DNA of 64,000 nucleotides, taken from positions 63,149,248 through 63,213,247 of the forward strand of contig NC_088711.1 in assembly GCF_963576615.1 (NCBI RefSeq). Reading direction: 5' to 3'. This document shows, piece after piece, positions 1 through 64,000 of this stretch (position 1 is the stretch's first letter; every line of letters begins with the position of its first letter). This DNA is from Watersipora subatra (Eukaryota; Bryozoa; Gymnolaemata; Cheilostomatida; Watersiporidae). The notes under the pieces were generated by a model. That model saw only the letters and a program-made list of their open reading frames with translations. It was not told the DNA's origin and searched no databases. The translations under genes and the position numbers were made by a program.

Positions 1-302
1 CTACATTTGTATATTAAGTATACATGTGTTATAGAGCCCTTAAAATACAAAAATGATTCCACAAATGCATATACAGTTGTGGCAATCACCTTTGTAAAGT
101 TTTCATGTGATTCCATAAAAATTGGACGGCATTAGATTTCTAAATCTCAATGTGAAGAGAAAGGGAGTGGACTCAAGCATATCACATATAAAAGGGTGTG
201 AAATCAAGCACATTTCACACAAAAGGGTGTGACATCAAATAGATCTCATAAGGAAGGTGTGAACTCAAGGTTGTCTCATATTAAAGGGAACATTGCGCTA
301 AC
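1..302. other. APP intron sequence at left edge with imperfect short repeats
   Basis: This stretch lies downstream of the last visible APP exon (minus strand) and reads as intron. From about 150 to 290 a loose repeat built around 'gtgtgaaatcaag' and 'tctcata' recurs about four times with much divergence. I see no coding exon here, so the remaining E2, transmembrane and cytoplasmic exons of APP must lie to the left of the window. Confidence 0.4.
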
Positions 303-2778
303 CTGATGAGTGTCAGATGCTCTATGGTGGTCGGCAGCAGAGGCCTAGCAGCATTTGAATCTCTTGCCCTAACCTTGACAAAATGCTTTACACAATGAGC
401 CGCATCCTTTTGCTCAATTAAGATGTAGTTCTGGAGGAGAGTGAAAAGATCATCTGAATCATGTGAGTTGCTCTGCAATTCCTCCATCAACTTCTGCATC
501 GCTATACTCTTCTTAGAGTTGAGATTAAGTTGGACATGTTGCTGGTGCACCGTGTCCAACTGGCCCATCTCGTTGTTCTCCTGGTACCGCAACGCTTCAT
601 ATTCCTTGGAAAACCTTTCACTTATCTCTTTGTTCATCTCCTCCGCCCCCTGCGGGTCACTTTTCTGCATCTCAACAACTCTCGCCCTTGCAGCATACCA
701 CTCTTCCATTAACTGCAAAATATTTAAACTTTTTAATGAATTTTCCATCAAAAAACTAACAAAGGAAACGAGCAATAATTTTATAAAGTATGGCTAAAGT
801 AACTGAAATACATGTAACTACATACTTTACTCGATTTCTCCTTGTTCATTTCTGCTTGCCTATGTTTAGCCAATTCATAGGCATCGTGCTCATTGTTGTA
901 CAGGCCACCAATGAGCTTGAGGCCCAGGTACTTGTCGATCGCATCATCTTTCTCACTCTCTTCTTCCCCTGTCAAATGTTTTGTGGTTGACTTAATCAGG
1001 TTTCCACAGTTCACCACAAATAGTTACTAGCGGTAAAAGTGAATGAGCAGGTAAGGTGCCATTATTTAGACTTAAAGTTATACATGATGTCACAACACTC
1101 AACCATTTCAAGCAAATATAAAAAGTATTCTCTGTCAAGGATGTCTGAGAGACACTCTAAGAACTAGTACTATTTCTAATTACATATCAGTAGTTGGAGA
1201 ATTATTATTATTAGTGAGGGAATAATTCTAGAAAATATTTCTTGTCATTAGAGAGAAGGGAATGTAATGTCATTCAAGGAGATGCTAGCCTTATTCACTA
1301 TCTCAATATCGCGTCTTATAGTGCCGACGAAAAGCAGACAAAGGAATTACACAGTGAAACTAGCACATGACTAAAACCTATTGAAAAGCATTTCAAGAGA
1401 AATAGGTTTGTAGAATAAGTCGGTGTAATCACCTGGTGGGCAGCAGACATACTCGACACCAGACCAGAGATCTGTGCCGCATGGCAGCAATGTTCCAAAA
1501 CTGTGTACTACTAAGCCATTCTGATTTGCACAGCTCGTAGTAGCAAGACTGGACCAGTAGTTAAAACCCTTGCATGTATGATTCGGTTGTGTGTGCTCAA
1601 ACTCGCAAGCATCCGGAACCACAAGGACATCACTTTGAAAAGCTCCAGCCAGACATCTAAAAATGTGATCATCCGTCAATTAATATTGCAAAACAAGTAG
1701 ATTGTACGGCAATTCTTTCAAAAACTAATAAATACTTTATTGCTCCGAGTGACTGCTGTCAGCATTTGAAAAGTTTGAAATCTGAAATTCTCAATCTGTA
1801 AAAGTTTTCAAAGACTGTTTTCAACATGGCGACTAGATATAAAGAAAAAGCAAAATTCAAAATAATACGCCATAAGTACCTATAGGCTTGCACCGTGAAT
1901 GTGTCAGGATACTTGCAATCACTTGTCCCAAGGGGACACCATCCTTTAATGGTCATCTCATTTGTTGTCTCGACAACATTCCGTATGTCTAAGCCGGGAT
2001 ATGTACGCTGGCAGTATGCTAAAATACTTGATTTTTCTTCCAAACAGTTTGCAAATGGATCAATAGTCCATCCAGTTGTTGGATCCATATGCATTGCTCC
2101 TTTGTTGCATACAAAAGCAACCATTGGATCATATGCTGTGTTATGGAGTTCTAATGCACCTAAAATTAAAAAAACGCATCGAATCTGTTTGAAATGGTAT
2201 GAAAAACAAAACAACTATAGAAGAAGATAGAAAGTATCAGTAAAAATGGCATATGAAAAGAAACAGGAAAACGGCCAAGGATATGAACTATCATTCCACA
2301 AGCTCGATTTTATATTGCAAGTTGAGAATAACACGGAGGCGACAGTGGGTGGTAGAAGTATTTGACAAACCAAACGATTTTTAACAGATAAGCACGACGG
2401 CATCGGCAGTTATAAAAAAAATTAGCCGAGCACATAAAATATACTTATGAAAGAAAAAGAAGACAACGCGAGTACAGTATTACATTAAGGTAACTTTAAC
2501 TGTTTAATTCTCTTGAGTTAATAATTCACTCTTATCATGACTTGTCGCAGAAGTCACTGTAAAACTTGAGACTACAATAAAAAAAAACTGTAAAACTAAC
2601 TATAATCTACTATCGATTAAATCCCCGTATTCATTAGCCAATATAAAATTCTTTAATTGAACTAAAAATGAAAAAGTATACATGGGCTTAACAGCTATAG
2701 GTGATTGAGAAATATTTACTTACCAACAAAATATAATAACGTAAAAAACATTAACATTGTGAAAGTTGAGGGCTTCAT
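303..2778 (-). CDS. APP: Amyloid precursor protein homologue (APP/APPL/APL-1), N-terminal exons
   Basis: Type I membrane glycoprotein family of neuronal adhesion and signalling; only the ectodomain part is in the window. Five minus-strand exons join in phase: 2724-2778, 1880-2159, 1433-1656, 826-968 and 303-712, about 370 residues. Exon 1 is a signal peptide (MKPSTFTMLMFFTLLYFVG; the last Gly is split by the intron). Exon 2 is the growth-factor-like domain, with CNKGAMHMD near the start and NVVETTNEMTIKGWC near the end. Exon 3 is the copper-binding-type domain (CLAGAFQSD, then LLPCG...GVEYVCCP). Exons 4 and 5 start the E2 helical domain (DKYL, then EQKDAAHCVKHF). The acidic linker between E1 and E2 is only about ten residues (EEESEKDD), far shorter than in vertebrate APP, and no Kunitz domain is seen; a small exon could be missed in the 970-1432 intron. 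The last donor (GTTAGC at 302) leaves phase 2, so the gene continues leftward. Confidence 0.9.
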
Positions 2779-3870
2779 TCCAATTTCCAGTGATCAAACA
2801 TTTAAACTTATGTGATTCATGTTACCAACACGTTTAGACCAAGGATCCTTTGTTGGGTGTATATTCCCAAGTTACCTGCCGCGAACGGTGGATGTGTATT
2901 TTACGACTTTGGAATGTTACAAAATATGAGTTATCTTTTCGTGTAACACAACTCCAAGCTACATTAAAAATTTTTGGAACTTGGGTTTGAAATATGTAAC
3001 ACTAGGAATTTAACAGTGTCATTAGACTTATCAGACTAGCCTCATAATGGTTGATCGTAGCTAAAATGTACCCAAGCAACTACAGCCTGGTTACCAGTAA
3101 TTGCAGCGCATGGTTGATATCTAGCACAGTTCAAAATAGAGCTATGTGTAATCCAAAAAAAGTTAACCTTTCAGAACTAAGATGCAGCAACAGATAGGCG
3201 CAACCGTTTACATATACTTGAATTATTGTTTTAAGCTCTACATTTAGAGCACTGCATTCAGTCATAAGGGCATGGTACCATGTAATGGGCATCATCGGTT
3301 ACAATACTAACTTTTTTCATCAATTGCAGTTGACAAAAAGATTTGTCCCTTGTTTAACCTTAGATAATAATTTTATTTTGCCTGGTGACAAAGTCTGCCT
3401 GTTCAGAGAATAAAAAAATATAAAGATAGACAATTTTTGAAATTAACAGAGCATTACAGTGATATGCTATATTTTATACACATTTTGTCTGCATAAAAAC
3501 ATTTGCCCATTGATTTACTCCTAACATATCGCTACATGAAATAATGCATTATACTATATACTGATGTGTTCTATTATGAGTACTTGAAGGTGACTAATCA
3601 ACAATATTGATGTGCTATAAGATGTCTTAGGTGATATACCTTCATCTCAGCTATCAACCAATTTAACATGTGTTTATGGAATTTTGTTGAATTGTAAGCA
3701 TAATAGTTTTAAAAGGAAAAAAAATGTTACGAATGTCTTTATCCGTTTTTAAACTAGAATATCAGAACTCGTGAAGCTCAGTAGAGAAATATCCAGCATT
3801 AGTGTAAAGTTGAGGTTTTGACTTTGAGACTATATTTTACTAATTAGTCAATAAAAATTGCAGAAAATAA
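2779..3870. other. Intergenic, probable APP upstream region
   Basis: AT-rich sequence between the APP start codon and the minisatellite at 3.9 kb. It should hold the APP 5' UTR and promoter, but I see no convincing TATA box, CpG-rich core or coding exon. Confidence 0.3.
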
Positions 3871-3884
3871 CTTTATTATAACAT

Positions 3885-4115
3885 ATGCACATAAAAGTTT
3901 ACATGTGTACATAAGAGTGTACATGTGTACATAAGATTGTACATATGTACAGAAGAGTGTACATATGTACATAAGAGTGTACTTGTGAACATAATATTGT
4001 ACATATGTACATAAGAGTGTACATGTTTACATAAGATCATACATATGTACATAAAAGTGTACATATGTACATAAGAGTGTACATGTACATATGTGAAATA
4101 TGTGTACATATGTAA
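3885..4115. repeat. Tandem repeat of about 20 bp (gtacataagagtgtacatat)
   Basis: About eleven degenerate units of 'gtacataagagtgtacatat' type. The unit is rich in TGTACA/ACATGT palindromes. The open frame across it on the minus strand is a by-product of the repeat and is not called as a gene. Confidence 0.85.
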
Positions 4116-4404
4116 GGACATATACATACAGTCAGTTAACTATTTCCATGTGTACACTAAACCAAGGATGTCCTATGACTGGAAGGTACTGGTATGCAAT
4201 CACGAGCCATAAAAAACCCAAATGTCTGGAGTCTAAATAAAAGCTAGTCAAACAAGCAAAACTGGTCCCTTTGCGCAAGTAAAAACTCGACATAATATCA
4301 TATTCAGGAGCACTAATCTTTCCAAAACCATCACACTTGAATTACATGCTGAACGTAGACACCCTGTAGCAACATTGCTGATGCATTTCTTAAGACTCGG
4401 GTGC

Positions 4405-4500
4405 AGCCATGAGTGAAGCCATGAGTGAAGCCATGATTGAAGCCATTATTGAAGCCATGAGTGAAGCCATGAGTGAAGCCATGAGTGAAGCCATGATTGA
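4405..4500. repeat. 12-bp tandem repeat (gccatgagtgaa) in the POP5 3' UTR
   Basis: About eight copies of a 12-bp unit, gccatgagtgaa with variants gccatgattgaa and gccattattgaa. The array starts only some 14 bases past the POP5 stop codon, so it should lie in the POP5 3' UTR when read on the minus strand. Confidence 0.85.
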
Positions 4501-4514
4501 GCTAGTCAGATCCT

Positions 4515-6219
4515 TCAAGATTTGGACTGCAACCGTTTTGGTTTGAAAAGTTCAGAAAAGTCTGCCTGATTTATTTCCTTGATTTTCTCCAAAAGCTTCT
4601 GTCTCTCACTCTCTTTACACTCCCGGATAGCTGACTGTAAGAGTCGTCTGTTCATACGAATCCAGTATTTCTGTGCACATCTACAAAAGAATATGAACAT
4701 TCGCAGTCATTTCAGAAGATTACCTCACGCTGCAGTAGAACAGCTGAACACCGGTAGGTAGGAAACATCTCTAACAACTGTGATGGCTGCTACGCCGCTA
4801 GTGCAATGTCACAATCACATACACGAGAATGCTTCTGTTCAGTGAAATAAATGCAATGGAAGCTCTACCAGAAAATGCTATAATACTATATAATTACCAT
4901 TACATACTATTATATTAAAATATATTCAGACAAGTATTCTAACCAGGCCCGTAAATACATCTGTAGGCTGTTCACAGATGCTATGTGTACTTGCTGGGGC
5001 CACCATCAAATATCCATGGGGTTTACACAGGGCTACAAGTGTTTATAGAGCACTACATATGTTTATGGAGTACAAAAGGTGATTATAGGGCACTATAGGT
5101 ACTTATAGAGTGCTGTAGGTATTTACAATTTTAAAGGTTTTTACAAAGTACAAAAGATGTTTACCGAGTCCTAAAGGTGTTTATAGGGTACTACAAGTGA
5201 TTATAAGGTGCCACAGGTGATTATAAGGTGCTACAGGTGATTATAAGGTGCTACAGGTGCATATAAAGTGCTACAGGTGATTATAAGGTGCTACAGGAGT
5301 TTATAGGTTGCCACAGGTGATTATAAGGTGCTACAGGTGATTATAAGGTGCTACAGGTGTTTATAGGTTGCCACAGGTGATTATAAGGTGCTACAGGTGT
5401 TTATAGGTTGCCACAGGTGATTATAAGGTGCTGCAGGTGATTATAAGGTGCTACAGGTGTTTATAGGTTGCCACAGGTGATTATAAGGTGCTACAGGTGT
5501 TTATAGGTTGCTACAGGAAGCTCCACTTCTAAAGATGCTTACAAAAAACTAAAGATGTTTTATAGGCTACTACAGGTGTTTTATAGGCTGCTACAGGTGT
5601 TTATAGGCTGCTACAGGTGTTTAAAAGCTACTAAAAGGGTTCATAAGGTACTATGGGTGTTCATAGGGCACTACATGTGTTCATAGAATACTACATGTGT
5701 TTATAGGCTGCTACAGGTGTTTATAGACTGTTACATGTTTTCACAGGAGTTTCATACCTAATGCTACCGCTGACGTGACGTGTCACCATCCTTATGGCAG
5801 TCTTATTCAGAGAATTAATGGTAGTTAATGCATTACTGAGCATTGTCTCAGCTCCTCTTCGTACTCTCACAAGTATCATTCGTGTATCTCTCATCACGAT
5901 GCGAATCTAATAATTGAAAAAAACTATTTTCCAAACAGACAGAGAAGCATGACATCATTAAATGACTGCAAGATACATGTAAGATATATACATGTAAATA
6001 AAATGTCTCTAATTCGGCTGCATTCTTATATCCATTTAGATAAAAAGACAACAGACTTACACTGAGTGATCTCTTGATCAATGCTATTCCGTACTCTCCA
6101 AACCCCTCTGTAAATGCATCTCTTATCGCCTGGTAAATCTGAGTATCAGTTGCATCAATTGACCTGTTGTCCGCATAGACAATCTCCGCCAGCAAGTACC
6201 GATGTTTCACTCTCACCAT
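4515..6219 (-). CDS. POP5: RNase P/MRP protein subunit POP5
   Basis: POP5 is a core protein of nuclear RNase P (tRNA 5' maturation) and RNase MRP (rRNA processing). Three minus-strand exons join in phase: 6061-6219 (53 codons), 5758-5906 and 4515-4680, giving 157 residues against about 163 in human. The start is MVRVKHRYLLAEIV, the POP5 signature N-terminus (MVRFKHRYLL in human), and ends exon 1 at GEYGIALIKRSLS. Exon 2 covers the central strands (RMILVRVRRGAETM) and ends at HVSGSIR. Exon 3 gives CAQKYWIRMNRRLL, matching the family's RTCQKFLIQYNRRQLL, and stops with TGA at 4515-4517. Donors are GTAAGT and GTATGA, acceptors TTATTAG and TTTGTAG. Intron 2 is filled by a minisatellite. No stop or frameshift interrupts the frame, so the gene looks intact. 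Confidence 0.95.
5035..5735. repeat. 20-bp minisatellite in POP5 intron 2
   Basis: A long array of 20-bp units of two alternating types, 'gtgattataaggtgctacag' and 'gtgtttataggttgccacag', more degenerate at both ends. Between about 5205 and 5515 the two types alternate in a higher-order pattern. The array ends some 20-40 bases from the exon 2 donor at 5757 but does not include it. Confidence 0.9.
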
Positions 6220-7815
6220 TCTACAAACTGTAAACCGGGCTAAACTAAGTTTTGATGGAACTATCACATTTGATCAACTACTATAGCACCTATGACGGAG
6301 CTCTTTCTATCCTGTGCTTCCTCCACTTGGCTCCCTGGTTACGATTTCTTCTTCTACCTAACTCTTTCTCTCTCTACTTGGCTCACCTTCTACCCAATTC
6401 TCCGTCTAGCCTTCTTTAACCCAGGCCCTTCTCTATGAAGCCTACCCTTTATCCACCACTGCCTCTACCCAACTTCTTTCCTGCTCTGATTTGAAAACAG
6501 CGGATAGTCTGCACAAATTGGAATAAAACTAATGCGTGTTCAGCTCAAAAGATAATTTGTAGTACATTTGTAATTGAAATGATAACTGCCAATCACTCTC
6601 TTGGTCACTGATCCTTTTAAAAGGTAACAGGTTGAAGATAAACAAAGCAAAGACTATCGCTGTAATCACTTTTACCTTTGTTAGACTAATTTTCTACTTT
6701 TAGTAACATTCATTTTTTTATTGTTGTTATGATCTTTTCTTCTTTTGGGTTACTCATTTTTTGATTTATTATATACAATGTACATGTAAACTCACAGTAT
6801 CTCTTTTATTCACACTTTTTTATATTGTTGTGAACACACTAACCAATAGTTCAACTAAACTATTGTAAAAATAGATTTTGGATATCTGACTCAAGACTGA
6901 ACACTAAAAAAGTTTTATGTGGCATTGTTCTTGTTTTATTGAAAACATTTCAAAATTCTATTCAACATGCCCACAACATTGCTTGGCTTTCGACGTTATT
7001 TTCACAATTGGACTATTTCATTCAAGTTATTGATTAACTCGTATCTAAAAAATCAAGGCAAGCCTAAACCAAATGTTTATTAAACTCTAATAAGGACATG
7101 AACTAGACATGACTCAGCACTCTTAGAATTTTGTCTGAAATGACTTCTAGTCCAAGATATCACTATGGTTTGAAATAAATAATTAAAGCATTCAAAGGGG
7201 AAATTCACTCACCAGTAAAATGACTTATTTTCTCTCATTGAGCTAAACCATTAATACACTGGAATACATTGAGTCTTACCTTGTCTTGCTGCAAAAAATA
7301 TACTAAACACATATTTGTGTATAGATTGTTTTTGAATGAAAAGTTGCCAGCATCGAAAGCACTGAAGCCAGCTATGTTTTATTGACTTTTAAGTGCTACA
7401 TGTTGGCCGTATAGGTCCATAATTGTACCTGTAGGAGCAAATCTGCACATGCGCTACACGACAATGATTTTCCAATTTTAGCGAACATAACTCCAAGTTG
7501 CGTGTCATGCGTGAATAGATAAGAGAATAGGTTAGTAAAACTTCATTTAGGCTCAGCTACATAATAAACAAGATCTAATGCAAAAATCTTTACTTCAGAA
7601 TATCATTTACCACTATATTTGTTTATACGCGCCCGAGTATCATAACAGAAAAACAAGGTAAATGGGAAAGGGCAGATAAGCATAAAGTAAGCATGTAGCT
7701 CTCAAAAACAATGAGAGCAGAGCTAATTAGAAGTCCAGATCCTGTTAGTTAAAACTGTTAGACTGCAACCTAACCGAGGCAGCTTAGGATTGCGTCACAG
7801 TGAAAATTCTGAAAG
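6220..7815. other. Intergenic sequence upstream of POP5, no gene seen
   Basis: Contains the presumed POP5 promoter, a pyrimidine-rich tract at about 6300-6480 and otherwise AT-rich sequence. I see no exon, RNA gene or clear transposon end. Confidence 0.3.
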
Positions 7816-7820
7816 TAAAA

Positions 7821-7857
7821 CAAGTCAATCTACTCAATTATTGAGTAGATTGACTTG
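7821..7857. repeat. Perfect hairpin, 18-bp arms and 1-base centre
   Basis: caagtcaatctactcaat, one base, then its exact reverse complement. Weaker complementarity continues outward (bounded by similar gtcac/gtgac sequences near 7795 and 7876), so it may be the core of a small foldback element. Confidence 0.8.
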
Positions 7858-8042
7858 TTCTGCTTTTAGGAGTGAGTCACAATATTGTAACAGATTCGTA
7901 TAGATGGCCTGCATGGCTTAGCTACACAAGTGGTCAATGCGTAGTTCTGGGGCTTGGTATCTCTTAGTTTGTTGGGGATTAGTAGTATTCAGGAAAAAAG
8001 ATGCAAGCTCTGTAAATTCTGTGCTACAACCATCGATGGGTG

Positions 8043-8075
8043 TACAACAGCTAAACCATGGGTTTAGCTGTTGTA
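8043..8075. repeat. Perfect hairpin, 15-bp arms and 3-base loop
   Basis: tacaacagctaaacc, atg, then its exact reverse complement. It is followed by two direct copies of 'gtaacacagaactta'. It looks like a small foldback or slippage product. Confidence 0.75.
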
Positions 8076-8429
8076 ACACAGAACTTAATGGCTGTAACAC
8101 AGAACTTACAGCGGCTATTAGCTAATCTGGCTAAACTCGTCAAATCCAGCTCCACGAATTCCTTCATGAGGACTAGTATGGCAGACGGGGAGCCCTTCAA
8201 TCCATTCACCAACACCCCAATAGTAATATCTTCATAAGCAGAACTATAATAGACAGTGCCTACATGGGGATACGTGACTGAGCCCGTAAGCACGAATAAC
8301 ACTATCCAAATAAATGTTACACCAATACCTGCGCCGAAGAACAGACATATTTAGTATTCTGTTAACAAGGAAACTAACCTATTCGCTGACCCACTGCCTG
8401 TCTCACAGCAAAATAATACTCTTTTGTCA

Positions 8430-10450
8430 ACCATGACCAACTCAAGCGGCTTGACACAAGACCTTTTCAATACTTTCCTCAAACAAATTACAGATGCTAC
8501 CACTAAATGGCACATTTCAAGCTTCAAACTCTATTGCAAGCAATAGGGAGGACTTGAAGCGACCACGATTTGATGGGCAGGAAAATATGCACTTGTTCAT
8601 CAAACAATTCACAGAGGTCTATCAAATGAAAGAGTGGAATAAGCTTGTGGCAGGGGTACAACTAAGAGCTAGCTTGTGGAAGCAATAGATTGTTGAGAGG
8701 GTGACACTGTGCCAGAAATTAATCTCAAGTCTCTCAACAAATATAGCATTTAGCCAACGGAAGCCAGAGCTAGTTTACACATTATTAGTTGTGTTGGCAG
8801 CAAAAGCTATTTGTCCTTGAGCAACCGAGTGAAAAAGCTTGCCAAGCTAGCATATGGTGGTATGGGTCCATCTGTTGAAGCTCAAATGGGAATAAAACAT
8901 TTTGATCGAGCTATTGATGACGTTGTTCTGAGACGACGTCTGCTAGTTGTGCAGCCAAGAAACCTTAATGAGATGGTTACAGCTGCACACCAGCACGAGC
9001 TAGTGAGGCACCAATATTTTAGACCACCTCAAGTTCGAGTAGCTAATTGCATTGCTGGAATGGAAAGCTTAGTCACTGCACAGGAAAAGAGAGTGCCGCA
9101 CAAGCTGGTGAGGGAACGGTGCGTCAGCTCACAAAAACTATGTCTTTCAAGATAAATCAGCAGCCTGTATTAGCAGAAAAGCAGCCTAGGCTCCTTATCA
9201 ATTTGAAATGACATGGAGCTAGAGCTAACTGATGCCAAGACCAACAGGATGGGGTACCACACGGCTTCTAGTGTGGTAATCTTTCTCACTTTAGACAAAA
9301 CTGTCCTTAACGCTCAATGTCAGCACAAAATAAATGGTTGATTTAGAGACCTCCTAATCATACTACAGAAAACTAAAAAGGTTCACTCCAATAATAAAAG
9401 AGAAAGTGAGTGATCTTGGTTTCATCCCCATCCCAAAAAAACTATGCTAAAACTGTTACAAATCGGAGAAAGCCACACAATTATGTGGATGACCTACTAT
9501 GCTAGAGACTGAAGAAAAATTGTCAGCTAGAGCAAAGGTAGAAAACCTTTTTGTCACTAGACTATTTGGAGAGCAGTTGTGGGAAACAAGCATCTCGTGT
9601 GATGGTTTGGAGGATGAAGACTCACATACTGATGTGCAGCCTCAGAGATCTACAAGCAAAGTACAGGGGAAGGCAGCTAAAATTTGTGGCAGCGAGCTCT
9701 GTGCCATTAATTCATCTGAGAAGCACCTTTCAGGCCTACCCGATGTCTGAAGGTTGACAACAGGAATGTTTATTGCATAGTGAATACCACAAAAAAGCAG
9801 ATGACTTTGTAGAGGAACAAAGACAGATCCATCAACTAGAGGAGACTGGCATTGTAAAATGGAAGAATTGAGGGAAGCACAGCCATTGCCGAGCGATGTG
9901 GCTCCCACGTACCAAACAGTTAAGGATCAACAAGAGCTAGTCTAAGCTCTAGTCAACCTTGGTAGTCGAGAACTGCTGAAACTTAGCACTGTAATATATC
10001 TCATGAAAAAGATTCATATAATGATTGTCGACAAGACCTTGAGAAGCTGTGTTCCATCGAGATGCAAAACGCCTTATCTGAGATATGCACACCCTATCCC
10101 ATGTAGGGATAATGAGGACTCCTTGCAGGCTTAAGCTGACATGGTATTAGCCTGGTACAACTTTTGACGTTCATCAGAGTGAGGAGCTGTGAAGTCTGCC
10201 AGCAAGCAAGGTCTGTTTCTTTCCAATCAGGGACTGCATTGGGTCGACAGACCCTGGCAGAAAGTTTCCATTAACTTGGTTAGACCCCTGCCAGTGACTA
10301 TGTGAGAAAATAAGTAGGTACTAGTTTTAACAGACACTTCTACCTGCTGGCAAGATGCCATACCACTCCCTAAAGCTAGTGCCCCGGCAGTGGCAGAGGC
10401 TCTGGACAGTCATGTGTTTTGTAATTTGGCCTTCCAGAAAAACTACACAG
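8430..10450 (+). mobile_element. Ty3/Gypsy-type LTR retroelement fossil
   Basis: Remains of an LTR retrotransposon on the plus strand. In order I see a gag-like segment (about 8490-9150), a weak polymerase-region segment (about 9750-9930) and an integrase segment with the zinc-binding and core-domain signature spacing (about 10170-10440). The order gag, polymerase, integrase and the character of the integrase fit Ty3/Gypsy. Paired LTRs were not recognised, so the bounds are approximate. The copy is thoroughly broken, with on the order of ten or more breaks, and looks old. Confidence 0.65.
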
Positions 10451-10599
10451 CAACAAAAAAATGTAGTTCAAGGGCAAAATTATGATGATTGTGTTCTGTG
10501 GAGCATCAGCAAAACACGCACAACTCCTTATCCTCAGATTGTAGTGCTTAGAACGGGAGTAGAAACACACAATTAACACCCAAAGTGACCACTGCAGAG

Positions 10600-12050
10600 C
10601 TTTCCACCGCATTTATATATGAGAACTAAGTCCAAGTCAGAGTCAGACAACTAGTAATCGATCCCACAAAATAGTGGTCGCTGGCAAAATTCTACTTCAA
10701 TACCATTAACCGCATATTCTTTAAAATTGCAATAATTAAAATATACAGTTCGGCTTGAAAACATCCACAAATAACCACTAGAAATGCAAAGAGCGCTTTG
10801 ACTACTGTTATGTGACTTCGGTGCTTAGTAGTTACGGTTAATGAAAACCTAGGCTAACAACTATAACATATAGGTGTAAGACTGAAATGAGCTGCAAAAC
10901 CAGAAACGTGAAATTAGTGTAGTGAACAGGCTGTCAAACAGTTCGATTTATTTTATAATTTGTTAAATGATTTTACGTTGTATACACTTTATTTATAATA
11001 TTTAAAAATAAATAAAAATCAAACTTTTAATAATAATAACAACACAAATCTTCGAACAGTCGTTTATTACATAGCTTTTCTCCCCATCGTTATCCTGTTA
11101 GAAAATGCGAGCGTTCTGTTTTTTTATTAAAATTTTTCAAATGTTTAAGTTCTCTTTAGAAGTCATGGAGCTAAAACTTTGCCTACAACATTAAATATTT
11201 AGAAATTTTGGAAATTATATATAGTTCACACAAAAAACTAGGCTGTCTAACCTATCATAAAAGATAAATGTTCGGAGAGATGCAGGTTTGGGTCAATATG
11301 AGATTTCAATCGTACCTGCCAACTCTCACGCATTGGGCGTGAGACTCACGCAATCAACCCAAAGAAAAAATGAAAATGCGTGAGAAACGCGTGAGATTTT
11401 TGCCCCAGTTTCCACAATTTTATATATACTATCATTGATACATCAATTGCCCCAAAACCAAATCTCAAGCATTGCCCCACTCTTGGGTTAACAGGCCTGA
11501 TTTCAATACATTTACGGAAAGGAGTTGGAAACTGTTAAAGTTAGGTTGATAGCCGCAAAAGCTTCTGTAACGCCCAATAGAAGAACATTTGCGTTTCATT
11601 AACATTCGTGATTAGAATTTAATGTTTATTTCTTAAGGGCGAGCCCAATCTCATCATTTAATATTTTCTTAGCTCGAAACTGTTATAAACCATTTTTGTG
11701 CAGAACTAGTTGATATCAGAGTTAATGGCTAGACTGACAGTGTCACCATTTTAATGTAGTGCCTTATTATATTATAGATTGTAAATCTGAATTCATATGA
11801 ACAGTTCAACTATTTATTAGGTTCAAATCAAGTTCTCTATCCTTTATGACTGTTTGACAATGTTGATGATGTCTTTTGCAACCCGTTTCTTGACTAGCAT
11901 TGAGTCCATTCTGATTAATCTTTCATTAATGATTCTAGGAGCTATGGTTTTTGTAATCGCTATAACACTTGAATTAGGTGCCTCCTGAAAGGAAGAAAAG
12001 GGCTATCAGAAAAATTTGAGGATTTCATAACGTTTATAATTTTGTGACCT
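10600..12050. other. Intergenic, no gene seen; CTCACGC hairpin motif at 11325-11343
   Basis: AT-rich, without coding exons that I can support. At 11325-11343 there is CTCACGC, five bases, GCGTGAG, followed by further 'cgtgag/ctcacg' copies to about 11395. The cluster of CTCACGC words in an AT-rich background looks like part of a dispersed repeat. Confidence 0.35.
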
Positions 12051-12055
12051 GATAT

Positions 12056-14675
12056 CCCTTTGAGTCCTTGTGTCCCCCTCAGAGGACAGTCATAAACTAT
12101 ACAGTATCATCAACAAAAATGAATTATAGAAACTAAGAACCAGATTTCCTATTTAAGGGACAAATTGTGAGTTGTTCTCTCACAATTTTATATTTATTAC
12201 CTCCTTCAGTAGAGAGCTACAACAAAAACAAAATGGCTGCTTCCTGTTCTGATCCATTTGCTTCAACTTCTTCAGGTAAATTCTTCAATTAATTAAGTTT
12301 TTCTAGTGTTTAAAAAGTTGTGATTAGTTATTGTGGCTGTGAACATATTCCTCTGTCACAAGCTCAAAAAAGCTTTTCAAAAACGTTTTTGCTACTGTTT
12401 TTATTGGAAATAATTTTTCAATGTCCCTCACAAGGGACATTGGGTTTTGATGCCTATGAATTAGATCAACTTTAAATTTAAAGTTATGATGAATGTTTCT
12501 TTCTAACAGCTTTTTCATTTTATTTAATGGTTTTTATTTTATGCTAGCTAAAAAGTCTTTCACATTCCCACTAAATATTTTGCTGAACAGCTATAATTAA
12601 CAATACTGAAATAAAATAAATTTCGATTATCTTTACTATTAGGATTAATGTTAAACCTGAAGCATTTTTGTTTTTATTCATTTAGGACTACCAACGAAAA
12701 GACCATCAAGAAATTTAACTGACATTGATGCCATTGATGTATTAGAACAGCTTGACAACTCTGACCTAGACTTATGTTCAGATGACAGTGATGCAGATGT
12801 AGATTATGACCCTAGCAGTGCATCCCTATTGAATCATTCTGAGGAATCTGATGATGATGTTGAGCCACCACCATCAAAAAGGAGCAAAAAATCTTCAAAA
12901 AAAAACATGCTCATTCCGCAAAAGTGATAGCCTTGCCAGCAAGTTCAAAGTATTACATCAAACTGCTGAGATGGATGATTGTGAAAGCCCAGTAGAAGCC
13001 ATTAGCAAGTATTTTTCTAATAAAATATTTGAGTCAATGGCGGATTTAACCAATCGCTATCATACTCAGCATTTAGGTAAATCTCTGAAGGTGACGCCTG
13101 CTGAAATCAAAACATTTTTTGGAATCAGCCTGGTAATCGGATGCATCGGCATGAAGCGCCCTCAGGATGTATTGGAAGAAGAAAACCAAAGTGCCTATTG
13201 TTGCAAATGCGATGACTAGAAATCGTTTTTTTAAGATACGAAACAACTTGAAAGATGTAGATAATGTGCTCATAAGTGAAGAAGCTAAAAAAGAGGACAG
13301 GTTGTGGAAAGTTACACCATTAGTAGAGCATATCAGAAAGATCTGCACTGAATTACCACGAGAAAGTTTCTTAAGCATTGACGAGCAGATGATTTCGTTC
13401 ACAGGCAGGTGTCCAGCACGGCAGTATGTTCCAAGGAAACCAAACCCCACAGGTTTAAAAAACTTTGTTTTGGCGGGTTCAAGTGGACTAGTTTATGATT
13501 TTGAAATTTATAAAGGAGAAGGAACATTTGCTAAATTCAAGTTAAAGGATGGATCAGGAGGGCAAGGAGTAGGAGCGGTGCTTCGTTTAACAAACGATTT
13601 GGGGCCGGGCAAGCATGTGTTCTGTGACAGGTTTTTTACAACAATTCCACTGATTGAGCATTTAGCCAAGCGAAGTATCTCTCTTACTGGAACGATAAGT
13701 GCTAAATGTGTGCCAGTGCAGTTCTCTTCCGACAAGGTCATGAAATCAAAAGGAAGGGGTACAATGGAGCAATTTGTTACAGTGAGTAGCGGGAATGAAC
13801 CGAAAATGGTTCGACACAAAAAGCATTTCAATGGCGTCTTCTTTGCATGGATTGCATCCTGTTGAAGATTGTAAAAGATGGTGTAAGCAAAAAAAGCAAT
13901 TCATTACTGTACCCAGACCAGCGGTTGCTCAAAAATACAACTTATCGATGGGTGGTGTTGATCTTTGTGACCAAGCCATTTCTTACCACAGAGTAACAGC
14001 AAGGTCAAAATGATGGCCCATTCGCGTGATAAATCATCTTCTAGACTTGACAGTTAACAACTGCTGGCTTACTCAGAGACAATCCAACTCTTCAAACGAA
14101 CTCATGCAGCTATTTGGCTATCGTTTCATTATGGGAGAACAAATAATAGCATCAGCAGCAAAGGAAGCTGATAGTGATTACACGACAGATGACGAGCTGC
14201 AAACTACCAGAAAAATAGTTCCACTTCCAATGGCGTACAATCGGGAAAAGGGAGCAAAACATTTGCCAGAAGCAGTGAAACTGAATAATAGTGCTCGTTG
14301 TAGACGAGAAGGTTGCTTGAACAAAACTAGCATACGCTGCACAAAATGCAATGTTTTTTTGTGTATCAATGCAAGCAGAAATTGCTTCATGTTATTTCAT
14401 AAAAGTACCTGCTAGTTTTGCTTACAATTTTAAAATGTTGATTGCTGCTTTATGCCTTTATGCTTAGTTTTTATGTTGCATCTATAACAAGTGTTTTAGA
14501 CCACTTTTATAGTCACCAAGTTCCAGTGTCCTCTACAGGGGACAGTCAGTAGTGCTGCCGATAATATACATTTAGAAAGAAAACTTGGTTTTATGTGTTA
14601 TTTTGTCTAATTTTTTCATAGAAACATAATTGCAAGTTTAAAATATCTACTCAAAATCTCTTGGGTCTCAAAGGG
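12056..14675 (+). mobile_element. piggyBac-family DNA transposon, nearly full length
   Basis: A 2.6-kb element whose ends are CCCTTTGAG...CTCAAAGGG. Both ends are flanked by ATAT (12052-12055 and 14676-14679), where piggyBac elements normally show TTAA. Subterminal palindromes of TGTCCC...GGGACA type occur at 12071-12088, 12419-12442 and 14527-14544, likely transposase-binding sites, and a further 10-bp-arm hairpin lies at 12162-12188. Between the ends lies one spliced transposase gene on the plus strand. The near-complete ends and mostly readable transposase indicate fairly recent inactivation. Confidence 0.9.
12233..14415 (+). pseudogene. piggyBac transposase (DDE_Tnp_1_7), inactivated
   Basis: Exon 1 is 12233-12275 (MAASCSDPFASTSS), joined by a GT-AG intron to an exon from 12686. 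An acidic N-terminal region (DLDLCSDDSDADVDYD) precedes the transposase domain. The three catalytic aspartates are visible in LSIDEQMISF (about 13375), HVFCDRFFTTIPLIEHL (about 13615) and MGGVDLCDQ (about 13950). A cysteine-rich C-terminal zinc ribbon (CRREGC...CTKC...C) ends the protein at TAG 14413-14415. Three frame changes are apparent: in the A-run near 12895, near 13160 and near 13800. There is also an in-frame TGA at about 14011 where a basic residue is expected (RSK-stop-WPIRV). The gene is therefore dead although every domain is present. Relatives include the PGBD proteins of vertebrates. Confidence 0.9.
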
Positions 14676-15603
14676 ATATCTTCTATTTATGTGATAGTAA
14701 AAATTATGATTTTAAACATTAACCATTACAATTACTCACTCATGCAATAATGCTTTTTACAAGTGTCTGCTAATATGGTATTTAGAAGCCATTAATAATT
14801 TTTTGTATGAACAGTAGTTTTGGAGCATTGCAGCATATATGGAGTTTTCAACCTTTCTTCTTACCATATTTGTAATGTTGCAGCATATTTTGTGAATAGT
14901 CTACAGACAGATAAGTTTCAGCTGTTATTTATTCCACATCATTGTGTAGAATTCATGATAGCTCATTTGACATAAGTCGCATACACTATTGTATAATTTG
15001 TACAATAAGCTTACCAAATTTAACATCTTGTACTGCTGCCATGTCATCGTTAGGTTGGTGAACCATGTTGAAGTTGAGAGAACTACAAACTTGATAAAAA
15101 CATAATATTTTACTTTCATGCGCGTAGAATGATTGCTGAAATGGTTTTAAACACCTAAACATACTAACTTGTTGTTAGCCCTTTTACATGCTTACCGAGT
15201 AATGATAAAAAACTTCTTCACTCATTAGTTAACTGTCTTAAACTATAATGCACAGTTCTTTTATTTGTCATCAAATGACTAGTTGGGAAAAAAACTAGAA
15301 AAACCCAGCTGTTTTTCAACTAGAAAAACCCATAGTTGTTTTTCAAGCTATGGCCAAGTATGCATTAAGATTTTAGCCAGTTACAGAAACCTTGGTGCTT
15401 CAATGATCTGAACATGGGGCTCTACATAAAATGACTGCTTAACAACATAGTAGCAACAAATTTTGTTTTACATCTGAACATGGTTCAACAGGGCCTTTAA
15501 AAGGTTTGAGAGAATTTGGTAGAGTGAAAGCGGACTACAGATTTACATGCACTGGTTCTCCCATAATTAGCTTCTGACAGCGATCATCTCTGTTTGTCAA
15601 GGT
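14676..15603. other. Intergenic between piggyBac and ZCCHC9; no gene seen
   Basis: AT-rich, presumably holding the ZCCHC9 promoter and 5' UTR. A short direct repeat 'actagaaaaaccca' occurs at about 15293-15332. No further feature is supported. Confidence 0.3.
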
Positions 15604-18600
15604 ATGACTCGAACAGCCACAAAACCAGGTAAGAAAAAAAGAGCTCTTGATGCAACCCCTTGGGAAGAACTGTCATCGAATACCACAGTTAAAAAAGTGA
15701 AAAAGAAAACGGAAAAGTCGGGTAAAGCAGTCAGTTTGCCTGCTAAAGGTATGTAGAGTAACCAGTATCTTTACAGTGAACTAAAATAATTAAACCCTTG
15801 CATTCTCTCCATTCTTTTCTCATGTCAGCTCAATTATTTCTACTTTTCTTATTCTTTATCTTTACTTCATGTTGATTTCATTGCAGCTGATAAAACCGAA
15901 AAAAGGTTGAAGGCTATACCCGACGCAATCAAGGAAGTAAAGCGAATAAGGAAGTCTGAGTCTCGAAGAGTCAAACGCATTGCTGTGCGTGGCTCTGGCA
16001 AGGTAATAGGTTTCATCTTAATGTAAAACCATTGGCTGTAGTAGCCATATCATCATTGAATGCATTTCAAACATTCTGCATTGACAACGGTATAGTAATA
16101 ACCCCTTCTGCAGTGGTACTGGCTACAAACCAATTCTCTTAATCTTGTTAGAAACTAATATATTGAAATGCAACTAGTTATTTACCTGTTGAAGTTTTTT
16201 AAGTTGTTCTTTTGTATGTATGTCACTGAGTAAGTGCTACTTCATAAATTTTTTATGAGTAGAACCTAGATCAGGGGTAGGGAACCTATGGCTCTTGAGC
16301 CATATGTGGCTCTTTTGATGATTGCATCTGGCTCTTTGATAAATCAGTCGAGAAATAATCCATAAATTGGCTGTTAATTTAATGAACATAATAATACAAA
16401 TAATGCTGAAATTACAGTAATAATAAACAAAATAAAAAATAACGTTCATTTAATAAAGATATATTTTCATTTGCAGCTTTTTGATGTGGCGCTTGCAGCA
16501 GTTTCTAGTGCTTTCTGTACTACGCTCTGCGCAGGCCGCACAGAGACCGCGCGAGTCATTGTTAGATAAAAAGGTAAACCTTTCAAGCCAAAAGATGGTT
16601 AATTGAAAAACTTGTTATTTGAACATTGTTGTTCAAAATAAATCCAGTTTTCTTATACTCTAAAATTGCTCAAACATACTAAATTTGTTGTTCTTCCTTT
16701 TTCATTTTGTTTTCGAGTTTCAAAATGTACATATGGCTCTCCTAGGCTTAAATTTTAAAACATGTGTTTTTTGGCTCTCAGTCAAAAAGTTCCTAACCCC
16801 TAATCTAGATTTATGTATATACGTTGCAAGTTTTTCATTATGGTCTGTGTGTAACCTTTACTTTCATCGCTTCTGTTTTAGCATTGTTTTAACTGTCGTA
16901 AAACTGGCCATGTTCTCTCAAACTGTCCCAAAACAAACAAGCAAACAGAGGGAACAGGCATTTGCTTCAAGTGCGGTTCAACTAATCATACTTCGAAGTT
17001 TTGTAAAGTGAAAACCAAAGAGGGCGGTCAGGGTGAGTGACTAATGTGCTTTAAGTACTATAGATAGGTAAGTGACTAACATGCTCTAAATAGTATAAAT
17101 GTTTTAGATTAATAGCATGTTCTAATGCGGATAGGGTAACTTAAAATCTTCATGCTATCGCCACAAACGGGTGGTCTTTGACTAATTTTAGGCGCTTACC
17201 CATATGCCACATGCTTTGTCTGCAAACTAACTGGACACATATCTAAGGATTGTCCAAACAATGATCATGGCCTTTACCCGAATGGTGGTTGCTGTCTTGA
17301 GTGCGGATCTGTTAGACATTTTCGTAGAGATTGTCCAGTTGGACAGCGGAAAAAAGGTTAGTTATTTTACCCTCTATTGCAACTGTCTTTGGAGAATGGA
17401 ATATAAAAGACATGACATTTCAAAAGCAGTGTATAGGGTGCCGTGCTATAGCTTGTACTTATGATACCTTTCATTGAGTAATTAGTATATCTCTATGTAG
17501 CGGCAACACACTATCTCTCTAATGGCGACTGGGTGTGCAATTTGAAGTAGCAAGGTATTATGGGTATTTTTATGCAGTTGCTTCAACATATCAGTTATGA
17601 TAAAGCATAAAGGTCAAGAAGAAAAAATTGTGGCATGTAATGTGTGACTTGAATGTTCACGGTTTTTTCAATTATGTTCTATGCAAAACAATAAGCGACT
17701 GTCAGTTGTATCAATGTACAGTGTACCCTCGAGATACGATTACCCTGATATACGATTTTTTCACCTTACGAAGTCAAACATTGTGAGATCTTCACCTCGC
17801 TATACGAATTTTATTTCACCATACGATTGTGAGAAAAGTTTCGCCCGAGTTAAAATTTGGCGGTCGGTGTGCTCATAACGCACGTCGAAATAAAAAAGAC
17901 ACCGAAATATAGTTTGCCGAAAACATTTTCAGAACGTTTAGAAGAGACACGATGATCGACTTCTCTCATGTCAGCATTCCGCGTGGAAAATTTCGCGTAA
18001 AATACACAAGCGAAAGCAAATATTCATTTGTAGCGTTATTATATCTTTTACTATAAACTTTTAAGTCAGCATACGTATATAACTACAAGTATCTACATTT
18101 AATTCGTTAGCTATGAAATCTGAGACCGATACAAACGTTACAAAACGAAGGAAAAATGATTTATATGTCAACAAAGTTGGATGTCGTACATAAGAAGAGG
18201 CACCCGTATTATTAACACTGTCAAGGAATATGGTCGCAACCAATCAGCATTTGCAATTATTATTAAAACAAGAACTCCACTAAAGCAAGCACAAGAAGAA
18301 GCTTACGACTGAAGATTTGAAGGAGTTAGAAGGCCATGCACGCGATCAGCATTCAAAAGGAGCAACCAATTAGTAAGGGCGAGGAGGTAGAAGATACAGA
18401 AAACCCCCACATTGGCAGAAATGTTTCAAGTGTTTAATTTACTGATGTGGAATGGTACATTAAAACAATACATGTATAATATATATTATTTATCTCTTGT
18501 GTGGCACGTTTTTCATATTTTATTTGTTTCCTTTTGATTTTGTTTTATTTTCTTGTTTAACCATGTCTTTGCAGATGGGCTTGTTATCTTCTATGTGAAT

Positions 18601-20613
18601 ACAATTCATCGTATGTATGTAACTCATATAACTAGCTACTCAAGATAGTTGATGCATTCACATTACTTTCTGAAACTCGTTAAAGCCTTGTCCTCTAGTG
18701 TATAAATACGTACCAACTTTGTACGTATGGTTACATTGATTCTTGTGCACGTTTCATACAAGAAAAACTACTGTAGCACCTTCTGGATCCTTCTACAAGC
18801 GTTAGCTAGCCAGCAGTTTTTTGCATTGCACCAGCATTTTTTATTTTAAATCAGAAGAAAAATTGGACAGGACTAGACAACTTTCTTTCGCCTGCCAAAA
18901 ATTCAATATCATTACGTATTAAATTAACCTTCAAGTGTACAGCAACATAATTAACATTGATACGTTTTTACCTCCTCTCTGGTTTATTCGCTACATGTAC
19001 CAGCTAAAGTCACGTTACTCCAAAGGTATGTACGTCCTGTATAATACATGTAGTACATAGAATTTCATTTTTCTTTTCGGTAGCCATTAAATGGTCAGAT
19101 GCGTGAGAGGCCGCTTTCGATAACTGCATCGCTCGACCTTTTTTATTGAATTCTGGTTGAAAAAGGTTTCAACCAGACACGCTAAATTTTATAATGAAAG
19201 TGAAGACAGAAACTTATGAAGGATAAAATTTCGTGATAATAAGTTGAAATTCAGTAAACTAATTCAAAATACATACTAAAACATAAATTAGCATACTATT
19301 TTGATACTAATTTTCGATATGTACCGCATTTTTATAAAATTTTGGACAATTTTTATAAAATTTTGGACGATTTTTACCTTGCATTTTTCCATTGTATAAT
19401 AACAATGGTTTCTATACCCCGACATACGATTTTTTCACCATACGATGCCAACCTTAGAACGGATAAACATCGTATCTCGAGGGTGCACTGTATAAGCTAT
19501 CTTGTTTAAAACTGGAAGTATATGTTGTGTATACTTGGTAATACTGTTATAACTTTATATTGATGTTAACCGTTTTTGCATAGTGAAAGGGTTTAACTCT
19601 ACTAAAACTTGTCGACGCAGCAAATCCCTTCGGCTGTTGTAACGTCGGAGTGTAGACACATGTAGACACAAACCTTTGTGATGTCACAATATGGAAAGGA
19701 GCAAATTGATGGAAGATGAATGTCATGTCAGCACTTTACTTTTGGCAACACAAACGACAAAATACTCAATTGCTGTTCAGTAAAAGATCAAAATATAGAG
19801 GTGAACTTTACATAAATGCCAAGCTTTTAGGAAGTATATCACCTATATGCTCTCTGTACCTCTAAACCTTCAATAATGTATATACACATTGTGAATATGG
19901 ATGCTATTTACAAGCCATGAGTAAGTTTTAGCCACAATATAGAATTTTATAAGCATTAAAAGGCGAAGAAAAAGGAAGTAGGCACAAAATCTTACTTACC
20001 ACTGTAAGATTCATCGTAACTTGATGAGTTTTATTGATTTTGAGACAAGTCAGCACTAAATGGTGCATATGTGAATTGAAAATCAATTAAATTTCGTTCT
20101 ACTGTCCATACAAGTTTTTTATGTCCGCACAAGGTTTCTTATTAGTAAAAATGCCAAGTCGAATGCCACCATAACTCTTCTTCGTCTATCGTATGTTTAC
20201 ATCATCGTAACAATTCAAACAAGCAGCCATCAACAGATAAAAGCGCTATAACACAAAGCATGAATAACGTGCAATGTGCAATGTAAGCGTGGCATGAAAC
20301 TGAAAAACTGAAAGTGTTTGCATCAGACTGGTTATCCTTTGTCTAGTATTTTATACATAAAGTGCATATTCTACTCAAATAGTGAGGTATAGCAGTTGTT
20401 TGCTTGATTTCGTGTTTTTAGACTTAATTTTGTACAATTTATAAATAATACAAATCTAAAATAAGTTACTTGTTGACAGGTGTCACCAACTATACATTGT
20501 CTACCATGTCCAACTCGGAGAGTGCTGATGTTGAGCCCATGAAGGACGACCTCAACGCTGCACCAAAGAAGGTATTGAATAAAAGGAAGACAAAGTTTGT
20601 GGTAATGACTTGA
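15604..20613 (+). CDS. ZCCHC9: Zinc finger CCHC domain-containing protein 9 (ZCCHC9)
   Basis: Nuclear/nucleolar RNA-binding protein; yeast Air1/2 have similar CCHC arrays. Five exons join in phase: 15604-15748, 15887-16002, 16882-17032, 17192-17356 and 20480-20613, giving 236 residues (human 271). The start MTRTATKPGKKKRALDATPWEEL parallels human MTRWARV...PLPATSWEDM. A lysine-rich region (residues about 1-85) precedes four CCHC knuckles at about 89-102 (CFNCRKTGHVLSNC), 115-128 (CFKCGSTNHTSKFC), 145-158 (CFVCKLTGHISKDC) and 172-185 (CLECGSVRHFRRDC). The linker between knuckles 3 and 4, GLYPNGG, matches the family's GLYADGG. The last exon gives a lysine-rich tail ending KFVVMT. Intron 2 holds a hAT-type MITE and intron 4 a pogo/Tigger-type element. 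All donors and acceptors fit GT-AG and no break is seen. Confidence 0.95.
16272..16802. mobile_element. hAT-type non-autonomous element in ZCCHC9 intron 2
   Basis: Starts CAGGGGTAGGGAAC and ends GTTCCTAACCCCTA, imperfect TIRs of the hAT CAGGGG type. The flanks acctagat (16264-16271) and atctagat (16803-16810) form an 8-bp target duplication with one mismatch. At 531 bp it carries no transposase frame. 'Ggctct' words recur just inside both ends. Confidence 0.85.
17719..19490 (+). mobile_element. pogo/Tigger-like DNA transposon remnant in ZCCHC9 intron 4
   Basis: TIRs CAGTGTACCCTCGAGATACG and, at the right end, CAGTGCACCCTCGAGATACG, flanked by TA on both sides. Length is 1.77 kb. A second sequence, atacgattttttcacc, occurs just inside each end in the same orientation. 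Around 18150-18240 the plus strand shows a decayed helix-turn-helix-like transposase start (KRRKMISMSTKLDVVHKK), typical of the pogo/CENP-B N-terminus. The rest of the transposase is not recognisable, so this is an old internal deletion derivative. Confidence 0.8.
19491..20479. other. Rest of ZCCHC9 intron 4, no feature seen
   Basis: AT-rich intron sequence between the pogo-like element and the last exon. No coding exon, repeat array or transposon end is supported. Confidence 0.35.
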
Positions 20614-21229
20614 AAATCTGTGTACTTCATATAGAAGCCGACTTGAGATGCTGTACGGAGAGAAACCTAACATACCCTACATAGAGACTTGACTTCACAT
20701 CATCTGAGAGTTAACATGCAGCGCTTACAGAGGAAAGCTAGGGTTGTTTCTACCTCAGATGGAGATTCATAAGGGTACAGGGTCTCAGCAGATTTTGCTT
20801 TATGAGTTGGCAATTTGATTTCTACCCAGTCCAATGTTTACTGAAATCATGGAGTTATCTTTTCTATATAGATTGAGTGTAAAATTATATTTTATATTTC
20901 CGGTGGCATGAAGGTAAGGTGCTTGCTTACAGTGAAGGGATTGTGGAGAACAGTGCGACAGGTTGCACAAAATGATGCCATTAACCCTTTCAAGTAGAAA
21001 ACCTAAAGCTATGTCATCACTTGCTATATTACCTCTTCTAGCCATTTGATGTTGAGGTACATGATAGACATCTTAGCATTTGTCTATCTCATAACTGTAT
21101 TATTTCTACATCTTTTCGACATATCTTCAATTACATAATTTTAATAAGCATGTATTCCACTAACGATTAGAATTAAGTTGTCTGTTCTGTTCGCGCTGAA
21201 AGAACCTTCCATAGTTTAAGTAACAGATG

Positions 21230-21235
21230 TTTATT
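21230..21235 (-). promoter_or_regulatory. Poly(A) signal of DYRK1A (AATAAA, minus)
   Basis: TTTATT on the plus strand, AATAAA on the minus strand, some 230 bases past the DYRK1A stop codon. It is the first canonical signal I see on that strand. Confidence 0.6.
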
Positions 21236-21275
21236 GACAGAGTCGTCAAGTAGTTTCCTATACAAATATACAGGC

Positions 21276-21281
21276 AATAAA
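21276..21281 (+). promoter_or_regulatory. Candidate poly(A) signal of ZCCHC9 (AATAAA, plus)
   Basis: The first canonical AATAAA I find downstream of the ZCCHC9 stop at 20611-20613. It lies 41-46 bases beyond the DYRK1A signal on the other strand, so the two transcripts would overlap tail to tail. A variant signal could end ZCCHC9 earlier. Confidence 0.45.
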
Positions 21282-21461
21282 ATGTACTATAATATATTAC
21301 TGCATTACATGCTATCAGATACCACTCCTACATACAATATATACAGATATCCTAACATATACATAACAGACACACTTTGCTGCGAGCAGTTGTCTCCACC
21401 ACACACAGTCATCATTTGTCATGGTTAATAGCAATATAAAAAACAACAAATAGTTGGAAAC

Positions 21462-30520
<9,059 letters not shown>

Positions 30521-30599
30521 GGAGTCTTTTAAGCTTTACGCTCACTAGGTACCCTCAAACTCCATTATAGCCTACACAGCAAGTTCGCAATCACAGTAC

Positions 30600-31390
30600 A
30601 ATCATATCACGACATACGAGTACCCTAACATATGAGAAAATTGAAATATGACCAAGTTTCTACCTTCAAATATGAGACAGCTCTGAGAAATGAGCATACA
30701 AGCCGGTTTTCAATACGGTGACTGAGTGTTCAAGTATGTGAGACTTATCTTGGACTTTTTCTATATATATATTTCTTCTTATCTAGTATCTTGGACTTTA
30801 TTGTCAAATCAGTTCGAAAAAGGCCAGCTAAAAGTTATATTGAAAGCGAGGCAGAATGTGCCAAGCTGAAAAAAAAATAATGAAAAAATTAAAACAAAGA
30901 CAAAATTAGAGTTGAATTTTGAAAAGGATTGAAACTTAGCTTCAAGTGTCTGCTTATTAAGCTAAACTCATTTAAGTTAAATTCAAAGTTTATGTTGTAA
31001 CATAGAGTCATAATAGTCTAGTGTAATGAACGTGCTGTCTCAGTCTCTCACACTGCCGTTAGCTGCTATGTCTATCTTGAAGTTAAAAACTCCATACAGG
31101 ACTGTACATAGTAATGCTACATTTTATTGCAGATCATAACCACTAAATACGTAACTGTTACTTTGTGAGCGTAGGTAGTGAATTACAAGAGTTGAAAACA
31201 TGTTTTTCCTATCTCATATTCCTATATCCTAGTTTTAGGTGGGTTTTCATAGCACGGGAGCTGATTAACCGGTATTGAGTTATTTTATATAGGAAATATT
31301 GCTTTGAGATAGGAGTAAATTGACATACGAGCTCAATTGATGAACGCATTAAGCTCACGCGATGTCAAGTTATGACAGCACATTAAAAAC
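30600..31390. mobile_element. Possible old pogo/Tigger-like remnant upstream of DYRK1A
   Basis: 'cgacatacgagtaccct' at about 30610 and 'ttgacatacgagctcaattgatgaacgc' at about 31320 resemble the 'gatatacgattaccct' and 'gacatacgat' end sequences of the intact copy in ZCCHC9, and 'tatgag' words are enriched between. Ends are too decayed to fix. This region should also contain DYRK1A 5' UTR and promoter sequence, which I could not identify. Confidence 0.3.
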
Positions 31391-32845
31391 TGACCCGCAA
31401 TGTGAATTAAACAATTGCAACGCTGTTACTGGTAGCAATGGCACATACAAATCTTTACCTTTGTTTTAGCAGCAGGTAGAACGGAGCTGAACTTTTCAGG
31501 AATATCAGTGACTGGACTTTAGTTCATATGCTTTTAGATTCTGTAGATAGATAATGGAGATACAAATTACCTGTTAAAAGTTACTATAGTGAGCAATGAG
31601 GCACAAGAAATGATAATAGAACTACAAATTGCTAGTATAATAACCAATAATAACCAATTAAAATACAGATAATTAATAGAACATGAAAGTTGGTGACATT
31701 TGATATAAAATGACCAGAACTTGATAATTGCTTGAATGAAATAAAATGTAGATGTTAAAAGTGAACAATTTTACTTTAGTTTTTGAGGACGTATTTCCCA
31801 TAAACAAGATGGTAATAATCACTAGCAGGGCCTAGATACTCAAAAGACTAAAAACTCTTCAACTAAAGTACCGACATCAATACAAGCAGAGTGGCTAATG
31901 TGTCACCAATTATATTTTTAGCACTTGTTGAGTAAAGCAAATATAGCTGCCAGAAACGCTTATGGTCGAAGTACATAACCACAAATGATAATTTAACCAC
32001 AGCTAACATCCCAGATGATTCCTTTAATTAGCAGACACGGTGCCATTAGAACAACATTTGCATGTACCTTGATATCATAGCTCACAACTTAGTGAAAAAA
32101 ATACATCAGATTTCCTAAAAATCAAGCTATTACATCCAGGACACTAAATAATTCAAAGTTCAGTAGCATGGAGTCTAGTCATTCAGTGTCACAATGAGGT
32201 CACAATGAGGTTAAATTGTCAACAGTTGCTAGAATTTTAAAAATTTGCATTTCAATACAAAATTGTAAACAAAAAAACACACCATCGATAATTTAATTCT
32301 ACTCAGATAGAACATTACAGTCGCTTTGATAGTTATCCGTCTTGCTAGCAATAGAGAAAAAGTTTATTTTGAGAAACAAGAGAACTGCAAAGGCTTGCAG
32401 GCAACTAGTGTAATTGATGCATAGCTTACCACGATAATTAAATTAGCCACCATGACCTCAACCTAAATGTATGATACGATGGATATTAACTTTGTTTATA
32501 CCAGCAAAATAGACCATGAGACAAAAACAGAAAATAGTAAAGTCAAGTAAATTATGTGTATTGAAAGAAAAAGCTCTTTCTACATAACGCTGCTGCATAA
32601 TGTGAACTGGCAAGGTGTTGGTGTTATATGTTGTAAAGCAGTCCATTTCAACTTCACAGCCTGGCGAATAAGGATGCATGAAACCGACAGCATCCGAAAA
32701 AGATTAACAATGATAAGTTTATCTCTACAGATTCACTCACCTTTAGTTATATTGATATACAAATGTATATGTATATATATATGCTATGAATTATCTGAAA
32801 AGTCTAGCCCCCTGTACATAGTTATGGTCAAGATGCCAAATGATT
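31391..32845. other. Intergenic, no gene seen
   Basis: AT-rich; a short TA-rich microsatellite lies at about 32763-32785. No exon or transposon end is supported. Confidence 0.3.
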
Positions 32846-33866
32846 AAAGGTAAGGCCACACGAGACAAAATTCTCACGAAATCGGCGAAATTTGGACGAA
32901 ACGATTCGTACGAATTGAAATTTGGACGAATTCGTCCATCGTTGGTTGCGCACGATGAACGAATCCTGAATTGGACGAAAGGTCTGAAATTCCTACGACT
33001 CGTTGTTTGATTGGTCGGTTGAAAAGGTTAGTTGAATGTTGAAGGCCGTTTTCTTTTGCGCATGTTTGGACATATCTAAAAAAGATAACGATTTGCGAGT
33101 TTCTAGCCCGCAGTTCCTAACTCGGATTGAAAACTGTGTACTGTGTTGGCGATTATATGTAATCAGTAGCACCATGGACGTAATGGATTTATTTAATAGA
33201 AATATAACTGTTTTGTAGCTAGACTAATATTTGCTGAAAAGTCAGGTTCCAATATGTATTTAATAGAAATATAACTGCTTTGTAGCTAGGCTAATAATTG
33301 CTGAAAAGTCAGGTTCAAATTTGTATTGTAATTAGAAGAAAAAGTAAAACGGTTTTGTGGACAAGCCAAAACCTGCTGTAGTCATACAAAAGAACCGTTT
33401 TGCAATGTAGTACATACGTAATAGTTCGTAATAATATTATCAATGTACAAGCTCTATTCAAAAGTATACTAAAACCATTTACAACAACAGCCTACTACAA
33501 CTACTCAGTGCATCTAGCATTAGCAGTTTTGTAGTTGCATAGAAACGACCTTATTAACGCGCAGTTATATTGTAGGCGCCGAAATTAATTTACGTGTACA
33601 TTCCGCAACCGATTTTAGGAATTAGGAATTGCGACTAGAAACTCACAAATCGTTATCTTTATTAGATCTGACCCGCATGTTTGTACTGAAGCAAATGATT
33701 GAAACGGAATCGGCTTCAATTTATCACCGCGTTATGATTGGCTAGTTTAAAGTTAGTTTCGTACGAATCCGTGGTGGGGAAACTCCGTGTGGCAAGTCAG
33801 AAATTTCGTACGAATGGAATTTCCCAGATTAGTTGAAAATACACGATACGTGTGGCCCGACCTTTA
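32846..33866. mobile_element. 1-kb foldback element with long imperfect inverted arms
   Basis: Ends TAAAGGTAAGGCCACACG and, reversed, TAAAGGTCGGGCCACACG. The arms are imperfectly complementary over some 270 bp: for example 'aagataacgatttgcgagtttctag' near 33080 pairs with 'ctagaaactcacaaatcgttatctt' near 33640. 'Ttcgtacgaa' palindromes recur near both ends. The centre holds a 67-bp direct duplication (from 33191 and 33258). No coding capacity is seen and the superfamily is uncertain. Confidence 0.75.
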
Positions 33867-35205
33867 GTCTATTTTGAAAGGGTGTGTAACACTATGATTG
33901 TGGTCTGCACGAGACACAAAAATTGAAAAGCATAATGAACTATTAAAGCATATGTAGCTTTCTACAGCCAAACATTTGAAGAGCATAAAGCAAATTATAG
34001 TTAAAGGTCCTGCAGGGCCATGATCAGACGAAACAATCTGCCAACACCGTGTTGATAAACAAATTCTTTTATGTAGAATCACCAAATTTCCGGTCATTCA
34101 AAGCATCAGTTTTGTTTGGAACTGACTAAAATGTACAGATATGTTTGGCCACAAAACGGAAAGCAAGCACAGCCTTGTTAATGCCCAATTATTTTTATAA
34201 TTCATCAATGGACAGGTCAAGACCACAATAGTGATTTTGAGCCGTGACCATGTATGTATGGACATTTTAGCCAGTATAAAACAACAGGTGCTTCAAACGA
34301 ACTGAAATTTGTTTATTCTACATAAAAACCGCTCAACAGTATGGTGATAAAAATGGTTTCATCTGAACATGGCTTACCGGGACTTTCAAGGATGAAACGT
34401 CGCTCACCTGCCATAGACAGCAGCTATTGCATTATATAAAATCCTTAACAAGTATTATTTTGAAATCAAACATCTTTGAATTATTGAAACATTAAAATTA
34501 TGCAGCATAAAACTCAATGCCAGAGTTGTAAAAAAACTATAATACGCATTTTCATGAGGGTACCGTTAGGTTAAAAAACACACATAGACGATAAACTACA
34601 TCATACTAACTTTACATTAGCTGCAAAAGTTGAGGAACTTTTACTTTACACACAATATATATTTACATAATGCTTGAAAAACTTTCATTTGAAGTTATGC
34701 AAAAAATTATCACTTTTGTTGAACCTGCTTTTAGCAGTAAATTACCCATCAACAGTCTAAAAACTAGCGACGTACAATTCTATTAACAAACAGCGTAGGC
34801 ATTTTAACACATGCTATATTTACATCAAGTTAATACGTCCTAGGACTAGAGTTGCAACTTGGTGTAAATGTCAAACGACTATGCCACTAAGCTACTTGCA
34901 TATACAAATCAGTTAGAAGGCTGAACAAGCTGTTGCAAAAAGCAACGATCAATACGTACATTAATACATAGCCAATGTTCAAGCCCAACAATAGTCATAT
35001 TTGTGCGAGTTTACCATAATAATCATGTTATTTTGTTTTATTTCAGTAGTGACTCATACCAGTTTTCAGAAGGCTCAATTGTAAATCGCCAAATCACTTA
35101 GCAAGTGAGAAACCCAGTCAACACGAGGTAAATTCCGACGGTAGGCATACGATATAATCTGCTTTTGCACGCTAAAAATCTAAACCGAAGATAAGTATCG
35201 TGCTC
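33867..35205. other. Intergenic, no gene seen
   Basis: AT-rich sequence without supported exons, RNA genes or transposon ends. Confidence 0.3.
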
Positions 35206-35217
35206 GCTTCAAAATAG

Positions 35218-35324
35218 AAAATGGCGGATACTAGCTCAAAAGAGCGCAAGGTGCTCGTTTCCTCGGAGATGCCAATCAAAATGCGTCCTAGATTGTGACG
35301 GGCATTCGATATTTTGGCGGGAAA
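35218..35324. promoter_or_regulatory. Promoter-like cluster: YY1-type, CCAAT and E2F-type sites
   Basis: Within about 110 bp, less AT-rich than the surroundings and holding several CpGs, I see AAAATGGCGG (35219-35228, YY1-like), CCAATC (about 35274) and TTTTGGCGGGAAA (35312-35324, an E2F/DP-type site). The combination is typical of housekeeping or cell-cycle start sites. The gene served is not known: candidates are a 5' UTR exon of DYRK1A on the minus strand or an unrecognised transcript. A 25-codon frame starts at ATG 35221 and ends at TGA. Confidence 0.45.
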
Positions 35325-35561
35325 CTGGTTTTCTTCGAGTTTCGGCTGTTAGAAGCAATGGTTTTGTTATTGTTTTTGTAAAACAGTTTAAAACAAGCAT
35401 ATCATGTATTTAAGTATAGTTTTACTTATCAACTGTTTATATTTTTGTAAATCCGGAATTTGCTTGATGAGGAACACGCTCACTGTTTGTTTTGTTTATC
35501 CGAAAAGAAACTACTCTGTTCCAATCATTTAAAGCGAGAGGACAACTCTTTTGTTTCGTCT

Positions 35562-35655
35562 ATAAAATATAATGCGTGATACATTAGGACAAAAATGGTG
35601 TTACATGTACATGTAACAACATTTTTGCTCTTGTGCATCATGTATCATATTTTAT
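35562..35655. repeat. Imperfect hairpin of about 94 bases centred on an 18-bp palindrome
   Basis: The centre is the palindrome GTTACATGTACATGTAAC (35600-35617). Outward the arms pair with eight or nine mismatches over about 47 bases, through AAAAATG/CATTTTT to ATAAAATAT/ATATTTTAT. The size and mismatch pattern resemble a microRNA precursor, but a small MITE is equally likely. Confidence 0.5.
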
Positions 35656-35659
35656 GATA

Positions 35660-37180
35660 AACTCAAATATCAGTCATGCAAAAGATTTAGTGTATTATTA
35701 TTATACTTAGTTAGTTTAGCAACAATTTAAACATTTTTGACAGATGATATTCAATGACAGTATAGATTGTTTGCATTGGCATTTTTATTTTAATTCAGCA
35801 CCAAAGCACAACTACGCACACAATTTTTTTTAGCATTGTGCAAAAACTTTGATATATAATTATGACACATGAGCTTTTTAAGTAATATTTTTATCTTCTT
35901 ATGGGTGCATATGATGAAATTATGTTATGCATAACTTTTCTGAATCTACACACGACATCAATGTTGAATTTGCTTTGTCATTTTATTTTGATTATGTTCA
36001 GCTTGCGTACCTTTGCTTTGTTATGTAAAAACTAATTTGATTATCACTGGTTCAGGTACAAGTGAAGCAATACTGTAAGCAATACTGATATTTACCAGTA
36101 AAAGGTACTTTTTTATTCTACAAGTTCAACAATTAAAATACACAACCAACAAAATTCTAAACAATAATATTAATGGCAAAATATTGAAATAGCCAATAAG
36201 ACTTACACCCTTACTCGAACAGTTGTCCATGTTTGTTTGCTCTGTCCATATGACTGCGAGTTTCAACAGTCAAACGATAGTCATGGCAGTCCTTAAATGT
36301 AGCGGCTTGTTAGTTGAAATAGGGAAGTAGAAGAAGATCAGCTGATGATGGAGAAGGAGGCTCCAGGTAGGAAAAGAATAGAGGCTCCAGAAGTAAAGAA
36401 AAAAGAAAGGGAGGCTTCAGAAGAACGCGCCTCAGCAAGCGGGGAGAGCCTCAAAAGATCCTTCAGAAAGAAGAGATAGATAGATCGACGGCCAGATAGA
36501 GGCTGAATCGCTGGGGCTGTTCTCTTTTATTGATGTCTTTATTAGCCCGTAAGAAGGTGTTTAGGTGCTCAGGTTTTTTTCTTTATGTTGCAGAGAGTTA
36601 ACAATTGATTGAACTTGTCTCAAGTACGTCATGAGAATATAATGATTGGAAATTATAACTATCTCCAATTGTCTTGGTCATGTCTAGTACAGGTCTGATA
36701 TCTTTAACTGGTTTTTTGACATGTCAATTGATGTCTTTTTCCTCATGGGCTACTTACACAGAAGGTTTCTAAGCTGCTTGTAGATGAGTATAGAATGACT
36801 GCCTTTATTGCTGGTCCTCTAATGTATTAGGTGCCATGTTCATTGTAATATTCCGCGCTTGGGCGTTTCTCCATTATGCTATCTGAATTCGTTCATACTT
36901 CTATATATCAATTCTACATAATCGCTCTTTAGTAAAACAAATTTAACTTTATTGTTGGCCATTGTTGTCAACGCTGAAGGTCGCTTACCTAATTAGAAAT
37001 GCATTCCTAATACTGGTACATTGTAATACACATTGACGATCAGAAGCATGACAACCACCTATGTATATTGCTAGAGTTGCTTACCCCTAAATACGGGCTT
37101 TTAACGGTATCACAACTCCAGTGAAATTAGTTTGAACTTCAGGATGCAGTCCCGTTGGTTTTTCGACTGCAAAAGAAACT
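35660..37180. other. Intergenic, no gene seen; purine-rich tract at 36330-36480
   Basis: At about 36330-36480 a purine-rich stretch repeats 'gaggctccag', 'gaggcttcag' and 'gagcctcaa'. I could not support an exon here. Confidence 0.3.
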
Positions 37181-37184
37181 CGGT

Positions 37185-37320
37185 GGCACTTCCGGTGTTA
37201 GGCTACACACTTTTTCATTGGTACCCGTGGACTGATATTATTTGTCACAGGTAACCGGAGACTAATTCGACATCACCAATCCGGTCTTTGCTACACAATT
37301 TCACACTAGTCAGCTTCAAG
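37185..37320 (+). promoter_or_regulatory. Candidate OST4 promoter and 5' UTR exon
   Basis: ACTTCCGGT (37188-37196, ETS-type) and CCAAT (37276-37280) precede a good splice donor, CTTCAAG/GTAAAA at 37320. The next plus-strand exon with a matching acceptor is the OST4 coding exon (TATGCAG/GACAAGAAAA before the ATG at 39505). Joining the two is inference. Confidence 0.4.
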
Positions 37321-39504
37321 GTAAAATGCCCATTAAAACTACTATCATTAATTTTCAATTGAGCGCCAAGTTCTTGGAACCAGCGCAAGTTTGCCGCAAC
37401 GCGTCCTCTTTATAACTCATGTTTATATACTCATGAAAATGTACTGTTTTTAATACACTGAAAGACTCAAAGCTATGATGGCATGTTTGATATTTATTTA
37501 TCACATTTTTATTTACAATGTATGACATTAGTGCTAGTTAGCGATCCAGCGATATGCTCATCCTTAGGTTCACACAGGTAATGCTCAAGACTCGAAAGAT
37601 GATTATCTCTACTATTATTGGCTCTGTCTAGATGTTTAAGATGTCCTAAGTTCTAATTTTGCAAAATAAAATTAAGATTGAAGTATTAAAGCAATCTTTT
37701 GGTGCAGATGATAAGAATGTGATTGTAAAATGTGTGATGTTATCCACAAAGAGCCATGCATTCAGCTGAATTATAAATTATATCTAATACATGTATTATT
37801 TTTGAGATTAGGTTATAAAGCTTGAGAGTCAGGTAATTTTTTGCAGTAATCTGGTGATAAATCTCTGAATGGAGGCTATCAGTTTTGGATGTGGTCTCCT
37901 CTGTCACTGGGCAAAAAGCTCTAATGTTGATTACGTCAATATTTCCATACTCGTGATTTGGTAATAGGTATAAAAGCAGTAAAATATGCCAGTTCTATAT
38001 GTAGCTATAACACTTAATGAATAAGCGCATTAGCATAATTATACATATTACTTCAGATGTTTTTGTATCAATTTTATTTAGGCATCGGTCTTTAACATTC
38101 TCAACTGCATGAAATCTGCAATTAAACTATAAATTGAGCATCAAACCATTTGGTCTGCCAAATCTGTGAAGAAACTCTTTGAACAATCGTTTTGCTTAGC
38201 TTAGTGTCTCTGAAAAGAATCACTTGAGTTGTACACTGCTAGATCGGGATTTGATCAATCCACCTTTGCTGGCAGTGACCATTAGACACCATCAAGTATG
38301 TTTTTATGTGTTTCAGTAGTATTTCTCTGGATATCAGGTTTCTGTTCTTCTCGTTTCTAAACTGCTTCAACTTTCGTATTAAACTACTGGGCACATCAAC
38401 TATATATAGAGAAATACATGGTTCACCCGACGCATGAGCCTGATGACTCCTCCATAAGGCCAAGTTGTATATGACTTTGAATAAACGGTCTCAAACTGAA
38501 ATCTTGCCTCAATTTGATTTGTTAACACCAACACTATATGGTAACAATTCTAGCGTGTGTTCTCATTTAGGCAAGATAGAGAACAGGAGAAACATGCTAT
38601 TTCTGAGCATACCAAGAAGAGTGTACTTGAGTTATTTGAGTGGGCATTTTAAGAACTAACACCAAGATGATGTTGAAATGCTCATATTGATGTTTCTTTG
38701 TGAAACCATGTTATATTTTGCCATAACCGTTTCTGATCCAACCCATAAATGTCAATAACAATGGTTACTCCTTGTTGGTACTGAATATAAATTGGTTGTA
38801 AAGAAAATTTTATTGTCGACAACACTTCATATATTTATTTAATTGTCTTTTTATTGCTCATGTCTAACAGAACCAAAAAAGAATTTGTGTGACTTGTTTG
38901 AACTTTGGTAACAATGAAAGCTATAAACAGACTACAATAAACTTCGTAATCCCGGAATTTTACTCTCCGCAGAGGTTGCTTGCTTAGCCTATTTACTTGA
39001 TCCAATAGAGACCAGTTTTATGTCTTCAACACTAGCTAATATGGCTATGAACGTCTTCTGCCACGGTCTCGTTTTCTTTATTTGTTTTCACTTTTCTTTT
39101 TAAACTCATTAGCTCTACGTGTACACTAATCTCAGCAATTTTGTTATCACCATCCATCCTGAACAAAGTTGATAAAAGATGTTTCTTGCGACTTTATTTA
39201 CACTTTACCTGATGTAATAATAATTCCACACTGTTGAGTCAGCTGTTATTTATGGCCCTTGTTTTATTTCTAAAACTTTTAGCAGGTGCTCTTTTAGCCC
39301 CGTGTGGAAACTAAGTAGGATATTAAATTTTTTTTATATCAATTTGCACCTACAATGTATATTTTATAATATAAAAACAAAAAATGGATTTTGCATTATT
39401 GCACTGGTTTATGCGTACAATAATAAATGTAGTTCACTTGGTTTTGCTTTGAGTGGCCTCCTTGCATTTTAGCACAGTCTGTATATGTATGCAGGACAAG
39501 AAAA

Positions 39505-39621
39505 ATGATTACAGACATTCAGCTCGCCATATTCTCAAACTTTCTTGGCATTGGACTCTTTCTCTTGGTCGTTCTCTACCATTATCTGACAGTTAACAAT
39601 CCGAAATCAAAGACATCATAG
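39505..39621 (+). CDS. OST4: Oligosaccharyltransferase subunit OST4 (38-residue microprotein)
   Basis: OST4 is the smallest subunit of the ER-membrane oligosaccharyltransferase, which transfers the glycan from dolichol to asparagines; it stabilises STT3. The whole protein is one exon frame, ATG 39505 to TAG 39619-39621: [20 protein letters not shown] then [18 protein letters not shown]. Human OST4 begins [20 protein letters not shown] and continues [14 protein letters not shown], so identity is high along the full length. A single membrane helix spans about residues 8-28. A splice acceptor lies 11 bases upstream of the ATG. Just after the stop, CATCAG/GTTTGT looks like a donor for a 3' UTR intron, with acceptor GTTTCAG at 40487. 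No damage is seen. Confidence 0.95.
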
Positions 39622-39946
39622 CATCAGGTTTGTATTTAAAAACCTTAGTTTATGTGAGAATTGTTTGTTATACCGTCTTCATGACCACTCGGTTCATGTT
39701 TAATACTATCGTAATACATGTCCAACTCTATGCATTTCTTTGATGGCTCCCCATTCAGCTCTTACTTCTTTTCCACAGCAAACGCTTGCAAAGGGATACT
39801 ATCACTACATGGGTTACGAAGGCTAATTGTTGTTTTCACAAAATTTTGAGTTCTGATGCAAACTTATCGGGATGTAATACATTAGAGATAGCCCCACTTC
39901 CCTACTCGCTGACTGTGCATCGATTAACTCAAAAGTTGGGCGTAGT

Positions 39947-40417
39947 CCCGGGGTTGATACTCTACCCAAAAGGCCCATTAGCATCGGCCCAAAATCACAT
40001 TTTGGGGGGTTTTTTCAGACCATGGGGCACTGTCAGTAAATTTGCTACTTCAAGGTGGGGGGGGGGGGTTTCCACATCCAAGCCAGTGAAAGGGCCCATG
40101 CCCATTATAGATGGCTGTTATAACTGAAACCCAAATAAAATTTACTAAGTTTTGCCGAACAATTTCTTTCATCGATTGGCCTGATTAGGTGTTCCCCTAG
40201 ATACACAGGGAATTCATATACTATAGGTCTAGTGAAATTTATTTTTATAGCTTCTGAATCATATTAATGTTTAGTGGGGCATTAAACCTGTTTGCCCCTA
40301 GGGAACTTCCCGTGTTTAGGGGGTGTATTTCAAATTGACCAACCAGGTGATTGGGGGTACAATATTCAAGTCTGGGCCTAGCCAGGTGGGTGTTTCTTTC
40401 AGAGTATCAACCCTGGG
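39947..40417. mobile_element. hAT-like MITE with perfect 8-bp target duplication
   Basis: TIRs CCCGGGGTTGATACTCT and, reversed, CCCAGGGTTGATACTCT (16 of 17). The flanks are identical 8-bp direct repeats GGCGTAGT at 39939-39946 and 40418-40425. At 471 bp it is non-autonomous. It includes a run of G at about 40060-40070 and lies in the presumed 3' UTR intron of OST4. Confidence 0.8.
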
Positions 40418-40487
40418 GGCGTAGTACATTGGTGCACTTTGACATATCATCAAACCAGTTGCTATTAATGTTTTTGTATGTTTCAGG

Positions 40488-40625
40488 TGCAAAGAGAGAT
40501 GGACAAGCTAATCTTTAATATTTGACTTGGTTGATCAATCATATGTTATGCTGTGTTTTCATCTCTTTTTATATAATGACATTTATTTTATGCTATAGTC
40601 AATAAAAGTTACTTCTCCAAGCTTT
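40488..40625 (+). promoter_or_regulatory. Candidate OST4 3' UTR exon with poly(A) signal AATAAA (40601-40606)
   Basis: Follows the acceptor TATGTTTCAG and contains AATAAA followed by a T-rich segment. Splicing from the donor right after the OST4 stop codon is inferred. Confidence 0.45.
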
Positions 40626-40796
40626 GCTTACATTTTTCAGATATATATTATAGAATACATGTAATATAGCTATGCTGTACCCATGGCCATAAGTATTAAA
40701 GCTGATAGGTATGTCTTTGCACGCGACAGGAGAGCCTTAGAGAAAATTTCTATGTAAAACCCAGTTGCAATTTGTTATATTAACACTGGCAATTAT

Positions 40797-43147
40797 GTGG
40801 TAAGGATTTGCGGTCTCGAATCTAGCCGAGGCAAGCAAATGCAAACAGATTTTCTTCACCTCATTAAAACATATGGCCTCTCACAACCTGTTGGTTTTGC
40901 AACACACATCAAAGGAAACACACTCGACCTTGTCATATCTTCGACGGAAATTAAAAATGCCCATGGAGAGCCCAACACATCTGACCATTTTTATGTGCAT
41001 TTTGGCGTGAACATACCCGACTACAGTAAACAGACAAACCCTCTCAAACCATCATTCCTTTTTAAATGAAAATACAATCCAATTGATCATGTAGAACTTA
41101 TCATCCAATTCCAGGCACTTGACAGACAAATCATTAACCTTATATCTGTCAATTCTAACATAGATGAAGTTTGGGAATCATTTAAAACTGGAGTTGTAAC
41201 AGTGGCTAAGGCCTCAATCGCCTTACTCCCCTCTTAAAGCAAGAAAACGGAAATTTTGGATTAAACACACTAGTATCAAAGAAATTCACAAAAGAAATAG
41301 ACTTCAAAACATGTAAAAAAGACCCAACTGCCGAAAATAAAGAGGTGCTTCAGCTACAGATAAAAAGGTGTAAAAAACTTATAAAACAGCTACAACAACT
41401 TCCCAAATATTTACATCTTTCATGAATTGACGGAAGGTAATAATAAACCTCTCTTCAAGTTTATGTCAGCAAAAAGAGGCTCCAGCAACACAGCCAAAAC
41501 CCTGCATGACCAAACTGGAAAACAATCTGAAAACATAGCCAACACCTTAGCTGAGACCTTTTTTCTCAATTTTTACGGTTGATGATGGGACTAACCCCAT
41601 TTTTCTAACAAATGAAAAACATGTCACCATGTCTTACTCTGCTGTATCGTAGGTGCAAAATATGTGAACATGTGATGACAAGCTCTTAAAAGCTCAAAAT
41701 GAACAGTTAATAGCAGCCATCACGAAAACGCCGTAGTTTGGAATCTCTTTATTTCGATGACGTTCTCAAACATTGTGGTTATTGTTTTGACAGGTTATGT
41801 TATCACCTGAAATTAAAGGCTCAATATAAAATGTCTCGTAGCACTAGTTTATGACGAACACTTCGGGTTCTACCGCAAAGCCCATATCAAATATAAATGC
41901 TCACTACTTGACAGTTTCGTTTTAGCCTGGTCTAATCATCTAGTCGTAATCCGATCATGTGACCCATACTTCTGCCAAATGGCGCGAACAATTTTTGCGG
42001 CATTTTTCAACTATCACAGGTGACCAACAGACTCGTCATGTTCATCAGAGGGTGATATGCACTCCTTCGAGCTAGGATTAAAAATTTAGTGGAATTTTTA
42101 CGGTAGGTTTTGAGATATCAGCGCTCAAAGTGACAGCATTAAAATGATTAAATAGACGCGCAAGGACAATTGACAGGGTTTTATTGAATGGGTGAAGTAT
42201 ATTTGTCAAAATATTTCGACGAATTAGGTTGCATGAAAGTGTTAACAGGAGCCATCAACTACGTCCCATTCGATCCGTTTTGGAAAAGGATTCCAATCTA
42301 CGGCGTTTTCAGCTTTTAAGAACTTGTAATCATATTTCCACATATTTTGCACTTACAATACAGCAGAGTAAGACATGGTGAATCTTTTAATACCAAATAA
42401 CTGTAATGTGAATTTTGTTGCAACTAAACCTTTAATGGAAGGCCAACAGCTAACATTTGTCACTCACTTTAGATAACTTGGAGTTATCATTGACAACAAA
42501 CTCAACCTTAACCTTCACATAGAAAAGGCCATAATTAAGTCTTTATCTGCCCTATACAAGCTGATGAGGTACCTAAGAAATTGCTCAACCAAAACAAAAA
42601 CCCTTTTTTTTAGAACCATCTGCCGCCCAGTGCTTGAGTATGCCTCAACTGCCTAGTCCCCATTTTTATCAAAGCACATTAATTCTTTCGAACCAGTGAC
42701 TAGGAAAGTTTTTAGGTAGGCGTTTTACCTTCGCAAAAACGACATGATTTCTGACCTCATGTCGGAGTGGTCATGGGCCACTCTTGCAGAGCGTCAAAGA
42801 ACTTCTGACTGAAACCTAAAACATAAAATCATTACTGAAGAAATTGCAATGCCTGTAGATTTTCACTTTAATGCCCACCTACACTATACACACCACAAAA
42901 ATACCAAAGGTACCATTGACACAAACATAAAAAACATACCTTTTTTGTGGGGACCCTTAACAATTAACTCACAGTTTCCTTACTCTCTCATTTAATCCCT
43001 TCACAACACTTTTTACCCCCAACCTGTTGTTAACTTCAGAAGCTAGAAATATAATATAAACTAAGAGTCATCTTTTCATGTTTTAAATAAAGATATTGCT
43101 CTAATGCCCCATTTGGGGGTGAATGCGATGAATTAAATTGACTTGAC
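40797..43147 (+). mobile_element. Truncated CR1/Jockey-type LINE remnant
   Basis: At 40797-41069 the plus strand encodes the C-terminal part of an apurinic endonuclease (THIKGNTLDLVIS then SDHFYVHFG), typical of CR1/L2/Jockey LINEs. At about 42470-42720 comes the C-terminal end of reverse transcriptase (LGVIIDNKLN, then CRPVLEYAST). The 3' end at about 43147 finishes in short ttgact-type repeats. The element is 5'-truncated, lacks most of the reverse transcriptase core and has several stops, so it is dead. A TIR element at 41625-42380 interrupts it. Confidence 0.8.
41625..42380. mobile_element. Non-autonomous element with about 70-bp TIRs inserted in the LINE
   Basis: Left end CACCATGTCTTACTCTGCTG; the right end is its reverse complement. 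Similarity continues for about 70 bp (through TGCAAAATATGTG to TCTTAAAAGCT) with a handful of differences. Length is 756 bp without a coding frame. I see no clear target duplication, and the superfamily is not assigned. Confidence 0.8.
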
Positions 43148-44552
43148 TGAATACAAGGTTCACACCATTAGCAAAACGAGCATTCTTATCATAGTCTGCG
43201 AGTCTCATCATAGTCATAAACTTATTCGATTCAGGTGTTTTAAGCGGTTCGGTATGTGCCTTAGCTGGCGATAGACAATAGCAACTGATTTGTTTCAGTT
43301 CCAAATGTAGGCCTTGGGTCAAGGCAGTTTATCTTGCATTTCTGTTGGCACCTCTTTTCAGTGGCAGTTTCTGCTGTGATTTAGACTAACTTTGGTATGG
43401 AAAATTCAAAACTGAAGAGTTTCCGCAGCTGCCATTCCTACTTCCAATGAAAAATTTAATAAAAATGATATTTTAGGATTTATCTCCCCTGTAAATAGGA
43501 TTCCTTCCATAGAAGCATCAGATTTGCAACTTTTTATCCTACTTATTTTGCAGTGATTTAGGACGTCAGTGGTGAAGTCAAAATTCATCTGACTATTTCC
43601 GAACATTCCATATCCTACGATTGTTACACGCACATGTAAAGTGTAAACATGTATATACCTATATGTACATGGGTATATACTTGTATAGTTTAATAGCTTT
43701 AATTTACAAAAAAAATTTTAAACACTATAATTATGTTTTATAACCTGACACTGATGAATCATTGAAAATAATAAGAACACTGCAAGCAGAGTGAACATGG
43801 TGTAAATTATTAGCATTATTATTAGTAGTAGTATTAGTAGCTAATATGAACAGTCTTGCAAAATGAGCTGGGATATTTCAAAACATCACATAACCTACTA
43901 TTTGTTCAATATGTTGAGTTCTTAGTCCTTGTCCTCACCATCGGCATCCTCTGCTACTTTCGCTTCAGTTTTATCTTAGTGCATGCATGTGCAAAGCTCT
44001 GTGTAAGGCAGCTTTGCCATGATACTGGCACATCAGTTCCCTCGGCACCTGGATTTTTGACACTCCCATAGAACTGCTTGTAGAATATCAGGTGGGGCGA
44101 TGATTCTGGTATGACACTTTACTGCATCGTTTTACTTAACCAGTATCCACCCATGTAAAGAAGGAAATGGTGCATTGGCAAATTGTGTTGTTGCCTCTTT
44201 CCATGTACATGTAGGTAGCTGCTACATAATTGAAACAATGCACGTTTTTTCATCGATTGAAGGGAGGGACTGACTGGCCTAGACCTATACACAAAAACCC
44301 CGTCCTTTAGTCAGTTGAAGTCTGTGCCGTTTTCCAGGGTGGTATCTTCTTGGCCATAGAGTCTGCATGTGTAAGTCTCACAGAGAGAATAAAGTTGCCC
44401 CGAAACTTAAATGATTCTCAGAGTCCTTTCATTGCCTGCTAAAAGTCGACTTCAGATTTGCAACTTTTTATCATAATTATTTTGCAGTGATTTAGGACGT
44501 CAGTAGTGAAGTCAAAACACAGCTATTAAAACAGTGCAAACCTATGAGATTT

Positions 44553-44753
44553 TCACATTGGAAGTTTATCTCCGAGCTTACTAGCCTTAGCAGCTCTATT
44601 CTTGCAATAGTTTTTGATCACAAAATCCACACAAGCAGCCTTGTACTTCTTAGTATGAGCAATAAGCAAATCAAGAATGGTATCAGCAAGTTGATGGAAT
44701 GTTGAAAGAATGGCACTGGCTGGCAGGGCTTGGATAAGCGTCATGGCATCCAC
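44553..44753 (-). pseudogene. Fragment of an unrecognised open frame between the inverted repeats
   Basis: A 66-codon frame (MDAMTLIQALPASAILSTFH, later VDFVIKNYCKNRAAKAS). The arrangement 'DAM...ATF..LAD..L...V DFV...YWK.SIK' faintly recalls a multicopy uncharacterised protein family common in marine invertebrate genomes, but I cannot support that without a search. It is short and unflanked by splice sites, so I treat it as a remnant. Confidence 0.2.
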
Positions 44754-44759
44754 AAGGAT

Positions 44760-46440
44760 GGCCCCACATTCTCAATAGCTTGCAGTCACTGCATTTATGG
44801 TAGTTTGATCATGTCTGCTGTAGATATGGAGTAGTGCTCTGAGAAGGTTTCTTACTCAGTTGTCCTCTGGAAATCTGGTCTGTAATATCCACAAACTGCA
44901 ATTAGAGGCACACCTCTCTGCTTGTCCCCTTACATAAAAATTTGTAAGGGGATACTATGATAAGATACTATGATAGGTAAGTATTGAACAATCTTAATTG
45001 ATTCTACTGAGGCAAGACTGATCAACATTTTCACCACTTACACAGTTGTGTATCGAGCATTACGCAAATATACTCGTCATAACACTTGTTATGAGAGGCC
45101 ATCTCTAAAGCAACCACATCTTTATCAAAATTCTACAAAGTAGACGTTCTTCCTGTTTGATGGTAGCAGCATTCTTCAATCCATCTGCATATGTAGACAG
45201 GTGCACCGCTCGCAAAATTAGCAAGTTGTTCACGTGAAACCATGCTTGAAGATGTCAATAGGAGTTTAAACCCGTTGTGAGGGCCATTATAGTTGCTTGT
45301 AGGGTGATATGATGCCAATCATTGGTGCCATACCAGTACAAGTTGGTCTGCAAAACAATACAGGGCACTGCTTATCAATTACTTATCAATTACTTAATCA
45401 TTGTCAATGCAACTGAAGAAATCATATCTTAGGTTAATTTACAGGATAGATGGACATACCAGCAGACACAGTTTTGGCCACATGAAGGACAGCTTTGCAA
45501 GAATTTAGTTGATTGGTGTGAGTAGTACTGCACCTTATTTTCACAATTCATGCATATGTGTTAAATGTACATGTAGGTCTTGACACATATAAGTGGACAG
45601 CAGGATTGGATCTTGTGATTTTCTTTGATGGCTTCATCTTCATCTTGACAAGGTGTATTATGAGTACCGGGTTTCCGACTCTCTTCATGTGGCTAAATAA
45701 ATGCCAGGACAACATTGACTGAGGAAATCACTACCACTTAGTCAGCTTAGACCAATAAACTAGAGTGAATACATGCATGATTTGTCCATTTGATAAACGA
45801 GGGCAATACTAATGGTTAATGCCTTGCTGGATTGAAATTTAGTTATTTTTCAAATTGAATACAAGCATCTTGATCAGTAGCCACCACTACTGGTTTGTAT
45901 AGATTACAATGTCAGCATTTCTTCCATCTTAATAATGAATTAATGATTATTAATTATGTAATTAAATTACATAATAATTATTTTATAGAATAATTATAAG
46001 TCCCCGTTATTTCACCTTAAATGTTTGAGTGGTAAAGTATCACAAGTCTAAAAAAAATACTCATCTCACTGTGTTTTCTCCTAGCAAGCTCAATTTTGGT
46101 GTTAGTCAGTCTCTGATAGCATGTTCTGCGAAACTGTGAGCCTTTGCAGACAAGTTGAAGGCATACACCATTGGAAACAGACCTTTCAGGCTCTTTAAAA
46201 AAGTGTTTTTCCAGCTTTCTAGACAGTGACTAAGTGTTTGACCTGTGTGCTTAGTCAATGTTTATCAAATTAATTTCTTGAGAGCCATGTATGTGGGCCA
46301 GACAAGTCATGTCAAAGCTCAAAACCTAAATACACTTAAATTGTATCTTATTATTATCTATGATTCATCACTGTCAGGTCATAAAACATAATTATAGTGT
46401 TTTGAATTTTTTTTGTAAAATAAAGCTATCAAACCATATG
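44760..46440. other. Sequence between the inverted repeats, no gene seen
   Basis: AT-rich, with a short ATTAAT/ATAATT-rich palindromic stretch at about 45930-46000. No exon is supported. Confidence 0.3.
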
Positions 46441-47222
46441 ATTATATACACATGTACATATACGTATATACATGTATATAGCTTACATGTGCGTGTAACA
46501 ATCGTAGGATATGGAATGTTCGAAAATAGATAGAAAGTAAATTTTGACTTCGCCACTGACATTTTAAATCACTGCAAAATAATTATGATAAAAAGCTGCA
46601 AATCCAATGCTTCTATGGAAAGAATCTTATTTACAGGGGAGATACAACCTAAAGTATCTTTTTCATCAAATTTCTCATAGAAGTAAGAATGGCAGCTGCG
46701 GCAACTCTTCAGTTTTGAATTCTCCATACCAAAATAAGTCTGAATCACCATAGAAATTGTCACTGAAAGAGCACGCCAACGGAGCATCATTTCTAGAGCT
46801 CTTTGCCTGCTTGGCCCACAGCCTAATGATGTGCTATTTGGCAAAATCTGTATTTCTCTATCTAGGGCCAAACTATGTTGTAGCATTTTTGTCCTTGAAG
46901 TGATGGATTCTATTGCTGGTTCAGGTTTAGAATCTGAGATCACGAAAACATATACACTGTTAGTTTAGTACACTTTGATGTATGTTTATAGTTAATGCGA
47001 ATTTGAACATTAATGAAATTGCATACTGTTGTAGCAGTTTTTTTCTGACCATGTAACTGCATTTCGTAGATTGTCGTAACCATTACACATCTCTTCTTCA
47101 CTTTTAGTTTTCACTATCTGTGTGACTTAGAACAAATCATAACAAAGCAAAAAGGTCACGACACGAATGTTTGGTAGATAATGGAAAACATGTACGAATG
47201 TGCTCGTTTATATAAGCTTGTA

Positions 47223-47289
47223 CCATAGATATAGACATCATATAGTAAACCCACTATACTATGGGACTATGGGTTTCCTATATCTATGG
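47223..47289. repeat. Hairpin just upstream of the ARF promoter
   Basis: Perfect 12-bp outer arms ccatagatatag / ctatatctatgg enclose inner arms aaaccca / tgggttt. Confidence 0.7.
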
Positions 47290-47383
47290 CTTGTACACCT
47301 GTGAGTCGCGAACCTATCGATATCGCTTCGAAACCTATCGGAATTTTAAGCGTTCAAGTATTTCTGGAGTTGTTCTCTTAATG

Positions 47384-47544
47384 GGGCGTGTCTCGCGAGA
47401 AGTCCTTGCTTCAAACGAGATTAAGGTCACTTCCGCTTGACAGCTTGGAAGAAGAAAGCTAGCAACGTCGCTTCATCAACGGATTTCCTTTAATTGTCGT
47501 TGTTAAAGCTGTTTCTTAATCCATTGCTTAGCTACACGTAGGCC
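47384..47544 (+). promoter_or_regulatory. ARF promoter (TCTCGCGAGA, GC box, ETS site) and 5' UTR exon
   Basis: GGGGCGTG (47384-47391), the perfect palindrome TCTCGCGAGA (47391-47400) and CACTTCCGC (47428-47436, ETS-type) cluster in a short CpG-containing stretch. TCTCGCGAGA is the vertebrate promoter motif bound by BANP (and reported for ZBTB33). A 5' UTR exon probably starts just downstream and ends at the donor GGCC/GTAAGT (47544). The next acceptor on this strand is TGTTACAG at 49160, directly before the ARF start codon. Confidence 0.65.
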
Positions 47545-49142
47545 GTAAGTTCAACTACATTCTTTTGTTTGTTGAATTGTCGAAAGCGCTGTTTAATTTA
47601 GAAAATTACTCGCCAAAATAATCGTTGATACTTCAAATTTACTTTGCGGCCTCTCCAAGTTTTCACATGGTCAATTTGTATTCACGGTTGTATTTATGAT
47701 ACTGGTTTGATGTCTGTGCTTTACAGTAAAATTTATAAGCTAATATTGGACAAACTATTCGATAACGTCTAAGCGAATTTGGATGAATTATGATCTGCTG
47801 ATTTAGTACCACCCAAGGACTAGGACCCTACAGAGACCGACACTTTTAACAAACAGTGTTTTGGTTCTTTCTTTGTGTTTTATTTATTTATTTGTTTGTA
47901 ACATCGCAGTAGTCCTAATAGTTATTGTGCATATTATTTATTGCTGATCAAGCATTATATTTTTTTATATTGAAGTCTCGGCAATTACATCATTCTGTCA
48001 AATAATTCACTTAATAGACGACCAAGTCTTACTACACATTTTTATTGAACCAACATATAATTAAGAAATAGTAGTTATTCATTAATAGTTCATGAAATTA
48101 TGGTTGAATGGATACATTTCGGCTATTAAAAATGGCTAGTTAAGCTGATGATGTTGTTGAACAATTATGAATAGGCCTATAAGATTTTTTACTCATTAAT
48201 TCTAGATTAGCTAACAATGAGAAAAGAAGATATGAAAGAGTTATCTTTTTTTTAGTCATGTCAACAATTTACAGAACCTGTTGTTTATAGCTGAACTCAG
48301 TAATTTGGCTTTCAATAGGATAGATAAAGATAAAAAAATATTGTTTTACTTCGCAAAAAGAACTGATGGCGCTATTGTTCAGCAGTTGCGTGTAAGTCAC
48401 AAGCACCTTTGCCCAGTTTTAAAAGTTAATTTCATTTGCATAGTCAGAGCATGGTAGAACCAACATTTTATTCGTAATGCTATAAATATTGTACGTATTT
48501 TTAGTAGCCACATAGCGAAATAGCTATGTATAACCATGAGAGCAATTATTTTGTTAAGAAAAACAAAACAAGCTGCAAACAAATGATCTAATATGAGAGC
48601 CATCTATAAGTGTACTATGTATCACCAGTGCTAAAGTAGGTTAGCTTATACCAATCTGGGCAGTTTTACTGTCTGTGTAAGTCACCACTGGCTGGTTTTA
48701 TACTGGTCATCAGTTATCTGACAAGTGGAATTATTAGTTAATATTAATGCTGAAAGTAAAGTATTTTATATTTATTGGGAAAATATAAAATGGTTGCTAT
48801 TTGTAGTCAGGTGAAGATTGATCAAACTCCTCATGATCAACGTGAATCAACTGCCTGCAATTGATTCACATTAGGCTGCCATATTTTTACAACTGTTCTT
48901 TCAGTCATGTTGTATGTGCAAGCATATGCTTGCTGCTCATAAAAATAAAGTTCAGGCCACTGCAAGTTTTGTACAAATAACCATATTTATATATAAATAT
49001 ATAGTTGTATATAAATGTATAAGCTAATCTATTTATGTGTTGCCCAATGCACTGGCAGGTTATTCAAATTTTTAAACGCTTGTGTTGCTATAAGTATTAA
49101 CAGCTGGCAAAGCTGTGATATTGAACATACTGCATGTGGTAG

Positions 49143-53211
<4,069 letters not shown>

Positions 53212-53264
53212 AAATATCAGCACTGAGTCCGTTTAATTCGACAAATACTCTATGCTTAATATAC

Positions 53265-53270
53265 AATAAA
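53265..53270 (+). promoter_or_regulatory. Poly(A) signal of ARF gene (AATAAA)
   Basis: First canonical AATAAA, 54 bases past the ARF stop. A second lies near 53481. Confidence 0.6.
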
Positions 53271-54176
53271 TAGTACACTCCATGGCCTGTTGGTCTAAAC
53301 GTCTGCCAGGTCAGCATGCACACCTCCTACATTTGACAGCAAAATATTAATTATTACACTGTATAGCACACAACACTCGAGTTGTTCAACTGGGATTATA
53401 AAGCGGTTTCTTTTTCTCATCCAATAATTCTCTTCTGTTATGTTGAACAAGCAGTAATATTTACTTTCCAAATTTGTACAATAAAATCATACGTTAAGAT
53501 GAAGACAGTTTGGCTAGTTCTGATATTTCTTGGCATGAGATGGTTTTGCTACATTTATTAGCAGTTTCGGTTTTATATCCATTTTCCATGAGACCACTTG
53601 TAGGTTGAGTGTAAATTCAAAGCCAATGCTGTAAGGTAATTAGCCTCGGGTCTATAAAGCTTATTTGATTGAAGATCCCTGATTTATTTGCTCAGGTTGA
53701 TTGCATGGGTTCAGCTATTTATTTGACAACAAAACTACCTTTCTACAGGCTGAAAATAGTCTGTAGCTATTGCTGAGGTATTTCAGAGAGCTGATTGCCG
53801 TAAATTGCTTTCTTACAATCGCTCGTTTTACGTCATGAGTTGTGGACTAAAGCCATCTGACAGTTCCCATGTTCTGTGGTACAGATTAGCTTGGAAGTAT
53901 ATGGAAGGTGCAAACAGGTACTGTGTAGGCGTGCTCTAAATATAGTACTGTTAGAGAGAGCTAGCGCTAAGCCCTTGCGTGATAAAAAGAGTTCACTTCT
54001 ATACGGCGTTTCATTATTACGGTGAGTCTGAAAAATACTCTTTAAATTACATGTATGACAGTTACATTAAGTTAACTTGTGACGCTACAACTTGATATAT
54101 TATATTGGCTTCAAATAATGCATTATTGATCTAAGACGGCATTTATTTTATCTTGCCGTTTGTGTAGGCCATTGCC

Positions 54177-55300
54177 ATGAGTTGGCCTAAGGCTAAATTC
54201 GCTGTGGATGCAGACGCTCATCAGAGAAGACGACTACATAATGAGTTATTAGATCTGCAAGCCATGCAGACCAGAAAGGTATGTCTGCATGGACTTGGAT
54301 TTATAAATAGAAAATTATTAGGAGACTTTGACACAAGAAAATCGGTCTGGCTGTAGTATATTTTATTTAGTAGTAAATACATAATAGATCTGTATTATGG
54401 ATTACATGAAATAGTCTTTCCTTATGATGTAACAATGCGAGTGTAAAGCAATGCTTGATCACTATGATTAGTCATAAACCACTGCGCAGGAAAGAGCCAT
54501 GACTAAACTAGCAATGGAGATAAAAGGAGACTTGAAGAAACTGAGAGGAGACAAACAAGGAGCCTTAAGAAAAAAAGAGCAAACACGAACAGAAGGCGCT
54601 GGAAATGCTGCTCGGCAACGGCTGAAAGCTTACATGTGTGAGTCACTACTGCTGACACAACTTTTATGTGTACTACTAGTTTGTCCATGAGATAATTGTT
54701 AGCTAAACAGGCAGGGAATCTTTTGCTAAAGGTAAAATTAATTTGAACAGACAACTACAAGGATAGCTAATAGTGCAGACAACTACAAGGATAGCTAATA
54801 GTGCAGACAACTACAAGGATAGCTAATAGTGCAGACAACTACAAGGATAGCTAATAGTGCAGACAACTACAAGGATAGCTAATAGTGCAGACAACTACAA
54901 GGATAGCTAATAGTGCTGACAACTACAAGGATAGCTAATAGTGAGAGTGAACATGTTCCTAGCAGAGGTACAATGATGGTAATTTAGTTGGGAGCTTACT
55001 TTGGTTTGTAAAAGACTCACATTTTGACTTAATAAATTATGAAACGTTCTATAACAGCATTTAATATATAAATCTTGATGTTATAAACTGTGTAATTAAC
55101 TATATAGCACAACACTTTTCATAAGGGGTTAAAAATAAACGCGCGTTGAACGGTAGGCTCTAATAGGTGTCTCGGTTTTCATTTTAATCGTCTGCTGAAT
55201 TTTGTTACAGTTCTAAGTATATATAACATTCAATGCTATCCTTTCAGACGTTCAATTGTTTGAGTCATTTGTGAGCCCTTGTTCCCATATCTACTCGTAG
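54177..55300 (+). CDS. Small charged helical protein, not recognised (about 100 residues)
   Basis: I do not recognise the family. Exons 54177-54278 and 54490-54637 join in phase with good sites (AAG/GTATGT, CTGCGCAG, ATGT/GTGAGT) and give MSWPKAKFAVDADAHQRRRL..., then NELLDLQAMQTRKERAMTKL and a Lys/Arg/Glu-rich helix to ARQRLKAYM. A phase-matched last exon at 55248-55300 (acceptor CCTTTCAG) would give YVQLFESFVSPCSHIYS and TAG, making 100 residues; an alternative acceptor at 55210 is also possible. No signal peptide or membrane segment is seen; coiled-coil character is likely. An acceptor-like TGTGTAG before the ATG suggests a 5' UTR intron. Intron 2 holds a 28-bp minisatellite. The gene is convergent with the tetraspanin at 55418. 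Confidence 0.5.
54748..54946. repeat. 28-bp minisatellite, seven copies
   Basis: Seven nearly perfect head-to-tail copies of 'acaactacaaggatagctaa' plus 'tagtgcag', with one g-to-t change in the sixth. The homogeneity implies recent expansion. It lies in an intron of the small unrecognised gene. Confidence 0.95.
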
Positions 55301-55367
55301 CCTCAGTACTCATCTTAACCCGCAATATGTTTCTTTCTATGACAAACTTCTGGAATTACGTTTGACC

Positions 55368-55373
55368 TTTATT
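55368..55373 (-). promoter_or_regulatory. Poly(A) signal of tetraspanin gene (AATAAA, minus)
   Basis: TTTATT on the plus strand, 45 bases past the tetraspanin stop codon at 55418-55420. It leaves about 70 bases to the convergent small gene. Confidence 0.6.
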
Positions 55374-55417
55374 CATGTCTCCGAGCCCTTCCATTTGGTT
55401 CTGCCTAGGTACTATCT

Positions 55418-58400
55418 CTAGTCAGCTACACTAATAAGGTAGCTCGGAGCTATACCATCTTCATCATCTGGTGATGCCCATTCTAGGTTGTCTATAGAAG
55501 TTTCCAGAAATCTCATCACCGTTAAATGTATTAACTGCAACATACAATATACAAAATATCAAGAGTTAACAGAAGGTAACAAACTAGAAAAAAATAGTAA
55601 GCAATAACTGCACATATTAGACCTAAGGTTCCTGGTTGTACACACGTGTTCATAGAAATGAATGTTAAAACAACAGGTTATCAACACCTTTAACAAAGTA
55701 TTGATCAGGTCTACCTGCAGCACTATGATGCAGGTCAGAAATACCGCTGCTGGCAGCAGAATAGCTTGCTTGAAATAGTCTAGCATGGCCACCTTACAGC
55801 CATCTTCATTCAGGGTGTCAAACACAGCGCTGTGAGTTGCAATGTTGTTTATGTCTTCATGCTGACACGGTGTCACAGGTGATTCAGGGTCACAACAACT
55901 GAATGGTACATCAGTCACATGATACACACTAGTCTTCATTCTACAATACACGGTTGCAATAAACTACATGCAAGTAGAACATACGTGTGAGGGAGAATGC
56001 AAGGATTAATACAACTGATATCTGTGCATGCAGTATACCTTGCAAGACTTTCCTCCCGCAGGTATTCTTGTTTTTTCCACATAATTGTGAACCAATCTTC
56101 AGGTCCAGTGCTTCCACAGCATTGGAAGTCTATTTGGATGTTATCCATGGTTTGCTGAAAAAGTGTACTCTGGCATTTAAAAAGTCCTCCAGATTTTGGA
56201 GTGCCCCATATTGGTCTTATCAGATTGTGTTCTCATTAGTCTTTGTACTTTTAACTCTGGTTACTATCAGACTAATACTAGCAACAAACATACTGTAATA
56301 CTTACAACAACCTACAACATAAGATGCACTGCTTCTCAAGACATTGATAAATCCTGCGCGGTCTTTCTATGGCTAATAGTGTATACATCTATGGAGTACC
56401 ATAAAGAAACAGCTCATCTAAATAGGCTCGTAGCACTTCAAATCTGATTTATATTGTAAAGCAGTAGGCTATTTAATTATTCTTGACAACTGTGATAAGG
56501 GTTTTCACCAATAACTACTTCATAACAACTCATTAGCTGCGCAGGTTATGACTATAATAGCAGGTAAAGCAAGTAGCATGTTTACCTGCGAGCATGTTTT
56601 AGGGAGTCTAAAGGTTAGAATTAAGAACAAACAGAAGTAAAGCTCCAGACACAGTACATGTGCAGGTACACTATTAGGCCAAACACATTTCTGTGATATA
56701 AATATCATATAACTAGAAATTCTCCTGTCATACAGCCCACGACCAAAGTGATATTGGAAAAAAGAAAGGGTACTGATGGTTGAGAAATGCAATATTAGCA
56801 GTCAAATGGCACTGCAGTGCAATAGGATAACTGCAATGGTAGCTGTAATGTACTGGGTGTAGGTGTTATTATATACAACAAACAGCAATAATGAAAGGAA
56901 AAGATTATATGTTTTTATCTCTCCCCCTGCAATAGGAGAAATGCAAAATGCAATATTGGCCAATATTAGCAGTAAAATGCACTGATATTATTAGAATAAC
57001 CAATATTATTAATATAGTAATAATAGAAAACCATTGCACAATTTTGTTTACAATTCCAAACGCCATAGCTAACAATATAAAGAAGTTGTGATATTTATAT
57101 AGATCTTTAGAAAATCTATTTAAAAAAGTGTTTGGTCATGACAAGCAGCAATAATGAAAGGAAAAGATTATATTTTTATATCTCTCCCCCTGCAATAGGA
57201 GAAATGCAGTATTAGAAGTAAAATGCACTGATATTACTAAAATAACCAATATTATTAATATAGTAATACAGTAATAATAGAAAACCAATGCATAATTTTG
57301 TTTACATTTCAAAACGTCATAGCTAACAATATCAAGAAGTTATGATATTTATATAGATTTTTAGAAAATCTATTTAACAAAACTATTTAGAAAAAATAAT
57401 AACAGTAACATACTGCCCATCATCGATGTTGTTAGTGTGACTATAAGACTTCAATAGTCATCCAAACTTATAATTAAATATTGTAATAATCTCATAAGAA
57501 TCGTTAGAAAAAAATATCATCATTTCTTTTACTTTCACTGCTTTGGACATCAGTTAGAATACCAAAGTACTCAAAAGTTTCCAAAATTTCAGTTACTTTG
57601 AAATCGGCAAAAACAAACAATTTCTGTACTTCTACGTTAATTACAGAAACCTTCGGCAATTCGACAATGCTATAGACTGGTGAAATGTGCACATTATTTT
57701 TTCGTGAAATGTGCACGACTTAATGGTTCTATTCTCTGTCACTCGGTGTTTCGTTTGCCGGTTTTAATTTTAATAAAAGTAAGGCTTGGCCAGTTTTAAT
57801 AAAAATTTTTGGCCGAATTTATCTGTCTATTTATGTATAATCCGATCAGATGGGTTAGTTTTAAGATATTGCGGTAACCTTTCAAAGACTTGGGAACATA
57901 TTTAAATAGGTTTATATGTGTGTTGTATCGTTATTATACTTTAACGACTCTACAAAAAAATGGTTAAATTTGCTGATGAGATTTCGATGCAAGGGTTTGC
58001 GACGTTGTTGATGAGTAATTTTCATAAGTTGTGTGCACATGCATTTATTATAAAAACTCTCAAACTTCGCTCCGCTCATTTGGTCGTGGGACTATGCAAA
58101 AGGAGTTCTTAGGCTATACGGGTAGTGAAAAAATGTGCCTGTTGGCAGCACGAAATAATACTTGATAGAAATAATACGAAAAATAATACCTTGCTCATGG
58201 CTCCGTCAGCATACATGCTCATCACTCCCCCAAGGCCTTCCTCGAGTGCATCATCCAGTTTATTCAACTGCACACCTACCGTCACTCCACTGACCACCAC
58301 CAACACCACACTGACCACAGTCACGCATATCCATATCTGGAACAGCCTTTGCGCGCCTACAGCGTTGGGATATTTGATTAGGTACGCTGTCAAAAAAGTG

Positions 58401-61400
58401 TGGAGCTAGCCTGATCTCTAAGGGCACTAGATCACTTGATTTACAAAACTGTTCTTACTTTTAATCTCATAATTCAGCACAAAATATCTTCTAGTCTAGG
58501 AGTCAATAGCACTACATATGTCCTAGTTACATTCTGTTTCTTTTCACGCGTGTCTGTTGAAGCTTTTTAGTATCACCAGCATTTTTAGATGCTTGTTTGC
58601 AAAGACTACAGATCAACTATTATGCATGGTTATACATGTTTGTCTCTCCAGACTCCGATACAGTATAATAATGACACGAGTGTGTAATGTCATCATTAAG
58701 TTGCATTTAAATACACTGGTCCATAAAATAAGTCCGCTCATCAAACAGTAACAATTCTGTTTCTACTTTCATGTTGATTTGGTTGTGCAATAGTACATGT
58801 GATTCTCTTAATTTGCACCCACAAATCATTCTCTCTGAATTAAGGCCTGTCGATTCCAAGTAACCTTCATCCTTCAAAATTATCTAAAATCGTACAAACT
58901 ATGCAAAAATTTTACCAAGGTATCCAGAGAATTCTCATCTCACACTAAATATAAGCTGTCTAAACTGAATAACATAAATATATTATAAGACATAATCAGC
59001 TGCCTCTATGCAGGTCTTCCTGAAGCCTGTCAGAGAGGGCTCATGTCAGCACTAGATAGAAACACAGATTCTAGACATATCTTCAGTGATTGGCAGCGAG
59101 TAAAATCATTGTGAGTTACACTGGTGAAGACAATGTTTATTTTATTAATTGGAAATTGCTACATAAAATTTTTGTATGTTTGGAAATTCCTTTCTTTCAC
59201 GAACCCGCTGACTCATAGTACACATCAGCTGCCTTGTAGGAGCTATGAGAACAGTTCGTTAGTCACCTCACCCAAAGGTACTTTTGTCTGTAGATCTTTT
59301 CAAAATTCTATCCGATATTTTATAGTTTCAAGCAAGGGAAGGTTTGAACAAACACTAAAATTGTTTGTCACTTACAATTTGGCTCAAAATAATTCCTTGC
59401 AGAAAAACCATTTTATGGTTTTTGTTATCTCAATCAGAAGTCTTATATTATAGACTACATATACCTAGGGTAGTCTAGTGGTAGCATCTCTGACTATCAA
59501 CCATGGGGTTGGTGGTTCGAGTCCTGCTTAATGCTGATCTGACTAAAAGCTCTCAGCAAGCTTCAACCCTAAATTGCTGGGTCTTTCGACTTAGACTTTC
59601 GATTTAGACTATAACTTGGAGGGCCCATGTTCCACACTGACATCGTGGGCACGTTAAAGATCCACTTCTGTCCTTCGCGCATTGGGCAAGTGAAATGGCT
59701 ACCTGGCTCTGTCAGACTGGATGTGTTGCGAAATGCATCCATTCGGGTCAATCTGACAGTTCCAGAAGTGGTAGATACTGAGAACTAGGTCACCTCTACT
59801 CTACCATACTGCTTGACCCAAGCATGCATCGCTAAGATGCATGCATGTCATCGTCGATTTCGACAAACAACCAAAAAAATTCAATGACTGTTTTTTTTTA
59901 ATTATAAGTAAATCGTTATTTTGATTTCAACTATTACAATTACTATAGCTATTAAATTTGTTGAACAGTAAAAAATGCTCACCTTGGCTGCCCTCAGACC
60001 GAGTCCTTGATCTGCTTTCCTTTTTAAACTGCTGAGTGGCTACCAGGTTTGCTATCATCTGCCCCAGACCACATGTTACATAGACAATCATGAAGGGTTC
60101 ATTCTTGTAGCCCTGTAACACGCGCAGTTCACTTGTAGCCCTGTAACACACGCAGTTCACTTGTAGCCCTGTAACACGCGCAGTTCACTTGTAGCCCTGT
60201 AACACGCGCAGTTCACTTGTAGCCCTGTAACACGCGCAGTTCACTCTTGTTACCCTGTAACACGCGCAGTTCACTCTTGTTACCCTGTAACACGCGCAGT
60301 TCACTTGTTACCCTGAAGTATAAACACTAGACTTTTATCATTTTATAAATGGTTTACTCTACACTTTACTTACACTATATTGCTAATGCTATATTTAGCA
60401 TCAAATAAAAAAGTAGTTTTATTACATCTATGGCCAAAACACAGAAGCCATATATTGTACAATTAAAGTCTCGTTGCTGTATTTTGTTCAAACTTAATTA
60501 GTTTTCATAGTTTAATTATAACAGCATGACTGTCCCCATTGTCACAATTCGGCATAATATATGACGGCTTTTATTTTCTTGGTAAAATAACTGTTTATAA
60601 CCAAATTTGGAAATGTGTCACATAAAAATCACATGTCACAGAAGGCCAGAAACAGTGAAAAGTCAAAATCAATTCATAATATTTTGGCAAATCTTTATAT
60701 GGGTAGGCAGAGCGCATACTCTGCTTTGTTAATTCATGAGAAATAGTACAGTGGGGTCAGAGGCCCTTGCTGCCAGCGGCAGCCTTTTCAAGAAACAACC
60801 TCAACCTGTTGTTCATAGGTCAGCTCCTTTAAACAATTAGGTCATGGCAGGTCTCTTCCAGTAACAATATATAAACTGCCGATAAGCTTACAATGTTATG
60901 ATTGTTTAGATAACAAAGTCACAGTACCTGCCTGTTGATTGGTCACATGCTACAATTCTCAAGTCAAAGTACTTGCCTGCTGATTGGTCAAATTTTACAA
61001 CTCTCAAATCTAATACTTAGATGTTGATTGGTCAAATGTTATAACTAAAATATTTATGATGAGTTGACATTATTTGGGTCGAACAGCATTGTATTGATCT
61101 CCAAATAAACAGTCAGGAAAACACTAAGTTGAAAGTTATTGATATATAAATTTTGTTCTTACTGTTTAATTATGATTATCATAATAAAGGTCCTACGAGA
61201 CAGTACCTATGCTATCCCAACATTTTTAATATTAAAGTCAATCATAAGTTGTCTATATACCATGTATATATATATAAATCTTAAAGTGTGGGTGTTTCGG
61301 TTTGTCCAGGCAAATATCTTACCAATTGAGCTACGTAAGATGGATGGATTCTTTGGGCGATATATGACGCTATGTGGGTAAAAATATGCAGTGTTCTGCA

Positions 61401-62340
61401 TACGACGCAATTTCGTTTTATGCTTGCTCTCATGGCTCTTATTAGTAACTTTAGCAATAGGTTACTAGCTTACTCAAATTACCGATTGGAAATATGCCAG
61501 ACTAATAGCAAGTGGCAGACAACTCTCATTGTCTCTAGGCTAATTTTTAATACTCAGGCAACGTCGGGTAGCACATCTAGTAGGCCTATCTATATATATT
61601 TCTCACATTTTGTGTGTAGGTATGTGTGTAGTTCCAGCTATGTTAAAACCATCATATACAGTAAAGAATCTGCATCGCAGAAGATTTGATCTTGGACCCT
61701 CCAGTTCACTAGTCCGAGGCCTTACCAATTCAGTCACACGAGCTTGATAGATTCATAAGGTGTTATATGTCGCTATATGGGAGCAAATACACTATAGCTC
61801 TCCGTCACAACGCGAAGTCATGAGAAACGGTAGCTCTTATTAGTAAGCTTTTTCGAATTATCCATTGGCAATGTGCCAGGCTAATAGCAAGTGGCAGGCA
61901 AATCTCATTTCCTCTCATTGATGATAAGCTTATTTTTAATACTCGGGCAAAGCCGGGTAGCACAGCTAGTACATGTATATGGTCATGAAAATGTGGTGCA
62001 CATTTTTTCATAACACAGCACTTACAAGCAAGTGGTTGAGACTAATGCTGTTCTATATTTGGTGGTGAAAACATAAATAAATTACGGAGCAAAAAAACAA
62101 CCAGTGACAGCAAGGCTAGTCTATGAGAAATGAGTTTGATAAGTAAAAGGTAGATGTCATCGTTTCCGTTACCTCAAGAATACTAGTATAGGGTCCCAAC
62201 AGGCTGAGTAGTGAGATTCCAAAGACTACCATAAGAACACCCATCAAGGAGCACAGGCCGCCAGTAAATAAGGCAATGTAGCCAAGAAAAGCTCTTCCCC
62301 TTTCACCTAGAAAACATTGCGGAAATCCATACCTTACCAT
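55418..62340 (-). CDS. Peripherin-2/ROM1-family tetraspanin
   Basis: Tetraspanins organise membrane microdomains; peripherin-2 and ROM1 shape photoreceptor disc rims in vertebrates. Six minus-strand exons join in phase: 62173-62340, 59983-60112, 58190-58386, 56039-56154, 55715-55940 and 55418-55534; 317 residues. Membrane segments: TM1 (YIALFTGGLCSLMGVLMVVF), TM2 (FMIVYVTCGLGQMIANLVA), TM3 (ICVTVVSVVLVVVSGVTVG) and TM4 (AILLPAAVFLTCIIVLQ). The large loop holds MDNIQIDFQCCGSTGPEDWF, VPFSCCDPESPVTPC and NEDGC, close to peripherin-2 MLQIEFKCCGNNGFRDWF and VPFSCCNP. Six loop cysteines are conserved (177, 178, 219, 220, 229, 252); the seventh, peripherin-2 Cys150, is replaced by Ala162. Start at ATG 62340 is the simplest choice; an in-frame upstream exon is possible. 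Exon 2's acceptor lies inside a minisatellite. Confidence 0.88.
56881..57375. repeat. Tandem duplication of about 230-bp units in a tetraspanin intron
   Basis: About 56881-57124 and 57146-57375 share 'cagcaataatgaaaggaaaa', 'tctctccccctgcaatagga', 'aataaccaatattattaata' and 'ttagaaaatctatttaa' in the same order and orientation, with small indels. It is a local duplication without coding content. Confidence 0.85.
57376..58189. other. Tetraspanin intron, no feature seen
   Basis: AT-rich intron between the duplication and the TM3 exon. A direct repeat 'gaaatgtgcac' at about 57681 and 57704 is all I note. Confidence 0.3.
59468..59880 (+). mobile_element. tRNA-derived SINE in a tetraspanin intron
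   Basis: The head reads gggtagtctagtggtagcat, with a pol III A-box-like tagtctagtgg and a B box GGTTCGAGTCC at about 59514-59524. The body contains 'gacatcgtgggcacgttaaa' followed by gatcc, a conserved core seen in SINEs of several marine invertebrates. The 3' side ends A-rich near 59875. Target duplications were not found, so the ends are approximate. The tRNA-like head does not form a good acceptor stem, so it is not a functional tRNA. Confidence 0.75.
60104..60316 (-). repeat. Minisatellite carrying repeated copies of the tetraspanin exon 2 acceptor
   Basis: On the minus strand the array reads GTGTTACAG/GGCTACAAG then TGAACTGCGC, units of 28-30 bases, about seven copies. The copy nearest the exon (AG at 60113-60114) is the true acceptor, since it is followed by AATGAACCCTTCATG and the conserved TM2 frame. 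Upstream copies keep TTACAG/GGCTACAAG (later ones TTACAG/GGTAACAAG). Use of any upstream GGCTACAAG copy would read GGC TAC AAG TGA, an immediate stop. Confidence 0.88.
61252..61580 (+). mobile_element. Helitron-like non-autonomous element, copy 1
   Basis: Begins TCTATATACC...ATATATAAATCTTAAAGTGTG, the A/T-rich TC start common in Helitrons. It ends with a GC hairpin (caggcaacgtcggg) followed by CTAG and then T. No inverted repeats or target duplications are present, as expected for Helitrons. Length is 329 bp, non-coding. The 'accaattgagctac' stretch near 61320 is tRNA-like in reverse. Confidence 0.65.
61589..61969 (+). mobile_element. Helitron-like non-autonomous element, copy 2
   Basis: Begins TCTATATATATTTCTCAC directly after an A and ends ctcgggcaaagccgggtagc, acag, CTAG directly before a T, the classic Helitron terminus and A/T insertion site. 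Its right half matches copy 1 (tggctctta/tagctcttattagta, 'gccaggctaatagcaagtgg', 'ttatttttaatactc'). The two copies lie head to tail only 8 bases apart. Confidence 0.7.
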
Positions 62341-62758
62341 GGCGAGCCAGCTAACCTTTGACTTTTTTCATTACCTTCGAACCAACAATGACGAAACACA
62401 ATGTAACAACACCTTGTGCTGCCTGATTCATTGTCAGCGCTGCCTTTAAGATGTATATTGTCTCATCACTACACAGTTTATGGATAGTTAATTCTCCCTT
62501 CAGCTGTACGTAATGCAACTCATTCATATTTTAATGACACTATCATATGCCTGATGACGCATCCTTCTTTTAGCAATTCCAACTTCCTGATGCTACTAAA
62601 TTGCCTATCTTCCTCTATTTAGTCAATATTTCTACAATCTGTTCGCTTTGGTTTTCACCCACAATGTGAAACCAACTAAATTCATGTAGTTACATAAAGT
62701 AGTACTTTGCTGATTTATGTGCGAATTGATCGGTCTACAAATGCTTATTTGTTTTTAG

Positions 62759-62776
62759 GCAGAAGATCATCTGAGC
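62759..62776 (+). other. Candidate 18-base micro-exon of the right-edge gene
   Basis: GTTTTTAG/GCAGAAGATCATCTGAGC/GTAAGC: acceptor, 18 bases, donor. Its length keeps phase 1 and would fit the next exon at 62987. Support is splice consensus only. Confidence 0.2.
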
Positions 62777-62986
62777 GTAAGCTTCCTTTAGAATAGCTAA
62801 TAACGATTAGCCTTCGTAACTCCCTGTTTATTCATCGATCTAACAGTTCTGAGTCTTTTGTTGAACTGTGTAATAACTTTGCCACTTACTTAAACAAACC
62901 TATAGAGTATAGACTGTCTGTCGCTACGCCTTTTTCTTCTTGCTTCTCAACCTTGACCTCTTGTACCAAACTTACTCCTTTTACAG

Positions 62987-63258
62987 ATGTTCCAATAGCC
63001 GCAGCCGTTTTAGTCGCTGGTTCTAAAAAGGTATTACCGTCTCATCCCAGTAAAAACCAAGAAAGGAAGGCTTCTGTGGAGGTAGGAGGAGATGCTATAC
63101 TTCATGCTGATGTCTCCAGCAAGTCGTTCAAGCTGCCTGCAGTAGAAAATAAGCCATTAAGCAAGTTGAGTTTGGGTCAAGATTTTCTGGTTTCAGCGAA
63201 TGAACATGGTGGAAAATCTGACTTCTCAGTAGAGCTGAGTCCCCAATCCCACGGCGTG
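62987..63258 (+). CDS. Exon of an unrecognised gene running off the right edge
   Basis: A 272-base open exon between a strong acceptor (CTCCTTTTACAG) and a strong donor (GGCGTG/GTGAGT), entering in phase 1 and leaving in phase 0. It encodes VPIAAAVLVAGSKKVLPSHP..., then DAILHADVSSKSFKLPAVEN and SVELSPQSHGV. It is Ser/Lys-rich, with no membrane segment or motif that I recognise; a disordered region of a larger protein is plausible. It is divergent from the tetraspanin (first ATG at 62340), so the roughly 400-650 bases between may hold a shared promoter. No further exon is evident up to 64000. Confidence 0.45.
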
Positions 63259-64000
63259 GTGAGTGCACTGACATGGATATCTTAGGGTTGGTAAAGTAGA
63301 GATATGCAGAGAGCTAAGTAGCAATAAGTTCAAGGTGAGGTTTTTAGTAAAAAGTATCTTTTGAAAATACCTTTCACACTGTGCTTAATAAATGGAGTTA
63401 TCTTCTCTATTAAACAATGAAACTGCAAGTTAGGTTAGATCAGTTATTGAAGACATTAAGCTAAAAATTCAACAATGATTTAAGCAATGTTATTGTAATC
63501 TTATTCTTAAATTATTCTTTGCTCTGAACGTCAATGAGTTATTTGTTCAGCGGGCCACTACAGACAGAAGGGTATCTTTGATGATGCAAAAATACCATTA
63601 AGCCAATCCCTGCAATGGCATAGCATATTTTATTTGCTTTTTCCATTTTTGACACTTCTCTTTGTGAAGATATAATGAACTAAAAGACATAGAAAGATGT
63701 AAAATTATAATGAAACCAGACATTATCATAAATGTCAATATTTGTTCTGACAACTAATACCTTATTTGTTGAGTAAAACCAGCCTTATAATCAAGTCTCA
63801 CGTGTCAAATTGGTTCAGTTTCAATCTGAGTCTCTTGTGGATATAACATGTAGTAAAAACTAGTTGTAATTATTTGTTTTGCAGAACTAAATAAGCTGCC
63901 TTGAGGCAACTCAGGTATAACCATCCAGTAAAATAATGACACTCAGCGAATTTATTTAGTCAATATACTAACTAAATTGTTTTTGGACTGCAAATAAGTA
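63259..64000. other. Right-edge sequence, probably intron; no feature seen
   Basis: AT-rich sequence after the donor at 63258. I see no supported exon, repeat array or transposon end. Confidence 0.3.

Follow-up and report, generated by a model that had tools for sequence, protein, structure and literature searches.

How does an intron come to end in a run of copies of its own acceptor, and what does such a run do to the message of the gene that carries it? We examined this question for a minisatellite located at the 3′ end of an intron in a minus-strand tetraspanin gene, inside a window of 64,000 nucleotides (C4:63149248-63213247 of a 784-Mb assembly) whose genes contain introns. Our answer is that the array is likely to be a mirage-type minisatellite, a by-product of frequent duplication within introns that serves no dedicated function.

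Structure of the array and its host gene

The joined first exons of the host gene match the Pfam tetraspanin family (PF00335) over residues 16-177 with 47.7 bits, above the Pfam cut-off of 32.1, while a later exon by itself scores 19.9, below that cut-off. For a query that included a few intronic residues at two exon joins, the nearest solved relatives were ROM1 (E 7e-9) and peripherin-2 (E 8.7e-9), with the next tetraspanin at 0.14, and by this similarity the gene is a predicted tetraspanin of the peripherin-2/ROM1 type. The same query yielded no close paralog in which the acceptor could be seen in its pre-array state: four matches were the gene's own exons, and two weak ones were located on C9. 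A candidate tiny coding exon with an ATG, at about 62431-62413, fits in phase and has a donor score of only 3.8; if it counts, the array-bearing exon would be exon 3, not exon 2. The donors at 62172, 58189, 56038 and 55714 score between 3.3 and 4.0, compared to a 5th percentile of 6.0 for donors placed elsewhere, which may be a mere effect of how the training donors were chosen.

The array spans the intron-exon junction at 60104-60315, with a period of 28, 7.4 copies and 95% matches (TRF), and is thus a minisatellite in the usual sense of several head-to-tail units of 15-100 bases. In the direction of the gene, the unit lengths are 28, 30, 30, 28, 28, 28 and 28 bases, followed by the exon start at 60112, so that there are eight acceptors: one in each of seven intronic copies (a copy number read from a single assembly) and one at the exon's own edge. 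In gene order they are located at 60312, 60284, 60254, 60224, 60196, 60168, 60140 and 60112. The preliminary description had placed the array here, with units of these lengths that include the acceptor and the first exon codons, and on these points our unit listing and reading frames agree with it. It had also given every unit as TTACAG/GGCTACAAG; four of the seven intronic units, those proximal to the exon, do carry this exon-like sequence, but the three distal units have GGTAACAAG/GGTAACAAGAG, with an extra AG after GGTAACAAG in two of them, and the first acceptor is CTTCAG. Units 4 to 7 have one C/T difference, in unit 6. Coordinates are collected in Table 1.

Table 1. Positions and properties of the arrays, their exons and the repeated junctions found elsewhere in the genome (window coordinates unless a contig is named)
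Feature	Position	Strand	Properties
Preceding tetraspanin exon (ERGRAFLGYI...SILE)	62173..62306	-	ends in phase 0; donor CTTGAG/GTAACG
Unit 1, 28 bases, GGTAACAAG	60285..60312	-	preceded by acceptor CTTCAG; product GNK-stop
Units 2 and 3, 30 bases each, GGTAACAAGAG	60225..60284	-	10 codons each, in frame; reading ends at the TGA of unit 4
Units 4-7, 28 bases each, GGCTACAAG	60113..60224	-	GYK-stop from each acceptor
Productive exon (GYKNEPFMIVYV...GSQ)	59983..60112	-	inside the PF00335 match; donor GCCAAG/GTGAGC at 59982
Downstream tetraspanin exons	55415..58356	-	placed by match, frame and score; last (~55534-55415) tentative
DYRK1A exon end and donor array	25645..25788	-	TRF; four identical donors ATATAG/GTCAGT and one decayed (25640)
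L165, kinase exon end (HRDIK, ~60 coding bases) and donor	C1:52825705-52826456		111-base unit, three copies; weakly placed, donor score 2.3
L090, myosin exon end and donor			two copies
L095, myosin exon end and donor			two copies
L024, tetraspanin exon end and donor			several copies; junction ~1738 (scripted 1763), both in the array
L171, kinase donor			weakly placed, donor score 2.3; least certain of the seven
L133, TCP1 exon start and acceptor			
L092, myosin exon start and acceptor			129 bases apart; weakly placed, acceptor score 2.8

The first 9, perhaps 16, bases of the productive exon are the last, partial copy of the unit, with the longer figure suggested by the shared bases TGAAC. Past GGCTACAAG, the homology consists of these five bases at an offset of two, the exon continuing as GGCTACAAGAATGAACC where the 30-base unit reads GGTAACAAGAGTGAACT. 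Because of this offset, and because unit 1 is without the two bases concerned, an ancestral unit of either 28 or 30 bases is possible. The exonic portion falls inside the Pfam tetraspanin match, which argues that the exon is the older part. A DNA search of the assembly, which skips very common words, returned four matches to the unit, all at this locus, and therefore points to a local origin.

The same intron contains a 45-base unit in 2.9 copies (60916-61046), about 600 bases from the acceptor array, and, by eye, two diverged copies of a repeat-like element at 61540-61980 that include the stretch 'GCTACCCG(A/G)C...TTGCC(C/T)GAGTATTAAAAAT'. Also by eye, a downstream intron of the gene has two segments of about 200 bases that resemble each other (56880-57340), each with GCAGGGGGAGAGATA at its end.

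A second array in the window repeats a donor rather than an acceptor. The exon concerned (...HNKYYI), which the preliminary description assigned to DYRK1A and which fits that name, ends at 25767, and this exon end is repeated, together with an identical donor, at 25735, 25701 and 25669, in agreement with the earlier claim that this array, too, has a splice site in its unit. The residues KYYI are probably conserved in the DYRK1A of other animals. The same DNA search, again skipping very common words, gave two assembly matches to this unit, both at the locus, and spread from a dispersed repeat was rejected for either array. A further array in the middle of a DYRK1A intron (22729-22947; 23-base unit, 9.5 copies) touches no placed splice site.

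Eight acceptors and one open frame

To score splice sites, we built position matrices on the 155 acceptors and 120 donors that had been placed in this genome's exons. The array's eight acceptors lie between the 42nd and 77th percentiles of the 155, although these percentiles are partly circular as the sites were themselves picked by a generic score. They are nearly equivalent to one another and score like ordinary acceptors of this genome. With the preceding exon attached in phase 0, they give, in gene order, GNK-stop, 23 codons and a stop, 13 codons and a stop, four times GYK-stop and, from 60112, an open frame. From each of the seven upstream acceptors, 3 to 23 codons can be read before a stop; the claim that only the last copy yields protein was borne out. 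The accompanying claim, that upstream copies read straight into TGA, is accurate for units 4 to 7 and unit 1, while units 2 and 3 add 20 or 10 codons first.

A stop in the neighbouring copy requires no special cause, because copies with one sequence, read in one phase, must end alike. Stop-bearing products from the upstream acceptors are expected to undergo nonsense-mediated decay. Since a unit of 30 bases keeps the frame and contains no stop, an early duplication of this length would have done almost no harm. At 60225-60284, the peptide GNKSELRVLQ is repeated in an open frame, with the near-palindrome TGTTACAGGGTAACA inside; in units of 28 bases the frame is lost.

At 60312, where the array has its first AG, the acceptor score is acceptable, and a spliceosome that simply scanned onward from a branch point further upstream would prefer this site, which would leave the allele mostly unproductive. 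As with lancelet mirages, splicing probably relies mainly on the exon-proximal copy. Two other arrangements were rejected. Donors or micro-introns within the array are disfavoured by their scores, as every GT scoring above zero lies under all 120 placed donors. A hairpin in the distal units (TGTTAC-AGG-GTAACA) that would mask the upstream AGs is disfavoured by the fold of the array RNA, which is less stable than 98 of 100 shuffles (z +2.0).

Comparison with known junction-spanning repeats

The mirage of lancelet Adh was reportedly described originally by Canestro in 2002, and a minisatellite with multiple donors in human IFI6 (6-16) is said to have been described by Turri in 1995. Lancelet mirages that span exon-intron boundaries are reported for Adh3 and for the globins BflGb6 and BflGb9 (PMC3087553), and the list was later extended by PGBD5, in a paper that also cites troponin C (PMC3902484). 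The tetraspanin array has the anatomy that defines a mirage, a unit with an intron end, an exon start and a splice signal, as far as the sequence of one assembly tells. Like the lancelet cases, it consists of copies of an intron end and exon start (as in BflGb6; in BflGb9 it is the 3′ boundary of the exon that is copied), with splice signals in many units. It differs in scale, as its units have 28-30 bases compared to 150-160 in the lancelet globins and 10-72 in Adh3, and in the supporting evidence, as the lancelet mirages come with RNA data and with length variation between haplotypes. In BflGb6, haplotypes have six or three units, and the Adh3 mirage shows somatic instability; according to the RT-PCR described in the same report, these mirages leave regular splicing undisturbed (PMC3087553).

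Four further systems share parts of this arrangement. In intron 18 of human ABCA7, a 25-base VNTR has the exon 18 donor as its first bases; one retained unit breaks the frame, and array length correlates with lower expression and with exon 19 skipping (PMC5954066). There too, a minisatellite touches an exon and has the splice site in its unit, and use of the site in the following copy changes the frame and leads to a stop. However, the ABCA7 site is a donor, its unit begins at GT, and the array is polymorphic with effects measured in RNA, whereas the sites of the tetraspanin array are acceptors that were scored. The human IFI6 (6-16) minisatellite supplies multiple splice donors (PMC4526556), and there, too, the repeat units give the edge of an exon a choice of splice sites, but those donors are used in transcripts while the tetraspanin array offers acceptors of which one is productive. 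In a potato RdRp gene, an intron was gained by tandem duplication across an intron-exon boundary (PMC4974935); that duplication, too, spans an acceptor and turns exon bases into part of an intron, although it made a new intron, while the seven tetraspanin copies bear no sign of a new exon. Finally, segmentally duplicated human genes have internal tandem repeats at their exon-intron boundaries, and these repeats change how the genes are spliced (PMC2812944). Their units of about 30 bases resemble ours in size and placement, but they are supported by comparison of paralogs and by RNA, and the tetraspanin array by its genomic sequence.

The ABCA7 case gives substance to a functional reading of the tetraspanin array, in which the upstream acceptors would be poison sites and the copy number would tune the amount of productive message. 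All seven upstream acceptors score as genuine and every one ends in a stop, and in ABCA7 it is likewise the next copy's donor that retains one unit, breaks the frame and accompanies lower expression (PMC5954066). Nevertheless, we regard such a splice rheostat as unlikely. The lengths and sequences of the units vary, the array RNA folds poorly, and the same arrangement is present in unrelated genes at a rate not above that of intron interiors, as described below. Lancelet mirages are, moreover, reported to leave regular splicing intact, and we lowered the standing of this alternative for that reason (PMC3087553, PMC3902484).

Recurrence at other junctions of the genome

We sampled 173 exons from the same genome using matches to four Pfam families, taking 23 of 24 tetraspanin exons (L012 overlaps L006 and was dropped), 50 of 142 kinase exons, 60 of 75 myosin exons and 40 of 72 TCP1 exons; several of them share one gene and are not fully independent. 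Their 346 edges gave 275 junctions (120 donors and 155 acceptors), each located through the Pfam match, the open frame and the score rather than through transcripts, after leaving out 71 edges without an acceptable splice site. A junction was counted as repeated when a 24-base word across it had at least 18 matches in another copy nearby.

Within 120 bases, 5 of the 275 junctions were repeated (four donors and one acceptor), compared to 0 of 1375 when the flanks were shuffled. Extending the distance to 230 bases gave 7 of 275 (five donors and two acceptors), a proportion that describes four families in one genome. The rates for donors and acceptors did not differ significantly within 120 bases (4/120 versus 1/155, P 0.17). 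The earlier suggestion that such arrays recur in this genome is therefore upheld. Arrays at three other loci (L038, L087 and L115) start at or touch a donor and are outside the seven.

The kinase junction L165 is a clearer instance than the tetraspanin array. Its unit includes Pfam-matched coding sequence (HRDIK), as do the units of L090, L095 and L133, and because the repeated part is recognizable coding sequence, the exon is the source of the repeat in these clearest cases.

The searches also located about a dozen long TCP1-like open frames scattered over 8 Mb at C3:22.6-30.7 Mb, a distribution that suggests amplified or retrocopied genes. Three kinase open frames, each of 397 amino acids and with nearly equal scores, are located at 2.75, 2.90 and 3.15 Mb of C9, at a spacing of 150-250 kb.

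Tandem copies at exon edges and inside introns

Given that the window has two such arrays and that 7 of the 275 junctions sampled are repeated, exon edges in this genome could be hot spots at which mutation creates tandem duplications, as the preliminary description proposed. We measured tandem coverage around the edges of the Pfam matches in 153 exons. Coverage at 30-60 bases inside the match edge was 0.8% on the acceptor side and 0.3% on the donor side, and in the last 30 bases inside it was 1.5% and 2.6%, respectively. Outside, it was 1.5% and 3.7% in the first 30 bases, 4.0% and 5.0% at 30-60 bases, and 8.3% and 7.8% at 150-250 bases; farther out, in the 53 longer loci, it was 5.5-11% and 6.7-15%. 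Tandem coverage declines on approach to the exons.

Shifting the 24-base test by 40-120 bases into the intron gave 7-10 of 120 on the donor side, compared to 4 at the junction, and 1-7 of 155 on the acceptor side, compared to 1. When 20 bases of the intronic side alone were tested, the junction itself gave 5 of 120 on the donor side and 1 of 155 on the acceptor side, and positions at 40-100 bases gave 7-9 and 2-7, respectively. The difference between junctions (5/275) and intron (about 12/275) is not significant (Fisher P 0.14), and neither the coverage scan nor the 24-base test has a peak near exon edges. Junctions are thus without enrichment and possibly depleted, as they would be under selection.

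Inside the window, a tandem copy was present at 224 of 6360 sampled positions (3.5%). Two of the 27 placed junctions are repeated, in a window that was selected for having these two arrays, and this number lies within expectation: P is 0.25 against the window's own tandem density, and 0.09 or 0.15 against the genome-sample rates of 5/275 or 7/275.

Seeding at exon edges was consequently not confirmed, since tandem copies at junctions are no more common than 40-120 bases into the intron. The scan proposed for this claim divides in the same way: the 275 sampled junctions exceed their shuffles but not the intron interiors. Junctions have fewer tandem copies than the intron has at a distance of 40-250 bases, and although selection could mask a mutational excess at exon edges, we consider hot spots a very unlikely explanation.

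Proposed origin and effect

The comparison with intron interiors is consistent with mirage-type duplication as a by-product, whose source would be a genome that often duplicates short segments throughout its introns. A segment spanning the junction, with 14-19 bases of intron end and 9-16 bases of exon start, would have been duplicated in tandem and would then have expanded to seven intronic copies by slippage or unequal exchange. Protein would be made only when the last acceptor is used, and the products of the other seven, stopping after 3-23 codons, would be lost to nonsense-mediated decay.

The order could in principle be reversed, with an intronic minisatellite unrelated to the exon capturing the acceptor as it grew towards it. 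Intronic arrays are numerous, and the three distal units have GGTAACAAG where the exon has GGCTACAAG, but the units that abut the exon share nine exact exon bases and TGAAC with it, and in better-conserved genes (L165, L090 and L133) a plainly coding exonic part has been copied into the intron. Capture is accordingly a highly improbable origin for the tetraspanin array. An assembly error, in the copy number or in the entire array, is close to negligible: one assembly is the sole source and a draft genome had a lancelet mirage assembled wrongly (PMC3087553), but the units differ from one another in length (28 or 30 bases) and in sequence (GGTAAC or GGCTAC, and one C/T), which argues against simple stutter.

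Implications

The tetraspanin array is by itself an ordinary outcome of mirage-type duplication, ordinary in its mechanism and of a known kind, and it is the frequency of such arrays in the genome that is of interest. At its most far-reaching, young minisatellites with several competing copies of the splice site would enclose a few per cent of this animal's splice junctions, thousands of genes would have length-variable splice rheostats or nascent introns, and the exon-proximal copy would be chosen by rule. We consider this a long shot; if true, the arrays would expose a rule of the spliceosome, namely exon definition rather than scanning for the first AG. Eight nearly identical acceptors of similar score in one intron form a natural test of how the spliceosome chooses. 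In the literature cited here, mirage-type duplication has so far been reported gene by gene, and the 7 repeated junctions among the 275 sampled suggest that this source of new splice sites, and perhaps of introns, lends itself to genome-wide counting.
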